A DNA stretch of 64,000 bases, taken from Opitutaceae bacterium TAV5 (GTDB lineage Bacteria; Verrucomicrobiota; Verrucomicrobiia; Opitutales; Opitutaceae). Positions within the stretch are counted from its first letter, which is position 1. Every line of letters starts with the position of its first letter. The DNA is taken from the NCBI GenBank assembly GCA_000242935.3, contig CP007053.1, positions 1,302,001-1,366,000 of the forward strand, in the 5' to 3' direction. Both the position numbers and the translations under genes were made by a program. Positions 1 to 64,000 of the stretch are shown one piece after another. Below the pieces are notes generated by a model. The model had not been told where the DNA came from, made no database searches, and saw only the letters and a program-made list of their open reading frames with translations.

Positions 1-68
1 TTCATAGGCAACGCACAGAGTTTTCAAAGGCCTGCCCTGCACAGCCAATCCGCGAAGACGTGACGTTG

Positions 69-114
69 CCGACAAGAACGTGATATTTCCGACATCCCTT
101 CGCGAGTCCCGACA
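69..114. promoter_or_regulatory. Three CCGACA repeats spaced exactly 20 bp
   Basis: The hexamer CCGACA occurs at 69-74, 89-94 and 109-114, so copies repeat every 20 bp, close to two helical turns. They lie 43-88 bp before the AraC-type gene start. Phased direct repeats are the usual shape of AraC-family operators, so autoregulation is an inference. No clear -35/-10 pair was identified. Confidence 0.4.
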
Positions 115-156
115 AGGCGGGTTGCCTTCCGCAACGCGAGGACTTACGTTTTCCCC

Positions 157-1209
157 ATGCCCCAATCTGCTTCCCTCAATGATGTTTCCGGCATTCGCCC
201 CTTGGAGCATGCCATCGGGACAGGCAGTCCTCGCGAGGCATTTTTGACATTGCTGGACGCGGTGCTGGCGGAAGAGAGGAGCGGACCCGCTGCGGTTTTT
301 GCGCATGAGAACAACCCGGAATGCCTCTCCATCGCAGAGGGACAGGGGGGGCCACGGGGAACAAGCCTGGCTTTGGTGGACGCTTTCCGGTTCATTTTTG
401 TCCTCGGAGGAACGTACCGGGCGATTCGTGACGTCAGGGACCGGAGGCAGGACCGGGTCGTGCGAAGCGGTGAGTTTTATTGGATACGCCCGGACGACTG
501 GAACCTCGTGCGCAATGATTCGGCGCGAACGGTGCTGTCCGTCATCTTTGCCAGAAACGAGACGCGCTATGTCTGGTATCACCACCGGCGGGAGGGCGAG
601 CCGGAGCGGCGCGAGCGCGGCGCCAGGCCGGAGGCGCATACGGCGTTGCGCTATCACACGCATGCGGGCGCGAGTCAGGAGTTGCTGCACGCGGTGGCGC
701 TGATGGATGCGGCGATGGAGAAAAGCGCCGTGTCGTGTGGCGCGGTCACGGCGAGGGCCTCGGCCCGCGCCTTGCTGGGGTGGTGTCTGCGCGAGCTGCG
801 GCTGGATGCGAATCTGGAGGCGGCAGCGAATGCCGCGGGAACGCTCGCGCCGGGGCGACGGGCGTTTGACGAAATCTGCGCCTACGTCGCCGAGCACCTG
901 CAAAGCGACCTGAGCCGCGAGCAGGTGGCGGGCGTTTTCCGGATCAGCGAGGATCACCTGACGCGCCTGTTTCGTATCCATGCGCGTTGCGGGTTCGTGG
1001 AGTTTGTGCGCGCGGAGCGGTTCCGGCTGGCCGAGCGGCTGCTCGCCACCAGCCGCCTCTCGGTCAAGGAGGTGGCGGCGGCCTGCGGCTTCAACCTGAG
1101 CGAGTATTTCATCAAGCGCTTCCGCGAGCAGCACGGCGTCACACCTGCGGCATGGCGGCGACGGCATGCCGACGCCAGGCGGGCGGAGACCGGCTCATCC
1201 GGCGCCTGA
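157..1209 (+). CDS. AraC family transcriptional regulator
   Basis: The 350-residue protein ends in an AraC/XylS-type double helix-turn-helix (about residues 235-335). The second helix region has the usual pattern SVKEVAAACGFNLSEYFIKR followed by FREQHGVTPAAWRR. The N-terminal ~200 residues resemble a cupin-like ligand-binding domain but the effector cannot be deduced. ATG at 157 gives the family's normal length. No sugar or metabolite operon is adjacent: a toxin-antitoxin pair follows. Three phased CCGACA repeats upstream may be its operator. The family call is firm; the regulon is unknown. Confidence 0.9.
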   Translation: MPQSASLNDVSGIRPLEHAIGTGSPREAFLTLLDAVLAEERSGPAAVFAHENNPECLSIAEGQGGPRGTSLALVDAFRFIFVLGGTYRAIRDVRDRRQDRVVRSGEFYWIRPDDWNLVRNDSARTVLSVIFARNETRYVWYHHRREGEPERRERGARPEAHTALRYHTHAGASQELLHAVALMDAAMEKSAVSCGAVTARASARALLGWCLRELRLDANLEAAANAAGTLAPGRRAFDEICAYVAEHLQSDLSREQVAGVFRISEDHLTRLFRIHARCGFVEFVRAERFRLAERLLATSRLSVKEVAAACGFNLSEYFIKRFREQHGVTPAAWRRRHADARRAETGSSGA

Positions 1210-1323
1210 CCGCACCTTTTCCGGCGCCCCTCCCCCGCGGGAGGGAAGAGGTGTCGGGGCTTCAATTTTGATGTCCTGACCCTCCTCTTGACTCGGCCCC
1301 ATGTGTTACCAAAAATGTATAAC

Positions 1324-1548
1324 ATGACGACCGTGACCGTAAGAGAACTTCGCCACAACTTCACTGCTGTCGAAAAAGCAGCCAGAAACAGTCCCGTCAG
1401 GGTGACCCGCCGGGGCAAAGTCATCGGCACATTCTCCGCCAAGCCGCCCAAATCGCCAAAATGGCAAATGCCGGACTTCACTGCACGGTCCCGGCGCATC
1501 CTGGGTGACAAACTGGCGGCCATCGATGTCCGTGATTTCATCGGATGA
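1324..1548 (+). CDS. Phd/YefM-type antitoxin
   Basis: A small protein of about 74 residues beginning MTTVTVRELRHNFTAVEKAA, the typical opening of Phd/YefM antitoxins, which bind their own promoter and neutralise the partner toxin through the C-terminal half. In-frame starts also exist at 1315 (ATG) and 1288 (TTG); 1324 is chosen because it gives the canonical Phd N-terminus. Its stop codon overlaps the next gene's start (ATGA, 1545-1548), which implies translational coupling to the PIN toxin. A short imperfect inverted repeat (TGTTAC...GTATAACA) lies just upstream and could be the autoregulatory site. Confidence 0.8.
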   Translation: MTTVTVRELRHNFTAVEKAARNSPVRVTRRGKVIGTFSAKPPKSPKWQMPDFTARSRRILGDKLAAIDVRDFIG

Positions 1549-1997
1549 AACTATACGCGGATACCTCTTTCATCGGCTCCCTCTATCTGCATTCGGACGC
1601 TAATCACGGCGCGGCTGTCACCGCCCTCGAAAGGCTGAACACCGCGCCGCAATTTCCGCTCACTCCCTTTGGCGTGGTCGAAATTGAAAACATGCTCTCC
1701 CGCCTCGAATACAAGGGAATCCTCCATTCCGCGGAGGTCAGGCAAATCATGAAAATGATCAAAAATGACATCGGGACAGGCCTTCTGCATTCCACTCCCC
1801 TTCATGCTTACGAATGGCTGCAAGACACCCGGGATCTCATCCGCAAAATCACTCCGCTTACGGGCACACGGACACTGGACACCATGCACATCGCATTAGC
1901 CCGAAACAGCAACGCAACCCACTTCGCGTCGTTCGACAAAAACCAGCGCAAGGCGGCCGCCGCGGCAAAACTCCAGTTGTTCCCTTCTTCCATCTAG
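1545..1997 (+). CDS. PIN-domain ribonuclease toxin (VapC-like)
   Basis: A 150-residue single PIN domain. The acidic residues expected of this Mg-dependent RNase fold are visible: D in ADTSF near the N-terminus, E in VVEIENM, D in TLDTMHIALA and D in FASFDKNQ near the C-terminus. It overlaps the upstream Phd-type antitoxin by four bases (ATGA), the usual toxin-antitoxin arrangement. A hairpin at 2010-2032 follows. The RNA target cannot be read from the sequence. Phd antitoxins normally pair with Doc or RelE folds but Phd/PIN pairings are also common. Confidence 0.85.
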   Translation: MKLYADTSFIGSLYLHSDANHGAAVTALERLNTAPQFPLTPFGVVEIENMLSRLEYKGILHSAEVRQIMKMIKNDIGTGLLHSTPLHAYEWLQDTRDLIRKITPLTGTRTLDTMHIALARNSNATHFASFDKNQRKAAAAAKLQLFPSSI

Positions 1998-2009
1998 TCC
2001 ATCCCGCCG

Positions 2010-2036
2010 GGCCCCGGTAATCGTCCGGGGCCTTCG
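2010..2036 (+). terminator. Hairpin after the toxin-antitoxin pair
   Basis: GGCCCCGG (2010-2017) and CCGGGGCC (2025-2032) form an 8-bp GC stem with a 7-base loop, followed by TTCGTTT. The T tract is weak, so this is a probable but not certain intrinsic terminator for the PIN gene. Confidence 0.5.
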
Positions 2037-2232
2037 TTTGACCGAACCCCGCTTGCGTGGGGTTTTCCCGTGCCTCTGGCGACCCTTCCGCGAACGGCAG
2101 AGTGCCACGCCAACAGGCATGACAACAACCGGCATGCAGCGTAGCCGAAACGGCAAGACACCACGGCCTCCGGCTCCACGCCTCTGAGCCGGAGTCAGCC
2201 CGCTCGCTCCGCCGCTCGCCCTGACGCCGGAC

Positions 2233-3126
2233 TCAGCCCTGCCGGCCCTTGAACGTCAGTTCGGCGATGCCGCTCTTGTCGAGGTCGCCGAGGCCGAGCG
2301 TGACCATGCGGTCGTATTGCGATCTGGTCGCTGCGGCCAGCGGCAGCAACAGGCCCGCTTCCTGGCCGAGCGCCAGCGCGATGCCCGAATCCTTGGCCGC
2401 GTGCGCCGCCGAGAAGAAGCAGTCGTGCGAGCGCAACTGCATGTCCTCGCCGTCGGTCTTCAGCACCTGCGAATTCGCGCCCGTCTGCGCAAACACTTCG
2501 CGCAGCATGTCGAGATCGAGTCCGAGCGCCGCGCCCAGGCCGAGACCCTCGGCGAGGCCGGCGGTGTTGATGTTCATGACCATGTTGACCAGCGCCTTCA
2601 CCTGCGCGGCCTGACCGGTGCGGCCGATGTAGCGGAGCGCCGAACTGAGGTTTTTCAGGATCGGCTCCACACGGTCGAAGGTCGCCCGGTCGCCGGCGCA
2701 CATCAGGTAAAGCGTGCCGTTGCGCGCCTGCGGGATCGACGACGCCATGCAGCCCTCCAGCGTTACCGCGCCGGCCGCCCGCGCGCGGCGCTCCACCTCG
2801 ACGTGCGTGGCCGGCGTGATCGTGGCGCAGTTGACAAACACCTTCCCCGCCGCCGCAGCCGGATCGGCCAGCAGCGAGTCGCCCTCTTCGGCAAACACGG
2901 CCAGTTGCGCGGCGTCGTCGGTCACCACGGTAAAAATCACCTCCGCCGAAGCCGTCACCGCCGCGAGCGATGGCGCGTGCGTGGCGCCGATTTCCTCCGC
3001 CAGCGCGGCGGCGACCGGCGCATGCGTATCATACACGGCAGCAACCGTGTAACCACACTCCTTGAGCCGGCGGGCCATGTTGGCTCCCATGCGACCGACT
3101 CCGACAAATGAGACCGTTCGGGACAT
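2233..3126 (-). CDS. 3-hydroxyisobutyrate dehydrogenase-family NAD(P)-dependent oxidoreductase
   Basis: A protein of about 297 residues. The N-terminus has the Rossmann dinucleotide-binding motif VGVGRMGANMARRL. A central segment (LEGCMASSIPQARNGTLYLM) corresponds to the substrate-binding signature of beta-hydroxyacid dehydrogenases, and the catalytic lysine region reads AAQVKALVNMVM. The family covers 3-hydroxyisobutyrate dehydrogenase and tartronate semialdehyde reductase; the substrate is not resolved here. ATG at 3126 is chosen over GTG at 3141 because it begins directly before the Rossmann strand. The gene is solitary. The IS element inserted only about 75 bp upstream of its start could alter its expression. 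Confidence 0.85.
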   Translation of the reverse strand: MSRTVSFVGVGRMGANMARRLKECGYTVAAVYDTHAPVAAALAEEIGATHAPSLAAVTASAEVIFTVVTDDAAQLAVFAEEGDSLLADPAAAAGKVFVNCATITPATHVEVERRARAAGAVTLEGCMASSIPQARNGTLYLMCAGDRATFDRVEPILKNLSSALRYIGRTGQAAQVKALVNMVMNINTAGLAEGLGLGAALGLDLDMLREVFAQTGANSQVLKTDGEDMQLRSHDCFFSAAHAAKDSGIALALGQEAGLLLPLAAATRSQYDRMVTLGLGDLDKSGIAELTFKGRQG

Positions 3127-3180
3127 ACCGGGAAATTTCACCCGGAAACGCTCAAGGCAAGCCGTTGTCCGAGAAAAGTG

Positions 3181-3201
3181 GCATGGGCATCCAGCCCATG
3201 A
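3181..3201. repeat. Left 21-bp direct repeat flanking the IS (REP-like palindrome)
   Basis: Contains CATGGGCATCCAGCCCATG, an inverted repeat (CATGGGC/GCCCATG), and directly abuts the left IS end. The same 21 bases abut the right end at 4907-4927. Confidence 0.85.
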
Positions 3202-3224
3202 CTGGAGTTTGGCGGACCGGAGAG

Positions 3225-4631
3225 TCAGTTATGGGAGTAGAACAGGGCGGAGGCGAGGTCGGTGGAGGGTTTATGCGACTTGGTGTTCGAGGAGGAGCGG
3301 GAGCAGAAGTGGGATAAACTCTCGCGGCGGAGGTGGCGGGCCCAGAGTTCGACGCGCAGTTGGTTGATGAGCAAGCCGGTGGTGGCGCGGCGCGGGGGCT
3401 CGCGGCGGCGCCATTTGGCCAAGGGCACCGACGGGGGCAGTTTGTCCGCGCCATAGGTGTGATGCGCGGCAAGCAGCAAAAGGGCATACGCGGCCACCGC
3501 GCAGGCAGGCTGGCGGCGCACCGCCTCCGGCTCCCTGACCTGTGCCTCGCTTACGCCCAGCAGACACTTTTCATCCCGGAAGTTCACCTCGATGTCCCAG
3601 CGCCAGAGGTATTCCTGCAGGATGTCTTCGAGCGGCACGTCCGGGTTGGTGCAAATCAGGCAGGCTGGCTGGCGGTAGAGCAGCTTGCCTGCTTTTTTCA
3701 ACCGGTAGCCCAGGGGGGCGATCACCATCACCCGGACCAAGGTATCGACTCCGGTGATACGGGCCAGCACCGGCCCCAGTGTTTTGATCTTGAAATCGTG
3801 GCGCTTTTCCGCCGCGAAGGCCGGCACCCGGCTCCACCCGACGGTCTGGTCGGTGCGCAACTGTTCCGGCGTGGGCAGGGTGTCGCCATACTTGCGGGGG
3901 CGTCCCTTTTTGCCGGGCCGCGCCTGGCAGGGCGCGTAGAGCACGGTGTCTTTGCGCACCCGGCCGATCAGGACGGTGTTCTCCGGCAGCTGGCGCAACA
4001 CCGTGCGGTTGGTGAAGCGTCCGTCGCTTACCCAGTGGATAGGGCGCGCGGTCGCGGTGCGCAGGTGCGCCATCCGCCCGGCGGCGACTTCGTTGATGTT
4101 GGCCTGTTTGCGGGCCTCGACGTAGGCCTTCTGCGTTCGGGTATCGGCGTGGCGCGAAGGTTTTTTGGGCAGCGGGGCCTCCTGCCAGTCCACCGGCACC
4201 AGCCGGGCCGAACCGTCGGCGGCGGGGAGGGCCGCGCAGAACTGCAGCACACGCTGGCCCCAGACAAAGTTGAGGTTGAACGGCGGGCCGAGCGGATCCT
4301 TGCGCCAGCCGCAGCCGGGGATGCAGCGGCCGGTTTTGCGGGTGATGGAGTCATCCAGCGCGACCACCCAGGGCCGGGCGGCATCGGTGGCCGCCAGCGC
4401 CTCGTGTTGCACGTGCGCGAAGACCGGATCGACCGGCAGGCGTTGCAGCAGGCGATACTGCGCCGACCAGTCCCGGTGTTGCGCCCCGGCCGTGCTCAGG
4501 GCTCCGGTCACCGTGTGGCGACCCAGATTAAGCAGACCGGCCAGCCACTGGGTGCGCGCCCGGGTAAAATCCCCGGGCGAGCCGAAGGCGGGGGCCAGCC
4601 CGTCGAGCAGGGAATCGAAGGCTTCGCTCAA
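3225..4631 (-). CDS. IS4-family DDE transposase
   Basis: About 468 residues if started at the TTG at 4631. Visible catalytic features: first Asp in VVALDDSITRKTG (about residue 90), second Asp in IHWVSDGRF (about 200) and the IS4 YREK signature YLWRWDIEVNFRDEK, giving Y-(2)-R-(3)-E-(6)-K (about 340-355). The frame is open upstream of the TTG without a good start. The upstream 67-residue AbrB-like ORF ends within it, with TTG and TGA overlapping at 4631-4628. An A9 run (4638-4646, minus strand) sits just before, in position for a -1 shift or transcriptional slippage that would fuse both products. Reinitiation at TTG is the alternative. Confidence 0.88.
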   Translation of the reverse strand: MSEAFDSLLDGLAPAFGSPGDFTRARTQWLAGLLNLGRHTVTGALSTAGAQHRDWSAQYRLLQRLPVDPVFAHVQHEALAATDAARPWVVALDDSITRKTGRCIPGCGWRKDPLGPPFNLNFVWGQRVLQFCAALPAADGSARLVPVDWQEAPLPKKPSRHADTRTQKAYVEARKQANINEVAAGRMAHLRTATARPIHWVSDGRFTNRTVLRQLPENTVLIGRVRKDTVLYAPCQARPGKKGRPRKYGDTLPTPEQLRTDQTVGWSRVPAFAAEKRHDFKIKTLGPVLARITGVDTLVRVMVIAPLGYRLKKAGKLLYRQPACLICTNPDVPLEDILQEYLWRWDIEVNFRDEKCLLGVSEAQVREPEAVRRQPACAVAAYALLLLAAHHTYGADKLPPSVPLAKWRRREPPRRATTGLLINQLRVELWARHLRRESLSHFCSRSSSNTKSHKPSTDLASALFYSHN

Positions 4632-4831
4632 CGACGCTTTTTTTTTACCGGGACCGGATCGGGCGGAACCTCGCGCCGGGAAACGATCAGGTGGCCCTTG
4701 TCGTGGATCGTCCACTCGACCGTCTCGCCCTTGGCGAAGTCCATCGCCTGCGCGATGGGGGCGGGGAAGTTGATGTAATACTGCGCGGTTTCCTTGCGCT
4801 GGATGCATTGAACTTTGGTTGGATAGCCCAT
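4628..4831 (-). CDS. AbrB/MazE-like small DNA-binding protein encoded in the IS
   Basis: A 67-residue product (from MGYPTKVQ) with the swapped-hairpin AbrB/SpoVT pattern: YYINFPAPIAQAMDFAKGETVEWTIHDKG. It ends in a lysine/arginine tail (KKKRR) encoded by an A9 run. It is the 5' ORF of the insertion sequence and overlaps the transposase frame. It may be a free regulator of transposition or the N-terminal DNA-binding part of a fused transposase. A candidate operator lies upstream: the inverted repeat CTAGT (4840-4844)/ACTAG (4851-4855), with a TATAAT-like box in between on the minus strand. An in-frame ATG at 4867 would add 12 hydrophobic residues and is less likely. Confidence 0.7.
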   Translation of the reverse strand: MGYPTKVQCIQRKETAQYYINFPAPIAQAMDFAKGETVEWTIHDKGHLIVSRREVPPDPVPVKKKRR

Positions 4832-4906
4832 AAAGGAAACTAGTATTATAACTAGATATTTAATCAAGCCTTTCCTGCTGCAAAACTAGTCAGCGCCAAA
4901 CTCCAG

Positions 4907-4927
4907 GCATGGGCATCCAGCCCATGA
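4907..4927. repeat. Right 21-bp direct repeat flanking the IS (REP-like palindrome)
   Basis: Identical to 3181-3201 and directly adjacent to the right terminal inverted repeat. It is either a very long target duplication or the result of insertion targeted to a dispersed palindrome. Confidence 0.85.
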
Positions 4928-4947
4928 ACGTTGTTCCCCTGCGTGGC

Positions 4948-5019
4948 ACGGGCTTCCAGCCCGTATTTCGCACCGCACACCGGCGGCGCTGCGCGCCGTC
5001 CACGGCCAGGATGGCCGTG
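4948..5019. repeat. Two further REP-like short palindromes
   Basis: ACGGGC-TTCCA-GCCCGT (4948-4964) resembles the IS-flanking palindrome in stem and central TCCA, and CACGGCC-AGGAT-GGCCGTG (5001-5019) has the same shape. They suggest a dispersed family of short palindromic repeats. The rest of 4928-5161 holds no gene that I can support. Confidence 0.55.
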
Positions 5020-5161
5020 CCACCGGGCGCGCCGGCCCTGACACCACCTTGAATTGCTCCCCCCCTCCGGCCTTCCCTTCCTTTCGTCCGTTCACCCCGT
5101 TCGCCGTGCTTGACTCGGCCTCGCCGCTCCGTCCTGCTTGGCCCTTCAATTTCACAAACCC

Positions 5162-5269
5162 ATGGGCAAACAATACAACAAGGTCATCAAGAAGAAGCGC
5201 CGCGAGGCTTACCAGAAGCGCAAGAAAGTGGCTGCCGCCACCGCCAAAAAAGCCAAGGCGAAGAAATAA
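5162..5269 (+). CDS. Small lysine-rich basic protein (35 aa)
   Basis: ATG at 5162 encodes MGKQYNKVIKKKRREAYQKR then a Lys/Ala tail (KKAKAKK) and TAA. Fifteen of 35 residues are Lys, so it is probably a nucleic-acid- or ribosome-associated peptide. I recall similar very short Lys-rich proteins beside rsmG in Verrucomicrobiota, but this cannot be checked here. Clean ATG-to-TAA reading with no bias toward another frame and the position before a terminator-like hairpin favour a real gene. Function unknown. Confidence 0.65.
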   Translation: MGKQYNKVIKKKRREAYQKRKKVAAATAKKAKAKK

Positions 5270-5287
5270 CCGCTTCCCGATTTTGAC

Positions 5288-5325
5288 GAACCGCAGCCCC
5301 GCAAAGGTTGCGGTTCTTTCGTTTT
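5288..5325 (+). terminator. Terminator-like hairpin directly before rsmG
   Basis: GAACCGCA (5288-5295) pairs with TGCGGTTC (5309-5316), followed by TTTCGTTTT. It ends the small-protein transcript but lies only 10 bases before the rsmG start codon, so it could also act as an attenuator of rsmG. Confidence 0.6.
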
Positions 5326-5326
5326 C

Positions 5327-6019
5327 ATGGATCGCCTCAAACCCCTTTTCCCCGAAATCCCCACGGACCGCTGGGACTTGCTCGCGCGCATGGCCGCCCT
5401 GCACCGCGAGTGGAATACCCGGGTGAATCTCGTCTCGCGCAAGGACATCGACCACCTCGAGTGGCACCACTACGCGCCCTGCCTCGCCGCCGTGAAGTTT
5501 CTCCGGCTCGCGGAAGGCGCCACGCTGATCGATGTCGGCACCGGCGGGGGTTTTCCCGGCCTCGTCCTCGCCGCGCTTTACCCGCAGGCACGCTTCACGC
5601 TGGCCGACTCGGTCGGCAAAAAGATCACCGTCGTCGCCGACATCGTAAAAAAACTCGGGCTCCGCAACGCCGAGGTGAAGAACGTCCGCGTGGAGACGCT
5701 CGCCCGGCAATACGACTTCGTCACCGGCCGCGCCGTGACCTCGCTGCCCGGCTTTGTGCAACTCGTCCGGAAACTCGTCCGGCCCGTTCCCGTCCGCGAT
5801 CCGACCGCCAACACCGGCCCCGACACACCGGCCAACGGCATCCTTTACTGGAAAGGCGGCAGCCTCGCCGACGAGGAAGCCGCCCTCGGCCTCGCCCCGG
5901 CCCGCGTCCTCTCGCTGGAGGAGACGCTGGGCGACCCGTACTTTCACGAGAAGTATATCGTGCATTATCCGCAGCCGGACCTCGCCCGCGCCCGGCCTCC
6001 CGCACCGGCGCCGGTGTGA
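5327..6019 (+). CDS. rsmG: 16S rRNA (guanine(527)-N7)-methyltransferase RsmG (GidB)
   Basis: A 230-residue SAM-dependent methyltransferase that modifies G527 of 16S rRNA. The family's opening region is present (WNTRVNLVSRKDI), then the SAM-binding loop LIDVGTGGGFPGLVLA (about residues 67-82), LADSVGKKITVV and the ELKNV-equivalent AEVKNVRVETL. The catalytic-core segment VTGRAVTSLPGFV (about 131-143) follows. An internal stretch rich in Pro/Asp (150-170) and a Pro/Ala-rich tail make it slightly longer than the usual ~210 residues. It is preceded by a short basic-protein gene and a hairpin at 5288-5316. Confidence 0.93.
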   Translation: MDRLKPLFPEIPTDRWDLLARMAALHREWNTRVNLVSRKDIDHLEWHHYAPCLAAVKFLRLAEGATLIDVGTGGGFPGLVLAALYPQARFTLADSVGKKITVVADIVKKLGLRNAEVKNVRVETLARQYDFVTGRAVTSLPGFVQLVRKLVRPVPVRDPTANTGPDTPANGILYWKGGSLADEEAALGLAPARVLSLEETLGDPYFHEKYIVHYPQPDLARARPPAPAPV

Positions 6020-6132
6020 CCTGATGCCGCCGGACGGACCAACCGGCGTCAAATCCCGTCAATTTTCGACAAACCGGGCTCGCCACGACGGCGATCCCCC
6101 GCCAATTCAGAAAACCGCATTTCCGTACCCGC

Positions 6133-6174
6133 GCCCGGGTGGTGGAACGGTAGACACTGGAGACTTAAAATCTG
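6133..6174 (+). pseudogene. 5' half of tRNA-Leu(UAA) (attachment-site fragment)
   Basis: GCCCGGG acceptor strand, a complete D-arm region and the anticodon loop CTTAAAA (anticodon TAA) are readable, then similarity stops after TCT. A 3' half with the matching acceptor strand CTCGGGC plus ACCA lies at 12157-12210. The break falls in the anticodon stem-loop, typical for tyrosine-recombinase integration. The fragment would not make a functional tRNA. Confidence 0.8.
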
Positions 6175-6265
6175 TCAACCCCCTCCATTTCTCAGGGCAG
6201 AAAAGCTGTCTTAACAAATTAATTTCGTGCTTTTTAAAAAATCCAATTCAAGCAGTCTCAAATCT

Positions 6266-6348
6266 GAAAAACGCGATTTTTGCCCACTTTTTGCCCACTT
6301 TTTTGGTCGGCAAAACATCAAACGGACATTGCGGACATTCCGGCTCGC
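6266..6348 (-). pseudogene. Remnant of a tyrosine-integrase 5' end
   Basis: On the minus strand this stretch contains AAAAAAGTGGGCA followed by a second AAGTGGGCA, almost identical to the first codons of the intact integrase at 26574-28007 (encoding QKSGQEVGK). Sequence toward the adjacent tRNA also resembles that integrase's leader (GGACAT motifs). It ends in a different reading frame within about 100 bases, so an earlier element seems to have been deleted to its end. Confidence 0.6.
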
Positions 6349-6389
6349 GCCACCACGCGATGCTTTGTTAGCGAATTGACCTTTCATTT

Positions 6390-6476
6390 GCCCGGATGGC
6401 GGAATCGGTAGACGCCTTCGACTTAAAATTGAATTCCCGTAAGGGAGTGCGGGTTCGAGTCCCGCTCCGGGCACCA
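6390..6476 (+). tRNA. tRNA-Leu(UAA), intact
   Basis: Class II tRNA of 87 nt including an encoded CCA. Acceptor GCCCGGA pairs with TCCGGGC; anticodon stem TTCGA/TTGAA encloses loop CTTAAAA (anticodon TAA); variable arm TCCCG-TAA-GGGA; T arm GCGGG-TTCGAGT-CCCGC. It probably supplies the function lost by the split copies and forms the attachment site of the downstream segment. Confidence 0.93.
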
Positions 6477-6500
6477 TCCCTCGTTAAGGAATCCCAGCAA

Positions 6501-9500
6501 TCATCGTTTGCTCCGGAATTTTTCCCGATGCGCTTTCAGGACGGCCAGCACGGGTGCATCGTTCTTCCCGGGAGGAATGAACGGATCGTCGTCCGGCCGA
6601 ATGGCGACACTATCCAAGTCGTGTTCGCCGATTTCCCACGCTTGCCGGACGACGAACTCGCGCTTGAGGAGAGGGCTCCCGCTGGTCGGCGGCGTGAACT
6701 CGGCGCTCGTCGGCAATTGAGCGTGACCGAGAAAATACGCGCCCACACGGCGGTAGGACTCGATGAACATATTCAGGTTCTGGTCTGAACTCGGGTCCAT
6801 CTCGCACTGCCGTGAGATGATCCCGAACTGCTTGGCTCCACTCGTGGCCAGCGCGTTCATGTTGGCAGTGACAACCACGCGATAGGTGTGGGGGCGCTTA
6901 CGGCTGACTCCGCGGACAATGACGATCCGGAGCCGTTCCTGCTCGTCTCGTTTCCCGAGCTCTTGCCGCCATTGGTCGAAAATCTCCGCACCCGCATCCC
7001 CGTGCTCAAATAGCAACGCCATGAGCGGCGGCTGCCGCCCAAGTCGGTCCACCATAAAACCGGCGCCTCGCCACTTCGCTCGATCCCACAAAGGCAGCCG
7101 AATTAGGGAAATTGTCTCCATCTCGGACTGCTTGATCTGACCATCTCGAAATTCCTTCGGCACTTCGCCGGCTCCAAAGGTAGGTTTCTTCGGTTCTACG
7201 GACGGCTCCGGCTTCTTCCGCCGGTCGGCGGCATCCCACTCCTCTTGCCGCAGCAACGGATGGTCCTTTGCTTGAGGATCGATCCACGCGGCCAGCGTGT
7301 GCTTCGGCTGATAGCCGAGGATATTACCAAGGGTCACAAAGCCGCCTGTAAAATTGAGCGAACGCTCCAAGGCACGTTCGTCGCGGAACAGGCGGGTGAC
7401 CGCCCGTTTGGGATCATCCATAATGAACACCCGCGACAGGACGAACACGAGGATCGCCAAGAGCTGGTCTTTGATCTGGTTCTGCTCCGCGACAGACAGC
7501 GAATGCGGATTGAAGCTGGCGCAGGTGATTTCCACATGCGGTTTCCCGTTCCGGTCTGTCTTGTCGAAGGTGAAGGGGAATGGAGTGCCGTCGGCAAGTT
7601 TGACCGTGACGTGAAGGTCAGGCTCTTGCGCGAAGAGATAGCGCACTTGGCCGGTGGAAAGCAGGCTTTCCAAGGCGGCGAGCAGGGCTTCGGCCACGTC
7701 CGTGCAAGGCGAGAGATTCCGCGTTTCGACGGTGACGCGGCAACCGAGAATGCGGGAGTTAAAAATGATCGGATCGTCGGCGCAGAGTTCCGGACGCGCG
7801 CGTGCGCCCGCCTCACGAGCTTGGTCGCGCCACTGTGTGAAGAACGCACGCAATTGCTCGGCGCTCTTGCCTTCGCGCAACCCCGTCGGCACGGCGTCCT
7901 CGTGTCCGAGGGCATAGCAAAGCGCGGCGGCTCCGCCGTCGATGCCGAGACGTTCGAAGGTCTCCGGCATCTTGGCGAGTTCACGCAGTTGGACGAGATC
8001 GGCACCGAGGAGCACGCCGCCGAGGAGCGCGTTGTAGGGGACCTCACCCCGCCACACACGCCGGGGATCGTGGCCGCGCCGGGCCAGCACATTGCGAGCA
8101 GTGACGTCCACCTCGTGCCAAGCGAGCGAATGCGGCACGCGCCCGAGCCGGGCCTCGATCCATTTGAGCCGCGAATAGCAGGCCGCTTGGAGCGATGTCA
8201 CGTCGGAGTAGGCCCAGAAATCACCGGTCGCAACCGACGCCGCGTTGAGCATCGTCCCGCGGGCCGCCCAGAGGAGACCGACATCCTCGTAGGCTGCGGC
8301 GCAGAGGCCGAGCGCATGCACGAGGTCGGCTCGGCTCTCGTGCTTGAAAAGCTGGAGCAGCGCGCGACCAAGGGTGCGGATGGCATCGTAGGACTTGCCG
8401 CCCTCAAGCTGCGCGGTGCCGCGCTGGATCAGCAACTGTGCCGCCGAAATGTCACCGTCGCGCTTGCGCGTGACTTCAACGACGGTTTCAAAAACATCGT
8501 CGTAGGCGGGCAACTCGCCAATGAGCTGGGCCGCTTCGGTGAGAATCTCAACCAACGGAGCCAGCGGGAAGCCGACGAGACCTTCGCAGGAGCGAACCGC
8601 TCCCTTCAGTTTCTTCAGCGCCGCGTTCGCCTTGTCGGGGCGCTGGTCGCGGATGTGGACATACAATTCCTGTTGCAGCCGCAGCGTGCGGACTTGCAAC
8701 ACGGCACTCGGACGGCCTTCCGCTTTAGTCAGACGATCAAGCTCCCGCGTCAGCGTGCCCTCGCGTCGTTTCGCTTCCTCCGGACTGATCGCCAGATCGC
8801 CGCGCTGGCGGGTAGCTTCACCCACGATCCATAGATTGTGCAGCAATTCGAGATCGTGGGGATTCTGGGTGCCGATAGCGAATTGTTCGACTTCGAGATA
8901 GCAGCGGTCGAATACGGCGTAGTCCTCGTGCCACCAATAGCTCGTCCAAGCCTCCTGATAAGCAACAAGGAGACGCTGATGTTCGGTGCCTTGCTTTTCC
9001 GCGGCAGCCCTCGCGCGGACGAACCGGCCATCGGTTTCGGTGCGCGGACGCTCCAGTCCGCGCGACAGTTTACACGCCTCGATGCAATCGGTGACAAACT
9101 GGTGCCCGAAATGCCCTTCCCGGCTGGCTTGGGTCAGACGATTTTCCACTTCGGTCAGTTCCCGTTCGGCTTCGAGATCCTGCGCACCCTGCCGCACGCT
9201 GGTGCGCAGAGAAGGCGAGAGCCGCAGCTCCTCAATGGCGAGGTTTTCGTGTCGGCCTTGAAAGACCCGATCCAAAATCCAGGACCGATCGAGAATGCGC
9301 ACATCGAGCTTGTGCTTCTTGCGGAGGTCGTCTTCGACCTGCGCACGTTGCTTGTCCGGGATATAGCGGCTGGAAAGAAAATACGCCTTCCGGTAGCCGC
9401 GTTTGGTCTCCGCGATCTTCTTGATGTCTGACTTCACCTTGGCCTGCCAGTCGGCCTTGGCGCTAAACGCGAACGCCCAGCGCTCCTGCGCGGCTTCCCG

Positions 9501-9827
9501 ACCGGTGCCGAGATACCAAGCCAAGGCCAGTGAGTCCGCGACCGGGAATGTCTCGGTGTCCACCTTGCTGTCGCCGCCGCCGGTGGGGCCTGTGTGGGGA
9601 ATGAGATTGGGGCAAATTTCTCGCTCGGCCAGTTTGCGGGCGAAGTGCTCGAAGTCCGTTTCCTGACTGCGATTGGTGAGTGTTTCGAGATGATATTCGA
9701 GAATCGAACGGTCGAGTCCCTTGGATTGTTCGATTACCGAATCGGAGAACAGCTCGGGCCGCCGAGCCCGCAGGAAAGCCTTGGGCGAAAAGCGTTCTTC
9801 CTTATGGGCTTGTTCCTCTGGAGTCAT
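6501..9827 (-). CDS. Large protein with nuclease-like N-terminus and TPR-like helical body (putative defence)
   Basis: 1108 residues, no family name that I recognise with certainty. The N-terminal ~200 residues look like a PD-(D/E)XK nuclease core: GGGDSKVD (83-90) provides the acidic residue and WAFAFSAKADW (117-127) the second strand, with SAK where E/QxK is usual, followed by a conserved-looking ILDRSWILDRVF segment. Residues ~215-700 are helical with TPR-like spacing, and the C-terminal ~300 residues are mixed. It shares a tRNA-bounded segment with an AbiE pair. Antiphage function is inferred from architecture and context only. It is not obviously an Avs protein, because no P-loop is seen. 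Confidence 0.7.
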   Translation of the reverse strand: MTPEEQAHKEERFSPKAFLRARRPELFSDSVIEQSKGLDRSILEYHLETLTNRSQETDFEHFARKLAEREICPNLIPHTGPTGGGDSKVDTETFPVADSLALAWYLGTGREAAQERWAFAFSAKADWQAKVKSDIKKIAETKRGYRKAYFLSSRYIPDKQRAQVEDDLRKKHKLDVRILDRSWILDRVFQGRHENLAIEELRLSPSLRTSVRQGAQDLEAERELTEVENRLTQASREGHFGHQFVTDCIEACKLSRGLERPRTETDGRFVRARAAAEKQGTEHQRLLVAYQEAWTSYWWHEDYAVFDRCYLEVEQFAIGTQNPHDLELLHNLWIVGEATRQRGDLAISPEEAKRREGTLTRELDRLTKAEGRPSAVLQVRTLRLQQELYVHIRDQRPDKANAALKKLKGAVRSCEGLVGFPLAPLVEILTEAAQLIGELPAYDDVFETVVEVTRKRDGDISAAQLLIQRGTAQLEGGKSYDAIRTLGRALLQLFKHESRADLVHALGLCAAAYEDVGLLWAARGTMLNAASVATGDFWAYSDVTSLQAACYSRLKWIEARLGRVPHSLAWHEVDVTARNVLARRGHDPRRVWRGEVPYNALLGGVLLGADLVQLRELAKMPETFERLGIDGGAAALCYALGHEDAVPTGLREGKSAEQLRAFFTQWRDQAREAGARARPELCADDPIIFNSRILGCRVTVETRNLSPCTDVAEALLAALESLLSTGQVRYLFAQEPDLHVTVKLADGTPFPFTFDKTDRNGKPHVEITCASFNPHSLSVAEQNQIKDQLLAILVFVLSRVFIMDDPKRAVTRLFRDERALERSLNFTGGFVTLGNILGYQPKHTLAAWIDPQAKDHPLLRQEEWDAADRRKKPEPSVEPKKPTFGAGEVPKEFRDGQIKQSEMETISLIRLPLWDRAKWRGAGFMVDRLGRQPPLMALLFEHGDAGAEIFDQWRQELGKRDEQERLRIVIVRGVSRKRPHTYRVVVTANMNALATSGAKQFGIISRQCEMDPSSDQNLNMFIESYRRVGAYFLGHAQLPTSAEFTPPTSGSPLLKREFVVRQAWEIGEHDLDSVAIRPDDDPFIPPGKNDAPVLAVLKAHREKFRSKR

Positions 9828-9984
9828 GCGCTGAAAGCTAAAATACTTAAAACGCGAGCATGACGAGGATGACGGAAGGGAAAAGCGTTAAGAGTTAGCA
9901 GATCCCCATCGTGCGAGCGGCTAACGCTTCCCATGCGGCCTTGGTCGTCTTGACTTGCTCAAAGAGCAAATCCACTCTTGGACC

Positions 9985-10242
9985 ATGCCGTTGCAGCAGG
10001 ATACAGCGAAATTTGTGCGTTTGCTGCGGAAGAATCCGCAGCAAACGGCTCCTGCTTTACCCAAGACGTCCCTCACCGTTGCCAAGCTCCATCGCTACAA
10101 GGACCGCCTGCGTGCCTACGACGCGGCCCGTCTTGAACTGAATCTAGCTTCGCCCGTCCGGATTCAACGCGAGAACTCCGCTGTCGGAAGCGCTTTCAAG
10201 CCCCGCATCGTGAAATTCAGCCGGCATGCCCGAGCAGCATGA
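9985..10242 (+). CDS. Possible small basic protein, unknown
   Basis: An 85-residue reading frame starting MPLQQDTAKFVRLLRKNPQQ and ending in RIVKFSRHARAA. It is basic, has no recognised domain and no clear ribosome-binding site. It is the only plausible gene in the 600-bp gap between the large nuclease-like gene and the AbiE pair. It could be a remnant. Confidence 0.35.
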   Translation: MPLQQDTAKFVRLLRKNPQQTAPALPKTSLTVAKLHRYKDRLRAYDAARLELNLASPVRIQRENSAVGSAFKPRIVKFSRHARAA

Positions 10243-10424
10243 GCCGTCTGAATTTGGCGAAAGCCTGAATTCGTCCGACTTCCGCCTCATAATGAGCGGA
10301 CAAAATGCCAACATCTAGGCCAAAGAACTCGCCGCAGGATTTGCTGTGCCGCCTTGGCGAAGGCATCGAAAAGACGTGTCCATGTGTCGATGGCTGCCGC
10401 AGATTAGATATCCGACACGGCAAC

Positions 10425-11453
10425 TCAGGATTTGCTCTCTCTACGATTGATGGCGGCTTCCAGCGTGCGCAGGCGCTCAACGATTTCCGCCCACGCACGC
10501 GGACGCCCGAAGAACATTTCCTGCATCGCCCGATAGTCGTCCTGCAAAGTCGCCAACCGGTAATCTGGCGGAACCAAGCGGAAGGTCCCTGGCACTGCCG
10601 TGCTGTATTTCGCCCAGCCGGCAGCGAAGAACACCTGCTTGTGTTCGACGACGCGGGCACGAAGATCGTCGCGCCCGAGAGCGTCAGCGGCGTTGGCGTG
10701 GTCTGCCAAGGCCGCGAGATCGGCGTAGTGACGGGAGAACCGCGTAGGCGTCGCTTTTGATTCCTCGCGATGTGCTTCCGCATGGAGGATGGTCGCCTTT
10801 TCCCAGAAGGTGCGCTCAATGGATAGCACTTTTATGGCGACCCCCGAATCGGTGATAGTATCGGGATAGACTTCGGCCACATAGGGGAGAATCGTCTTTT
10901 CTTCCGCCGGCCACGCGTCCGAGCGCGCGCCAAATTCAATCTTCACTTCGCGCCGAACGTAAGCCTGCGGGCTGTCTTCTCCGAGCGTGCTGGGATATTT
11001 GAAATGCAGGGTTTGGGGATCGTCGGCATCAATCGCGATGGTCCAGCCGTCTGGGCCCAAAACTCCGGCCGCCCGCGTCCGCAAGGCTGGCAGTATCTCC
11101 GCATTGATTTTTTCCGCGCACGCTGCGGCAAGGTTTTCAATGCCGGCCCGCTGTTTTTTGCCCGATATGGCATTCTCCGGATCGCGCGAGCCAGTGAAGC
11201 CAAGCCAGTCGCGGCTGAGGGAGACGTCAATGTCTTCGGAGAATCGCGCGATGGCTTTCCAGACTTTCGACAGGGATGTGCCTCCTTTGAAAATCAAGTG
11301 CTCCCCAATGCCCGGCAGAGTAAAAAGCTGGTGCAGCATCCAGCAGACCCAAAAATCTTTTTCGACTATGACCTCGCCGAAACCGAGTTTCTGTGAGGCC
11401 GCGCGATAAAGTTCGGCGCGTTGCAGAGGCGTCAGGCGAAGAACCGAGTTCAT
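10425..11453 (-). CDS. abiEii: AbiEii toxin (nucleotidyltransferase), type IV toxin-antitoxin
   Basis: 342 residues. The DUF1814 nucleotidyltransferase signature is intact: HLIFKGGTSLSKVWKAIARF followed by SEDIDVSL, which supplies the GGTSL and DID metal/nucleotide-binding motifs. AbiEii toxins modify tRNA acceptor ends or inhibit growth until cognate antitoxin repression is lost, giving abortive infection. ATG at 11453 overlaps the antitoxin stop (ATGA, 11453-11450), a coupled pair; an upstream in-frame extension to 11498 lies inside the antitoxin gene and is rejected. The operon order antitoxin-toxin matches abiE. Confidence 0.9.
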   Translation of the reverse strand: MNSVLRLTPLQRAELYRAASQKLGFGEVIVEKDFWVCWMLHQLFTLPGIGEHLIFKGGTSLSKVWKAIARFSEDIDVSLSRDWLGFTGSRDPENAISGKKQRAGIENLAAACAEKINAEILPALRTRAAGVLGPDGWTIAIDADDPQTLHFKYPSTLGEDSPQAYVRREVKIEFGARSDAWPAEEKTILPYVAEVYPDTITDSGVAIKVLSIERTFWEKATILHAEAHREESKATPTRFSRHYADLAALADHANAADALGRDDLRARVVEHKQVFFAAGWAKYSTAVPGTFRLVPPDYRLATLQDDYRAMQEMFFGRPRAWAEIVERLRTLEAAINRRESKS

Positions 11454-12070
11454 GTGGTGACGGGAGCGGTGATTTGCCGAACCAAGGGTTGCATCCAAGC
11501 CGGCAATTGAGGGGCGAGAACAACCAAATCTGATTTCGTGGTGGGATCGAGTTGAGCGCGAAGTTGAGTTATTAGGGCTGGCGTCATTCCGGAGGCGCGC
11601 AAGTGACGGATGGCTTGGATAACGGTGCCCGCCGGTTTCCCTGCGCCAAGCAAGTTGCGAGGAGCGGAACGCCGAAAGTCCAAGGTCAGTTTGTCCAATT
11701 GGATTTTCCGAGAAATCCCATTGGTCAGGATCACAATTTTGGCAGGCACCTGATCCGACAGATGAAGTTGGTTAGCCGCATAGGCACCGGAAACCTGCCA
11801 TTGGGCGCCGCTATCCTGCATGATGCGACGCACTAAATCCATCGGATCGGGGGCTGTCTGTCCGAGCAAGGGATGGGATCGAGGGCGATCGTAGAACCCC
11901 CGGCGAACCCGGCGCAATTCGCCGCGCTTGACCAGTCTCTCCAGAGCCTTCCGGACGGCTGCGGGACTGCCAAGGTGCGTGAACGTCTTGGCTGAAAAGG
12001 TGGAGGCATGTTTCGTAGCCTTCACCGATTTCAGGATCAAATTATCAACACTGGAGGTAGTTGATCGCAT
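11450..12070 (-). CDS. abiEi: AbiEi-type antitoxin / transcriptional repressor
   Basis: 206 residues from ATG 12070 (MRSTTSSVDNLILKSV). The N-terminal part is a winged-helix-like region (SPAAVRKALERLVKRGELRRV then RRGFYDRPRSHP), as in DUF6088/AbiEi antitoxins. The C-terminal half is the family's mixed domain (VPAKIVILTNGISRKIQLDK). It directly precedes and overlaps the AbiEii gene. A 30-bp palindrome sits just in front of its start and is a ready-made autoregulatory operator. An in-frame start at 12130 would begin inside a region containing that palindrome and is less likely. Confidence 0.82.
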   Translation of the reverse strand: MRSTTSSVDNLILKSVKATKHASTFSAKTFTHLGSPAAVRKALERLVKRGELRRVRRGFYDRPRSHPLLGQTAPDPMDLVRRIMQDSGAQWQVSGAYAANQLHLSDQVPAKIVILTNGISRKIQLDKLTLDFRRSAPRNLLGAGKPAGTVIQAIRHLRASGMTPALITQLRAQLDPTTKSDLVVLAPQLPAWMQPLVRQITAPVTT

Positions 12071-12075
12071 TACTA

Positions 12076-12105
12076 TGTCACAAAAACTAGTAATTTTTTG
12101 TGACA
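12076..12105. promoter_or_regulatory. Palindromic operator candidate for AbiEi
   Basis: TGTCACAAAAA (12076-12086) and TTTTTGTGACA (12095-12105) are perfect 11-bp arms around an 8-base centre, 5 bp upstream of the antitoxin start. AbiEi antitoxins are known to repress by binding inverted repeats in their promoter; binding here is inferred. Confidence 0.7.
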
Positions 12106-12156
12106 AAACAAAAGAAAAATCTATAGGCATTCGTTGTTAATTCGCCGACCTAGAAG

Positions 12157-12210
12157 CTAAGATGCGCTGTTCGGAAGGGCGTGCGGGTTCAAGTCCCGCC
12201 TCGGGCACCA
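12157..12210 (+). pseudogene. 3' half of tRNA-Leu (attachment-site fragment)
   Basis: Variable arm region, T arm GCGGG-TTCAAGT-CCCGC and acceptor CTCGGGC with encoded ACCA are present; the D arm and anticodon arm are missing. CTCGGGC pairs with the GCCCGGG of the 5' half at 6133 (one G-U pair). The core that reads GACTTAAAAT at other copies is degraded here. Confidence 0.75.
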
Positions 12211-12500
12211 GTTGAGAGGAAAGCGAAATACCGAACACGGATCACCCACAAAACACCCCGCTCTAAAACGCGTTCCGATAACGAGTGCATTTTTAGCTAT
12301 AAGTCGGCCTTCCGCGTGTTCATTCTGGAAATTCCAAGAGTTTTTCAGCCCTCCCTTGTTTGATTACCCGTGGCTATCGTTAAGCCGGCCCCTCGATCGC
12401 CAAACACCCAGCCGTCGGCACAACCCGCTCAGGTAGGACAGATTGCTTCAGGATTGATTTCGGATTGTTCGCTGCGAAGACCACCTTCCAAGATATTTAA

Positions 12501-15500
12501 ATGGGCAAACAACCGCCGCGCACGTTCAAGGGCTGGCCAAAACTGCAAGATATGCTGCAGGCACTTGAGCCGTCTGGCCCTGCCGGATTCGAAGGTTTGG
12601 TCGCAGTCTTGCTCGAAGCCGTTACAAAAAAGAAGTTCGCCGTTGCGAGTAGCGGGCGCCAGCCGCTGGGCGACGCCACTGCCACCGATTTCTCAATAGC
12701 GGTTCAAACAAAGCGCTACCGAGATACGACCACCTTGGCCCCCGAGGAAGTGGTCACGGATTTTTGGAAAATCCGCGATGCCGCATCCTCTCGGCTGGAC
12801 GTCTATGTGATCGTCCTTACCCGCGCCCACTCCCAGTTGCGTGATGCCTTGGCGAAGCTGGAAGAAGTGGCAGGAGTGGATATCGTGGTGATCGAGCTTG
12901 CACGGGAAGAGGCCAGCGATCTCGGCGCGCTCTGTGTGAGTCATTGGTCCACGATCTTCTCGTTTTTCCCACAACAGACGTCTGAGTTTCTTGCTTGGGT
13001 CGAAGCCAGCGCAGCCGCTCCAGACGTTTGTCGACGCACGGCACAAGTTGCGGACGCTCTCACGACGAGCCTTCGAACTTGGAATCATTTCCAACACTTG
13101 GCCGCACAATTTCTCCGCCGCCGCTTCCGGCCCGACCAAACGAGCGGGGCTGAGGCAGGGGTTTACGTTCAACTGGACAGCGCGGTGGATCGCCGCGAGG
13201 TCACGGGGATATTGCTCGATTGGTGGGAAAAAGCGGCCAAGCCAAACGCCTATATTGAGGCGGAGGAGGGTTGCGGGAAATCCTGGGTGGCCGCCGGACT
13301 CGCTGATAAGCTCAGTTCGGAAGTTAAAGGCACCGCCGTTCTTTGGCTCGAGAGCTTGGATTGGGCGGGTTGCGCCGATTTGGACGCGCTGCTTTTCGCC
13401 GGCGTGCGTAAGCTCCTAGGCCCCGGAGATCGCCGAATTCCTGTTTATTCCGCCAAGATTCTTCGGGTTTGGTCGAAACCGGTGCTGCTAATTCTCGACG
13501 GCGTAAACGAAAGCGGGTGCCTGGAAGCCGCTCAACGTTTGCTCCGGGAGTATTCGTCACACGCAGAGACGCTGCGCCATCATGTACGGCTACTCTTCAC
13601 AACACGGCCGTTGGACCGTTACGAAGCATTCCACGGGAGGTCTTGGGCTCAGGCACACAAGGTGGAACTGCACGGCTTCAACGACGAAGAGTTCGCCGAA
13701 GCACTTGCTCGCCTTGCGCCCGGGATTTCGTTGGCGGACATCCCGGAAAACGTCAGAGTGATCGCCGCCACTCCCCGACTCTTCCGCCTTGCTCTTCGGT
13801 TACGGGAAAAACTGCGAGACTTGGGCCAACTCGACAAGCCGCTGCTCCTTTTCGCCGACTTGATCGACAAGCTTGAACAACAGGACAGGCAAACGCGGCG
13901 CATCTACGGATCGTCTCGCTCGCAAGTGGAATCAGCGGAGGCCACCCTAGCTCATTTAGCCCGTCAAATCGTTCCGGGCTCGCAAGGGCACTTCGAGCTA
14001 TCACTCGAAAAAGTTCGCACCTGCTTCCACGACTATGACCGGATACGCGAGGATCTGGAGGAACAGCGGATCATTCTTGGCAGGCACGGTCCTGCGCTCC
14101 GGGTTAACCGAGACCATGTGGTGCTCGGCTTCGCCCTGCACCTGCTGCAAGTGGCGGAAGTCAACGCGCACAAAGACGTTGGTGTGCTACAGGACCTTCT
14201 CGTGAAGGAGCTTGAGCCCAACCGGGAGGACGATCTCCGAACAGAGGCGGTCTTCGTCGCGACTCTCCTTACCCTTCTCAAGCCTCCGCAGTCTTTGCCC
14301 AATTGGAGAAATCCGCGACAGGCCTTGCTGGCCTTGTGGACCGGCGGGCACAACGCGGATCGCACGCGGGAACGCCTCCTGTTCTGGGCGCACACCGATT
14401 TGGAGGCCTACGGAGGCATGATCGAGTGGATGTTCTCCCGCTATCTTTCCGGCACGCAAGACACAGACCTGATTCTGCCGATTGCACGCCGATGGAAGGA
14501 GCACGGGGCGAGTGACGTGGCAATGACCGGGCTTATACATCGCTGGCTGCATCTGGTTTTTCCGCGTATTCGTGATGAGGATACTCCTGAAGAGGCTCAA
14601 AAGCGTGCGCGTCTACCCGTAGTGGACCACCATGAGCAGCTTCGACTGAGCTTCACGGCAATCTCGATTTTATCCCTGCGGCCCGAGCTCGCCATGTTGG
14701 CCTCTTTGGCCAGCAGCATGGCCACTTGTGAGCTTTGCTCGGTCACGGAGGAAACCAACGGTCGTTCCTACAAATCCCGGCTGAAAAGCCCATACGAGAA
14801 TGTGGCCTTGTTGATGAGATGGGGATATACGGAGGCCGTCCTTCCGGAGCTTACGCGCATGGCGGAAACAACAGACGACACTGCATTACGAGAGGGGTTG
14901 GGAGTTCTCGGCAGAAGCCTGGCCTTGGCGGAAATCCCGCTCGTTCTGCACAAGAAACGGGAGGAGCCTCATTGGAACATCTCGGAAGTGACACCGGCCT
15001 CCGAGTTTCGAAGCTTGCAGTTATGGCTCAGTAAAGAGGATCGCGATTTGGAATGGCCAGGCATCTGCCACTGGGGACGCTTCGCCGCCTATCCGGAGCA
15101 CACGCTCAATCCTTCGGAAGTGCGTCGATTGGTGGACATACTCGATGGCGCTCTTTTAGCCGCGCCAGCGGGTGCACAACAGGCGCATCATCTTCACAAC
15201 CTATGGCCCGAACTCATTCCTTGGCTCGCCCGTTTCGGATCAAAAGAGGACCTAGCACGGCTGACTGTCGGCTATTGGCGGCACGCCTTCTCGATTCAGA
15301 ATCCTAACGAAGCGGTCTTCGGGAGTCATATCGTGCCTCTTTCGGAGAAGGGGCTGCTTCGTCTGGCCGACCATGCAGCGTTGTATCTCGAAGAAAAAAC
15401 ATCCCGACGAGACCTGTCCTACTGCCTTACAAGCATCCTTGAGCTCGTCATCATCGGCGGAAGTCCGAAGGCAATTATGCGATGGCTGGAGCTGGGACTA

Positions 15501-17234
15501 CGAGCCAGGCCCGATCCTCGCTACGATGCCTGGGAAATCCTGCCGGTTCCTTACATGCTGCAGAAGGTAGCCTGCCCCGAACTGGCGCGCTTGGTGTGGG
15601 GTAAGTTTGAAGCCGCACAGAAAAACGCTTCGGACGAAAGTTGCGTTCGGGCGGCGACCTACTGGCTAGGAATCTACGCTTACGCAGCCAGCAGGGACCA
15701 CACGGCTGTGACCACGGCTACCGCTCTAGAACAACTGCGAACCTTGGAAACGGGACACCCGTGGACCAAGCTCCTCCTCCGAATCGTGGTGCGACATGCT
15801 TCTCCTCTGCTGATCAACGCATTTTTCATCGAAGCGAGCCTGAGCCGTCACCTGCTGGATGGCTCCCTCGCCCGCGATTTCTACTGGTTCCTTCGCGTTC
15901 CCGATGACTGGCAGATGCCGATATCTTGCCGTGAACTGATCGCCAAATACCCTGCGGAGCTGGCAGCCAACTTAGTGGACTGGATGTCGGACGAGGAACA
16001 AATTGCTTACGCGCGAGGCATCGGCGAAGCGGCTCTCCGTAAGGTCGAGGGAAGAGCAACACAAGTTGATCCGCTCTATCGTCCGCGTTGGATCACCGCC
16101 ATGGATGGCAATGTGGAGGGCTGGACCATCCGAGAAATTGAAACTGGTTCCGGTCGCTCACACAGCGCCCTGAGCACGGTTTGGGGCATCGACCGAAACG
16201 ACAGCTCCCTGTTCAAAGCTTTGAAAGAACATGCCGAGGGTAAGCCCGTTGCCGAAGAGAAAGTGGATCGACTGAACGAGGCACTTGATCGAGCGTCCTC
16301 ACACTACGAAGAGCTACCCGACCGACATCTGACCTTCTTCGCGTCCGCAGCCGCCTTGGAAACGTGGGCACGTCTGGTTCCTGATGAGTTCTGCCGTTTC
16401 GCGATAGCCTTGACCGCCGCATTGGAAGCCGCGCCGGAACACTTTTTCGAGCTGGCTTCATTTTGTTCTGCTGTCCGGCGCATATGGAGCAGGCTCGACT
16501 TGGAGGCCGCTTGCGCGGTCGGTGTAGAAGGCTTTGGACGGAAACAGCGGGAAAGCCGAGTAGGCGTATGGGTCTTGGGCGCCGTTCCCGAAGATTGCTT
16601 CTCACTCTTCAGCATCGAAGACAGTCCCCGAGCGGAGAGCTGGCGCCTCCGCGCACTAGAAGAGTGCGGCAATGATCAAGACATCCTGCGCTGTGTCATC
16701 GCCGCGATGTTAGGCGGAAGCATCGAATGGCTGAGAATTCAGGCACGAACGCGCTACGCGAGCGCTCCGTTAGGGAAGGAGCGTGGGTTGGCGGTGAGCA
16801 TCCTTGCTTTCGGAGGAGCATCCGATGACGAACCTCGGTTGAAGCATCTTGAGGAGAGCGATCCATCACTTCTTGTTCGTGATCAGGCAAAGTGGGCTCG
16901 AAAAGTGTTGCGCGAAAGATTGGTGGCAGAGGCGTTGTGGCAGGACATCTGCGAGCTGGTCCGCACTGCGACGGCGGACTGCGCAGAGGTGGCGGCCATG
17001 CTCATCGTTCTCGATCCGATCATGCAGCCCACGGCGATCGCTTGGACTCGCCCGCCGGCGATGGTCCCGGAAGTCGCCGCGCTTGTTACGTCCTTCTGGC
17101 AAAATTGGTCTGATCGCCGCGGCACGGAAGGGGAAAAAGAAATCGGCCGCAGAAAGCCTAAGGACTTCTGTCGCGGAGAAAAGGTCAATGACGTGTCTGC
17201 GCGTATGGCACCGTGGTGGAAGCCGTGCAGTTGA
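12501..17234 (+). CDS. Avs-like STAND NTPase with N-terminal nuclease-like domain
   Basis: 1577 residues. The N-terminal ~150 residues resemble a PD-(D/E)XK nuclease (DFSIAVQTKRY at 63-73 gives the QxK motif). A STAND-type NTPase follows, with Walker A EEGCGKSW (about 256-263) and Walker B VLLILDGVNES (about 328-338). The remaining ~1000 residues are helical repeats that would act as sensor. This nuclease-NTPase-repeat architecture is that of Avs antiviral STAND proteins, which recognise phage proteins and oligomerise to activate the effector. Subtype and trigger cannot be assigned. It sits alone on the plus strand directly after a tRNA fragment and converges on the minus-strand defence run. 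Confidence 0.82.
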   Translation: MGKQPPRTFKGWPKLQDMLQALEPSGPAGFEGLVAVLLEAVTKKKFAVASSGRQPLGDATATDFSIAVQTKRYRDTTTLAPEEVVTDFWKIRDAASSRLDVYVIVLTRAHSQLRDALAKLEEVAGVDIVVIELAREEASDLGALCVSHWSTIFSFFPQQTSEFLAWVEASAAAPDVCRRTAQVADALTTSLRTWNHFQHLAAQFLRRRFRPDQTSGAEAGVYVQLDSAVDRREVTGILLDWWEKAAKPNAYIEAEEGCGKSWVAAGLADKLSSEVKGTAVLWLESLDWAGCADLDALLFAGVRKLLGPGDRRIPVYSAKILRVWSKPVLLILDGVNESGCLEAAQRLLREYSSHAETLRHHVRLLFTTRPLDRYEAFHGRSWAQAHKVELHGFNDEEFAEALARLAPGISLADIPENVRVIAATPRLFRLALRLREKLRDLGQLDKPLLLFADLIDKLEQQDRQTRRIYGSSRSQVESAEATLAHLARQIVPGSQGHFELSLEKVRTCFHDYDRIREDLEEQRIILGRHGPALRVNRDHVVLGFALHLLQVAEVNAHKDVGVLQDLLVKELEPNREDDLRTEAVFVATLLTLLKPPQSLPNWRNPRQALLALWTGGHNADRTRERLLFWAHTDLEAYGGMIEWMFSRYLSGTQDTDLILPIARRWKEHGASDVAMTGLIHRWLHLVFPRIRDEDTPEEAQKRARLPVVDHHEQLRLSFTAISILSLRPELAMLASLASSMATCELCSVTEETNGRSYKSRLKSPYENVALLMRWGYTEAVLPELTRMAETTDDTALREGLGVLGRSLALAEIPLVLHKKREEPHWNISEVTPASEFRSLQLWLSKEDRDLEWPGICHWGRFAAYPEHTLNPSEVRRLVDILDGALLAAPAGAQQAHHLHNLWPELIPWLARFGSKEDLARLTVGYWRHAFSIQNPNEAVFGSHIVPLSEKGLLRLADHAALYLEEKTSRRDLSYCLTSILELVIIGGSPKAIMRWLELGLRARPDPRYDAWEILPVPYMLQKVACPELARLVWGKFEAAQKNASDESCVRAATYWLGIYAYAASRDHTAVTTATALEQLRTLETGHPWTKLLLRIVVRHASPLLINAFFIEASLSRHLLDGSLARDFYWFLRVPDDWQMPISCRELIAKYPAELAANLVDWMSDEEQIAYARGIGEAALRKVEGRATQVDPLYRPRWITAMDGNVEGWTIREIETGSGRSHSALSTVWGIDRNDSSLFKALKEHAEGKPVAEEKVDRLNEALDRASSHYEELPDRHLTFFASAAALETWARLVPDEFCRFAIALTAALEAAPEHFFELASFCSAVRRIWSRLDLEAACAVGVEGFGRKQRESRVGVWVLGAVPEDCFSLFSIEDSPRAESWRLRALEECGNDQDILRCVIAAMLGGSIEWLRIQARTRYASAPLGKERGLAVSILAFGGASDDEPRLKHLEESDPSLLVRDQAKWARKVLRERLVAEALWQDICELVRTATADCAEVAAMLIVLDPIMQPTAIAWTRPPAMVPEVAALVTSFWQNWSDRRGTEGEKEIGRRKPKDFCRGEKVNDVSARMAPWWKPCS

Positions 17235-17405
17235 AGGGCAGGCAAGCTGCCACTTACCTACGCAACATTTGGCAATCCTCTACTCCCGGCCGCCGGGCGC
17301 GGCTACGCGCATCAATTTGATCGGACGCTACGTGACTGCATGCGCATGCGTTGGCTTTGTGCGAACGCTCACAGCCGAAGCTGGGCTTGGACGTCGCGTT
17401 AGCGG

Positions 17406-18755
17406 TTAATCGAAGGCACCAGGAAATGAGTTCCGCTCGGCCATCAATCCCCTCAATTGTTCGGTGTCGGGCCGACGGGTATTCGATCCTTTGCGGATCC
17501 AGAATTCGTTGCGGATCACGTCCGAACAGGGTTTGCGCTTGGCTTCCTCGACACGGATGCGGACGACCCGTTTATCTCGGACGCGGACGATGTCCACCCG
17601 GACGCCTGGCATAGCGCTAACCCGATCGAGCACGGTCTTCCGTATCTCTGCGCAATAGTTCTTCGCGCACTCATCTAGGGATTTTCTTTCGTCCTTGGGC
17701 GTCGCATCCCAGAGTTCTTTGTCGATACCGTCGACCTCCCCATAGTCATTCACCCCGATGAAGATCGTGCCGCCTAGTGTGTTGGCGAATGCCACGACGG
17801 TGCGAACCACTTCATCAATTTTGTCCGAGGTCAGTTTAATGAAGGGTTTCAATTCAGTGGTTTCCCCTTCTCCGGCATCAATCTCGATAGCCGGGTCACC
17901 TTCCGCAACTTTTGCATGCTGCGGAAAGAGGATGCGCTGTTTTCGGGTGCACCGATGTGGATTCTCGATAAAAAAATCCGTGACGATCGAATCGCGGCGG
18001 ACGAGCCACATGGCCACCTGATCCGCGGTTGGCGGTCGTGCTACAACGACAGAATCTCCCGCGATCGGATGCGCGAAGGTCTCGACGAGGTTGCCGTCGC
18101 TTGAGTGCCAAACCTCCGACAACTCGATGGGCATCGCGTCCGAACTGCCCTTGATCGCGACTCGGAGGCTGTCTTCGCTCTCAAGGTTGAATGCGCCCAG
18201 CCGGGGACCGGCGAGCGGCACTTCGATCAGAATGCTGCCGAGTCGACCATCGCTACTGCCGTGGAACGGCCGGAGCGGCACCCAAGCCCGCACCGCCTGT
18301 TCCACGGTTTCGAAGGCGGGCTGACCATAAACGACCAGAGGGCCGGCAGAACTCAAGTGCCCACGGTGGCGCGTCGCGAGTTCGATCAGGTATTTCGGAG
18401 CCGACTCCAAGTCTTCAGCGGCCACCAGTTCCATCGAGGCCGTGTTATTCACCTCCACGGGAAAACCCTTGAGAACCTCGAACGATGTCGAGATCGCAGC
18501 CTGCTCGAATTGGTGCAGCAGGTTTCTCGCTGAAATCGATTCCTGTGCGAGGCGGAGTTCGCCATACGTCTGGAGCAACGGAACCACCGGCGAGCCCGAG
18601 TTTGCCCCGTAGTGCGCGATGATGAGTTCGTTTCGGTCTGGCGCCTTCCGTTGAGAGAGCGCGACGCGGGCGTTCAATGTCCTCTCTAGGTCACACAATC
18701 CGGGCAAGGCTAGCCGTTCTGCCAACGTTTTAAGAGGAACGTTGCTTTCTCTCAT
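17406..18755 (-). CDS. AlbA_2 / Schlafen-like (divergent AAA_4) domain protein
   Basis: 449 residues. The C-terminal ~150 carry an AlbA_2 domain: ETTELKPFIKLTS (about 300), VVAFANTLGGTIFIGVND (about 322-339) and EFWIRKGSNTRRP near the end. The N-terminal 290 residues are not recognised. AlbA_2 domains occur in Schlafen-like nucleases and in transcriptional regulators; which applies is open. It is the last gene of the leftward defence run, 190 bp after the Shedu-like gene, and convergent with the Avs-like gene. Confidence 0.75.
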   Translation of the reverse strand: MRESNVPLKTLAERLALPGLCDLERTLNARVALSQRKAPDRNELIIAHYGANSGSPVVPLLQTYGELRLAQESISARNLLHQFEQAAISTSFEVLKGFPVEVNNTASMELVAAEDLESAPKYLIELATRHRGHLSSAGPLVVYGQPAFETVEQAVRAWVPLRPFHGSSDGRLGSILIEVPLAGPRLGAFNLESEDSLRVAIKGSSDAMPIELSEVWHSSDGNLVETFAHPIAGDSVVVARPPTADQVAMWLVRRDSIVTDFFIENPHRCTRKQRILFPQHAKVAEGDPAIEIDAGEGETTELKPFIKLTSDKIDEVVRTVVAFANTLGGTIFIGVNDYGEVDGIDKELWDATPKDERKSLDECAKNYCAEIRKTVLDRVSAMPGVRVDIVRVRDKRVVRIRVEEAKRKPCSDVIRNEFWIRKGSNTRRPDTEQLRGLMAERNSFPGAFD

Positions 18756-18945
18756 GCGTCTGCGAAGTGATGCACCCCGGCTCGTGAGGGCTTGTTCTGA
18801 TGGGTGGTGATCATGGTGAGTAACAGTGACGCCGGGATACCCCTTTGCCGAGACGTTTCTCTTCTAATCACGTCACCTTCAGGTGTAGTTCATGGTGTAT
18901 GGAGTCCTGCCCACTTTTTCGCGGGTTTCAACTCAGCCGCTTGTG

Positions 18946-19593
18946 TTACCTGCCTCTTGCACGCGGTCGATCGTGCATCCCGGTTTCGGGCTCTTCGTCG
19001 AACGCCCTGGCTTGATCCAGCAGTCGGTCATAGGTCATAACGTCCACCTCGGCCTGGGTCAGATAAGCGGACTTTTTCCCTAATTCCGCTTTAGATAAAG
19101 AGTCTCTCCTGCCGATCACGATGTGATAGTCCCATACGATCCATTGGCACGGATCGTAAAGTGGCATCCCGGTGGTGTCGGTTGGCTCCTCTCCTTTCCG
19201 ACCGAAGACCAGCTCCCGCTGGCTGAATACCTTGGCCAGCTCTCGGAGAACCTCTTCCCGATGCTTTTCCACGAAGATCTTCCAGGCTGAGATTTGGGCG
19301 AGCGCACCGTTGAATCGTTTGGCGGCAACGCCGTTCTGGGTAAAAAGCCGCTCTCCCGGCGGCTCCAGTTCGACGAAATGGAAACAGCAGGCGCCTGAGA
19401 ACGCACCAAAAGCAACGAAGTCCGCCACAAAATCGGTCCCAAACTTAAACTGGCTGATCACCTGGTTCGGATAAACAATCCCATGCAGGCATGCGGACAA
19501 AACGAGCGGATGCTTCGTCAGCCAGCGTTGCACTGGACGTTCGGTTGACGCCCGATTGAGTGTCGCGCGAAAACTCTTTTCCAGTTGTGCCAC
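18946..19593 (-). CDS. Shedu-like (SduA/DUF4263) nuclease
   Basis: 215 residues matching the DUF4263 core of Shedu defence nucleases: KFGTDFVADFVAF (50-62) with the first acidic residue, FHFVELEPPGERLF (71-84) as the ExE/ExK strand and GALAQISAWKIFV (96-108) as the conserved QxxxW helix. The canonical lysine of the ExK motif reads E here (ELE), a variant known in the family. No long N-terminal sensing domain is present. Located 71 bp downstream of the Gabija-like helicase on the same strand, probably co-transcribed. Substrate inferred to be DNA. Confidence 0.78.
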   Translation of the reverse strand: MAQLEKSFRATLNRASTERPVQRWLTKHPLVLSACLHGIVYPNQVISQFKFGTDFVADFVAFGAFSGACCFHFVELEPPGERLFTQNGVAAKRFNGALAQISAWKIFVEKHREEVLRELAKVFSQRELVFGRKGEEPTDTTGMPLYDPCQWIVWDYHIVIGRRDSLSKAELGKKSAYLTQAEVDVMTYDRLLDQARAFDEEPETGMHDRPRARGR

Positions 19594-19664
19594 CGTCTCG
19601 ACTCATGGAGATCCCTATTCGATACGGCAAGCCCGGGCACGCGCATCGCGCCAAGCTCACGCGA

Positions 19665-21179
19665 TCAAATCACGAAAAGCGGCGACACCTCATGCGTAGG
19701 CAGAACCAGCGCAAGCTGACGCACGGGCCGGCTCAGTGCGACATACAGCAGGCATCGATGCTGCGGCTTGTCCGCGAAGTGCGCCTTATCGCACGGTAAA
19801 ACCAGCACACGGTCGCACTCCAATCCCTTCGCCTTGTGAACCGTGCTGATCGCCTTCCTAGGTGGCGCGGGACGCATGGCGGAGCGCCGTCGCGTAAGTT
19901 CAGCATGGCCCTGCGCCATGTCGGGGAAACCGCCAAGTTGAATCGCTTCGCGATATTCCCGCTGATGGTCTATTTTGATACCGGAAAATGCCGCCTCCTC
20001 CGCCGCAAGCTCCTCCACGCGATGGAGCATGGTAGCCACCCCATTATGTGTGGGGTCGGCAAGCACCATGCGGGCGAGCTCCTGTATGAACGCAGGCTTG
20101 CCACGTCGAGGCTTGCTTGCCCCGGTCCTCACCTCCTCCGCGAACGGATTGCCAAATGCGCTCGCGGAGAAACCCACGGCGACACGATCAAGAAATGCCA
20201 ACACGGCCGCTGCCACCTCTGCGGGCTTCCCCGCGTGAGCCGTCACTGTCCGAACGAGAACGTCGAGAGCCCCACGAGTATGCCCCTCCCAAATCGGCAA
20301 TCTGCGGTTGAAGACACCACGCAGGCAACCGACCGTCCGGTTTTGCGGAGCCAACACGAGGAGCGCGCCCTCCGGATCGAGGAATTTGTCGATGGGCACG
20401 CGCTCTTTTCCATCCAATCGATAATTTCCGTAACCCGAGGCGTAATTGTCCGCTCGAAAAACCGTGAGTCCCGCCGGCAGCTTGCCGCGCAGGTCGATGG
20501 GCCTATCTGCCCGCAACATCTCGCGAGCATGCTGAATCCATTCACCCAATTGAGGTGCTGCTTTTTCCCACCGTCGCCCGACATCGAGCCGCTCGGCGGC
20601 TTGAGCCTCCGCGCAAAGGGCCTTCCACTGTGCTTGCGCTGCGGTGAATTCATCCTTTTTCCCGTAAATGCTCTGCATCGGATCGCCGAAGATTCGTAAA
20701 CGCGCACCGGCGTCCCGCAGCTTCATGACCAACCCATGTTGATGTGCGCTCGAATCCTGATGCTCGTCACAAAGGACGACGGGATACCGCCGGACCAACG
20801 CAGCGGCAATTTGCGGTGCCCGGCCGACTAATTGATCCACCCGCTGCGCCACTTGATCGTAACCATCATCCGATTGCCGCGCCCATGCACTCACATCCGC
20901 CGGGAGATCAATTGCACGATGATAGGCAGTGCCGATCTCCACGATGAGGCTGTCAATGGTGCGGATCTCCGCGTCCTGTGTGCCCGAGAGCCGCTTGGCG
21001 ATGACATCGCAGGCGGCATGGGTGTGAGTTAAAATAAGCATCCGGCCCGGCCGCAGCCCGGCCGCGCAGGCGCCGGCAAAGGTCGCCGCTTGGTAAGTCT
21101 TGCCACATCCGGCCGGCGCTTCCACGACGACGAGACATGCGTCCGAGCGAAGTGCGTCTGCGGCGCTCTTTTCACTCAT
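19665..21179 (-). CDS. UvrD-like helicase, GajB-like partner
   Basis: 504 residues with superfamily 1 helicase motifs: Walker A VEAPAGCGKTYQA (19-31), motif II VVLCDEHQDS (about 131-140), motif III FGDPMQSIYG (about 161-170), motif V STVHKAKGLECDRVLVL (about 440-456) and motif VI LLYVALSRPVRQLAL. Its ATG at 21179 overlaps the stop of the upstream OLD-type ATPase (ATGA), so the two are translationally coupled. The pair matches the gene order and sizes of Gabija (GajA ~580, GajB ~500 residues), where GajB senses DNA termini or nucleotides and activates GajA. Confidence 0.82.
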   Translation of the reverse strand: MSEKSAADALRSDACLVVVEAPAGCGKTYQAATFAGACAAGLRPGRMLILTHTHAACDVIAKRLSGTQDAEIRTIDSLIVEIGTAYHRAIDLPADVSAWARQSDDGYDQVAQRVDQLVGRAPQIAAALVRRYPVVLCDEHQDSSAHQHGLVMKLRDAGARLRIFGDPMQSIYGKKDEFTAAQAQWKALCAEAQAAERLDVGRRWEKAAPQLGEWIQHAREMLRADRPIDLRGKLPAGLTVFRADNYASGYGNYRLDGKERVPIDKFLDPEGALLVLAPQNRTVGCLRGVFNRRLPIWEGHTRGALDVLVRTVTAHAGKPAEVAAAVLAFLDRVAVGFSASAFGNPFAEEVRTGASKPRRGKPAFIQELARMVLADPTHNGVATMLHRVEELAAEEAAFSGIKIDHQREYREAIQLGGFPDMAQGHAELTRRRSAMRPAPPRKAISTVHKAKGLECDRVLVLPCDKAHFADKPQHRCLLYVALSRPVRQLALVLPTHEVSPLFVI

Positions 21180-22945
21180 GCCGTCAAATCCTCGATCGCC
21201 GACAACCCTGAGCTTGTGCGGATCGCATTGAGGAACGGCAAAATCACGGGCTTCAGCTGCGGCCACAATTTCATCACCATGACCTTGTCAGCCAGTTCGT
21301 AACCGCCTCGACGGGACTTAAACCACGATTGCGCGTGCGCCTGATAGGATCGCTTAACGGACTTTTCCGCCCCCTTCTTATCATCCGGGACAGTTCCGCA
21401 GCAGGCCTCGACCATCACTCTGCGCAGATCCACTCCCGCCTTCGCCGAAATCACGGCAAAACTCTTGTCCTCTAATCCGAGCCGATCAGCGAGCGTGCGC
21501 AACCGGACACCCGTCAACTGGTCCTCGGAGTCACGGATAAATGCCTCGATCTGGGTATCATCGAGGCAGGCAATAATCTCCTCTTCCAAACAGCCCTTTT
21601 CCCATCGGCAGAGTTTGTCGCCGAGGTTCTTTTTGGTTTCGGCCCACCGGCCGGAATGCAAGCCCTCGTTGTCGGCCATTCCGCCAAAGGCTAGCCCTGC
21701 CTTGCCCAATGCTTGGAGAAGGTCGAGCGCCCCCTCGTTGCTGCCAGCATCGGTGATATGGATGCCGTGGTCAGCAAGCGGAACGTCGATTGTTCTCTTG
21801 AGCAAAGCGGCCACGAATCCAACCTCCGTCGCACCTTCCGCGACCACGGTGAAACGGGACAAAAAAGCCTCCGGATCCTTGAGCAACTGCCGCTGGAGCG
21901 CCGCACCGGCGAGCGGCCCGATGTTTCCGCCAGCATCGAGATACCAAAACGCGCAACCTTCGGCTGCCTCCAAGGCCGCCGCGCTATGGGTGGTTACAAA
22001 AACCTGAGATGTCGCGTCCTTCAACGCACGGACCAACTTACGCTGACGATAGCATTCCAATCCGCGTTCCAATTCATCCACCAATGTGATGGGCGAACGA
22101 TCATGCAATGCCCCGGCGATAGTAAGCGATGCCAGCCGACGCGTTCCGGCACCCCAGCTGACAAGCGGCAGTGACGTGCTTCCTTTCGGCGCGGTGAGCC
22201 CGATCAAAGCGTTTAACGACATGCCGGCTCCGCCGGTGATACCAAGGCCCAGCGGTTCCGGCAGGGCATTTCCTTTGAATGCGGTGTTCAATTGCCCGAG
22301 CGCCTTTTTGGCATTTTCGGCGAGCAGTTCGTCCACGGGATCGTCCGCGAGTTCGCGCGCCGCTCGCGCCCGAAATCCCTTGTCATCGAGCATTCGGTCG
22401 AGTGCGGAACCTTGCACCAAGCGAAGATCACGATCGTTGCGGTCTTCGCCGGAAAGCCGCACCAAGCCAATGGCACGCCGGAGCGTAGCCGGCAGCGAAT
22501 TGGTCTCGTTGTCGGGTTGAACCACCTCATAAGCGAGTTCGAGATCGGCGGTGCCCCGCACGCGGAACCGGTAGACAGGTTCGCCACCGGTGGCGCCTTC
22601 GACAGCCGCCGGCACGATGTCCTTGCCGTCCCAATGCCAAGGCCAATTCATCTGTTTCTGATGGCTGACCGGAATCCCATCTGAGAGTGAGAGAATACCC
22701 TCGATCAAAAACTCCTTCTCGACATCACGCTCCCAATAGTCGGTGTCGCTGATCGAATAGCTCGCGTTGGGGCTGAGCAGGAGCGCGATAGCTTCGAGAA
22801 TGGTTGTCTTGCCTGCATCGCCTCCACCGAGGACGAAATTAACGCCCGGCACCGGATCCCACGTCAACGACTTGATGCCACGGAACCGCTCTATGGTCAA
22901 ACGTTTGAGAGTCGTAGGTTTTGAGGGGGTAGCCGAGGCGCTCAT
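21176..22945 (-). CDS. OLD-type ABC ATPase with TOPRIM domain, GajA-like
   Basis: 589 residues from ATG 22945. N-terminal ABC ATPase: Walker A VLGGGDAGKTTIL (38-50), signature region SWGAGTRRLAS and Walker B ITLVDELERGLE (about 283-294) with the H-loop VFVTTHSAA. The C-terminal TOPRIM part has the acidic motif FTVVAEGATEVGF (about 366-378), and the second metal motif reads MADNEG (about 422), a deviation from DxD. Together with the overlapping UvrD-like gene this is a Gabija-like antiphage nuclease pair. An upstream open extension to 23191 overlaps the preceding gene and is not used. Confidence 0.82.
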   Translation of the reverse strand: MSASATPSKPTTLKRLTIERFRGIKSLTWDPVPGVNFVLGGGDAGKTTILEAIALLLSPNASYSISDTDYWERDVEKEFLIEGILSLSDGIPVSHQKQMNWPWHWDGKDIVPAAVEGATGGEPVYRFRVRGTADLELAYEVVQPDNETNSLPATLRRAIGLVRLSGEDRNDRDLRLVQGSALDRMLDDKGFRARAARELADDPVDELLAENAKKALGQLNTAFKGNALPEPLGLGITGGAGMSLNALIGLTAPKGSTSLPLVSWGAGTRRLASLTIAGALHDRSPITLVDELERGLECYRQRKLVRALKDATSQVFVTTHSAAALEAAEGCAFWYLDAGGNIGPLAGAALQRQLLKDPEAFLSRFTVVAEGATEVGFVAALLKRTIDVPLADHGIHITDAGSNEGALDLLQALGKAGLAFGGMADNEGLHSGRWAETKKNLGDKLCRWEKGCLEEEIIACLDDTQIEAFIRDSEDQLTGVRLRTLADRLGLEDKSFAVISAKAGVDLRRVMVEACCGTVPDDKKGAEKSVKRSYQAHAQSWFKSRRGGYELADKVMVMKLWPQLKPVILPFLNAIRTSSGLSAIEDLTA

Positions 22946-23009
22946 GAACTCGACCTTAGTGTAGTCGACAAGCGACTCAAGCGCAGGTAGAAACAAACCG
23001 CCTTCCGGT

Positions 23010-24200
23010 TCAGTCGCAGTAGTTGAACCACAAGGGCTGTCCGTCCCAGAGAAAGAACGTTTTCCGTTCGGCAATAAAACCAATGCCACCAGCGCAGGAA
23101 GATGTCTCCTTGCGGGCGGTGACCCGAGCCAGCTCAGTCCATCTCGCACTGGCTGTGATCTCGGGAATCTCCTGACCGACCTGACTGTCACCGGTTACCT
23201 GCCTGGCACCGATCGGACGAAGAATTGCCTCAAAAGGGAAATCCGCCTCCACCACGGCAAAATCGTTTGTCGTCATATTGACCCCGCCCCGATGCACGAC
23301 GATCTTCCCAACAAGTTCGGGAGGTGGCGCTGACAAGGGCACAAGCGGCGGCCCATCCGCGCCGGTCTGATAAAATTTTTCCAACCGTTTCGAAATATCT
23401 AAACACCATTCCGCCACTTTGCCGGACTCGGCTGTTTCGATAGTCGGTAGGTCAATCTCGTTTTCCATACTGATGGCGAACTTGCGTGCCCCCGGTAAAA
23501 ATCGCGAAGTAGTCGCAAAGATGGCATGCTTGGCCCTTTCTTTCACGGCATGCCCGAACAACGCTGCGACCGCTTCAAGCCCAATGGGCTTGCGCGTATA
23601 TCGGCGTGCTTGGACGATCGTTACCAGCTCAGGCACGGTGGCGCTTTGATATAGGCGAATATCGATCCCACCGTCATTTCGCCCAGGCCCCAATTCGGTG
23701 AAAAAACCTTGATTGCGAAAAATTGAGTCGAGGAATTGTTCATATTGCCTCCACGTGAGGCGCTTCAAATCCTCCGGCTTCTGGCCAAAGTGTTCGAAAA
23801 CTTCAGCGTGGATATCGTAGAGACGACGACTGGCGAGTTCCTGCACCCAGCGCCACCGCTCCATAATCAAGAACTCCTGCTGCAGCTGCTCATCCTCTTG
23901 ATAGAGAACAATGATGTAGTGGTTCTCTAGTGAATACCAAAATCCGTGGCGTTTGAGGATAGCGTGAAATTGATCCTCGTGTTTCTCACTCGTGCCCCAC
24001 CTGAGGATCTCGCCAAGAGATCCCTCGCTGATGATAAGGAGAACTTCCGCCAATCGAGGGCGCTCTCGGCGATAGACGAATGGTTCGAAGAATGACGTGT
24101 CGAACCAAAGCTTCCGTCTTTTCGCCCATGCTTCTATATCACCTCGCAGCGCATTCAACTGAGCCCGTCGTGCAACCTCTTGAACCGGGGACCTGACCAA
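23010..24200 (-). CDS. Mrr-like restriction endonuclease domain protein
   Basis: 396 residues. The central Mrr-type nuclease reads YEQFLDSIFRNQGF, then GRNDGGIDIRLYQ (173-185) and VTIVQARRYTRKPIG (193-207), ending ALFGHAVKERAKHAIFATTS. In Mrr enzymes the catalytic strand is QxK; here it is QAR (197-199), so catalysis may be impaired or use another lysine. The N-terminal 130 and C-terminal 120 residues are unassigned. There is no ATG: the frame begins right after the stop of the TPR-HEPN gene, and TTG at 24200 is the only reasonable start. The gene is probably part of the defence operon, with the GajA-like start 64 bp downstream. Confidence 0.72.
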   Translation of the reverse strand: MVRSPVQEVARRAQLNALRGDIEAWAKRRKLWFDTSFFEPFVYRRERPRLAEVLLIISEGSLGEILRWGTSEKHEDQFHAILKRHGFWYSLENHYIIVLYQEDEQLQQEFLIMERWRWVQELASRRLYDIHAEVFEHFGQKPEDLKRLTWRQYEQFLDSIFRNQGFFTELGPGRNDGGIDIRLYQSATVPELVTIVQARRYTRKPIGLEAVAALFGHAVKERAKHAIFATTSRFLPGARKFAISMENEIDLPTIETAESGKVAEWCLDISKRLEKFYQTGADGPPLVPLSAPPPELVGKIVVHRGGVNMTTNDFAVVEADFPFEAILRPIGARQVTGDSQVGQEIPEITASARWTELARVTARKETSSCAGGIGFIAERKTFFLWDGQPLWFNYCD

Positions 24201-24230
24201 TTCTGACAGATGAGGCGTCGGAACGCGTTT

Positions 24231-25748
24231 TCACGACGGCAAGTCCTCCAAGCGATCGGAGATAAACGGCTTCGCATTGTCGCGTTTACCCTCACTGTTC
24301 TCGTGGGCATGGATGGCGAGCACGAGGTAGATCAACGCAGCCCGACTGCACCGCAGGAGTCGCAGAGTTCGGCGCTGCAAGAGTTCTTCAGGCACATTAA
24401 AGGCAAGGTCCTTGCTCCAGAACTGTTCCGGCATGGAGGTCACTCGCAAAAACTGATGTTCGAGCCGGTTTCGGATTCGCACCAAGTCTTGGGCATCAGG
24501 CTCCATTGCTGCCACGAACTCCGATCCGGTCTCCGAAAAATCTTTGGCCAGCCAAAACAAACCGCGCAGCGGTAAATTACGTGTCGGGATCGCAGGATTG
24601 AGCCGTCGCGGCTCCCCCTTCCTGTCCTCGAACCAGACCGTGCGCAGCGTTACCTTATGCGGCGGTAGCCCAAGACGGAGGTAGGCATTCAGAAAAACCG
24701 CAATCTTGTCCAAGAGCGAATAAGACGAACGAAACGCGAACTTCAATTTTTCGATCCCAATCCCAAACACCGCGCCATCCCGGGCGTCCAGCAGCCGCAG
24801 GCCGCGATCCGCCATCGCCGATGCGTCATCATGAAGAGATTCATAGGCCAGCCATCGTGCCGCGGCGAACTCCTGTTTCAGCTGATTGAAAAAACCATGG
24901 AAGGCAGTTCCGACTGCCCGTTCCATAACCATAGTGGGCAAGTGCAGAAAATCATTCGCTGCTACCGGATAAGAACCAAGATCGTTCAGTGTGTTAATGA
25001 AAAGTCGCTCATTCAGAATCCAACGACGAAAATGTTTTTCCTTCTCGTTCGCACCAAGATCGAACCCGTCGAGATCGAAGCGTTTTAATCCTGGTGCGAA
25101 CCCGCAAACATCCAACTCCGCAACTCTCGCTTCGAAAAACTTCCGGGATTCGCCCTCGAGTTCCTGATTCAAGGCCGCTGTAAAATCATCACGAGCCTGC
25201 GACAAAAACATGGCCCGATGCCCTGTATCGTAGTCGTAGTTTGAATAAGTGGCGAAGACCTGTCCGCGATTCGCCAGCGCCATTCCAAACCGAGGGTAGC
25301 GGGCGAGCGCACGGTCATAGTAACCGATGGATTCAACGGTTCGGCCAAGCACGCTCATTAGATTCCCGAGATTGGTCAGGATCTGCAGCTGCCTGCCTGG
25401 CGGAAATTCCGGATGATCGCTGGCGCGCAAAGCGCGCCGAAGGCAGACCGCCTCCTGTTCAAATTCGGGCTGCTCCCAAACCCAAACATCATCGCCTCGC
25501 TTCGTCCGTAATCGGCGTAAGGCGTGCCAAGCGTTTGCCTCGTAGTAATCAAGATGACCAACGCCCAATGCGGAGCAATTGGCTCGGAAGGTCTTGATCA
25601 AAGCAATGGCATGTTCGACCCCTGCTTGGCTGCCACAATCGTCAGCGGCATCAACCAACTCGGCCAGCCGCTGTAAGGCTTCCGCTTCGGGTTGCCCACC
25701 CAAGGTGGAGCGGGTCAACATGGCGGCAACAATATCTTCGGGCTTCAT
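24231..25748 (-). CDS. TPR-containing LA2681-like HEPN ribonuclease
   Basis: 505 residues. The N-terminal ~200 contain TPR-like repeats (TNLGNLMSVLGRTVESIGYY, then DRALARYPRFGMALANRGQV). The C-terminal ~250 resemble the LA2681-like HEPN family: TLNDLGSYPVAANDFLHLPT, FFNQLKQEFAAARWL, NLPLRGLFWLAKDF and EPDAQDLVRIRNRLEHQFL. The last segment carries the HEPN RNase motif RNxxxH (RNRLEH). HEPN domains are RNA-cleaving effectors in toxin-antitoxin and antiphage systems; the target is unknown. It is the first gene of the leftward run and diverges from the gene at 25847 across a 98-bp promoter region. Confidence 0.72.
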   Translation of the reverse strand: MKPEDIVAAMLTRSTLGGQPEAEALQRLAELVDAADDCGSQAGVEHAIALIKTFRANCSALGVGHLDYYEANAWHALRRLRTKRGDDVWVWEQPEFEQEAVCLRRALRASDHPEFPPGRQLQILTNLGNLMSVLGRTVESIGYYDRALARYPRFGMALANRGQVFATYSNYDYDTGHRAMFLSQARDDFTAALNQELEGESRKFFEARVAELDVCGFAPGLKRFDLDGFDLGANEKEKHFRRWILNERLFINTLNDLGSYPVAANDFLHLPTMVMERAVGTAFHGFFNQLKQEFAAARWLAYESLHDDASAMADRGLRLLDARDGAVFGIGIEKLKFAFRSSYSLLDKIAVFLNAYLRLGLPPHKVTLRTVWFEDRKGEPRRLNPAIPTRNLPLRGLFWLAKDFSETGSEFVAAMEPDAQDLVRIRNRLEHQFLRVTSMPEQFWSKDLAFNVPEELLQRRTLRLLRCSRAALIYLVLAIHAHENSEGKRDNAKPFISDRLEDLPS

Positions 25749-25846
25749 GCTCGTGAAACCATAGCATGCCTAGGCTTTAGTGAATACGAACAGATTGTGC
25801 GCATATTCCAATTGCGGCGGCAGGGCTGATCCGCGACAGAAGCCAC

Positions 25847-26413
25847 ATGGCCCGCGTTAAAATCCCCTCCGATATTCCCAAGGACGGCAAGCTGCCGGTC
25901 ACCAAACTCGACGCTGCGGTCCGTCAGCTGGAAACGGCAATCACCCTCTGGTTTGCTGACGGTGATCCTGTTTCCATTTGCACGCTCAGTGCCGCCGCAC
26001 ATGAAATCATCGATTCGCTCAACGCCGGATTCGGTGGTAGTCCGACAATGCTGCAGGGGCATAACATCCGTCCGGAAATGAAGGATCTGGCGCTGGCACT
26101 CTTCCGACAATCCCCAAATTTCTTCAAGCATGGCGGAAAGGACCCGCATGAGACGCACTTTTTTTCAGTAAAGGGGCAAGTAGCGATGCTGGCGGACGCC
26201 GTCGCAACCTACAATTCTTGGAAAATTGGGAAACGGCCAATCTTCGAAGTCTTCATCGGCTGGTTACTACTTTCTCAACCCAATTTCTTCATGAATGCGG
26301 CGGAAGTTACGAATATGACTCCCCCAGAAGCCGCGATGATCGTGCGCGCCGGTAAGCTGAATTACTACAACATGGCATTGGCGGTTCAAACCCGGAAACT
26401 GGCTGGAGTGTAA
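25847..26413 (+). CDS. Conserved protein of unknown function
   Basis: 188 residues. Features: KLDAAVRQLETAITLWFADG then DPVSICTLSAAAHEIIDSL, a central NFFKHGGKDPHET and many hydrophobic helices, suggesting an all-alpha soluble protein. I recall related proteins scattered in many bacteria without assigned function. It is divergent from the HEPN gene and convergent with the integrase, so it is a singly transcribed cargo gene. A HEPN-like fold is possible because of helix content but no RxxxxH motif is evident. Confidence 0.6.
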   Translation: MARVKIPSDIPKDGKLPVTKLDAAVRQLETAITLWFADGDPVSICTLSAAAHEIIDSLNAGFGGSPTMLQGHNIRPEMKDLALALFRQSPNFFKHGGKDPHETHFFSVKGQVAMLADAVATYNSWKIGKRPIFEVFIGWLLLSQPNFFMNAAEVTNMTPPEAAMIVRAGKLNYYNMALAVQTRKLAGV

Positions 26414-26573
26414 TTTCTCCATGGTTAGCGCAGTTTTCCAAACCAGAGAAATCCCAGCAGTGACAGAATGTTTTGCACACGATGCAAGGGACAGCATTCT
26501 CTCCGCAGGGATTGCCTGCTGTTAGTGGCAAACTCAGCACCGTCGCCATTGCATGCCATGGGATGACGATGAT

Positions 26574-28007
26574 TTAGGCCGCTGACGCTGTCGGAATTTT
26601 GATCACCCCTTGTTCAATCGCCTTTTGCACTAGTTCGACAAGCTTGGCCACATCCAGCGCTGGCGTGGCCATAGCAGTCTCGGTTGCGAAGAAAGATGTG
26701 GGCTCAATCTTGCTCGAAACATAGTATTTCCGAGTGAGGCCGATGGTCGAGTGTCGCAAGCCGACGCTTGCTGCGAAAATGCCGTGCCGTTGCGCCAAAT
26801 GGGAACCAAATTCCTTTCGCAGCGTGTGAATGCGGTTTGTGAAGCGTGTGATGCCCTTCGTCTTCAACCATGCACAAAGCGCCGTGAAGTCTTTCTTGCA
26901 ACGGTAATGGCGCTGAGGCGCATCCAGCCGTGGAGGAACATCGGACGCCAGGACGAACTCATCACGACTTTCGGATGCATGCTCGCGCAGCTTTTGGGCG
27001 AAACGCAGTTCCAGTTGAATCTTGCCGACCGAGGAATCGCTTTTCAGCCGGCTGTATTTGGTCGGCGCCACCGTCACCGTTCCCGAAGGCAGGTCCACAT
27101 GCGACCACGGCAGCTTGTCGATTTCGTTGCGCCGCATCCCGGCTCCAATCGCGAGAATGAAGATGATGATCTGATTTCCCGAGAGCTCCTTGAAGGCGTC
27201 CTCGATCAGTTGCTTGGCATCCACCTCCGAGATGTAGAAAAAATCCGACTCCCGCTCCGACAGAAGCTCGACACCTGCAAACGGCAGCGGGTCAGGCAAG
27301 GCGAGATTTGGGCATTTCGTGAGCACCCGCTTGAGCACTCGTTTGGCGAAGAGCGAACGTGCGTTGCGAATGAAGCTGTTCGCGGTGTGCTCGACGCGCA
27401 CGCGAGCCTCGGTCCCCGCCGGCCGACGGGCCACGTAGGCGTCGCGCCATTCCACCACCCGCTCGGGCGTGATCGTGTTGAGCAAAATCTTGTCAACCAT
27501 CTGGCGCCACTTGGACGGCTTTCGGCCACCGGTGTATTTGTCGGTTCCGGTCAGGGTGATGCCGCGGATGCTCGCCGCGATCCGGCGGAACAGCGCGGCA
27601 TAACCGTTGAGCGTCATGGGATGAAGCTGACCGTGTTGGGCTACGATTGCGATGTAACCGCCGACCGTCAGGTCACAGAGCTCCGACTCAAACGCCGGCT
27701 TGAACTTTTTCCGTGTCGCATCCCAGCCATGCAACCGGAGGTGTTGATCGATTTCACGCGCCAGTTTCGCGGCGGCGTCGAGATCGGCCCCCAGCTCAAA
27801 CCATTCGCGGTGCCGACGGCATTGAATCCGGATGAGGTATTGCGGCGCCGCATCGGCCCCATAGTATTTCCGGGTGTTGCGCTGAATGCGCTGTTTCAAG
27901 CGGGCGAGGCTGCCATGCGTGGTGGTTGGGGCGGCGGAATTCTTGCCCACTTCTTGCCCACTTTTTTGACTTTGCCGGGTGGTTTCGTTTTCGAGCGACT
28001 TTTTCAT
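26574..28007 (-). CDS. int: Tyrosine recombinase (integrase) of the tRNA-Leu island
   Basis: 477 residues. The C-terminal catalytic domain has the tyrosine-recombinase set: Arg I in GAGMRRNEIDKLPW (about 288), a Lys in the following beta hairpin (TKYSRLKSD), HTLRKEFGSHLA (HxxR, about 391-402), GLRHSTIGLTRKYY with the second His and the nucleophilic Tyr (about 413-427). The N-terminal 120 residues form the arm/core-binding region. It starts about 105 bp from the tRNA-Leu 3' fragment at 28113, the normal position for an integrase beside its attachment site. A related 5' remnant is at 6266-6348. Confidence 0.92.
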   Translation of the reverse strand: MKKSLENETTRQSQKSGQEVGKNSAAPTTTHGSLARLKQRIQRNTRKYYGADAAPQYLIRIQCRRHREWFELGADLDAAAKLAREIDQHLRLHGWDATRKKFKPAFESELCDLTVGGYIAIVAQHGQLHPMTLNGYAALFRRIAASIRGITLTGTDKYTGGRKPSKWRQMVDKILLNTITPERVVEWRDAYVARRPAGTEARVRVEHTANSFIRNARSLFAKRVLKRVLTKCPNLALPDPLPFAGVELLSERESDFFYISEVDAKQLIEDAFKELSGNQIIIFILAIGAGMRRNEIDKLPWSHVDLPSGTVTVAPTKYSRLKSDSSVGKIQLELRFAQKLREHASESRDEFVLASDVPPRLDAPQRHYRCKKDFTALCAWLKTKGITRFTNRIHTLRKEFGSHLAQRHGIFAASVGLRHSTIGLTRKYYVSSKIEPTSFFATETAMATPALDVAKLVELVQKAIEQGVIKIPTASAA

Positions 28008-28112
28008 GATGGGACGACTTTTCCCCGTAAGTCGTTGTCTCGCCGAGTCGACAAAGCGGACATGCTTGCCGAAAAAGCGGACATCTCACGAGGCTGTCCC
28101 TATCCATAACGC

Positions 28113-28170
28113 CGACTTAAAATGCGCTGTCCGAAAGGGCTTGCGGGTTCGAGTCCCGCTCCGGGCACCA
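28113..28170 (+). pseudogene. 3' half of tRNA-Leu(UAA) with core site (attR-like)
   Basis: Starts with the core GACTTAAAAT shared with the copies at 6161 and 6419, then variable arm, T arm GCGGG-TTCGAGT-CCCGC and acceptor TCCGGGC plus ACCA. The acceptor matches the intact tRNA at 6390. It marks the integrase-proximal end of the segment. Confidence 0.85.
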
Positions 28171-28235
28171 AATAGAACTCCGTGAGATTTGTTGGCTAAA
28201 GGATCAGCAACAATCCAAGCTGTTACCATACACCC

Positions 28236-30923
28236 ATGCCAATCACGTTTAAGGACATCGAAAAGGCCGACAGCGGAGCGCAGTTCTTTAACGCCGACCT
28301 ACATGTCCATTCCTTCGGCGGCTCCCACGACGTAAAAGATGCCTCGATGACCATCGAGGCGATCGTGGACGAGGCGGTTAAACTTGGGATAGGCATTCTC
28401 GCCATCACAGATCACAACGCCGACACGAATACGCAGAAGTCTATAGAATACGCGCAGAAATATTCCGGCCAACTTCTGGTGTTGGCAGGCGTAGAGATTT
28501 CCACGGCGAACGGCCATTTGCTCGTTTACGCCGCACCCGACAAGGCAATCGCGATACGGAACCTGCTAGGAAAGATCAACCTCGTGGGAAAGCCGGGCGA
28601 TCAAGACGCGCACACGGCGATGTCGATGGCAGACGTAATTAAGGAAGCGGCTCACCTAGGCTGCGTCTCAATCGCGGCGCACATCGACCGCGCGAAGAGC
28701 GGCTTCGAGATGTTCACGCCGGGCTACCAGAATTGGAAGAAAGACGTGCTGCTTAGCCCAGGTCTCTACGGGCTCGAATGCGACGACGCGGCGCACCTCT
28801 GCTGGTATTCCGACACGGACGAGGCAACCGACGATGGCGCAAATCGGAGAAAGCTCTGTGCCGCCCGCGTAGCGTCTCCCGCCACGATGGGGCGCCCCGA
28901 ACTTGCCCATGTTCAAGGATCAGACGCGCATTCGCTTAAAGCATTCGTCGCCGGCCGCGCTGGCAAGCTGCTCACCCGGTTCAAGCTGAACGAGCTGACT
29001 TTCGACGCGTTCCGCATCGCGCTGATAGACCCCGATGCGCGCGTCCGCGCGGTCGCTACGATCCCACGATCTTTGCCGCGCATCCTCGGCATGCACGTGT
29101 CGGGCGGATTCCTCGACGGAGAGACATACCACTTCAGCAGCAACCTTAATTGCTTTATCGGAGGGCGGGGCACCGGAAAGTCCTCCGCTCTCAAGACGCT
29201 GGCCCACGGCCTCGGGATCGACGACGAGTTGGAGGGACACGACAACTGTCCTGGGACGGTCGTCGTGTATTGCGAAGACGAAAACGATACTCGTTACCGC
29301 TACGAACGCGTGCAGGGCGGGCAGCCTATCGTTAAGGCAAAGGACGAGGGGACCATCGTCGATGTGCCCTTGGATGCCTTCAGGGTTGAGTATTATCGGC
29401 AGGGCGAATTGGCCGAGGTCGCCGACAACCCGCTTAAAGCCCCGCTTCTCTTGCAGGAGTTCCTCGACCGGCATCTCACGCTATCGGATTTGCTCAGCAA
29501 GGAAACCCAACTGGTGGCGGCGCTCGCGCAGAACAGCGCGCAGCTCATCCCGCTTGAAGGGAGTTCGGCACAACTGAAGGAGAAGAACCGGCTACTCGGA
29601 GAGGTTAACAAGAAGCTCGCGATTGCGGAGGAGGGAAAGCTCAAGGAAATCGCCGCCGAGCAGGGCCAGCTCACGGGCGAGAAGAGCCTCGGCACGTCGC
29701 TCGCTGAGGTGCGGGACAGCTATAAGCTGGGAATCTCGCTTTCAGTCCTTGAGCGCGACTACGCGGCCATCGAGGCCGTCGCGAAGCCGATAACTGCTTC
29801 GCCCGAGAGCGCTGCGGCGCTCCTCAAGGTGAAGGAGGCGATAGACAGAGTTAACGCCATGCTCGCAGCGAAGGCAAAGGAGATCAACGCCGCCCTGAAG
29901 ATGGAATCTGACGCCGTTACCGCGGCGCTCGCCGAGCTGAGGACCGCGCAATCGACTCTAGAGGCGAAACTAAACGGGAAGATAACCGACCTCCAGAAGA
30001 AGGGCCTTGCGGGAAATATCGTGGAGCTTAACACGCTCCTCAAGCAGAAGACCGCGCTCGCGCTCGAGATCACGAAGATCAACGGGCAGTCGCCTCAGCT
30101 TAAACAGCTGCGCAAAGACCGCACGGAATACTTGGCTTCCCTCGCGGCAGTCCGCGGGGAGATAACCCAGCGGCGAAAGGCCCAGTTGGCTTCAATCAAT
30201 CAGAACCTGAGTAAGACCATCCAGGACTATCTCGTCTACGTTCACTACGAACCGTCCGGCATCATCGACGAGTTCAAGGAGTTCATCTTGGACGCGATGC
30301 AGGGCACCCACTTCAGGGAGGACGCCGCCGCGGCGCTCTGTTCGAAGATGTTTCCCTCCGACTTGGCAAAGCTTGTCTGGGATCAGGACAAGGTGGGGAT
30401 CGCCGCCGCCGGGGGCATGGATGCGGCATGGGCTCAGGAATTATGCAAAAAGCTTTTCTTTTATGACAAGCTGCACGCGCTCGAAGCGATGTGGAAGGCC
30501 CCTTGCCCGGTCATTACGGTGAAGACCAAGGGCACGGTGGTTAAGACCATCCCCGTGAACCAGCTTTCCGACGGCCAGAAGCACACGATCATGCTCACCA
30601 TCGCGATGCTCGCGGAGTCCAATATCCCGCTCGTCATCGACCAGCCGGAAGACGACCTCGACAATGCCTTCATCTTCTCGGCCGTCGTGAAGGTCCTGCG
30701 TGCGATTAAGGAAAGGCGGCAGGTGGTGCTCGTCACGCACAACGCAAACATCGCTGTGCTTGGCGACGCGGAGCTGTTGCTCCCGATGCGGCGCGCGGAC
30801 GATGGCGGAAAGGCGTTCGACCGCGGCGCTATAGATAAAACCGAGACGAAGGCCGCCGTGCTCAAGATACTCGAAGGCGGAGACGTGGCGTTCCGCCGCA
30901 GGCAGGAGATATACGGGCACTAG
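28236..30923 (+). CDS. TrlF-like PHP domain / SMC-type ATPase
   Basis: 895 residues. The N-terminal PHP phosphoesterase has metal ligands in NADLHVHSFG (HxH, about 19-28) and AITDHNAD (about 56-63). An ABC/SMC-like ATPase follows: Walker A GGRGTGKSSALK (about 308-319), a long helical coiled region (~420-690), signature LSDGQKHTIM (about 774-783) and Walker B PLVIDQPEDDLDN (about 798-810). TrlF-type proteins occur in mobile elements and defence islands; the exact reaction is not known to me. It is the first gene after the tRNA fragment at 28170, so it is the leading cargo of the next element. It is preceded by a 65-bp leader and converges with an HNH remnant. Confidence 0.85.
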   Translation: MPITFKDIEKADSGAQFFNADLHVHSFGGSHDVKDASMTIEAIVDEAVKLGIGILAITDHNADTNTQKSIEYAQKYSGQLLVLAGVEISTANGHLLVYAAPDKAIAIRNLLGKINLVGKPGDQDAHTAMSMADVIKEAAHLGCVSIAAHIDRAKSGFEMFTPGYQNWKKDVLLSPGLYGLECDDAAHLCWYSDTDEATDDGANRRKLCAARVASPATMGRPELAHVQGSDAHSLKAFVAGRAGKLLTRFKLNELTFDAFRIALIDPDARVRAVATIPRSLPRILGMHVSGGFLDGETYHFSSNLNCFIGGRGTGKSSALKTLAHGLGIDDELEGHDNCPGTVVVYCEDENDTRYRYERVQGGQPIVKAKDEGTIVDVPLDAFRVEYYRQGELAEVADNPLKAPLLLQEFLDRHLTLSDLLSKETQLVAALAQNSAQLIPLEGSSAQLKEKNRLLGEVNKKLAIAEEGKLKEIAAEQGQLTGEKSLGTSLAEVRDSYKLGISLSVLERDYAAIEAVAKPITASPESAAALLKVKEAIDRVNAMLAAKAKEINAALKMESDAVTAALAELRTAQSTLEAKLNGKITDLQKKGLAGNIVELNTLLKQKTALALEITKINGQSPQLKQLRKDRTEYLASLAAVRGEITQRRKAQLASINQNLSKTIQDYLVYVHYEPSGIIDEFKEFILDAMQGTHFREDAAAALCSKMFPSDLAKLVWDQDKVGIAAAGGMDAAWAQELCKKLFFYDKLHALEAMWKAPCPVITVKTKGTVVKTIPVNQLSDGQKHTIMLTIAMLAESNIPLVIDQPEDDLDNAFIFSAVVKVLRAIKERRQVVLVTHNANIAVLGDAELLLPMRRADDGGKAFDRGAIDKTETKAAVLKILEGGDVAFRRRQEIYGH

Positions 30924-31063
30924 GCCCCGGCTTTCTCCCTCGGAGCCCACCGAGCTGCGATTGCGAGCGATTCGGCGTTTATTCTGTCGCGGTCGGGGGA
31001 TATGTGAGTCTCGCGGTGGCAGTTGGGGCACAGCGCAACGCAAGTCCAGACGTGGTCGTTCAT
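30920..31063 (-). pseudogene. HNH endonuclease C-terminal remnant
   Basis: A 47-codon frame encodes MNDHVWTCVALCPNCHRETH and a short tail. VALCPNCHRETH is the zinc-binding C-terminal half of an HNH nuclease (CxxCH...H). The N-terminal half with the first His pair is not found upstream in the same frame. Its stop codon overlaps the TrlF-like stop on the other strand. Most likely a truncated gene; an intact small protein is less likely. Confidence 0.55.
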
Positions 31064-31182
31064 CTCGGCCCCGAGGATACTTGCGAATTCCCGAGGGCGG
31101 CTCTCAGGAAGTCCTCGACCTCGCCATCGTTGAACGCGCTGAAGTGTGAAACGAGCGGCGCGACAATCGCCTCGGCTCTCCG

Positions 31183-31785
31183 TTAAGCTGAAAGCATTGA
31201 AGCCACATTGCTTTCGTCTGCCTTGGTCGGATTTTTGGCTTCGGCAATTAAGGACGCTTCAAAGAAAGCCTTCACGAGAAGGTCGCAGGCTTGATCGCAA
31301 CTTACGATCACACGGAGCTGTGACCTAGCGACCTCGGCCAATCCAGTTCCGAACATACGTGGAAGGGAAGCCTCGCCGGCGGCCTCCTCGTCTCCATCTA
31401 TCGCAATGCTCCGTAGCATGAGGGCGGCCATCATGGATTGCCCATCCTTCGGCTCTCTCTTTTCTCCACCGAACCGGATTTGGTCGAAACGTTCAAAAAC
31501 AGAAGCAAGGCCGAGGCGCGTCGCCATGTTGCGATCCCATCCCTTGCGTCCACGATATTGATACAGGCGCCATAGATCCGCGTGGGAGTAGGGCCGAGAG
31601 CACGAGCGGCCGGCCGCCGCTTCCGCGTCCTCCCAGCGTCGCAAATGGCGTGTCGTCACCTGTAAAATTGCCGCCAGTTCCTTCTGCGAAGGAGGCTGCC
31701 TTAAACCCTCGCCAAATGCCGAAAGCCGAGGCTCGCCATTACTGGCGGTCATCGGCTTCCGAACAGGCTGAACAGCTAGTCTCAT
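31183..31785 (-). CDS. Element-encoded protein with helix-turn-helix-like segment, unknown
   Basis: 200 residues. Residues ~33-51 (SQKELAAILQVTTRHLRRWE) resemble a helix-turn-helix as in small DNA-packaging or regulatory proteins. The rest is helical with no recognised family. It lies on the minus strand with the small gene and methyltransferases upstream, probably one transcript. A role in DNA binding is inferred only from the segment. Confidence 0.5.
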   Translation of the reverse strand: MRLAVQPVRKPMTASNGEPRLSAFGEGLRQPPSQKELAAILQVTTRHLRRWEDAEAAAGRSCSRPYSHADLWRLYQYRGRKGWDRNMATRLGLASVFERFDQIRFGGEKREPKDGQSMMAALMLRSIAIDGDEEAAGEASLPRMFGTGLAEVARSQLRVIVSCDQACDLLVKAFFEASLIAEAKNPTKADESNVASMLSA

Positions 31786-31834
31786 CGGATTCTCCGCAGC
31801 TTTCTTTACCCGCGTGCAGCAAGTCTTCGGCTCC

Positions 31835-32215
31835 CTAAATGAGAATTCCCATCTGCCGCCGGATCACCTCGCGCACGGATTCGCGGTCTTGGATGTGTCG
31901 AGCGACCAACCCGAGCAGCCGGTTGTGGAAGACATTCGTGCGGTGGCGCACGGCGAAACCGAAGTCAGTTTTCTCCCGTCCCCACTCCACCGATGCGGCG
32001 ACGCTCTGCTCCCGGCGATCCCAAATGCGAAGTTCGCCGCCATCGAAGAGCGGCGTCGCCGACAGGAACGCCTCGATTGCTTCAGTCGCCGAATCCGACT
32101 GGAAACCCACCACATAGCTGCCGGCACGAGTCTGGCGGTAGATTTGAAAGCGCGATGCCTTGACGCCATCCGCTGTCGTGGCCGGTTCCTTTGTTGGTTC
32201 GATGTGCGTTTTCAT
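31835..32215 (-). CDS. Hypothetical element protein (126 aa)
   Basis: 126 residues (MKTHIEPTKEPATTADG...). It has a compact alpha/beta pattern (FQIYRQTRAGSYVVGFQSDS) but no family that I recognise. An AAGGAT sequence upstream of the ATG gives a plausible ribosome-binding site. It lies between the HTH-like gene and the MT-A70 gene on the same strand. Confidence 0.5.
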   Translation of the reverse strand: MKTHIEPTKEPATTADGVKASRFQIYRQTRAGSYVVGFQSDSATEAIEAFLSATPLFDGGELRIWDRREQSVAASVEWGREKTDFGFAVRHRTNVFHNRLLGLVARHIQDRESVREVIRRQMGILI

Positions 32216-32244
32216 TGGTTATCCTTGTTTTTGAATTCATAGGA

Positions 32245-32270
32245 CGGAATTCGCTCCGTCCTTTTCATGC
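32245..32270. terminator. Short hairpin between element genes
   Basis: AGGACGGA and TCCGTCCT form an 8-bp stem with a 6-base loop. On the plus strand it is followed by TTTT; on the minus strand it lies after the MT-A70 gene without a T tract. Weak terminator candidate. The remaining 32271-32372 shows nothing else. Confidence 0.35.
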
Positions 32271-32372
32271 CTGAAATTTCCCGCCACGCGCGGATGCCTA
32301 CAAGCGGGCGCGTGTGCCGAGTTCGGGAGTGAGCGCCTATCGCTAACCAGACAGATACACCTCCACTTTGGG

Positions 32373-32987
32373 CTATCCCGAGAAGAGATCGTGCTCGACC
32401 TGATTCCCCAGCACGTCCCAGCCGGGGCGCTTGAGCCGGGAAAACATTTCGAGGCGCTGCGCATCCGGGAACCACGCCGCGATCCTGTCGCGCACATAAT
32501 CGGGCTTGGAGGAATGCCGTCCCCGCGGGCAGCGAATCACCGATGAAATGCGCAGCGCGGGGGCAGGATGCCGGACCCTGCCCCGCGTGCCCACCATGAG
32601 CAGTTCGTGTTGGCCCCGAAACCAATAACCCATGCCGAGCTTCACCTTGTCCCAAACCGCGTGCGATTTATACGTGAATCCCCACGAAGTCATTGTGCGC
32701 AGCCCTTCGCACAGCTTGGGAACCGTGACCCAAAGGTAGAGCACGGCGTCTTTCGACGCGGGCACCTGCATCGCCCATATCTCTTCGTCTCTCATCGTCG
32801 GATAGTGGTTTTCGATGGCGCGATTGGGCGTCGCGTCGTTGTAGCGCCACGGCGGATCGGCGTAGATGACGCCGTAAAGTTTCCCGCGGGGCGGCTCAAT
32901 CAGACCGCCGACCACACGTTCCCGTGCGAGCGCCACCCGCAGGTGACGCTCGCTTTCGGGCACCGGGATTCGTGCGATGTTCTCCAT
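32373..32987 (-). CDS. MT-A70 family adenine methyltransferase
   Basis: 204 residues. The catalytic motif ADPPWRYND (43-51) is the DPPW signature of N6-adenine MT-A70 enzymes. Also visible: NHYPTMRDEEIWAM, LYLWVTVPKL, ELLMVGTRG and a closing LEMFSRLKRPGWDVLGNQ, all typical of phage and plasmid members. It probably methylates element DNA to resist host restriction. No cognate endonuclease is next to it, so it is an orphan enzyme. It lies 21 bp downstream of the cytosine methyltransferase on the same strand. Confidence 0.88.
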   Translation of the reverse strand: MENIARIPVPESERHLRVALARERVVGGLIEPPRGKLYGVIYADPPWRYNDATPNRAIENHYPTMRDEEIWAMQVPASKDAVLYLWVTVPKLCEGLRTMTSWGFTYKSHAVWDKVKLGMGYWFRGQHELLMVGTRGRVRHPAPALRISSVIRCPRGRHSSKPDYVRDRIAAWFPDAQRLEMFSRLKRPGWDVLGNQVEHDLFSG

Positions 32988-33008
32988 GACGAGAAGCGGG
33001 CATCCGGC

Positions 33009-34052
33009 TCAAGTCCGGCCGGTCACTCGACCGGCTGTCCATCCTTGGCGGAGTGTCCGCCATGCGAGCGCAACCACTGCCGGAACCTGGCCGTTGCCGA
33101 GGCATTTAAGTCGGTCCACCCGAGCGGCCACGTCGGGTTCAGACTGCCACCATTCTCCGCCATCACGCGATGATCCAGCCGGTCGTTCACCCGCGACCGG
33201 CCGCTCTTGCGCGTCAGGCTTGTGGGCGAACAACCCTTCGACGCTGACGCCGTCGGCGTCGGGAACGCCCGCTCCGCCTGGTTCACGGCCCGACCCAGTT
33301 CGTTCCCGCTCGGGCCGTTGCTCCGCCCGTCCGGACTGAATCCGTGCGGCGTCGGCCACATTTCCCGGACGGGCGCCGTCCTCTTGGCCCGGCTCCCTCC
33401 GCGCAAGCCGTTCGTCATCGGTGTGGGCCATACGCCCATGCGCGGAGGCGTGATAGTCCCCTCCGCCATCGCTTCGGCCTCCGCCACCGTGATCGCCCCC
33501 ACCTCGACCAGTTTTCTCAACTGCATAATCGCCCCCTCCGACCTCCAGCCGTTGCACGTCGGCGCCGGCCAGAATCCAGATCCGCTCCCGACGATGCGGC
33601 GCGCCGGCATCACTGGCTCCGAGCACTCCCCAGCGTGCATCATACCCCAACGCGGCCAAATCTCCGAGAACACGTCCCAGCCCTCGAAGAGTGAGCATTG
33701 GGGAGTTCTCCACGAGGACATAACGGGGTCCCACCTCGCGAATGATGCGTGCCATTTCCCGCCAGAGCCCGCTGCGCGCTCCATCGATGCCCACGCCTTT
33801 GCCGGCGGCGCTGATGTCCTGACACGGAAACCCGCCTGATACGACGTCAACAAGGCCGCGCCACGGGCGGCCGTCAAAACTGCACACGTCGGACCAAACC
33901 GGGAAAGGTTCGAGGCAGCCATCGTTCTGTCGTTGCGCCAGAACGGCTGCGGCGAAGGCATCACGTTCAACGGCGCACACGCACCGCCAGCCGAGGAGTT
34001 GCCCGCCGAGTATTCCTCCACCAGCGCCTGCGAAAAGAGCCAGCTCACGCAG
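33009..34052 (-). CDS. DNA cytosine-5 methyltransferase (Dcm-type)
   Basis: 347 residues. SAM motif LALFAGAGGGILGG at the N-terminus, catalytic GGFPCQDISAAGKG (Cys about residue 77), VLVENSPML (ENV-equivalent, about 115) and APHRRERIWILA (about 150-161). The C-terminus ends in RVDRLKCLGNGQVPAVVALAW. The middle is Gly/Asp/Arg-rich and unlike a standard target-recognition domain. There is no ATG, GTG or TTG between the upstream in-frame stop and the first motif: the protein must start at CTG (34052 or 34043, the latter nine bases after AGGAGG), or by a -1 shift at an upstream A8 run (34124-34131). A second frame fully overlaps it. Confidence 0.85.
   Translation of the reverse strand: MRELALFAGAGGGILGGQLLGWRCVCAVERDAFAAAVLAQRQNDGCLEPFPVWSDVCSFDGRPWRGLVDVVSGGFPCQDISAAGKGVGIDGARSGLWREMARIIREVGPRYVLVENSPMLTLRGLGRVLGDLAALGYDARWGVLGASDAGAPHRRERIWILAGADVQRLEVGGGDYAVEKTGRGGGDHGGGGRSDGGGDYHASAHGRMAHTDDERLARREPGQEDGARPGNVADAARIQSGRAEQRPERERTGSGREPGGAGVPDADGVSVEGLFAHKPDAQERPVAGERPAGSSRDGGEWWQSEPDVAARVDRLKCLGNGQVPAVVALAWRTLRQGWTAGRVTGRT
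33023..34048 (-). CDS. Overlapping reading frame with WPTP-repeat protein features
   Basis: The same DNA as the Dcm gene in another frame encodes 341 residues from GTG 34048, four bases after AAAGGAGG. It has internally consistent protein features: SFARWDPVMSSWRTPQCSLF, then WDVFSEIWPRWGMMHAGECS, repeated GFWPAPT, VWPTPMT, MWPTPHG and FPTPTAS, and a C-terminal GGSLNPTWPLGWTDLNASAT. I recall proteins with these WPTP and LNPxW...GWTDL motifs annotated in phages and mobile elements. This may be a dual-coding locus or a conserved spurious frame of a high-GC dcm gene. Function unknown; its start has the better ribosome-binding site of the two frames. Confidence 0.45.
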   Translation of the reverse strand: MSWLFSQALVEEYSAGNSSAGGACAPLNVMPSPQPFWRNDRTMAASNLSRFGPTCAVLTAARGAALLTSYQAGFRVRTSAPPAKAWASMERAAGSGGKWHASFARWDPVMSSWRTPQCSLFEGWDVFSEIWPRWGMMHAGECSEPVMPARRIVGSGSGFWPAPTCNGWRSEGAIMQLRKLVEVGAITVAEAEAMAEGTITPPRMGVWPTPMTNGLRGGSRAKRTAPVREMWPTPHGFSPDGRSNGPSGNELGRAVNQAERAFPTPTASASKGCSPTSLTRKSGRSRVNDRLDHRVMAENGGSLNPTWPLGWTDLNASATARFRQWLRSHGGHSAKDGQPVE

Positions 34053-34134
34053 CCTCCTTTCGCCCGAAAACGCCGACGGAGTTTGAGTTTCGCGCGTGGT
34101 GGAACGCGCCGCTGGTTGGAGACTTTTTTTTCAT
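34045..34134 (-). CDS. Possible 29-residue leader peptide upstream of the methyltransferase
   Basis: ATG 34134 encodes MKKKSPTSGAFHHARNSNSV then GVFGRKEAA and stops at TGA 34047-34045, overlapping the GTG start (GTGA) of the WPTP frame. Its last codons contain AAAGGAGG. It could provide translational coupling. It has no homology that I recognise, and chance cannot be excluded. Confidence 0.3.
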   Translation of the reverse strand: MKKKSPTSGAFHHARNSNSVGVFGRKEAA

Positions 34135-34141
34135 CGTCCAT

Positions 34142-34793
34142 TCTGAACCGCGCACGGCACATTCCCCACAACGCCGCGTGCGTGCCGGGTTCAGGAGGCG
34201 CGGCGTGCCGTGATTTCGGCAGAGGCACCCCGTTGGATTGCGCCCCGCGCAATCCAAGGTTGAAGCCATGCAGCCCGACAAAGACAGCGAGGCGGCGGCG
34301 GACACACGGCGGCCGGAGTTTCCGGCCGTCCACGAGGCGAATACGCTCCTGCACCGTCTTTCAGTTCCGCGAGCCGTGATGAACGTCCTGATCGGCCCGC
34401 CCCGTGCGGAAGGTCATCCCGCCCTGCGGTGTCGTCTCCTGACATCGTCCACATCCGGGCGAGGCCACGTCGAACTTCCACCGGCTTCGTTCTCGATCCC
34501 CGCGGGCCACGGCCGGCACGGTGTCATTCCCCGTCAGCGCCAGCGAATGCGTTCACTGCCCCGGGCGGTTCGCATTTTGTCCGGCAAGTCCGCCTGCGCG
34601 GACCGCTCCTTTTTTCCGGATCGTTTTTGCTCTCTCTGGCGGCCCCTCCAGCCGGTCCGCCGCTGCGCGGACAGGGAGCGTTCGGGTCCTCCTTGAAAGG
34701 AATCCCCCCAACCGTCCCCTCGTCCCGGCCGGCACCCCCGCCTTGGGGCGAGAGAGCAATCCCGCTCCTCACAAAATCAAAAAAAGGAACTAT
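34142..34793. other. 650-bp stretch without a supported gene
   Basis: Open frames exist on both strands but all are Arg/Pro-rich and show no domain, so I call no gene. The interval probably contains the divergent promoters for the methyltransferase run (minus) and the small cargo genes (plus). Confidence 0.4.
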
Positions 34794-35094
34794 ATGCCTA
34801 CCAAAACCGCTCCCTCCGCTCCGCAAACCAGGAACGCCCCCGCCAGCGCCAAGCTGCCGGTAAAAACCTTCCGCCTCGGCCGCATCAAGGCCGCCGTGTG
34901 GGAGAACGAAACCGACCGGAAGAAGTTTCTACAATGTGACCTTCGCCCGGACCTACGTGGACGACGCCAAGAACTATCACGACACCGACAGCTTCGGCCG
35001 TGATGACCTCCCGCTCGTCGCCAAGCTGGCCGACCAGGCTCACACGTTCATCTTCGAACGTCTCGCGGAACTGAAATCCGACCAGAGCGAATAA
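34794..35094 (+). pseudogene. Small conserved element protein with single-base frameshift
   Basis: ATG 34794 follows AAAGGAAC. Frame one reads up to RIKAAVWENETDRKKF; the protein-like continuation (NVTFARTYVDDAKNYHDTDS then FGRDDLPLVAKLADQAHTFI, ending AELKSDQSE) is in the next frame. Removing one T of the TTT at 34926-34928 restores a single ~99-residue protein that ends at TAA 35092-35094. I recall similar small proteins (RIKAAIWEN...SFGRDDL...ADQAH) in Planctomycetes and Verrucomicrobiota mobile regions, function unknown. The frameshift could be a mutation, sequencing error or +1 recoding at TTTC. Confidence 0.7.
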
Positions 35095-35108
35095 CCCTCG
35101 CCTCAACG

Positions 35109-35136
35109 GGCGGCCGGCAACCCCGGCCGCCTTTTT
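35109..35136 (+). terminator. Intrinsic terminator
   Basis: Stem GGCGGCCGG (35109-35117) / CCGGCCGCC (35123-35131), 5-base loop, followed by TTTTT. Ends the transcript of the frameshifted small gene. Confidence 0.8.
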
Positions 35137-35169
35137 CGTGTCCTTCGCCGCCAAGACAACCCGAACGAC

Positions 35170-35426
35170 GCTCGCTGACGCTCGAATTCTTCCAGTAACA
35201 GCCAGCCGCTGGTTTCCCCATTCTACACCCGGTCAAGGTAGTCCCGCGGGGCGGGCTCCACCTCCAGCGAAATCACTCCGCTTCCCCCTCGTTGCGGGAC
35301 AAGCCCGCCGCCTCGGCGCTCCGTCCACCGCTTTGACTTTCGGGTGGGGGCGAAACCGCCAATCGGGCTGTAGGCGATCAGGTCGCGCGTTGTGACACAC
35401 GCCCCACGGACCGAACGGCGTGTTTT
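35170..35426 (+). repeat. Duplicated leader, copy A (257 bp)
   Basis: Runs from GCTCGCTGACGCTCGAATTC to the base before the start codon of the gene at 35427. It is similar along its whole length to copy B at 35797-36052, with shared blocks such as CAGCCAGCCGCTGGTTT, CACCCGGTCAAGGTAGTCCC and GGCGCTCCGTCCACCGCTTT. Probably contains the promoter. Confidence 0.8.
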
Positions 35427-35747
35427 ATGAAGACGAATTCTGCCGAACGCGAAAAGGCGATCGCTTACCTCAAGGCCCGGCTCACTCCGGGGCTCGTCAT
35501 CTACACCTGCCTGCGCAGTGTCAGCTCCACCGGCATGTCGCGCACGTTCGACCTCTACTACGTGTCGGAGCAGGAAATCATCCGTATCACCTGGAGCGTC
35601 GCCTGTGCGCTCGAATGGACTTACGACCAGCGCACCGAGGCCCTGCGCGTGCGGGGTTGCGGGCTGGACGTCGGCTACCAGGCGGTGTCCTCGCTTTCCC
35701 GCATCTTGTTCGGGGACGACTACGCGCTCCGGCACCGCTGGCTCTGA
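35427..35747 (+). CDS. Conserved element protein (106 aa), unknown
   Basis: 106 residues: VIYTCLRSVSSTGMSRTFDL, then IIRITWSVACALEWTYD and RVRGCGLDVGYQAVSSL. The pattern (V)YTxLRxVSxxGMSRxxDL...I...WxxAxALGWTYD...GCGxDxGY is one I recall from small proteins of conjugative elements and phages, without known role. It is preceded by a 257-bp leader shared with the next small gene and followed by a hairpin (GCACGAGGCG...CGCCGTGC, T6) at about 35751-35784. Confidence 0.65.
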   Translation: MKTNSAEREKAIAYLKARLTPGLVIYTCLRSVSSTGMSRTFDLYYVSEQEIIRITWSVACALEWTYDQRTEALRVRGCGLDVGYQAVSSLSRILFGDDYALRHRWL

Positions 35748-35750
35748 CGC

Positions 35751-35784
35751 ACGCACGAGGCGCGGCTTCCGCCGTGCCTTTTTT
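35751..35784 (+). terminator. Terminator-like hairpin after the 106-aa gene
   Basis: GCACGAGGCG and CGCCGTGC can pair imperfectly around CGGCTTC, followed by TTTTTT. Separates the two duplicated-leader genes. Confidence 0.6.
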
Positions 35785-35796
35785 GTGCGACCGGAT

Positions 35797-36052
35797 GCTC
35801 GCTGGCGCTCGAATTCTTCCAGCAACAGCCAGCCGCTGGTTTCGCCATTCTACACCCGGTCAAGGTAGTCCCGCTACGCGGGCTCCACCACGCGGGACCA
35901 CTGCGCTTCCCCCTCGTTGCGGGCAGGCCCGCCGCCTCGGCGCTCCGTCCACCGCTTTGACTTTCGGGTGTGGGGCGAGAACCGCCAATCGGCTGTAGGC
36001 GATCAGGTCACAAGGTGTGGCACACGCCCCCACAGGCCGAACGGCGCATATC
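35797..36052 (+). repeat. Duplicated leader, copy B (256 bp)
   Basis: Similar to 35170-35426 along its length and ends at the base before the ATG at 36053. The matching lengths and boundaries show duplication of a regulatory leader rather than of a gene. Confidence 0.8.
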
Positions 36053-36421
36053 ATGACAAACGAAAATCCGTTCGGGGAAATCATCTACTCCTACTCGCGC
36101 GCCCAAGCCATCAAGGACGGCGTGCTGGTGGACCTGAGCCAGATCGAAGTCACCCGGCAACACTGGTGGCTCCCCTTGGTCTGCACGTCCACGGTCTGGG
36201 CGATCATCGAGGAAGCCCTGAAAACCCCAGGCCAGGACGTGAATGGGATTCTGCACGACATCTCCACGATGGCGAAGCTGGCGATCCGCACGAACCGCAA
36301 AACCGACCAAGTGCTCTTCAAGGTCATCATCACCGGACAAACCCACACGTTCAAACTCCACATCGGACCCGGTGACGCTGGCGAACCCGTCCTCACCCTT
36401 ATGCTTCCTAACGAAGACTGA
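36053..36421 (+). CDS. DUF6573-like element protein
   Basis: 122 residues from ATG 36053. The N-terminus (NPFGEIIYSYSRAQAIKDGV) matches the opening of DUF6573 proteins, which are common cargo of conjugative elements. The middle has VCTSTVWAIIEEAL and LHDISTMAKLAIRTN, the end FKVIITGQTHTFKLHIGPGD. Function unknown. Its leader is the second copy of a duplicated 257-bp sequence. An in-frame ATG at 36017 lies inside that leader and is rejected. Confidence 0.75.
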   Translation: MTNENPFGEIIYSYSRAQAIKDGVLVDLSQIEVTRQHWWLPLVCTSTVWAIIEEALKTPGQDVNGILHDISTMAKLAIRTNRKTDQVLFKVIITGQTHTFKLHIGPGDAGEPVLTLMLPNED

Positions 36422-36466
36422 CACGAGGGGCTTCGGCCCCTTTTTTCGTCTGGCCGCGCTCGAAGA

Positions 36467-37210
36467 TTATTTGCCCCCGACAGGCGCCGCTTTTTCCACG
36501 GCACCCGGCTCACCGTTCTTCCGCTCCTGGAGCTTCCGCTGGAAACCGGGATAGTAAATGTTGTCCGCCGTCACCCGCACGTAGCCTTGCTGGAGCGCAT
36601 ACAGCATGAGCTGGCCTCTGTGATGCAGTTTCAGCTTCGCCATGATCGCCTTGCGGTGCTGGTTCACCGTGCCCGGCGCGATGCCCAGCCGCTCGCTGGC
36701 CTCGTCATCCGTGGAGCCGTCGCCGATCACAGACAGCACCACCCGTTGCGTGCGCGTCAGCGCATCCAGCGTGATGTTGCGGACCGGTTTCAGCCGGTCC
36801 CGAAACGTCGGGCTGACGTAGATTCGTCGCTGGATGACCAGCCGCAAGACGCCCGGCAAGGCGTCGAGCCCTTCGATGAACCCGTCAAGAAGACCGTCGT
36901 AGCGGACGGTCCGCAACAGGTTGATGGTTTGTTCGTCCTTCTGCGAAGTGACGATCAGGATGGGCAGGTCCGAATCGACGAACGGCTCCAGGTGCTCCAG
37001 ACCGTCCATGTCCTGGATTTTCGCGCCGGCGATGAATAGGTCCGGCGTTCTTTCCTGAATGAAACCGAGTGCATCGAAACCGCTCTGGAACACCTGGACG
37101 GAGGCGTCCGGCCACAGATCCCAAATCTGCCGGCGGATCATGTCGCCATACAAACGATCCCATTTCAGGACGACGATGCGGGGAGCGAAGGCGGAGGATG
37201 ACGTGTTCAT
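36467..37210 (-). CDS. LuxR/NarL-type regulator with degenerate receiver
   Basis: 247 residues. The C-terminal LuxR HTH is clear: LTRTQRVVLSVIGDGSTDDE, then ASERLGIAPGTVNQHRKAIM. The N-terminal part has a receiver fold (PRIVVLKWDRLYGDMIRRQI) but the phospho-acceptor position reads PDLFIAGAKIQDMDG with no Asp where D is expected, so it is probably not phosphorylated. Last gene of the leftward transfer operon, 4 bp after the Clp-like gene. It may regulate transfer gene expression through the repeat elements upstream. ATG 37210 is preferred because the upstream extension overlaps that gene. Confidence 0.8.
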   Translation of the reverse strand: MNTSSSAFAPRIVVLKWDRLYGDMIRRQIWDLWPDASVQVFQSGFDALGFIQERTPDLFIAGAKIQDMDGLEHLEPFVDSDLPILIVTSQKDEQTINLLRTVRYDGLLDGFIEGLDALPGVLRLVIQRRIYVSPTFRDRLKPVRNITLDALTRTQRVVLSVIGDGSTDDEASERLGIAPGTVNQHRKAIMAKLKLHHRGQLMLYALQQGYVRVTADNIYYPGFQRKLQERKNGEPGAVEKAAPVGGK

Positions 37211-37214
37211 AAAT

Positions 37215-38141
37215 TCAATTCGATGCCGGTGTGACCGGATGCAGTTGCAGTTCCATGCCGTTGGGATGCGGGCGGAGGAGGCCCGCCCCCGTGCGGCCTT
37301 CCAGCAGTTCCCTCGCAAGCGCCTTGCGAACCAGCAGTTCCGTCGCATCGCGCATCGGGCGGGCGCCGAGGCGTTCATGGTATCCGCGCTGCACGATCAC
37401 ATCCAGCGTCCCGCGGTCCGGCTCCACCGCGAAGCCGCGGGCCAGCAGCGCGGCGCATTCCTTCGCGATCATGCCCTCCGCGATCCGGCATTGCGCGTCG
37501 TAGTCGAGTTTGTTGAAGACCGCCGCGAGCGTGATGCGGGCGAAAATCTCCGGACGCATCTCACGCTGCGCGTCCTGCCGCACGAGGCGTTCCATCGTCT
37601 CATATTTCGATTTGCGCAGCGTCATGATGCGCTGCGCCCCGATGTTGCTCGTCAGCACGCAATACCAGTCCGAAAAATCCAGCACCCGGTTGCGACCGGC
37701 GGTGATCTGCCCGGCGTCAAGCAGTTGCAGCAGGACATCGAGGACTCGGGGATGCGCTTTTTCGATTTCGTCGAAAAGCAGCGTGCCTCGTCCTTCGCAG
37801 GCGTCGTAGCCCTCCGCGATGCGGCCCGGCTCCTCATCCGAAACGCCCAGCAGCAAGGCCAGCCGGTCCACCGTCTGGTATTCCGACATATCCAGCCGCA
37901 CCACGCGACCGGGGCCGATCAGGTAGTCGGTGAAGCACAAGGTCAGCTCGGTCTTGCCGACGCCGGTGGGACCGAGAAACAGGAAGCTCGCTTTCGGCCG
38001 GCCCGGCGTGGTGAGCCCGAGTTCGCCGTGTTGCAGCCGCTCGGCGACCTGGTCGATCACCAGGTCCTGCCCGATCAGCGACGCTTTCAGCCGCGCTGGC
38101 AGCGTCAGGAGTTTTTCGCGCTGGGATTCGGTGAGCGTCAT
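37215..38141 (-). CDS. Clp/HSP100-like AAA+ ATPase of the transfer operon
   Basis: 308 residues equal to a single ClpA/ClpB D2-type module: Walker A FLFLGPTGVGKTEL (54-67), Walker B TLLFDEIEKAHP (120-131), sensor 1 LTSNIGAQ (163-170), Arg-finger region RPEIFARI (196-203) and sensor 2 LGARPMRD (258-265). The N-terminal domain and D1 are absent. It sits in a T4SS operon where no VirB11-type ATPase was found, so it may remodel or energise transfer proteins. That role is inferred. It starts 10 bp after the lipoprotein gene. Confidence 0.83.
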   Translation of the reverse strand: MTLTESQREKLLTLPARLKASLIGQDLVIDQVAERLQHGELGLTTPGRPKASFLFLGPTGVGKTELTLCFTDYLIGPGRVVRLDMSEYQTVDRLALLLGVSDEEPGRIAEGYDACEGRGTLLFDEIEKAHPRVLDVLLQLLDAGQITAGRNRVLDFSDWYCVLTSNIGAQRIMTLRKSKYETMERLVRQDAQREMRPEIFARITLAAVFNKLDYDAQCRIAEGMIAKECAALLARGFAVEPDRGTLDVIVQRGYHERLGARPMRDATELLVRKALARELLEGRTGAGLLRPHPNGMELQLHPVTPASN

Positions 38142-38151
38142 CGCGGGCCTC

Positions 38152-38700
38152 CTACCAGCGCACTTCGTTCGGATTGGATGCAGGCAACTCCACCGGCGCC
38201 GCGGGCGGCGGAGCAGCCGCCCGCAGTTGCGCCCGTTCCGCCTCCAGTTGCTCGCGCAACCGCAGGGCTTCCGCGCTCTGCCGGACGAGCGCGGCATACT
38301 GCGCCTGCACCTGCCGTTCGGTTTCTACCACCGCCGCCTGCACCGTCCGCAGGTTGGCGGTGATCGCCTTCTGTGTGGCGAGCTCCGCCGCGAGTTCGTC
38401 GTTTTCGGGCAACGGCGCGTAGCTGGCCGGGGCGAACCCGGTCCGCGAGACGGTTACGAGCTCGCCCTCGAAATTCAACGGCACGCGGCTGCGGCGCCAG
38501 ACCGCGTGCGCTTCGTGGCGCAACGCCGAGTGGGCGGCCTCGCGATAGCCGCGCACGTCGTAGGGAGTTTCCACCGCCTTCGTCGGCAAGGCGGCCGCGA
38601 TCTGGACGGGCGGCGGCTCGACCACCGCGACCGGCCGCCGCGTGGCGCAACCCGCCACGACCAGCGGCACCAGCAAGCATAATACAGGGCGCATAATCAT
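38152..38700 (-). CDS. Transfer-operon lipoprotein with coiled-coil region
   Basis: 182 residues with a lipoprotein signal (CLLVPLVVAGCATRR; lipobox VAGC, Cys18). Residues ~100-160 are Ala/Glu/Gln-rich and probably coiled coil (ETERQVQAQYAALVRQSAEA), the end is Pro-rich. Its start overlaps the virB10 stop (ATGA). An outer-membrane-associated accessory of the secretion channel, possibly filling the VirB7 place, is inferred from position only. Confidence 0.7.
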   Translation of the reverse strand: MIMRPVLCLLVPLVVAGCATRRPVAVVEPPPVQIAAALPTKAVETPYDVRGYREAAHSALRHEAHAVWRRSRVPLNFEGELVTVSRTGFAPASYAPLPENDELAAELATQKAITANLRTVQAAVVETERQVQAQYAALVRQSAEALRLREQLEAERAQLRAAAPPPAAPVELPASNPNEVRW

Positions 38701-39806
38701 CCTTGGTTCGGGTTCGGGGATTGCGCCGCCGGCTCCGCACCGGTGGCGGCCTGATGCCGTGTCCCGGCGACATTCGCCTTCGCCGGGTCGATGGCTTCGA
38801 GGACATACACGTAAAATTCCTTCCCGGCCGCGACGCGGACGTAGTAGCCGTTTTCCTCGATGTCACGGAGGACGCGCTGCGCATACAGCTCAAAAACATC
38901 GGCCGCGCCTTCGCGCACGCCGCTGGAAATCGAGCCGGTGATCGTCGTGCCGAGCACGGTTTGCGTGCGGTCCTGCGTGCCGCGGGCGAAGCCGCTCAGG
39001 GCGGCCGCTGCGAGCAGCTTCAATTCCTGCAAGTTGTCCGCCGCCAGGACGCGCCCCTTCATGCCCGCCGAACCGTCGGTGATGCCGTAGCCGTCGATGT
39101 CGTGCTCGTATTCGCGATCGAGGGCGATGCCGCTGAACGCCAGTTCCCGTCCGTCCTGCCACACGAAACGCCAGGTGCCCGAGGCGATCATGCGATCCCG
39201 GATACGTCCGGCCGACGCCGTGCCATGCACCAGCGTGTTGGCCGGAATGATCTTTTTCCCGTTCTGCCAGACATCCTCCAGCAGCACCGCGATGACCGGC
39301 GTTTGCTGGTTGGAGCTGTCGAGCGTGTTCACGAGTTTGCACTTCAAAAGCGTGCCGAACGGCATGAAACGCTCCGGCGGAGCCGGCGGCGGAGGCGGCG
39401 CGGCGGGCGGCGCCTCGTAGGTCGCCAGCAGCGAGGCATGGCGGATTTTCTTCGGTTTCACCTCCGCGGGGGCCGGCGCGGGCCCCTGCGCTGGGGCGAC
39501 AACCACCTTGGTGGACGCCACCGGCGGCCGGAACGGCACGATACCGCTGGTGTCGCCGGTCACGCCCGGATTCATGGACGGCGGACGCGCGGCCTGCGGC
39601 ACGCCGCTTTCCAAGCCCTGATCGAGGGGCACTTTGACCTGGCCCAGCTCGACTTTTTTCGAGTTCTGCGCCGCGAGCCGCGCCGCCTCTTTCTGCTCGG
39701 CCTGCCGATGGCCGTAAATCCAGAGACCGGAAAAGAGCACGACCACGAAGACGATAAACAGGCCGAACTTGCTCTTGAGAAAATCGCCGGCGAGACGGGG
39801 ATTCAT
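38697..39806 (-). CDS. virB10: VirB10/TrbI-like T4SS inner-to-outer membrane scaffold
   Basis: 369 residues. One N-terminal membrane segment (FGLFIVFVVVLFSGLWIYGH), a Pro-rich periplasmic linker, then the VirB10 beta-barrel domain: MPFGTLLKCKLVNTLDSSNQ, TPVIAVLLEDV, IPANTLVHGTASAGRIRDRM, GIALDREYEHDIDGYGITDG and the antenna-proximal QDRTQTVLGTTITGS. VirB10 spans both membranes and gates the channel. It overlaps virB9 and the lipoprotein by ATGA, a tightly coupled operon. Confidence 0.88.
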   Translation of the reverse strand: MNPRLAGDFLKSKFGLFIVFVVVLFSGLWIYGHRQAEQKEAARLAAQNSKKVELGQVKVPLDQGLESGVPQAARPPSMNPGVTGDTSGIVPFRPPVASTKVVVAPAQGPAPAPAEVKPKKIRHASLLATYEAPPAAPPPPPAPPERFMPFGTLLKCKLVNTLDSSNQQTPVIAVLLEDVWQNGKKIIPANTLVHGTASAGRIRDRMIASGTWRFVWQDGRELAFSGIALDREYEHDIDGYGITDGSAGMKGRVLAADNLQELKLLAAAALSGFARGTQDRTQTVLGTTITGSISSGVREGAADVFELYAQRVLRDIEENGYYVRVAAGKEFYVYVLEAIDPAKANVAGTRHQAATGAEPAAQSPNPNQG

Positions 39807-40708
39807 GACTGCGGCGCCTCCTTCGCCGTGACCTGTATCGGTGTTTCCACGACCGCTTCGCGGCGCGAGGTGTTGACCAGAATCGTGAACGCATTGTCCG
39901 CGCTGAGATCGTTGCGCGTGCCGTCCGGCAGGCCGACGATGGCGAACTCGGCGTCGGCGCTTTCGCCCGGCGACAGCGTGCGCGGTCCGTTCGCGATGGT
40001 CTGCTCGAACCGTTCGTTGGCGACTCGCGCCGCGAACGTGCTTGGCACGAGATCGAGCGTCGCGTCGCCGGTGTTTTTCAGCCGGAGGAGAAACACCACC
40101 GCGTCCTCCTTCGAAAAGCGGTAAACCTCCTGCACGTCGATTTCGAGGTCGGGCAGTTCCACCTTCCGGTTTTGCGCGCTCAACGTCACGCCCTCGACGG
40201 CCCGCGGCAGCGACTTGACCAGGATCGGATACGCGCGGGCCCGGTCCAGCAGGCTGAGCCCGATCCGAGGCGTGAATCGCACCGGCTCGGGCGGCGCATC
40301 CACCTGCACCGCCGTCTGCACCGCCGCGCGTTTGAAGATGGCGCTCGCGACGGAGTCTCCCGCCACCGACCGGAGGTTGAGCACATAGGCGGAACCCTCG
40401 TAGATCGCCGTCAGCCGTCCGGTCGCGTCCGGTTGCAGGCTGCGCAGCAGGATGAAATGCGAGCCGGGCGCGTGCGTGACGTGAAACCGCACCGACGTGC
40501 CTTCCTCGACTTCCACGGCGGCCTTGCCGGTGTCGATCAGCATGTCCGCGCCGGCCACCGCCGTCAGCGGACCGGGGAACATCACCGTGGTGATTTCCCG
40601 CGAGACGGGAAGATCGACCGCCTGCGTCGGATCAAGCGTGACCTCCCTTATCGGTTGCGCCGTGAGCAGCGCCGCCGTGCAAAGCAAGAGTGCGGGATAT
40701 TTCCACAT
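39803..40708 (-). CDS. virB9: VirB9/TrbG-like outer-membrane complex protein
   Basis: 301 residues with a Sec signal peptide (YPALLLCTAALLTAQ). The N-terminal beta domain contains VDLPVSREITTVMFPGP and SVRFHVTHAPGSHFILLR, as in VirB9/TrbG/TraK-type proteins. The C-terminal half (VTLSAQNRKVELPDLEIDVQ, VYRFSKEDAVVFLLRLKNTG) is a second beta domain. Position between virB8 and virB10 supports the assignment. Divergent from canonical VirB9, so homology should be profile-checked. Confidence 0.75.
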   Translation of the reverse strand: MWKYPALLLCTAALLTAQPIREVTLDPTQAVDLPVSREITTVMFPGPLTAVAGADMLIDTGKAAVEVEEGTSVRFHVTHAPGSHFILLRSLQPDATGRLTAIYEGSAYVLNLRSVAGDSVASAIFKRAAVQTAVQVDAPPEPVRFTPRIGLSLLDRARAYPILVKSLPRAVEGVTLSAQNRKVELPDLEIDVQEVYRFSKEDAVVFLLRLKNTGDATLDLVPSTFAARVANERFEQTIANGPRTLSPGESADAEFAIVGLPDGTRNDLSADNAFTILVNTSRREAVVETPIQVTAKEAPQS

Positions 40709-40717
40709 ACGGCCTCC

Positions 40718-41386
40718 TCATACTTTGGGTGCGGGTTCGATTTGAAACGCGGCCACGGCCGTCGGAAAACGCCCGTTGCGGGTCAGGTCGGGGTTGACGA
40801 GGAATTTGAATTTCACCCGGTAGCGCATCACTTCGGTGATCGGCGCTCCTTGGTAGGAGCCGACGCGGATCAACTGCACGTCGGCCGAGGTGTAGAAGGC
40901 GTTGTCCCGCGTGCTCAGGATTTCTGGAATACCGATTTCGACTTTCTGGTGGAGCGACTTCGCCTCGAACTCCGCCCTCGTCCTGTCGAGCGCGGCCTGC
41001 GCCACCTGCACGGCTTCGCGGAGGAAGAGCTGTTTGAAGAGTTCCGGGTTGTCGAGGCCCGCGGGGTTGCGCTCGAAGAGCGCCTTGCACGCGAGCTTCG
41101 TCTGCATCGCGTGGAGATCCTTCGCGTTCTGGATGTCCACGACCGGCGATACGTAGTAGGTGCCGAGGCTGTCGATCAGCACGACTTCCCGCTTCTGCGT
41201 CAGTTGCACCACCAGGCGATGCCGATCCCACGCCGACCAGACCCACGCCGCGACCGCGACTAAAAACCAGACGAGGGATTCGCGGCGCCGGCCGGCGAAG
41301 ATCGAGAGCAACGCCGACTTCGGCTTGCCGAAACCCGGTGAGGTGCGGGCCTCGCGTGTCGGGGACGATTCGGCCGTGGCGATCAT
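40718..41386 (-). CDS. virB8: VirB8/TrbF-like assembly protein
   Basis: 222 residues with one N-terminal membrane segment (SLVWFLVAVAAWVWSAWD) and a periplasmic domain (VVLIDSLGTYYVSPVVDIQN, FKFLVNPDLTRNGRFPTAVA). VirB8 proteins nucleate the secretion complex. The architecture and the position directly before virB9 support the call, although sequence motifs of the family are weak. Upstream gene ends 2 bp before its start. Confidence 0.7.
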   Translation of the reverse strand: MIATAESSPTREARTSPGFGKPKSALLSIFAGRRRESLVWFLVAVAAWVWSAWDRHRLVVQLTQKREVVLIDSLGTYYVSPVVDIQNAKDLHAMQTKLACKALFERNPAGLDNPELFKQLFLREAVQVAQAALDRTRAEFEAKSLHQKVEIGIPEILSTRDNAFYTSADVQLIRVGSYQGAPITEVMRYRVKFKFLVNPDLTRNGRFPTAVAAFQIEPAPKV

Positions 41387-41388
41387 GA

Positions 41389-41577
41389 TTACCTCCGGGT
41401 TTGTTTAGGCTTGGGTGGTTCCGTCTTGCCGCCGGCAGGCGGAGTTTCTTTCTGCGAATCAAGATCGCGGAGAAATTCACCAAGATGACGGGCGATGGTC
41501 TCTTGGGCATCGGCTATACGTTCCGCGGCACGAGCGGATTTTTCCTCCGCTTCTGTGTATCTACGATTTGGAATCAT
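41389..41577 (-). CDS. Small hydrophilic transfer-operon protein
   Basis: 62 residues from ATG 41577 (MIPNRRYTEAEEKSARAAER), helical and charged, ending in a Lys/Pro tail. ATG 41595 would add six residues. It overlaps the 3' end of the virB6-like gene and abuts virB8, so it is translated within the operon. No family is recognised. Confidence 0.55.
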   Translation of the reverse strand: MIPNRRYTEAEEKSARAAERIADAQETIARHLGEFLRDLDSQKETPPAGGKTEPPKPKQTRR

Positions 41578-42790
41578 CAGGTTTGGAAGGATCATAAGAT
41601 TCTATGTCGATGGCGGCCTGGTTGGGATCGGCCGTGTGCGGCTGTTGATCGAACCCGCTCCGGCTCTGCCGCTGGTTCCGGGCGTGTTGTGTGAAAACGG
41701 AGGCCATTGCCTCACTGGCAGCGGCCTGACGAGAATCAGCGGCGGCGCGTTGTTCCGCCGCGGCGGTGTTTTTGCGCATTAGGCCACCGGCGTAGAAGCC
41801 CGACAAGCCTCCGATTGCGGTGCCGGTCGTTCGGGCTGATCCGCCCCCGCGTGCAGCCGATTCTGTTCCGCCCGCCATTGCCCCGGTGGCCGCGGCGGCG
41901 GCCACGCCGGCCGCACCGAGGCCGCCGGTAGCCGCCGCCACGCCGGCACCAACACCTCCCGCAAACGCGGCCTGGGCGATACCGCCGACGCCGCGGGCGA
42001 ATTCTGCCGCGGGGTTCACGCCCATGAGCAGGATTTTCGTCGTCACATACGGGGCGAGCACGGAACTGACCAGCATCCACGCGCCGATCAGCAGGACCGT
42101 CAGCGCCGGACCGGCAACCGGCGCGCCGACGACGATGACGGGAACCAGGCTGGCCGAGGCCGCCGCTTCCAGCATCGCGTTGGTCACGACCGCCGCGATC
42201 ACCCAACCGAACGGCCAGCAGACCAAGGCCACGAGACCGATGATGTATTTCTGGGCCACGCCGGTCATCGGGCGAAGCATGAAGAAGGCAAGGAAGATGG
42301 GGCTGAGCGCCCAGCCGGCCGTCAGTAGCACACCGCCGACCAATTTGACGACATACTGAACGCCCCAGGACAACCAGCCGAAGAGCCAGAGAAACGCGTA
42401 GGTGATCGCCGTGCCGATGGACTTCGTGCCCCAAATGATGTCCCACACGCTGGCGTTCGGTTCGGTCGAGGTCTTGCCCGCGATGAATTCGACGAAGCGC
42501 TCGTCAACCGCGGTCGGATCGACCCCCAGCATGTCCGCAAACGCGAAGACGATGTCGTTCAGCCGCATCAGCCACTCGCGCAGGAAGAGCGTGGCGATCC
42601 CGATAAGCAGCACCTTCGAGATCAGCCACGCGAAGACTCCCGCGTCGGGCCGGCTGCGCACCGTCTGAATGACCAGCCCCGCCGCGACAATGGCGCTTCC
42701 GATGTAGGCGCAGCCGCCCCACAACGACGACAATCCCTCGAAGTAGGAGGACGGCAGAATGCTTCCGGGCGGAACGGCCATAAACATCAA
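41561..42790 (-). CDS. virB6: VirB6/TrbL-like polytopic inner-membrane protein
   Basis: 409 residues. At least five hydrophobic segments occur between about residues 28 and 250 (GSAIVAAGLVIQTV, VLLIGIATLFLREWL, AFLWLFGWLSWGVQYVV, YIIGLVALVCWPFGWVIAAV, VLLIGAWMLVSSVLAPYV), followed by a Gly/Ala-rich and hydrophilic tail. This is the pattern of TrbL/VirB6, the channel component of the inner membrane. The tail (AAEQRAAADSRQAAASEAM) is cytoplasmic or periplasmic. It overlaps the downstream-lying lipoprotein gene by ATGA at 42790-42787. Confidence 0.8.
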   Translation of the reverse strand: MMFMAVPPGSILPSSYFEGLSSLWGGCAYIGSAIVAAGLVIQTVRSRPDAGVFAWLISKVLLIGIATLFLREWLMRLNDIVFAFADMLGVDPTAVDERFVEFIAGKTSTEPNASVWDIIWGTKSIGTAITYAFLWLFGWLSWGVQYVVKLVGGVLLTAGWALSPIFLAFFMLRPMTGVAQKYIIGLVALVCWPFGWVIAAVVTNAMLEAAASASLVPVIVVGAPVAGPALTVLLIGAWMLVSSVLAPYVTTKILLMGVNPAAEFARGVGGIAQAAFAGGVGAGVAAATGGLGAAGVAAAAATGAMAGGTESAARGGGSARTTGTAIGGLSGFYAGGLMRKNTAAAEQRAAADSRQAAASEAMASVFTQHARNQRQSRSGFDQQPHTADPNQAAIDIESYDPSKPDDSKS

Positions 42791-43038
42791 GGGTTGGAGG
42801 TTTTCTTTTTCTCCTCTGAATCAGGAGCGGGAGCCGGTGTCGGGTCTGAAACGTTGCGTTGGAAGAACGGCGGCGACGTGAACGCCTTCGGCAGGGCTTC
42901 CATTTCCTTGCGGGCGGCCTCGGCTCGCGCCTTGGCCTCGGCTTCTTCATGCGCTTTGCGTGCCTCCGCCTCCCGATCCGAGCACCCGACCGCCACGAGA
43001 GCCATCAGGACAGAACCCATTTTGAGGATCGTTTTCAT
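42787..43038 (-). CDS. Small transfer-operon lipoprotein
   Basis: 83 residues from ATG 43038: MKTILKMGSVLMALVAVGCS gives a lipobox (VAVGC), then a charged Glu/Ala/Lys helix (REAEARKAHEEAEAKARAEA) and a Pro-rich tail. Size and position between the virB5-like and virB6-like genes fit a VirB7-type lipoprotein or an entry-exclusion-like protein; neither is proven. The in-frame extension to 43122 overlaps the preceding gene. Confidence 0.65.
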   Translation of the reverse strand: MKTILKMGSVLMALVAVGCSDREAEARKAHEEAEAKARAEAARKEMEALPKAFTSPPFFQRNVSDPTPAPAPDSEEKKKTSNP

Positions 43039-43079
43039 AGGTGAGTATAAGACATTTTTTTGCTTTCCCCGTTGCGCGA

Positions 43080-43886
43080 TCAGGGAGACATACTCCGTTC
43101 CGTCACATACTGGAGCATACACCCGTAATAGGGCTTGAACGTCGTCGCCAATTTCCGGGCCTCCTGTTGCGCAAGGCGCTTCCGCGCCTCGGCGTCCGCC
43201 TCGTTTTGCGCGTCTGCCATCGCCGATGATTCGGCCGCCTTCACCTGGATTTCCGCGGCGCTCAGGGCGACCTCCGCGTCCAGCGCGGCGAGCTGGCTGT
43301 ATTGCGCGTTCAAGACCGCTTCCTGCTTCCGCGCCTCGGCCTCGGTGGCGGCGAGCCGCACCGCCTCGCTGGTGCGGGCGATGGCCTCGCGCAGACGTTC
43401 CCGGCGGGTGTAAACGTCGCTCTGCACCTCCTTGAAATTGTCCACCTTCGCAGCGACTTCGTGCGCCCGCTTGTAGGGTTCCGCTTCACGCACGATAAAA
43501 CGTCCGTCGAAATCAGGAAACTCGTGGGCTATCTCACGAAACACCCCGCCGCGCGTATCCCCGAACAGGCCGTATCCGTCGATTCGGACGAGCCCATCCG
43601 TCCATGTCTGAATCTTCGTCGGCAGGGCCATTTCCAGTTTGAGTTCGGGAAACCCGACCAGGTCTTTCACGTTCGCCAGGTCGCCCATGCGGGTGAGCTG
43701 AGTTTCCAACTGTTGAATTTGACGAACCTGGTGGCTGATCTGCGTCGCCTGGTTGGCGAGCTGATCGACCAGGGCCGCATACTGGACGACGTTTTGCTTG
43801 AGGTTGGCCGCGTCGATGACGGCCCACTGCGCGGGCAGGGGCGAGGCGAACCCGACGACAACAAAAAGCGTGACGAAGGTTTTCAT
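43080..43886 (-). CDS. TrbJ/VirB5-like periplasmic protein
   Basis: 268 residues with a signal peptide (FVTLFVVVGFASPLPAQ). The mature part is helical: NVVQYAALVDQLANQATQIS then HQVRQIQQLETQLTRMG, a pattern found in TrbJ and VirB5 pilus-tip proteins, and a long coiled helix (SEAVRLAATEAEARKQEAVL). It starts with ATGA overlap to the lipoprotein upstream. Family call moderately sure. Confidence 0.75.
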   Translation of the reverse strand: MKTFVTLFVVVGFASPLPAQWAVIDAANLKQNVVQYAALVDQLANQATQISHQVRQIQQLETQLTRMGDLANVKDLVGFPELKLEMALPTKIQTWTDGLVRIDGYGLFGDTRGGVFREIAHEFPDFDGRFIVREAEPYKRAHEVAAKVDNFKEVQSDVYTRRERLREAIARTSEAVRLAATEAEARKQEAVLNAQYSQLAALDAEVALSAAEIQVKAAESSAMADAQNEADAEARKRLAQQEARKLATTFKPYYGCMLQYVTERSMSP

Positions 43887-44374
43887 GACTCGCCCTCCTT
43901 CGGCATGACGACCCGGATCACCCGTTTGGTCGGTTCTCGTTGCACGCCCTCGCGGTCGCTCGCCGGCACGTCGATTTCATAATAACCCTCCTCGTAATGG
44001 TCATCGAGCGACGGGCGCTGGTTGTCGCGGGCGATCCAGTATTGTTGTTTCACGGCGTTGGACTGGCCCTTTTCGTAGCCGGCCAGATACGCCTCCCGCT
44101 GGGCCTTGTTGTTGAGGTAATTGATTCCTTCGCCGACGACGAAGCCGGCCGCGGCGCCGATGGCGGCCCCCCGGCCCGGATCGCTGCCCTGCTTCGAGCC
44201 AATGTAGGCGCCGGCCGCCGTTGTCGCGCCGGTCGTCACGAAATTACGCGTGCCGCCTGCGGTTTCCCCGCCGGTGGTGGCGCAGCCGGACGTTGTCAGC
44301 AGGATGACGAATGGGAGAAGCAGCCCCATGAGATAGGGATGCGCAAAAGCCAGGGCTTCGAGAATACGGTGCAT
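43883..44374 (-). CDS. Lipoprotein with glycine-zipper segment
   Basis: 163 residues. Signal with lipobox-like LLTTSGC, then a Gly-rich membrane-inserting region (TTAAGAYIGSKQGSDPGRGA and AIGAAAGFVVGEGINYL) typical of glycine-zipper outer-membrane proteins. The C-terminal part is acidic. The stop overlaps the TrbJ-like start (ATGA). An envelope component of the transfer system. Confidence 0.65.
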   Translation of the reverse strand: MHRILEALAFAHPYLMGLLLPFVILLTTSGCATTGGETAGGTRNFVTTGATTAAGAYIGSKQGSDPGRGAAIGAAAGFVVGEGINYLNNKAQREAYLAGYEKGQSNAVKQQYWIARDNQRPSLDDHYEEGYYEIDVPASDREGVQREPTKRVIRVVMPKEGES

Positions 44375-44388
44375 GGGTTTCCTTTCGT

Positions 44389-45051
44389 CTAGGGTTCTTC
44401 AATGGTGATCCGGTGGCCGTGCCGTTCGGTGACGGTCTCGCACCGGCCCTCGCGGCAAAAATGACGATCGATGACATGGGTGACGAAGGCACCCGCCTCC
44501 AGGCGGCCTTCGAGGAATTCGACGATCTCCGCCTTGATTCGCAGCCGGTCCGTCGCCGGCAGCACGCCGGCCTCCACGATTCGCTCCACCTCGGCGATGT
44601 CGTCCGCACTCGTCGGATCGCCGAAGTCGCGCGACTCCATCCGTTCGACCAAGGGCAGCAACTGGCAGCCCAATTGGTCGTAGTCCGTCAAGACCTGTCC
44701 TTCGCTCAAAACGTCGAAGGCCGACTCGCTGCTGGAAGACACGTCGGGATGTTCATGACGGACAACCTGGCCATCGGCATCGGTGACGACTTCCTCCGTG
44801 ACCAAGGAAAACTCCGGCGTTGCCGCATCGAGTTCGATTTCAATCCGCCGTTCGATCCGTCGTGTGAGCACCGGACCGTCGTTGGCTTCGCGCTCTTCAC
44901 TCGTGACCGAAGGAAACCGATACAGCACCAGAATCTCAGCCAGATCGAGGTCGGAGGATGCCGGGTGCGGACGGGGATACCGCTCCCATTCCATTCGGCC
45001 AAGCTGCTCGATCCGCCGGGCCTCAGTGATGAGCTGTTGTTCGGTTTTCAT
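44389..45051 (-). CDS. Unknown transfer-operon protein (220 aa)
   Basis: 220 residues, acidic and soluble, without signal peptide. Segments such as LEGRLEAGAFVTHVIDRHFC, REGRCETVTERHGHR and VERIVEAGVLPATDRLRIKA are not known to me. It starts 4 bp after the virB4 stop, so it belongs to the operon and is probably cytoplasmic. Confidence 0.55.
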   Translation of the reverse strand: MKTEQQLITEARRIEQLGRMEWERYPRPHPASSDLDLAEILVLYRFPSVTSEEREANDGPVLTRRIERRIEIELDAATPEFSLVTEEVVTDADGQVVRHEHPDVSSSSESAFDVLSEGQVLTDYDQLGCQLLPLVERMESRDFGDPTSADDIAEVERIVEAGVLPATDRLRIKAEIVEFLEGRLEAGAFVTHVIDRHFCREGRCETVTERHGHRITIEEP

Positions 45052-45055
45052 GGGA

Positions 45056-47755
45056 TCAGGCGTTGGCGATGATTCCCTCCACTACGTTGTCGTAGCTCTT
45101 GAGCTCCTTTTCCCGCTGGTCGTAGTGCGCGCCGGAGCTGGACGCGCAGTAGAGCATTTCCCGCGAGGCCGCGTTGCGCATGGTGACGATCATCGGCCGG
45201 CGTTCGTCCGTGTGGTAGTAGGTGAACTGCGAATACTTTCGACCGATGATTTTTTCCGGCTCCGGGTGCCGCATGACGGCATCCTTCACCGCCTCCGGAA
45301 TCGGAAAATCCTGGCTCAAGTCTTCGATGTCCGAGCGGTCGCTCTGCCGGAGGAGGAAGAGAATGCGACTGTTGCCGAGCACCGGCCCGCGGATGTCCGA
45401 CGAACTGAACTGCTCGTAGTTTTGGACGGTGGCGACGTTCCAGACGTTGTATTTTCTCAACTGCTGATAGCTCTCTCTCAGCACCTTCTTGCCGGACGGA
45501 ATCAGGGCGAAGCGCGCCACCTCCTCGAAAATATTCCGTTTCCGCAGGGCGCGCGGCAGCCGCATCATGTGCGAACGGGTATAGTTCGAGATCAGGAACG
45601 CCGCCGCCGCCTTCAGCTCCTCCGCCGACTCCGGGATGTAGCCCAATTCAAAATGCGCGATCTTCCCGGTGAGGTTCACGTTGGAGACACCATCGAAGAG
45701 TTCCCCATAGGCGCCGCCCGAGGTCCACGGCTCCAGGAGCGTGGCGAGGTAGCGCATTTCGTCGGCGTGCGGCCCCGACGCCTCCGCCGACAGCAACTCC
45801 TGCAAATGGCCGTGCTGCGGGTAGTCCGCTGGCGTGAACTCCGAAAAGATCAGGTCGCGCACCCGCTGGGAGCCGACGCTGTCTTTTTCGAAGCGCAGCA
45901 CCTCCGCCTCGCCGATGCCGGCGACAAACGCCGCGGCTTCATCGGGCTTCGCCTTCTCGAACTCGACGAATTCCAGGAACGCATCCAGGTCGGTCGCCTG
46001 CGGACCCATGCGCTCGCGGCGATACTCCTCCAGCGCGCAGGCCCGCCGGGCGAGCAGTCCGCGCCGTTCCGGGCGCTTGTTCAGATACCAGCGGGCGAAA
46101 TCGTCATACAAGCGACCGATGGAATTCGCGAGCAACGCCTGGCGGAGCTTGTTGCGGTCCTCGTCCTTCGACTGGCCTACCATGAGCATAGGCAGCGCCG
46201 CCGCCGCGCTCAGGTGCAGGCCCGACAACGGCAGGCCGCGCGTGTCGAGGTAGTTCATTGTCAGCTTGCCGTTGGCCTGGACGATGACCGAACGCGCGTC
46301 AGGATCGACCGTGCGCACATAGACGGCGTAGGCGTTGCCTTCCTCGACGATAGTAGTGAACGCGAAATACATCCCCGTCTGCGTCAGGATGTCGATCAGG
46401 TTGACGCTCTTGCCCGATCCGGTCGTGCCGATGACGACCGCGTTTTGCGGAGTCTGGTTGTTGCCTTCGCCGACAAACGTCCGCCCGCCGACGAGGTTGC
46501 CGTTGGCGCCCTCGTAGATGAACTCGGCGGTCTCCAGATAGCCGGCCGGAGTGGAAGAAAAGGGCAGAATGTTCGCGACCAGCGCGTCGTCATAGTCATG
46601 CCAGAGCGACGTGTAGCGGCTATGCGTCCAGCCCGGCCACGAGCAGTAGAAGAAATTCCGTGCCGAGGTTTCGAGCGCCGGCTCATACGCGACCGCCCGC
46701 TCCATGTTGCCGACGGAGGCTTTCAGCGCCGTCAGCTTCGCTCGCAACTCCTCCCGGTTCTTATCCCACGCCCGGATGATATACTGGATGCGATACGGTG
46801 AACTGTCTCCGTTGCTGTAGCGGGCGATCTTCGCGGCCTTCGTCTTCATCGCCGCCAGCAGCTTGATCTTTTTCACGCTCTCGTAATCGCCTTCGACGCG
46901 ACTCAGTTCCTTCTGCTCCTTCTCGATCAGTTCCTCCACGTCCACCGCCGCGACGTTGACCGTGATCGCGTAGTCGCGGAGCGCGAGTTTGGTGAGAAGA
47001 TACGCGATGCCGGGATGGGTGCGCTTCGGGAGGGATTTCAGGACGAGCAGCCCGTGGTAGTAGCCGTCGAGGTAGAAGCCGGTGTCGGGCTTGTCCAAGG
47101 GACGGCCCTCGCTGTGCCAGCAGTTTTCCTGAATGGATTTCTCCGGGTCGAAGAATTCCAGCGGGTCGGAGATGTTCTGTTCCGGCAGCGACGGGTTCAG
47201 GAACTCCAAGTAGTGAAGGAAATGGTCGGCGTCCGTCATCGGCCGCACCGTGCCGCCGCTGCCGCTCAGGAGTGCCTGGAGAAACTGGCCGATCTGGTTG
47301 AACTGCTCCGCGTAGGCGGCGACCAGGGCTTCGTGCGTGGCCTGCCCTGATTTGCCGACCGCGGTCGCGTCCACCGGGATCGTGAAGTAAACGCGGAGTC
47401 GTTCGCGGCGCAGCAACCCTTCCTTGCCCATCTTCATGAAGCGCACGAAACGTTCGTTGCGCTGGCGCTTCTCCCAATCGTTCGCGGCGTGCTCCAGGGT
47501 TTCCGACCGGTAGCGCTGGAGCGGACGCCGAAAATCGGAGTCCGGCATCCATTGCACCTGCATTCCCCAATCGCCTTTCAGGAGGGCGAGCATCGCCACC
47601 AGGTCGGCTTCGAGCGCGTTGTGATGGACGGGATCGGCATTCTCCAGGTCGGGTGCGGTGATCTCGAAGCCGCGCGAGATGAAGCCACCCCGATGCAGGC
47701 CGCCGAAGACGATCAGGTTTTCCCCGAAAAATCCGTCGATGGGTTCCACGCGCAT
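45056..47755 (-). CDS. virB4: VirB4/TrbE-type T4SS ATPase
   Basis: 899 residues. Walker A VVIGTTGSGKSVNLIDIL at about residues 437-454, an upstream N-terminal domain with RYRSETLEHAANDWEKRQRN, and VirB4 C-terminal motifs in YESRNVWNVATVQNYEQF-like region (WNVATVQNYEQFSSSDIRGP), VLGNSRILFLLRQ and the final RRPMIVTMRNAASREMLYC. VirB4 energises pilus assembly and substrate transfer at the inner membrane. It is the largest gene of the operon and lies 2 bp after virB3. Confidence 0.9.
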   Translation of the reverse strand: MRVEPIDGFFGENLIVFGGLHRGGFISRGFEITAPDLENADPVHHNALEADLVAMLALLKGDWGMQVQWMPDSDFRRPLQRYRSETLEHAANDWEKRQRNERFVRFMKMGKEGLLRRERLRVYFTIPVDATAVGKSGQATHEALVAAYAEQFNQIGQFLQALLSGSGGTVRPMTDADHFLHYLEFLNPSLPEQNISDPLEFFDPEKSIQENCWHSEGRPLDKPDTGFYLDGYYHGLLVLKSLPKRTHPGIAYLLTKLALRDYAITVNVAAVDVEELIEKEQKELSRVEGDYESVKKIKLLAAMKTKAAKIARYSNGDSSPYRIQYIIRAWDKNREELRAKLTALKASVGNMERAVAYEPALETSARNFFYCSWPGWTHSRYTSLWHDYDDALVANILPFSSTPAGYLETAEFIYEGANGNLVGGRTFVGEGNNQTPQNAVVIGTTGSGKSVNLIDILTQTGMYFAFTTIVEEGNAYAVYVRTVDPDARSVIVQANGKLTMNYLDTRGLPLSGLHLSAAAALPMLMVGQSKDEDRNKLRQALLANSIGRLYDDFARWYLNKRPERRGLLARRACALEEYRRERMGPQATDLDAFLEFVEFEKAKPDEAAAFVAGIGEAEVLRFEKDSVGSQRVRDLIFSEFTPADYPQHGHLQELLSAEASGPHADEMRYLATLLEPWTSGGAYGELFDGVSNVNLTGKIAHFELGYIPESAEELKAAAAFLISNYTRSHMMRLPRALRKRNIFEEVARFALIPSGKKVLRESYQQLRKYNVWNVATVQNYEQFSSSDIRGPVLGNSRILFLLRQSDRSDIEDLSQDFPIPEAVKDAVMRHPEPEKIIGRKYSQFTYYHTDERRPMIVTMRNAASREMLYCASSSGAHYDQREKELKSYDNVVEGIIANA

Positions 47756-47757
47756 GG

Positions 47758-48366
47758 TCAGTCCTCCAAACGTTCGATGAACGCTTCTTCCAGCCGCTCT
47801 TCCGCCGCGTGCAGCCGGTCCTGCAACTCCTCATAGGCCGCCTGCGTGACCACCGGTTCTTTCTTGGCGGAGACCTTGGGTTTTTCTGTCGCGGTGGGCT
47901 CGCTGGTTGCGGTCTCGGCGGCCGGCGCCGGCGTTCCCAACGAGCGAATTTTCCGCGGTGCCGCCTTGAACGGCAGCCGGGCGAACGGCCGGGCGGGAGC
48001 CGCCGTCCCCGGCGACGCCATCCCGGTGAAGGGATTCATCAGGCGTTGCGTTCGCGGGCCGAACTGGAGTTCGAGCACGCCGGCTTCGATCAACGCCGAC
48101 TCGAAAAAGTCCGTGTCGTAGTGCTCCGGCCTGTTGTTTTTCAGGGCGAACACATACGCGAGCGAGAGTGTGCAAAGCACCACGCCGATCAGCAGGCACA
48201 TCAGGAGCGACAACCCGAGCATCCCCCACAGCAGGATGACCATGAGGACGGTCATTCCGCCCGAACCGAACAGATACCAGCCGGTGTTGCCCGTCATCCC
48301 GAGGAATTCCCCCGAGGACTGCGCACCCTGGTTGGCGTCGTGTTCGTTGAGGTGGGAGGCGTTCAT
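47758..48366 (-). CDS. virB3: VirB3/TrbD-like membrane protein with long C-terminal tail
   Basis: 202 residues. Two adjacent membrane segments (MTVLMVILLWGMLGLSLLMC and LLIGVVLCTLSLAYVFA, about 38-76) are followed by a hydrophilic region ending in a helical, coiled-coil-like tail (YEELQDRLHAAEERLEEAFI). VirB3 is usually ~100 residues; here the tail doubles it. Position between virB2 and virB4 supports the identity. Confidence 0.7.
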   Translation of the reverse strand: MNASHLNEHDANQGAQSSGEFLGMTGNTGWYLFGSGGMTVLMVILLWGMLGLSLLMCLLIGVVLCTLSLAYVFALKNNRPEHYDTDFFESALIEAGVLELQFGPRTQRLMNPFTGMASPGTAAPARPFARLPFKAAPRKIRSLGTPAPAAETATSEPTATEKPKVSAKKEPVVTQAAYEELQDRLHAAEERLEEAFIERLED

Positions 48367-48393
48367 CGTCGTGCGTTTGCTGGGGTGACGTTG

Positions 48394-48807
48394 TCAGGGC
48401 GCGAACGAGCTGACGCCCGACGCCTCGATGCCCATGTTGCCCCATATCGTTCGCACGATCGGGAACGCGAGACCCGAGACCAGCGCGCCGACAAAAGCCC
48501 ACTTCGCGATGCTTTGCCGGCCCATCATCATCGCGACGCCCGCCGCGACGATGCCGACGGCGGCGAACGTTCCGCACAGATACATGAGAATCGCGTTGCC
48601 GGACTCGGTCGCGGTTCGCAGATCGACCTGGGCATGAGCCAGGTTGGGCATCGCCAGGACCGCGACAGCCATCAGCACCAGCTTTCGCCAAACGCCTCGT
48701 GTTCCCACCTCCCGAGGTTCCTTTTCCCACAGGTGCAGCGCTCTCGCCATTAACGCCACACCGCAAACGAACGCCAGATACGGCGTCACCAGAATCAGGG
48801 TTGTCAT
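48394..48807 (-). CDS. virB2: VirB2/TrbC-like pilin
   Basis: 137 residues. After a short N-terminal membrane segment (LVTPYLAFVCGVALMA) there is a signal-like stretch LVLMAVAVLAMPNLAHAQ with AHA-Q cleavage, then two hydrophobic helices (LMYLCGTFAAVGIVAAGVAM and WAFVGALVSGLAFPIVRTIW) separated by a basic loop, the VirB2 pattern. The extra N-terminal helix is unusual; a shorter start may be used. First gene of the T4SS operon. Confidence 0.72.
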   Translation of the reverse strand: MTTLILVTPYLAFVCGVALMARALHLWEKEPREVGTRGVWRKLVLMAVAVLAMPNLAHAQVDLRTATESGNAILMYLCGTFAAVGIVAAGVAMMMGRQSIAKWAFVGALVSGLAFPIVRTIWGNMGIEASGVSSFAP

Positions 48808-48857
48808 CGTGGTTTTCTCCGTTTTGTGCCGGCACGTATGGGGGCCGTTTCCCTCGC

Positions 48858-48892
48858 AGCCACCCCGGCCGCGCCGTGCGGCCGGGGTGGCT
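48858..48892. other. Perfect 15-bp inverted repeat in the transfer-operon leader
   Basis: AGCCACCCCGGCCGC (48858-48872) and GCGGCCGGGGTGGCT (48878-48892) form a very stable hairpin with a 5-base loop, 51 bp before virB2. No T tract follows on either strand. It may be an attenuator, part of a regulator site or a terminator-like structure. Confidence 0.7.
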
Positions 48893-48942
48893 CCGTGCTT
48901 CTATAAAGGGAACCCCATCCTGCCCGAAGCAAGGGGCCGTCT

Positions 48943-48960
48943 ATACCGAAAAAAGGATAG
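48943..48960 (-). repeat. 18-bp repeat before the T4SS operon
   Basis: On the minus strand CTATCCTTTTTTCGGTAT, identical to the plus-strand sequence at 52340-52357. Both copies precede transfer genes in the same orientation relative to transcription. Candidate common regulatory site. Confidence 0.7.
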
Positions 48961-49013
48961 AGAAAGGTCGGGAACCAAATTGGAGCCCGTCGCGACAGAG
49001 ATGCGCCCGCCGC

Positions 49014-49385
49014 TTATCCAAGGCCCAGTTCCAACTGTCCCTTGCGGGGCGGCGCGGGTTTCACGAAACGGACCTCGCGGACAAATGTGTCGGCCTCGCG
49101 CTCGCGATCCGCCGCGAATTCCGGGTGGGCGCGCACCCGCGCGAGAGTGTGGTTTTCAATGGCGGCGAAAAGCGGGCCGAGGTTGTGGCCCGACAGAAAA
49201 ACCACCCAATCGCCGATCTCCACCTTGATCGTGTCCGGCTCCGCGTAATCCCAGCGCGCCTCGGCGTAGTGCATCCACGGGATGTTTCGCCGCGTGTTCT
49301 TGCCGTCGTCGAAGGTGACGTGGCTCGGGTGCGCATCCGTGTCGAAGTGCTCCTTCGGCTTCCTGAAGCTTGGCCGTTCCATCAC
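49014..49385 (-). CDS. Relaxase-associated hypothetical protein
   Basis: 123 residues (MMERPSFRKPKEHFDTDAHP...WMHYAEARWDYAEPDTIKVE). Compact alpha/beta with Trp/Tyr-rich middle (IGDWVVFLSGHNLGPLFAAI). No family is recognised with certainty. Its start overlaps the relaxase stop (ATGA, 49385-49382), so it is translationally coupled to the relaxase and probably acts with it. Confidence 0.65.
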   Translation of the reverse strand: MMERPSFRKPKEHFDTDAHPSHVTFDDGKNTRRNIPWMHYAEARWDYAEPDTIKVEIGDWVVFLSGHNLGPLFAAIENHTLARVRAHPEFAADREREADTFVREVRFVKPAPPRKGQLELGLG

Positions 49386-52093
49386 GCCTCCCTTCGCTCA
49401 TGGTGGCCGGCCTGCTTCCGGCGCAAGGCGTCGGCCGCGGCCCGCCACGCCGCTCGCATACGGGCCCGCAGGCCGCGCGCCTGTCGCATCTCGGCCGCGA
49501 TCCCGTGGCGGGACAGGAACTCGGTGGCCAGTTCGCGGCCCGGATCGGGCCGGCTCAACTGGCGAAGAATCTCCGCACGGCTGGAGACGTAGATCGCATG
49601 ACTGCCCCGGTAGCGGGTCGAGCCGACGTAGAACTGCCGCAGCTTGAGCGAGCGCGCGGCCACGTCGCCCAGCACGATCAGCGACTCCTCCGACGTGCTG
49701 CCCTGCGAGCGGTAGGTCGTCTGCGCGTGTCCGTAGGTCCACGCGGCAAAGGTCGGCGGCAGCTCCCCGCCGTCTGTGAATACGATGCGGTTTTTTTCGG
49801 GATCGACCGCCGCCACGGTTTTCAGGTCGCCGTTGGCGAACCCGTGATCCTTGTCCTGGCCGCGGATAAGCAGTTGCTCGCCGGCCGACACCGGCAGCGT
49901 TTGCGCCCGGCCCACGTCGAAGGCGGCGCGTTGCCGCCGCGTGATCTTCGTTTCCCGCCCCGACTCGGCCCGCACCCGCAGGCCGTCGGGCAGGATCGCC
50001 ACGACCTCGGCCGCGGTGCCGCGTTTGTGGAAGTTCACGTCGTGAATGAAGAGCAGCCGGTCGCCGACCTGATACTGGTCCCAATGCGCCTTCTGTTCTT
50101 CGGTCCATGTCAGCGGCCGCACCGCTTCGCGCGACACCTCCGCGTCCCCCAGCAGTCCGACCCGGCGCAGCGCCGGCCGGACGTGCTGGTTGAAGCGGTC
50201 AATCTCTTCCCAAAACGGAATGACCACCATCGTCTCGACGCCGCTCTTCCGGTTCCCGGCGTAGTGCTCCGCCGCCTGGGCGAACATCGCCTCGTCGTCG
50301 CCGGCCTCGCGAAACAGGCCGCGACGGTCCGCGTAATAGAACGCCTCGCCGATGCGGCCGGAGGCGAGCAGGCGGCTGAACTGCCGGTCCGCTTCGCCGC
50401 GCTGGCGCAACACCTCGGCCAAGCGGACGACCGGGGTGCCCGAATGTGTCACGACGTTCCGCAACGCGTCGCCACGTTCGACGCTGTAGTGCTGCTTTGT
50501 GTCGCCGACCAGCAGCACGCGGGCGCGCACGTCCTCCGCGATCCGCGTCAGGTGTTCGAGTTGTTGCGTGGAGAGAAGCCCGGCCTCGTCCACCAACAGC
50601 ACGCGGCCCGCCGCCTCCGTGTGCATCGCCTCGCTCACAAGGAAACGCTGAACGGTGTCGGCCGCCTCGAACCCGCTCCCCGCCAGGGCATCGCGGGCGC
50701 GGGTGGTCGGCGCCAGCGGGATGAAACGCCGGCCGCCGGAAAGCAGGTGCGCCTGCTCCACCGCTGTCAGCAGCGTCGTCTTGCCGGTGCCGGCGTCGCC
50801 GACGAGCACCGTCACGAAGTCCCGGCTGTTGAGCAGAGCCTGCCCCGTGTTGCCCTGACCGGGCGTCAGGCTCGCCGGCAGGTGCGCGGGGTTTCCGAGC
50901 GGGAAGCGCGTGTTGCGGCCCGCTTGCACGCGTTGCACGGTCGCCGACTCCTCGTCCCGGATCGCCCGCAGGCTCATTTCACCTTCGCGGCGGATGACTT
51001 CGGGATGCTCTGCCAATGCCTGCGTCAGCTCCCGCCAGCGGTAGAAATCGGGATGCAGCTCCAGCGCGGCTTTCAGCACCTCGCCCTCGCGGGCGACGCT
51101 GCTGCGCTCGTAAACGTGCCGCAGCGCGGCGTCCAGCACGCGCCGCGCCTGCCCGATGGACGGTTGCTCGCGCGGAGCTTTCGCCCGCGCCGTCCGCACA
51201 AGATCGTCCAGCCGGCGCGCTTCGTCCGCGTTCAGTTCCTTCCGCTGCCTGGCGCGAACCTCCGGCGTGCTCACTTCCGTCAGCTTGTCCTCGCGCGACT
51301 CGCGCACGAGGACTTCGGTTTCCCGCTTGGTCGGCTTCCGGCCCTTTTGCTTCGCGAATTCCTCGGCGAGTTGCCGGACGTGCCGGGCTCGCTTGGAGAA
51401 GCGTTCGCGCAGGTGCTCGACGCCGCGCACGGAAAACCCCTTCGAGTTCATCTCATAGGGCTCGTAGCCGAGCGCTCGCAGCCGGCCCGCCAGTTCGCGA
51501 TACAGGACCTGCCGGAGATACGCCGAGGCCCGCAGCATCTCCGCCGGCTGCAAGGCCAGCCATTCGTTGCGCGTCGCGTCCCACGTCGCGTTCGCCAGCA
51601 CCGCGTGCGCGTGCAACTGCGGATCGAGGTCGCGGCTCGTATCGTGCAGGAACAGCGCGCCCACGAAATTGCCCGTCAGGCGAAATGCTTCGGTGCCGAC
51701 CGCTTCGCCGCGCCGCTCGCGCACCGCCGCGAAGCGTTCCATCTCCGCAAGCGCGGTTTTCACCGACTCGACGAACGCCTCCCGGATGCGTTCGTCGCCG
51801 CCGACCATCGCCAGCACGCTCACGTCCTTCGGAGCCGAAAGCTGCACGTCGAAAAACGCCACGCGGTTTTCCCGGTCGCGGGCGGTCAACGGCTCGCCGG
51901 TCTCCGGATGCCGGTTCTGCCGCAGCGCGTCGAACGGCTTGTCCGTCACCGCGCCGGCCAGGCCGAGCGCCTTCGCACCTTCACCGATCCACTCGCCGCG
52001 CACTTCCTTTTCGCCTTCCGCCCAATAGTCGTTCTTCCGCAGGTGATGCGAAAGGTAGGTGGCTCCGTTGCGAATGACCCCGACGGTGATCAT
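49382..52093 (-). CDS. MobF-type relaxase/helicase (TrwC/TraI-like)
   Basis: 903 residues. The N-terminal relaxase domain has the nucleophile region ATYLSHHLRKNDYW (Tyr13 and Tyr23 candidates), APKDVSVLAMVGG and the metal-binding HDTSRDLDPQLHAHAVLAN (His triad, about 148-170). The helicase part has Walker A VGDAGTGKTTLL (about 430), VLLVDEAGLLS, VLLVGDTKQH and the C-terminal YGHAQTTYRSQGSTSEES (UvrD_C_2). MobF relaxases nick oriT and unwind the transferred strand. It is shorter than F TraI because it has a single helicase and no C-terminal domain. It faces the divergent coupling-protein gene, where oriT should lie. Confidence 0.92.
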   Translation of the reverse strand: MITVGVIRNGATYLSHHLRKNDYWAEGEKEVRGEWIGEGAKALGLAGAVTDKPFDALRQNRHPETGEPLTARDRENRVAFFDVQLSAPKDVSVLAMVGGDERIREAFVESVKTALAEMERFAAVRERRGEAVGTEAFRLTGNFVGALFLHDTSRDLDPQLHAHAVLANATWDATRNEWLALQPAEMLRASAYLRQVLYRELAGRLRALGYEPYEMNSKGFSVRGVEHLRERFSKRARHVRQLAEEFAKQKGRKPTKRETEVLVRESREDKLTEVSTPEVRARQRKELNADEARRLDDLVRTARAKAPREQPSIGQARRVLDAALRHVYERSSVAREGEVLKAALELHPDFYRWRELTQALAEHPEVIRREGEMSLRAIRDEESATVQRVQAGRNTRFPLGNPAHLPASLTPGQGNTGQALLNSRDFVTVLVGDAGTGKTTLLTAVEQAHLLSGGRRFIPLAPTTRARDALAGSGFEAADTVQRFLVSEAMHTEAAGRVLLVDEAGLLSTQQLEHLTRIAEDVRARVLLVGDTKQHYSVERGDALRNVVTHSGTPVVRLAEVLRQRGEADRQFSRLLASGRIGEAFYYADRRGLFREAGDDEAMFAQAAEHYAGNRKSGVETMVVIPFWEEIDRFNQHVRPALRRVGLLGDAEVSREAVRPLTWTEEQKAHWDQYQVGDRLLFIHDVNFHKRGTAAEVVAILPDGLRVRAESGRETKITRRQRAAFDVGRAQTLPVSAGEQLLIRGQDKDHGFANGDLKTVAAVDPEKNRIVFTDGGELPPTFAAWTYGHAQTTYRSQGSTSEESLIVLGDVAARSLKLRQFYVGSTRYRGSHAIYVSSRAEILRQLSRPDPGRELATEFLSRHGIAAEMRQARGLRARMRAAWRAAADALRRKQAGHHERREA

Positions 52094-52412
52094 GCCTTAA
52101 CAGAGCGCCAGAATCGTGTCGCGGCTCAACGGAGCGCGTGTTCCCAATCCACGGCAATCGTGCTGTCCCGAATGCGGTAGCGCACGGAAAGCTCGCGCGT
52201 TTTTTCGGTGCCGGTTTGGTCACGGCGAAACCTTGGGGTGGGCGTGGGTCGCTCCCCCTTTTTGGCAACAGACGCAATACCCTATGCCGGGGCTTAGGTT
52301 TCGGAGCCCCCGAGCCCGCACGATCCGACACGCCCGCATCTATCCTTTTTTCGGTATGCGCCCCCTCTCGCCCGTCGCCCGTATCCGGCTTTCCTTGATG
52401 CGTCGAAATGCG
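52094..52412. other. Relaxase/coupling-protein intergenic region, candidate oriT
   Basis: 319 bp between the divergent relaxase and coupling-protein genes. It includes a hairpin GGGGCT...AGCCCC (about 52284-52305) and the 18-bp repeat at 52340-52357. In MobF systems oriT commonly lies next to the relaxase gene, so this is the best candidate. The nic site is not identifiable. Confidence 0.45.
52340..52357 (+). repeat. 18-bp repeat before the coupling-protein gene
   Basis: CTATCCTTTTTTCGGTAT, exact inverted copy of 48943-48960. It overlaps a possible ATG (52356), which argues against that start for the coupling protein. Confidence 0.7.
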
Positions 52413-54038
52413 ATGAAGGCGCTTCCTCCACCACCTGTCTTGCTGCGCCAATGGCTGTATGATCCGCACGCCATCACGGTCGGTTTGTTCGTCCTCGCGC
52501 TCGTTTTTCTCGTCCTCGCGGGCTGGAAAATCCACCGGAATCTGCACCACAACGAGCCCGGTTTGAGCGCTCCGACGGCGCTTTCCTTCGCGCTTTTTGT
52601 CGCGTTTTCCGGCCTCGCGGGAAGCGAACGCCTGCCGCCTCCGTGGTCGTATGTGGCCGGCGCGGCGGCCTGCATCCTCGCCGGTTCGCTACTGCTTTTC
52701 GCCGACCATCGCCGCTTCGTGCGCGATCCGGCCGGCCGCATCGTCGCCGACCGGTGGGAAATCGTGCTCACCTATGCCGGCTTCCGGTGGACCCGCGACA
52801 AGGCCAACCGGCACTTCTTTTTCACCGGCGACACCGGCTCCGGCAAGACCTCCGGCATGAACGGGCTGCTCGCCGCGCTCCTCAAACGGAACCCGAAGCT
52901 TGGCGGCGTCGTCATCGCCAACAAGGGCGACGAATGGTTCCAGCTTGAAGCCCTCGCGAAGAAATACGGTCGCGAAAAGGATCTGATTCACCTGCGCCCG
53001 CGGATGGTCGGAGAGACGGAAAAGCCTGCCCACCGGCTTAACGTGACCAGCGACGTCCGCCTGCCTTTCACGACCCGCGCCCGCATTTTGGTGGACACGG
53101 CGGCGGCCCTGAACCCGAAGGACGAGAAGAGTTTTTTCAAGATCAAGGGCGCGTCCCACATTGGCCGGGCGCTGGAACTTTTGGCCGACATCGGCCGGCC
53201 GGCCACGGCCACCAATGCCTACGCGCTGCTCACCTCGGAAAAGGAATTGCGGGCCGCGCTGGACAAATTGACCAACCTGGCGCCGACCGAACGGCGCATT
53301 CAGTTGGCCGAAACCCTGGAACAAACCTACCTCAAGCACGAGGCGAAGGAGCAGCGCGCCGGCGAAATCGGCACCTCCCAAAACTACCTCGAATACCTCG
53401 GCACCCCGGAGATCGCCGAGGTGTTCAGCTCCGACGAACCCGACACCTGTTCCATCGCCGACGTCGATCAGGGAAAGATTTTCTGCATCGACGTGCCGCA
53501 GGATTTTACCACGGAGCGGCAATATATCTTCACCGCGATGAAGCTGCTGCTCTACCGGCACGCCCTCCGACGCTATGCGCTTCCGCCGTGGGAAAAGTAT
53601 GCGCTAAATCAGCTCATTTACGTGGGCGACGAATTTCAGAACGCCATCACCGCCAGTCACGATGGCACGAGCGACTTCAACGTGGTGGACCGGCTGCGCG
53701 ATTGTATGCTCATGCTGATCGTCTCCGCGCAGGCGTTCGAGTCCCTGATTCCGCCGCAGACCAAGGAACAAGCCGAGGTTTTGGCCCTCAATTTGAAGAA
53801 TCTTTTCATGTATCGCGCCGCCTCCGAGGCCGACGCCCTGCGTTGCGCCAACGCCCTCGGCAAACATTATGTGGAGCGTTCCTCCCGCACCTCCGGTGCC
53901 GATCACACGTCCTACACTCATCAACGAGTCGAGGAATACCGCATCAAACCCCATGAATTTCGACGACTGCCGGACCACACCGCGGTCGTTCGCCATTGCA
54001 CCAACGGCTACAGGAAAGTAACCCTCAGACCGGCTTAA
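52413..54038 (+). CDS. VirD4/TrwB-like conjugative coupling protein
   Basis: About 541 residues from ATG 52413 (MKALPPPPVLLRQWLYDPHA). Membrane segments occur at ITVGLFVLALVFLVLAGWKI and around the WSYVAGAAACILAGSLLLFA stretch. Walker A FTGDTGSGKTSGMNGLL (about 137-153), Walker B LIYVGDEFQNAI (about 403-414) and the arginine-finger-type region DRLRDCMLMLIVSAQ are T4CP features. It links the relaxosome to the T4SS. Starts at 52356 and 52398 are also in frame; none has a good ribosome-binding site. Followed by a small gene 15 bp downstream. Confidence 0.88.
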   Translation: MKALPPPPVLLRQWLYDPHAITVGLFVLALVFLVLAGWKIHRNLHHNEPGLSAPTALSFALFVAFSGLAGSERLPPPWSYVAGAAACILAGSLLLFADHRRFVRDPAGRIVADRWEIVLTYAGFRWTRDKANRHFFFTGDTGSGKTSGMNGLLAALLKRNPKLGGVVIANKGDEWFQLEALAKKYGREKDLIHLRPRMVGETEKPAHRLNVTSDVRLPFTTRARILVDTAAALNPKDEKSFFKIKGASHIGRALELLADIGRPATATNAYALLTSEKELRAALDKLTNLAPTERRIQLAETLEQTYLKHEAKEQRAGEIGTSQNYLEYLGTPEIAEVFSSDEPDTCSIADVDQGKIFCIDVPQDFTTERQYIFTAMKLLLYRHALRRYALPPWEKYALNQLIYVGDEFQNAITASHDGTSDFNVVDRLRDCMLMLIVSAQAFESLIPPQTKEQAEVLALNLKNLFMYRAASEADALRCANALGKHYVERSSRTSGADHTSYTHQRVEEYRIKPHEFRRLPDHTAVVRHCTNGYRKVTLRPA

Positions 54039-54053
54039 CCGCCCACCTCTGTC

Positions 54054-54332
54054 ATGACCAAAAACGACAGCTCCACCATCACCGCGGCGACTGTTGTCGC
54101 GCTCCGCAACGAGCCGGAAGCGCTTCGTCTCATCACCGAAAAACTCCGGGTCAAGGAAATGGGCCCGGCCGATCACATCCGCACCAAGCATGAGGTGAAG
54201 GCGTTCCTTGAGGCCGGCGGAGACCTCGCGACCGCCGAGCGCATCATTACCCGCGCCCAAGCCCGCCGCGACTTGCAGCAGGCCCACCGGGAGGAACTGA
54301 CCCAGCGGCAGGGACAGCGAATGACGCAGTGA
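54054..54332 (+). CDS. Small helical protein after the coupling protein
   Basis: 92 residues (MTKNDSSTITAATVVALRNE...EERIITRAQARRDLQ-like helices), charged, without a recognised domain. ATG 54054 lies 15 bp after the coupling-protein stop, suggesting co-transcription and a role in DNA processing or transfer regulation. No more can be said. The following 54333-54547 shows no supported gene. Confidence 0.55.
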   Translation: MTKNDSSTITAATVVALRNEPEALRLITEKLRVKEMGPADHIRTKHEVKAFLEAGGDLATAERIITRAQARRDLQQAHREELTQRQGQRMTQ

Positions 54333-54547
54333 TTTTGCCCACAGATGGGGCACAGTCGGCCCAGTCAGGCACGCCAGCGACTGGGCGCTGGACGGGCCGT
54401 GGCTACGCACCGCAAGGATAGGTGCGTGGAGCTCTGGCGACCCAAACCACGTCACGCCCATTTTCCTTCCGAGCCCTTCATTGCCAGAATCCTTGAGGAA
54501 ACCGGCTCGCCTTTCTTGCACGGGAAACAACGCTGTTTCTGACGTTA

Positions 54548-55969
54548 ATGACCCAGAGAATGAGCATAAGCACCACAGAACTGGAACACTGGCTAACCGC
54601 TCCCCGGGAGAGCGAACATCTGGAGTTCAAGGAAGCAAAGAACCAATACGATCTGACCAAGCTCTACCGCTACTGCGTGGCCTTGGCGAACGAAGGTGGT
54701 GGGAAGTTTGTGATGGGAGTATCGGACAGATCTCCTCGCCGGGTTGTCGGCAGCACCGCATTCCCCGATACATCGGACCTTGCGAGCAAGATTTTCACCA
54801 AGTTGCGGTTCCGGGTGGATGTTGAGGAAGTGGCCCACCCGGATGGCCGCGTGGTCATCCTGCATATTCCGCCGCGTCCGGTCGGCACGGCTTACCAATT
54901 TGAGGGTGCGTATCTGATGCGTTCCACCGAGGACACGGTGGCTATGACGGAAGATCGTTTACGGCAGATTTTCGCTGAGGGCCAGCCGGACTGGCTAGCC
55001 CAAGTCGCCAAACCCAATTGCACGCCGGACGACGTCGTGCGGCTTCTCGACACCCAAGCCTATTTCGATCTGCTGAAACTGCCCTATCCGGCGACCCGCG
55101 ACGCTGTTCTTGATCGGCTGAGTCGGGAAAAAATTATCGCTAGCGACGGCGCTGGCTGGGCGGTTTCCAACCTTGGTGCCGTGCTCTTCGCGAAGCGGCT
55201 TGATGAGTTCGATGGGCTGCATCGCAAAGCGCCTCGCGTGGTCTCCTACGAGGGCACCGGTAAATTGAAAGCACGACCTGAGGTGCCTCGCACGAAAGGT
55301 TATGCGGTGGATTTCCAAGGATTGATCGAATTCATCAACGGGCAAATCCCGGCCAACGAGGTAATCGGGCAAGCCTTGCGCGAGGACGTGAAGATGTTTC
55401 CCGAACTGGCCATCCGCGAGTTGGTCGCCAACGCGCTCATTCATCAGGATTTCACGGAAAGCGGCACCTCTGTCATGGTTGAAATCTATTCGGACCGACT
55501 GGAGATTTCCAGCCCTGGCCGGCCCTTTATCCCTACGGACCGGTTCATTGACGAATACCAGTCTCGCAACGAAAGGCTCGCCGACCTCATGCGCCGCTTC
55601 GGCATCTGCGAAGAGAAGGGTAGTGGCATCGACAAAGTCGTGCAGGCTACCGAGGCATTCCAGCTACCGGCTCCGGATTTTCGCGTGGGAGAGCGACGCA
55701 CGATTGTGGTGTTGTTTGGCCACAAAGATGTCGAAGACATGGATCGCAGTGACCGGGTGCGTGCCTGTTATCAGCATTGTTGCCTGCGTTACGTCATGAA
55801 CGAACGGATGACCAACCAGAGCCTGCGAGAGCGCTTCAAACTGCCAGAGAAACGGGCAGAGACGGTTTCCCGAATTATTCGCGAGACGGTGGAAGCGGGT
55901 AAGATCAAGCTGGCCGATGCCACTGCGACCTCCCTTCGTTATCGGAGCTACCTTCCCTTTTGGGCCTGA
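54548..55969 (+). CDS. AlbA_2 / HATPase_c_4 transcriptional regulator-like protein
   Basis: 473 residues. N-terminal AlbA_2 domain: ESEHLEFKEAKNQYDLTKLY, YCVALANEGGGKFVMGVSD (about 41-59). The C-terminal half has a GHKL-like ATPase block: RELVANALIHQDFTESGTSV, SDRLEISSPGRP and RFGICEEKGSGIDKVVQ. A wHTH-like end (MTNQSLRERFKL) follows. This architecture is often annotated as a RecG-like or ATP-binding transcriptional regulator; the target is unknown. ATG 54560 is an alternative start. It is probably the last gene of the mobile region. Confidence 0.82.
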   Translation: MTQRMSISTTELEHWLTAPRESEHLEFKEAKNQYDLTKLYRYCVALANEGGGKFVMGVSDRSPRRVVGSTAFPDTSDLASKIFTKLRFRVDVEEVAHPDGRVVILHIPPRPVGTAYQFEGAYLMRSTEDTVAMTEDRLRQIFAEGQPDWLAQVAKPNCTPDDVVRLLDTQAYFDLLKLPYPATRDAVLDRLSREKIIASDGAGWAVSNLGAVLFAKRLDEFDGLHRKAPRVVSYEGTGKLKARPEVPRTKGYAVDFQGLIEFINGQIPANEVIGQALREDVKMFPELAIRELVANALIHQDFTESGTSVMVEIYSDRLEISSPGRPFIPTDRFIDEYQSRNERLADLMRRFGICEEKGSGIDKVVQATEAFQLPAPDFRVGERRTIVVLFGHKDVEDMDRSDRVRACYQHCCLRYVMNERMTNQSLRERFKLPEKRAETVSRIIRETVEAGKIKLADATATSLRYRSYLPFWA

Positions 55970-56192
55970 AAAACCATTTAGACGCAAAACGTCGCCGACG
56001 GCCTGGGGTTTTGTAAGATAATTGATACGAATAACATGCTTATTTAGATGCAAGTCTCCCCGTGATCGGCTCCTTCTGAAAGGGCTTTAGCGCCTTACGC
56101 TTAAAGCAAGGCAACGGAACTGCGGCCTAAAATTCTTCGATCCTGCTTCCGAAAAAGTCAGCGGCTGGTTGGATGCGCCGCCAGCGGTCCGA
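55970..56192. other. Gap between mobile region and chromosomal-type genes
   Basis: 223 bp, AT-richer than the surroundings, no open frame of note. It contains the CTGAAAGGGCTTTAGCGCC stretch but no tRNA or integrase signature. The right end of the element may lie here or before it. Confidence 0.35.
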
Positions 56193-56402
56193 TCAGGTCT
56201 CGGACGGCCGCTCTTCAAGCGGCAGCCACCTTCCCTCCGTCCCAAAGTAGTGCATGTCCGCCAGGCGGAAAATCCGGACAATTCCGGCCTGGGCGCGCAC
56301 AAGATCGGCGTCCGTTGGAGGCTCATGGATCATGAATGGCATTGGACTCGATTCTTTCAGGTGGATGAAAATGTAACGATCGTCGGTGGATTTTTCGGGC
56401 AT
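56193..56402 (-). CDS. Small hypothetical protein downstream of the RidA fusion
   Basis: 69 residues (MPEKSTDDRYIFIHLKESSP...RIFRLADMHYFGTEGRWL), no recognised family. ATG 56402 is 16 bp after the stop of the fusion gene on the same strand, so the two are probably one operon. Confidence 0.5.
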   Translation of the reverse strand: MPEKSTDDRYIFIHLKESSPMPFMIHEPPTDADLVRAQAGIVRIFRLADMHYFGTEGRWLPLEERPSET

Positions 56403-56418
56403 GGCTTGTGATTGGTGT

Positions 56419-57600
56419 TCAAATGCTGGTTCGTTTTGTCACGGCGGCGACGACCTCGATCTCGACCAGCACGCCGGCCGGCAGAGCCCGGTTCGAGATG
56501 ACCGAGCGGGTGGGTCGATGGCCGGCGAACACCCGTTCGTAGGTGGCTTCGATGCGTTCGAGGTGCTTGGGATCGGCCAGATGCACGGTGGCGTGCAGCA
56601 CGTCCGACAGGCTGCTCCCGGCGGCATGAAGCACGGCGGCGACGTTGCGCAGCACCCGCTCGGTCTGCTCCTCCGGCGATAATTTGGGCACGTCCGGTGC
56701 ATTCGGATCGAACGGAAGCTGGGCCGACACATACGCGAGGCCGCCGTGAATGATCGCGTGGGCCGCCTTCCCCGACGACGGCACTTGCGGCGTCTCCACC
56801 ACTTTTAGAGCCGAGCCATGCTCCACCGGCGCCGGTCTTACCGTTCGCGGCTCTTTGACCAGCGCCAGGCGGGCGAGATGGCCGCCCGCCTTTTCCAGCT
56901 CCGAAATATCCACCTTGCGGGTCGCGATGCCGGCGGCCCGCAGGCGCTTTTCCGTCTCGGGGAAGGAGGCGCTGACCAGCGTGGTGTCTGCCAAAGTCAG
57001 GGTCGGGGCGCCGGCGGGTTCGTCCGGCGCGACGTGAATTACGGACAGGTCCTCGAAGGCGTCCGGGTCGATCCATTCCGCATTGATGAGGAGGAAACGG
57101 GGCGGGATGAAGGAGCAGGCTTCGCGCAAGGAAACCTCGCCGCGCACCTCGACGGTTTTCACGTCATAGCCGAACGGGCGGGTGATTTCCCGCAGGATGG
57201 CGATGCCCTCGGCGTTGGTGCGCGGAGAGAGCGTCGCATAGAGGGTATGGCCAATCGGCAGGACGTCGCTTCCGCTGAACGTTTCCCCCTCGGAAATCCG
57301 CTGCACCGGGCGATGCTGGGCGAGCACGCGGGAAATGGAGTCGAGGTCGGCGCGAGGCTGTTCGGATCGGGGAACCACCGCCACTTCGGACAGGAGCAGC
57401 GCCTCATCGCTCACGAAGACGCCGGTTGGAGACTCCGGCGCGGGAGGAATGAGTTCCACCTCATGCCCCAGGTCCCTCACCGCTTTTTGGAGGGCCGCAT
57501 GTTGCTTCTGGCAGCGTTCGATCTTGAAGGGGCGGCGGGACGAAGGCCGGGAAGCCTCCGTCTCCAGCAGCGAACCGACCTCGCGAAAAAACACGATCAT
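56419..57600 (-). CDS. Degenerate DDAH/amidinotransferase-like domain fused to RidA
   Basis: 393 residues. Residues 1-~265 follow the dimethylargininase/amidinotransferase pattern (FVSDEALLLSE, SGSDVLPIGHTLYATLSPRT then NAEGIAIL, FLLINAEWIDPDAF). The catalytic sites are altered: the His region (LHLKS in active members) reads VSLREACS, and the terminal Cys segment (GLTCLSL) reads GHLARLAL. Residues ~275-393 are a RidA (YjgF) domain with YVSAQLPFDPNAP, VLRNVAAVLHAAGSSLSDVL and TRSVISNRALPAGVLVEIEV; the Arg needed for imine hydrolysis is kept. It probably hydrolyses reactive enamines/imines, with the N-terminal part as a non-catalytic partner. Confidence 0.82.
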   Translation of the reverse strand: MIVFFREVGSLLETEASRPSSRRPFKIERCQKQHAALQKAVRDLGHEVELIPPAPESPTGVFVSDEALLLSEVAVVPRSEQPRADLDSISRVLAQHRPVQRISEGETFSGSDVLPIGHTLYATLSPRTNAEGIAILREITRPFGYDVKTVEVRGEVSLREACSFIPPRFLLINAEWIDPDAFEDLSVIHVAPDEPAGAPTLTLADTTLVSASFPETEKRLRAAGIATRKVDISELEKAGGHLARLALVKEPRTVRPAPVEHGSALKVVETPQVPSSGKAAHAIIHGGLAYVSAQLPFDPNAPDVPKLSPEEQTERVLRNVAAVLHAAGSSLSDVLHATVHLADPKHLERIEATYERVFAGHRPTRSVISNRALPAGVLVEIEVVAAVTKRTSI

Positions 57601-57747
57601 GAGTCCGATTCCTCCGGTTGATTCCGGCCGGATCGCCGGCCGGTGAGGGGATTTGTCAGGATCGTTTTCATGAAGAACAGCTCCCCCGAAGGGGATGGCG
57701 GGACGCGACTCTGCCTTCGGCGCGAGGATGCGCGCCGCCGGCCGAAG

Positions 57748-58857
57748 TCACTTTTCTGAGGAAATTGGCTTCGATGGAGCGGACAGAATCACCCGCTCGA
57801 TCTGTTCGCCCTTCCGCACGAGGCGATAGTCGAATGCGCCGGCCATGCGGAGGACTTTCAAAATCTCTTCCAGGGGTTCAGTCTCGAAGCGGCCGGTGAC
57901 TTTTTTTTGCCCGAGTTCCGGCTGGCTGATCTCCAAGGGAACGCCGAAGCGTTGCTCCAGCTTGCTCGCGACCGAGGCCAGGGGTTCCTGATCGAAGACA
58001 AGAGGGGCTTGCGCGGAGGCGCGAGGCTCCTTCGTCTTCGTCCACTGGATCGAGGCTTCGGCGGCCACGGGCTCGACCTTGCCTTCGCCGGTTCTGGCGG
58101 TGAACGAGTATTGCAGGCCCGGAGTCATTTCCACCGGCGCGAGTTCGCCCGACGGCCCGATTCCCGACACTTTTACCCGTCCGCTGATCAGGGCAACCTG
58201 GGCCTGCGAGCCGTCGTTGAAGGCGCGCACGTTGAAGCGCGTGCCCAGCACCGTGACACGCAGGGTCGTGGTTTCCACGACGAAGGGACGCGACTCGTCC
58301 CGGCTGACATCGAAGTATGCCTCGCCGCTCAGGCGGACGACGCGCGTGTGATCGTCGAAGGAGTCGGGGCTGGACAAGGTGCTGCCGGCATTCAGGACGA
58401 TTTTGCTGCCGTCATGGAGACTCACATACAGGCGCTCTCTCGGACCCGTGGCGTAAGTCACCCATGAGATTTCGGACGCCTGCCGGTTGGTGTTCCGTCC
58501 GGTCTGGATGCCGACAATCGCGACGGCGACGGCCAGCGTGGCGCACGCGGCCAGCAGCCAGGGTTTCCAGGAAGGCAGGCGACGCTTGGGCATCCGCACG
58601 ATTTTCCTTCCGCCGGCAGTGAGCTCGGCGAGTTTGCGGCTGACCTCGTCCAAACCGAAATCGTCGCTTCCAGAAGGAGCGTTCCCCTCAAACTCGGCCC
58701 GCATGGCATCGAAGAGCTGCCGGCGATCCGGCTGCTGGAGCATCTTGACCATGCGGTCACGTTCACGGCTGGAGGCTTCACCCACAAGATAACGGGTCGC
58801 CAGTTTGTAGAAGGCGGGGAGATCGTTATCCTCGGTGTTCATGGGAGACTTCATCAT
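57748..58857 (-). CDS. FecR-family anti-sigma regulator
   Basis: 369 residues. The N-terminal cytosolic part (FYKLATRYLVGEASSRERDR) precedes a membrane segment (PWLLAACATLAVAVAIVGIQ, about 98-117) and the FecR periplasmic domain (YVSLHDGSKIVLNAGSTLSS, VVRLSGEAYFDVSRD, RPFVVETTTLRVTVLGTRFN). A C-terminal STN-like segment (PLASVASKLEQRFGVPLEIS) is present. It should hold the sigma factor upstream inactive and receive a receptor signal. No TonB receptor is adjacent. Confidence 0.88.
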   Translation of the reverse strand: MMKSPMNTEDNDLPAFYKLATRYLVGEASSRERDRMVKMLQQPDRRQLFDAMRAEFEGNAPSGSDDFGLDEVSRKLAELTAGGRKIVRMPKRRLPSWKPWLLAACATLAVAVAIVGIQTGRNTNRQASEISWVTYATGPRERLYVSLHDGSKIVLNAGSTLSSPDSFDDHTRVVRLSGEAYFDVSRDESRPFVVETTTLRVTVLGTRFNVRAFNDGSQAQVALISGRVKVSGIGPSGELAPVEMTPGLQYSFTARTGEGKVEPVAAEASIQWTKTKEPRASAQAPLVFDQEPLASVASKLEQRFGVPLEISQPELGQKKVTGRFETEPLEEILKVLRMAGAFDYRLVRKGEQIERVILSAPSKPISSEK

Positions 58858-58982
58858 ACAATGACCCGAAAAGCGGGGTTGAACCTGCTAGTGCGGCGCG
58901 AGAATTTTTGAAAAAAGATGTTTCCATACGACGGAGTCCCGCCGGAAAAGGGATGCGGCATCGGCCAGGGAAGAGGGAATAA

Positions 58983-59570
58983 TCACCGGTCTTCGGTATC
59001 CCGGTTCAGCCAGTTTGCGCGGAACTCGGGGAGAGCTTCGGCGATCTGCCGGTTGGCCTGGACCATGTGATTCTGCACGGTCCATTCGGAAATATTCAGC
59101 GTATCCGCAATCTCCTTGTAGAGCATTCCGTCGATTTTGCTCATGCGGAAGATAAGCCGCCGCTGGTCGGGCATCCGGGAGAGCACGTCCTCGATCTGGG
59201 CTTCAAACTCCTTGAAGAGCAGTTCGGTGTCGGTCCTGCGCGTGTCCGCCAGTTCCTCGGGAGAGACTTCTTCCAGGGAGATAGGTTCGTGCTTTGGCTG
59301 CCGCGAGAGGAGCTTGAGCGCCTGGTTGCTGACCGCACTGTAAAGATAGCTGCGCAGGGAGGTCTTGATGAGGAGCGACCGCCGTCGGCACCAGATGTTG
59401 ACGAAAACATTGGTCGAGGCTTCCTGCGCGAGATCGCGCCGTTTCAAAATGAGGAAGGCGAACTTGGAAAGGGTGACGTGATACCTTTTGAGCAGAAGCT
59501 GCAAGGCGTGCTCGTCGCTGTTCCGAAGCGCGGCGATCAGCTCTTCGTCGCTGGAGAATTCCGGTTTCAT
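58983..59570 (-). CDS. ECF RNA polymerase sigma factor, FecI-type
   Basis: 195 residues with sigma region 2 (HALQLLLKRYHVTLSKFAFL then ILKRRDLAQEASTNVFVNIW, SLRSYLYSAVSNQALKLL) and region 4 (VLSRMPDQRRLIFRMSKIDG then MLYKEIADTLNISEWTVQNH). It directs transcription of surface-signalling targets and is presumably held by the FecR protein downstream. It overlaps the STN-protein gene by ATGA (59570-59567), so that gene and sigma are coupled. The regulon is unknown. Confidence 0.9.
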   Translation of the reverse strand: MKPEFSSDEELIAALRNSDEHALQLLLKRYHVTLSKFAFLILKRRDLAQEASTNVFVNIWCRRRSLLIKTSLRSYLYSAVSNQALKLLSRQPKHEPISLEEVSPEELADTRRTDTELLFKEFEAQIEDVLSRMPDQRRLIFRMSKIDGMLYKEIADTLNISEWTVQNHMVQANRQIAEALPEFRANWLNRDTEDR

Positions 59571-60118
59571 GAATCAAACCTCCGGTTGAGTTGAGGCGTT
59601 GCGGACAAAAACGGGCGACCCTTCAAGGCTATGATGGTTGTGACCGGCGAGGCGTCTCGGTCCCGCGCGGCAGCGTCGGCCTGCCGGGATGTCCAGCGCG
59701 GAAGAGCGACAATTATTTTTCCGTAGCGCTGGAAGACGACGTCGAGCATCACCGTGATGTCCTTGAGGAGCCGGTCGAGGGGAACGGTATTTCCGGATTC
59801 CAGCAGCAGAGTGGTCTTGAGCGGAAGATCACTGGCGACGTAAACGAACCGGAAGTCCGTCTGCTTCTCCACCTCCTGGAGAATCCTGACCAGTGTGACC
59901 GGGCGATTGCCCAGCGAGGAAGTGTCGATGGACACATTCGAGGGAATGGGATCGTCCTCGGAGGCCGCGTCCGCGGCCCGCAGGCCCGTTCCGACCGCTC
60001 CCAAGACTATCACGGTGGCGAGCATCCCGACCGTGCGCGCCGCCCCGCCGGGCGCACAGCCGATGCCCGCGCACCAGAGGTGCTGGAAGAAGGCGCGGCA
60101 AAAATGGATAGAGCTCAC
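59567..60118 (-). CDS. Free-standing STN (secretin/TonB short N-terminal) domain protein
   Basis: 183 residues. An N-terminal hydrophobic segment (VGMLATVIVLGAVGTGLRA) precedes an STN domain (VTLVRILQEVEKQTDFRFVY then VASDLPLKTTLLLE, VPLDRLLKDITVMLDVVFQR) and a short tail. In FecA-like receptors STN transmits the signal to FecR; here it stands without barrel or plug. Start may be shortened to about 60028 (VGM), because the leading ~30 residues look unlike a signal peptide. First gene of the three-gene cassette. Confidence 0.75.
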   Translation of the reverse strand: MSSIHFCRAFFQHLWCAGIGCAPGGAARTVGMLATVIVLGAVGTGLRAADAASEDDPIPSNVSIDTSSLGNRPVTLVRILQEVEKQTDFRFVYVASDLPLKTTLLLESGNTVPLDRLLKDITVMLDVVFQRYGKIIVALPRWTSRQADAAARDRDASPVTTIIALKGRPFLSATPQLNRRFDS

Positions 60119-60670
60119 GCCTAATTAGACCCATTTTCATGCGACAACCTGCTAGTGTCCGCGTGACATTCTTGTGGCGTTTTCTCCGCCACCTCCCGGA
60201 ACCGCCTCCACTTATTCAAGGCGTTTATCCATGCGGAGGAACGGGAAAACAATCGGTGCGGTTTAATACTGCCAAGTTAAAAAAGCGTGAGTGCCGAATG
60301 GCCGGCCGGCCAAAAAAAATTTCTACGCCGAGACCGGAACGCGGGCGAAACACTAAATTTGGCATTCACGCGAAACATGGATGGGGCGTTTCTCTTGATG
60401 GGCATGTGATTGTCAATTTGTATCCTTTATATGGATACTTATTGATTTTCGTCCGGCATGGCGGAAGGCCGGATCGAGGGACGTGGTTTGTAACCGATAC
60501 GTAACAAACGGCTCTAGCAGGTCGGCTCCGAAAAACCGGTCTCTGTAGGTGAGACCCGAATTGTCTCTCCAAACCGACGCCATCCTTACCAAACCGATTT
60601 TTCTCCTCACGTCCTCTCTTCCGTTCGTCTTCCGCGCCGGTCAGGCGCGGACCCATTTCTTTTCTTTGTA
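60119..60670. other. Intergenic region before the TpsB gene
   Basis: 552 bp. The open frame 60298-60504 (+, MAGRPKKISTPRPERGRNTK...) has no recognised domain and is called at most doubtful. The region is AT-richer than the flanks and must contain the divergent promoters of the STN cassette and the secretion gene. No hairpin terminator was identified. Confidence 0.4.
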
Positions 60671-62248
60671 GTGCATCACTCTTTCTTTCATGTCCTCACT
60701 CTCCTTTGCCTGGCGTGCCTGGCCTGTGGTCCGACGATGCAAGCCGCCGAGACCGCGGAGCCGAGGCGCCTCGACATTTGGGAATACCGCATCCGCGGCT
60801 CGGTGAAGCTGCCGCAAAAGGATGTGGAGCGGGCGGTCTATCCGTATCTCGGCAAACTGCGCACGGTCGAGGACGTCGAGGCGGCGCGGTTGGCGCTGGA
60901 GAAGGCGTATCAGGCCGCCGGCTACCAGTCGATCGGGGTGCAGATACCGCCGCAGGAAGTGGTGGGCGGCATCGTGCGGCTCCAGGTCGTCGAAGGCACC
61001 GTAGGCCGTCTGCGGGTGCATGGCTCGCGCTACTTCGACCTGAACGAAATCAAGGAGGCCGTGCCATCGCTGGCCGAAGGGCAGACCCCGAACTTCCAGA
61101 ACGTGGAGCGGGAGATCGTGGCGCTCAACCAGCACTCCGACCGCAAGGTGATCCCGACGCTGCGCGCCGGCGTAGTGCCGGGCACGGTGGACGTGGACCT
61201 CAACGTCGAGGACAAGCTGCCCTTGCACGGCAGCCTGGAGCTGAACAACCGCTACAGTTCGGACACCAAGCCTCTGCGGTTGAGCGGTTCCTTGCGCTAT
61301 GACAATCTCTGGCAGCTCGGCCATTCGGCCGGGTTCAGCTTTCAGGTCGCACCCGAGCGGACGGATGACGCGAAAGTCTTCTCCGCCTTCTACCTCGCCA
61401 AACTACCCGACAAGCCGGTGAGCCTGCTGGTGCAGGCGGTGAAGCAGGACAGCGATGTCTCGACGCTGGGCACCTTCGACGTGGCCGGGCGGGGCGAAAT
61501 CGTCGGCGTCCGTGCCATCATCTCGCTCCCGCCGAAGACGAACTACTATCACAACCTCACCTTCGGCATCGACTACAAGAAGTTCGAGGAAGACCTCACC
61601 ATCACCGGCGCGCCCGGCGCGCTGCAAACGCCGATCACCTATTATCCAATGTCGGCGGAGTATTCGTCCACTTGGGTGGGAGAAAACGCCGTGACGCAGT
61701 TCAACATCGGCGCGCACCTGCACATCCGCGGCCTCGGCAGCGATCCCTCGGAGTGGGACAACAAACGCTACAAGTCCGGCGGCAGCTACCTCTACGTCCG
61801 CGCCGACCTCTCGCAGACCCGCGATCTGCCCGACGACTGGAAACTCTTCGGCAAGATTCAGGGACAGTTCGCCGGCCAGCCCTTGCTCTCCGGCGAACAG
61901 TTCGGCGCGGGTGGCCTCGGCACGGTGCGCGGCTACCTCGAATCGGAAGTGACCGCGGACAACGCCTTCGGGGCCACGCTCGAACTGCGCACGCCCTCGC
62001 TGACGTTCGGCGGTTTTTTCGACGAACTGCGCCTGCACACCTTCGCCGAGTGGGCCGGGCTGACCCTCAACGAACCGCTGCCCGGCCAGAAGTCGCGCTT
62101 CCAGCTCGGCAGCGTGGGCGCGGGCTTCCGGTTCAAATTGAAGGAGCACTTCAACGGCTCCCTCGATCTCGGCCTGCCGCTGCTCGAAGGCGAGCACACC
62201 GAGAAAAACGACCCCCGGCTCACCTTCCGACTCTGGAGCGAATTTTAA
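60671..62248 (+). CDS. TpsB/ShlB-FhaC-type two-partner-secretion outer-membrane transporter
   Basis: 525 residues. Signal peptide (LTLLCLACLACGPTMQAA), then POTRA domains (IWEYRIRGSVKLPQKDVERA then VYPYLGKLRTVEDVEAARLA, VVGGIVRLQVVEGTVGRLRV and FNFQNVEREIVALNQ-like FQNVEREIVALNQHSDR). A beta barrel follows, with GLGTVRGYLESEVTADN containing the family's VRGYxE motif. The end (DPRLTFRLWSEF) is an outer-membrane C-terminal signature ending in Phe. It exports a large partner protein or otherwise acts as an Omp85-like pore. No TpsA partner lies in the window. It is followed 23 bp later by a DUF2341-ExbB fusion. Confidence 0.9.
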   Translation: MHHSFFHVLTLLCLACLACGPTMQAAETAEPRRLDIWEYRIRGSVKLPQKDVERAVYPYLGKLRTVEDVEAARLALEKAYQAAGYQSIGVQIPPQEVVGGIVRLQVVEGTVGRLRVHGSRYFDLNEIKEAVPSLAEGQTPNFQNVEREIVALNQHSDRKVIPTLRAGVVPGTVDVDLNVEDKLPLHGSLELNNRYSSDTKPLRLSGSLRYDNLWQLGHSAGFSFQVAPERTDDAKVFSAFYLAKLPDKPVSLLVQAVKQDSDVSTLGTFDVAGRGEIVGVRAIISLPPKTNYYHNLTFGIDYKKFEEDLTITGAPGALQTPITYYPMSAEYSSTWVGENAVTQFNIGAHLHIRGLGSDPSEWDNKRYKSGGSYLYVRADLSQTRDLPDDWKLFGKIQGQFAGQPLLSGEQFGAGGLGTVRGYLESEVTADNAFGATLELRTPSLTFGGFFDELRLHTFAEWAGLTLNEPLPGQKSRFQLGSVGAGFRFKLKEHFNGSLDLGLPLLEGEHTEKNDPRLTFRLWSEF

Positions 62249-62271
62249 CCCAACACTTCAACGCGATACCT

Positions 62272-64000
62272 ATGAAACGAGCGACTACCGCCCTCTGCAA
62301 ATGGATGCCATGCCTTGCGGCACTGCTGGCCCTGACCAGCCCCGCGCACGCCTGGTGGGATGATAACTGGACCCTGCGCAAGCAGCTCACGGTGGAGGCG
62401 CCTGCGCCGGAGGCCCAGCCGGTCGAGAACGCGCCGGTGCTGGTGCGCCTGCACATCGGCAACTTCAGCTTTTCGTCCGCCCGCGAGGACGGAGCTGACC
62501 TCCGCTTCGTTGCGGCCGACGACAAGACGCCGCTCCCGTATCACATCGCCCAATACGATGCGCTCCTCGGAGAAGCCTTCGCCTGGGTGAAGGTCCCTGT
62601 GGTCAAGATCGGCGAGCCGGCAAAAATCTGGCTCTACTACGGCAACCCCGCCGCCGCGCCGGCCGGGGAGGCGAAGGCCACCTACGACGACGCCACCGCA
62701 CTCGTGTATCACTTCGGCGAGCGCGGCCAGCCCGCGCGCGACTACTCCGGCAATGAAAACCATTCCACGACCGCGGGCGTGCCCGTCGAAGGCTCGCTGA
62801 TCGGCACCGGCGTTCTCTTCGACGGAACCCGTTCGATCACTATCCCCGCCTCGGAAAGTCTCAACCTGCCCGCCGGGGCCGCGCTGACCTGGAGCGCCTG
62901 GATCAAGCCGGTGATTCTCCCCGCCAACGCCGTGATCTACAGCCGCCGCGACGGTGCCAGCGCCGCGTTCGTCATCGGTCTGGATCAAGGCGTGCCCTTC
63001 GTGGAAGTGACCGCCGCCGGACGCACCCAGCGCACCCCGGCGTCGGCTCCGCTGGTCGCCGGTGTCTGGCAGCATCTCTCCGTGGTGGCGGAGGGCTCGC
63101 AGATCACCGTCCATGTCGGCGGAGAAGCCCGCGGCACGCTCGCCGCCGCGCTGCCTGCCCTTGCCACGCCCGCGAGCCTCGGAGCGGACACCATTCCGGG
63201 CTACATCGGCTTCGGTGGCGAACTCGTCGAGTTGCAGATCGCCAAAACCGCCCGGTCCGAAGCCGCGCTCCGTTTCGCCACGCTCAGCCAGAGCGGGGAG
63301 ACGCAGATTCTCGCGATTGGCCCTGACCAAGTGGCGGGGGCCGGCGCGCACGGCGGCGCGCTGACGGAAGCTGCGCAGCACCTTTTCCTCTTCGGCGACA
63401 TCGCCAAAAACATGATGTTCGACGGCTGGATCGCGGTGTTCGTGTGCATCATCATGATCATCGTCGGCTGGGCGGTCGCCATCGGGAAGTTCAGTTACCT
63501 CAACCGCATTCACAAGGGCACCGAAGCCTTCCTCGCGCAGTGGAAGCAAGTGTCCACCGACCTCACCGTCCTCGATCACAGCAACGCCGAAAGCGTCAAG
63601 TCGTTCGGCGGCACGGTCAACGGCAAGACGCAGAAGCTGATCGAGGAAACCCCGCTCTACCACATCTACCACATCGGTTCGGAGGAGATCCGGCATCGCC
63701 TGCAAAACAAGGACGGTTTTCACGGCCTGAGTTCCCGCTCGATGCTGGCGATCAAGACGAAGCTCGACTCCGGCCTCACCCGTGAACTGCACCGCCTCAA
63801 CCGCGGCCTGATTTATCTGACGATCAGCATTGCCGGCGGTCCCTACGTCGGCCTCCTCGGCACCGTCGTCGGCGTGATGATCACCTTCGCCGTGATCGCC
63901 AAGACCGGCGAAGTGGAGGTCAACTCCATCGCGCCCGGCATCGCCTCGGCCCTCCTCGCCACCGTGGCCGGCCTGCTCGTCGCGATCCCCGCGCTGTTCA
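62272..64000 (+). CDS. DUF2341/LamG-like/MotA-TolQ-ExbB fusion (partial)
   Basis: Open from ATG 62272 to the window end (576 codons, no stop). Signal peptide (LAALLALTSPAHA) then a DUF2341 domain (WWDDNWTLRKQLTVEAP, VKVPVVKIGEPAKIWLYYGN, about 28-135), a concanavalin/LamG-like domain (VLFDGTRSITIPAS, LTWSAWIKPVILPANAVIYS, LVAGVWQHLSVVAEGSQITV; about 150-350), a membrane segment (IAVFVCIIMIIVGWAVAI, about 391-408) and a MotA/TolQ/ExbB channel (GGPYVGLLGTVVGVMITFAV). The channel part should energise TonB-type transport; the ectodomain may bind a surface glycan or polymer. 23 bp after the TpsB gene, one operon. Confidence 0.85.
   Translation, partial: MKRATTALCKWMPCLAALLALTSPAHAWWDDNWTLRKQLTVEAPAPEAQPVENAPVLVRLHIGNFSFSSAREDGADLRFVAADDKTPLPYHIAQYDALLGEAFAWVKVPVVKIGEPAKIWLYYGNPAAAPAGEAKATYDDATALVYHFGERGQPARDYSGNENHSTTAGVPVEGSLIGTGVLFDGTRSITIPASESLNLPAGAALTWSAWIKPVILPANAVIYSRRDGASAAFVIGLDQGVPFVEVTAAGRTQRTPASAPLVAGVWQHLSVVAEGSQITVHVGGEARGTLAAALPALATPASLGADTIPGYIGFGGELVELQIAKTARSEAALRFATLSQSGETQILAIGPDQVAGAGAHGGALTEAAQHLFLFGDIAKNMMFDGWIAVFVCIIMIIVGWAVAIGKFSYLNRIHKGTEAFLAQWKQVSTDLTVLDHSNAESVKSFGGTVNGKTQKLIEETPLYHIYHIGSEEIRHRLQNKDGFHGLSSRSMLAIKTKLDSGLTRELHRLNRGLIYLTISIAGGPYVGLLGTVVGVMITFAVIAKTGEVEVNSIAPGIASALLATVAGLLVAIPALF

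Follow-up and report, generated by a model that had tools for sequence, protein, structure and literature searches.

A probable two-subunit cytosine-C5 DNA methyltransferase encoded by two nested reading frames

The locus studied here raises the question of whether one stretch of DNA encodes two proteins over its full length and, if so, whether the two proteins work together. A sequence-only reading of the window (the whole 64-kb stretch of DNA that was analysed) had proposed that two frames of the same strand are coding over the same ~1 kb and overlap throughout rather than at an edge. This was borne out on the minus strand, where frame B (33023-34048) lies within frame A (33009-34052). In the ORF reading of the window, frame A is open from stop to stop over 33009-34130, and frame B, at +1 relative to frame A, is open over 33023-34360, its coding part having a GTG start and 341 codons. 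Our main reading, to which we give a probability of roughly 0.8, is that of a nested alpha/beta gene whose product is a two-subunit cytosine-C5 DNA methyltransferase of the phage and mobile-element type, with frame A encoding alpha and frame B encoding beta. The earlier reading did not include the point that the two products resemble complementary parts of a single enzyme.

The locus in the window

Frame A matched Pfam PF00145 (2.8e-30) and PHROG phrog_363 (3.2e-62). The motifs of a PF00145-type C5 cytosine DNA methyltransferase named earlier were located in this frame, namely FAGAGGG of motif I (34014-34034), the catalytic PCQ of motif IV (33819-33827), ENS of motif VI (33702-33710) and RER of motif VIII (33582-33590), and motif X was recognized as GNGQVP (33081-33098) where the C-terminal helix of a structure model begins. 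Based on the PF00145 match, the motifs and the model, frame A was annotated as an alpha subunit with motifs I-VIII and X. Frame B was annotated as beta based on its open frame and its match to PHROG phrog_1008, labelled DNA methyltransferase (1.1e-16). Its WPTP repeats were confirmed as two WPTP, one FPTP and one WPAP, and LNPTW and GWTDL, described earlier as separate motifs, both lie inside a single motif-IX-like block, LNPTWPLGWTDL (33107-33142). Another conserved block of beta, SWRTPQCSL...WPRWGMMHAG (33629-33715), overlaps alpha motifs VI-VIII. The variable region (alpha residues 177-325, 33090-33536) is unstructured or of low confidence in the alpha model, and its conserved sequence is found mainly in frame B.

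The earlier remark that frame B has the better start also holds. The beta GTG at 34048 follows four bases past a Shine-Dalgarno-like AAAGGAGG (34060-34053), which abuts the first alpha CTG, whereas full-length frame A has only CTG codons before FAGAGGG, at 34052 and 34043. No ATG, GTG or TTG was found upstream of FAGAGGG in frame A of the window, and the first ordinary start of this frame is a GTG at 33980, within the gene. An open stretch in the third frame (34045-34305, minus strand) lies upstream, and its TGA overlaps the beta GTG as GTGA. This stretch had no match in PHROG; if it is a gene, it would allow translational coupling to beta.

The motif-IX-like block of the window is incomplete, as seven middle residues that are near-invariant in relatives are missing, an in-frame loss for both alpha and beta. 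The window copy may thus be impaired, decayed or weakly active, and we put only slightly below even odds the reading that it is a decaying pseudogene with both frames open by inertia. The loss in the motif IX block and the lack of an ATG, GTG or TTG start for full-length alpha would be expected of such a copy, whereas both frames are stop-free over 1 kb, the catalytic motifs are intact and the beta start is good. Decay of this copy is compatible with a nested alpha/beta gene and would concern the window copy only; our finding therefore concerns the family, of which the window holds a possibly damaged example.

An integrase-like gene (26574-28007, minus strand; phrog_1, 6.6e-16) lies ~5 kb from the locus, and the GC content is 0.53-0.61 over 9-33 kb of the window and 0.61-0.69 over 33-43 kb, which together suggest that the locus is at the edge of an integrated element. 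Among 20 window proteins scanned, the sole structural-type match was a weak one to terminase (9.4e-7, 45059-47755). Directly downstream of the locus is a second DNA methyltransferase gene (32373-32987, minus strand; phrog_359, 3.3e-53), forming a tandem pair with it, which we take, by its motif, to be of the adenine MT-A70 type. The host also has a second C5 methyltransferase (G000:C1:1833815-1834390) with a weak beta-profile match overlapping its core (3.2e-6), where a simple motif scan found no beta-like frame.

Methyltransferase motifs in the two frames

Relatives were collected by an IMG/VR search with frame A (80 kept loci), by a search with frame B (17 loci) and from phage records (seven, of which six were found through frame B and one through frame A), giving 105 sequences with the window. 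Both frames were aligned for 81 of 104 fetched loci plus the window; near-duplicates were left out, as were seven loci in which frame B is broken or short (L007, L049, L066, L092, L093, L096 and L103). The resulting 82 rows underlie the protein-similarity and variable-region tests, and the fourfold-site test in the window's clade.

The motif-IX-like block (loosely PxW...LMG) was present in frame B in 16 of 24 and 69 of 80 loci of two sister sets, some of the remaining loci being short, and in frame A in none of those 104 loci. A scan of IMG/VR for NPx[WF][VI]E matched at least 600 stretches, and at least 516 were confirmed. The best 80 of these confirmed loci, 73 of them new and seven on contigs already in our set, were recruited by the block and not by its frame, and the block is in frame +1 relative to the catalytic core in all 80; this is the same block that lacks significant profile similarity to motif IX. 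Motif X is back in the frame of the core in 71 of the 80, the pattern having missed it in nine. In bacterial genomes, beta is in phase +1 of alpha at all of the best 80 loci. Five of these (L119, L141, L147, L148 and L165) have an open beta and an alpha open stretch that is cut short, either by sequencing error or by decay. Neither an in-frame single-chain version nor a stand-alone beta was found among the best 80 genome and best 80 viral loci; both scans used patterns of known beta, with the best 80 kept from each, and distant forms could escape them.

In frame A, GNGQVP is near-invariant over the 82 rows, and all 80 frame-A matches listed extend to query residue 337 or beyond; by profile alone, motif X is weak (hhalign E 0.31). 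No folded recognition domain is seen in the alpha model, which leaves the variable region unstructured and whose C-terminal motif X helix aligns to M.HhaI up to residue 327. From the variable region to motif X, alpha has 0 stops compared with 3.6 expected over the 82 rows, a difference that is partly built in since rows were ended at the first stop of alpha. The motifs are split between the two frames.

Such a division suggests how the two products could work. Frame A would give alpha, comprising the SAM-binding and catalytic core (motifs I-VIII) and motif X, joined by a stretch that is open, for which no fold is predicted and in which little sequence is conserved in alpha itself. Frame B would start a few bases downstream and share the ribosome-binding site of alpha, and beta would carry the variable recognition region with its WPTP units and the motif-IX-like block. 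The two would assemble into one heterodimeric enzyme, with beta providing target recognition. We infer that beta is translated, associates with alpha to form an active enzyme and recognizes DNA.

A different job for beta, e.g., as a regulator or an anti-restriction factor, would leave frame B real and selected but not part of a methyltransferase. Consistent with this possibility, beta had no significant sequence match to methyltransferases. None of 76 beta proteins had a significant match in Pfam, and NCBIfam gave no support beyond one weak match in one member. The search against solved methyltransferases found nothing significant, its weak match being to an uncharacterized protein (E 0.034), and the comparison with a single-chain methyltransferase profile reached an hhalign probability of 0.07% (profile from 17 of 21 loci, those with usable protein). 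With a weak motif IX matrix built from 11 sequences, the block was the top-scoring window in 50 of 82 beta proteins, and only six of the 82 beat their own shuffles at 0.05. We therefore call the block motif-IX-like by pattern and place and not by a significant profile score. Against a different job, the block immediately precedes motif X, the position of motif IX in single-chain enzymes, its pattern is found in none of 104 alpha frames, and the recognition region of alpha is unfolded in the model. Furthermore, phrog_1008 was matched by 76 of 76 beta proteins and phrog_31772 by 39 of 76, both labelled DNA methyltransferase, and all 160 beta-recruited loci (best 80 plus best 80) have beta inside an alpha gene in phase +1. 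On balance, we consider a different job unlikely.

A single polypeptide could also be made by programmed frameshifting, from frame A to frame B after motif VIII and back before motif X, which would yield one chain with the canonical order of motifs I-VIII, recognition domain, IX and X. Two shifts would be required, however, beta retains its own start codon, and alpha remains open across the variable region as far as motif X, for which there would be no need had ribosomes left the alpha frame. This route is highly improbable.

The subunits of the nested alpha/beta gene can be compared with those of known enzymes. M.EaeI is a two-subunit C5 methyltransferase too. The small-subunit gene of M.EcoHK31I is reported to lie in an alternative frame inside the large gene. 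Alpha resembles M.HhaI and other single-chain PF00145 enzymes in its catalytic core and C-terminal motif X helix; unlike in M.HhaI, the recognition domain and motif IX are not found in the same chain. In a published summary of M.EcoHK31I, motif IX alone is on the smaller polypeptide, the large one has motifs I-VIII and X, and the predicted recognition domain is assigned to the large subunit (PMC3404938). The present alpha likewise has I-VIII and X without IX, and the putative motif-IX-bearing beta is encoded in another frame within alpha; M.EcoHK31I, known here from descriptions rather than sequence, is by analogy a precedent for this two-frame arrangement. The present family differs in that beta spans nearly all of alpha in the window's clade, in that beta in its common form starts 4 bases after alpha, in that it occurs in many phages, and, compared with that summary of M.EcoHK31I, in that the recognition region appears to be in beta and not in the large subunit. 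M.AquI, in the same paper, is one C5 methyltransferase made from two polypeptides (PMC3404938), a likeness to the present pair; its small subunit has both IX and X, whereas motif X here is in the frame of the core in the window as in the 71 of 80 viral loci.

Selection on both frames in the relatives

The window by itself has 0 frame B stops compared with 1.96 expected in synonymous shuffles (P = 0.093, single sequence). The openness of frame B in this sequence is within chance, and significance is supplied by the relatives. Among the 105 sequences, the core of frame B is stop-free in 98, with a mean of 0.095 stops compared with 4.50 expected, whereas the third frame has 15.95 compared with 13.33 expected. 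A stricter set was chosen to cut the biases of recruitment and relatedness: one representative was taken per cluster at <70% identity from the 80 frame-A-recruited loci only, leaving 43. These 43 have 3 frame B stops in total, compared with a null mean of 193.1 and a lowest value of 161 in 2000 shuffles, and 41 have none. Broken loci were kept in both counts. The sequence-only reading had named free breakage of frame B in close dcm homologues as grounds for refutation; with 3 stops against 193 expected in the 43 representatives, frame B does not break freely.

In the common form among relatives, an ATG starts beta four bases after the alpha start codon. Start codons were counted in the 80 frame-A-recruited loci, leaving out 11 that lack this start type and 11 duplicates; a count of 142 out of 142 was set aside because it includes loci recruited by frame-B patterns. 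The beta ATG is kept in all 58 distinct loci of the commonest start type, and Asn at position 2 of alpha is encoded in each of them by AAT, the codon that creates this ATG, compared with 203 of 608 Asn codons elsewhere in their genes. The first codon of alpha varies (ATG in 29, GTG in 12, TTG in 10 and others in seven). The beta start is thus better kept than the alpha start, which fits the earlier remark on the start of frame B. A Shine-Dalgarno-like match lies upstream in 45 of the 58, most commonly (16 of 45) 4 bases before the alpha codon and hence 8 before the beta codon.

The protein similarity of frame B was set against a null of synonymously shuffled copies. In pairs with more than 0.60 identity, it exceeds the shuffled copies by more than the third frame does, and this excess is found in the regions of motifs VI-VIII, the variable sequence and motif IX; within the first 110 residues, frame B is only slightly ahead of the third frame. 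For the 57 most divergent pairs (<0.60 identity), the excess is clear only around motif IX, and in the motif VI-VIII region frame B identity is 0.213 compared with a null of 0.208. Selection on frame B beyond the effect of frame A, which the sequence-only reading had asked for, is found overall, although with the most divergent pairs the signal stands out only around motif IX. In the variable region, the similarity of alpha exceeds its null by 0.53 per site compared with 0.14 for the third frame, partly because stops are penalized, and some selection may act on alpha there.

Reduced synonymous change in frame A under frame B, also proposed earlier, was observed in a sister clade with an internal control. 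In the cyanophage S-H1-like set (80 loci), beta starts ~50 codons into alpha. Among 1728 pairs at 0.4-0.6 identity, identity at the fourfold-degenerate sites of alpha was 0.281 outside the overlap and 0.440 and 0.626 inside, where the amino-acid identities are 0.68 outside and 0.62 and 0.63 inside. This difference persists until 0.9 identity; among the 11 closest pairs, it has disappeared from codons 60-110 (0.903 outside, 0.880 inside). The SG4-like mycobacteriophage set (16 sequences) is mixed, the region outside beta being more conserved at 0.6-0.75 identity and less conserved at other distances. In the window's clade, with beta also covering the start of alpha, fourfold-site identity was 0.475 in codons 4-48, 0.666 in the motif IX/X block and only 0.370 in codons 60-110 (chance 0.298). 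An artefact of inherited codons was controlled by the third frame and by the part of the same genes ahead of the overlap. Selection acts on both frames in the relatives. That frame A is the sole gene and amino-acid or codon bias holds frame B open, as the P value of 0.093 for the window alone would allow, is refuted at the family level by synonymous shuffles preserving protein and codon usage, which give ~60 times more stops, and, with the beta start codon conserved and the reduced synonymous change of the S-H1-like set limited to the overlap, its probability is negligible.

Occurrence, annotation and meaning

The family was found in phages of proteobacteria, cyanobacteria and actinobacteria. 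Among the first seven phage records, six annotate only frame A and one (phPA-G) only frame B; in the latter, Pseudomonas phage phPA-G (L004, 1501-2229), frame B is annotated as a hypothetical protein with no frame-A gene annotated. The PHROG entry phrog_1008 covers all 76 beta proteins, its label of DNA methyltransferase being silent on a second frame. In the mycobacteriophages Spikelee and SG4 (L112 and L113) and in IMG/VR relatives (L199-L209), the beta frame lies in DNA methyltransferase genes, which are annotated as such in the mycobacteriophages. An out-of-frame HNH insertion is described for mycobacteriophage methylases in one report (PMC11855218), and the extra frame of the host gene could be relevant to it. 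We found no published description of the present phage arrangement in a search covering mainly the freely available literature.

Taken further, and tentatively, these loci may represent a large phage lineage of C5 methyltransferases in which catalysis and target recognition are encoded in two frames of the same DNA and what appears as a recognition region in the large chain is for the most part a shadow of the beta frame. The ancestor of such a lineage could have been a single-chain enzyme in which a pair of compensating frameshifts arose around the recognition region; beta would subsequently have extended upstream into the catalytic part, reaching full-length overlap in the clade of the window.

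Proof of long gene overlaps on the same strand is rare for bacterial viruses. Here, hundreds of natural copies are available (at least 516 confirmed), and those examined carry strong signals of selection for the second frame. Should alpha and beta be subunits of a single enzyme, the annotation of many phage dcm genes leaves out half of it. Predictions of methyltransferase specificity would then need to use the unannotated frame, and any change in specificity would be tied to keeping alpha open.
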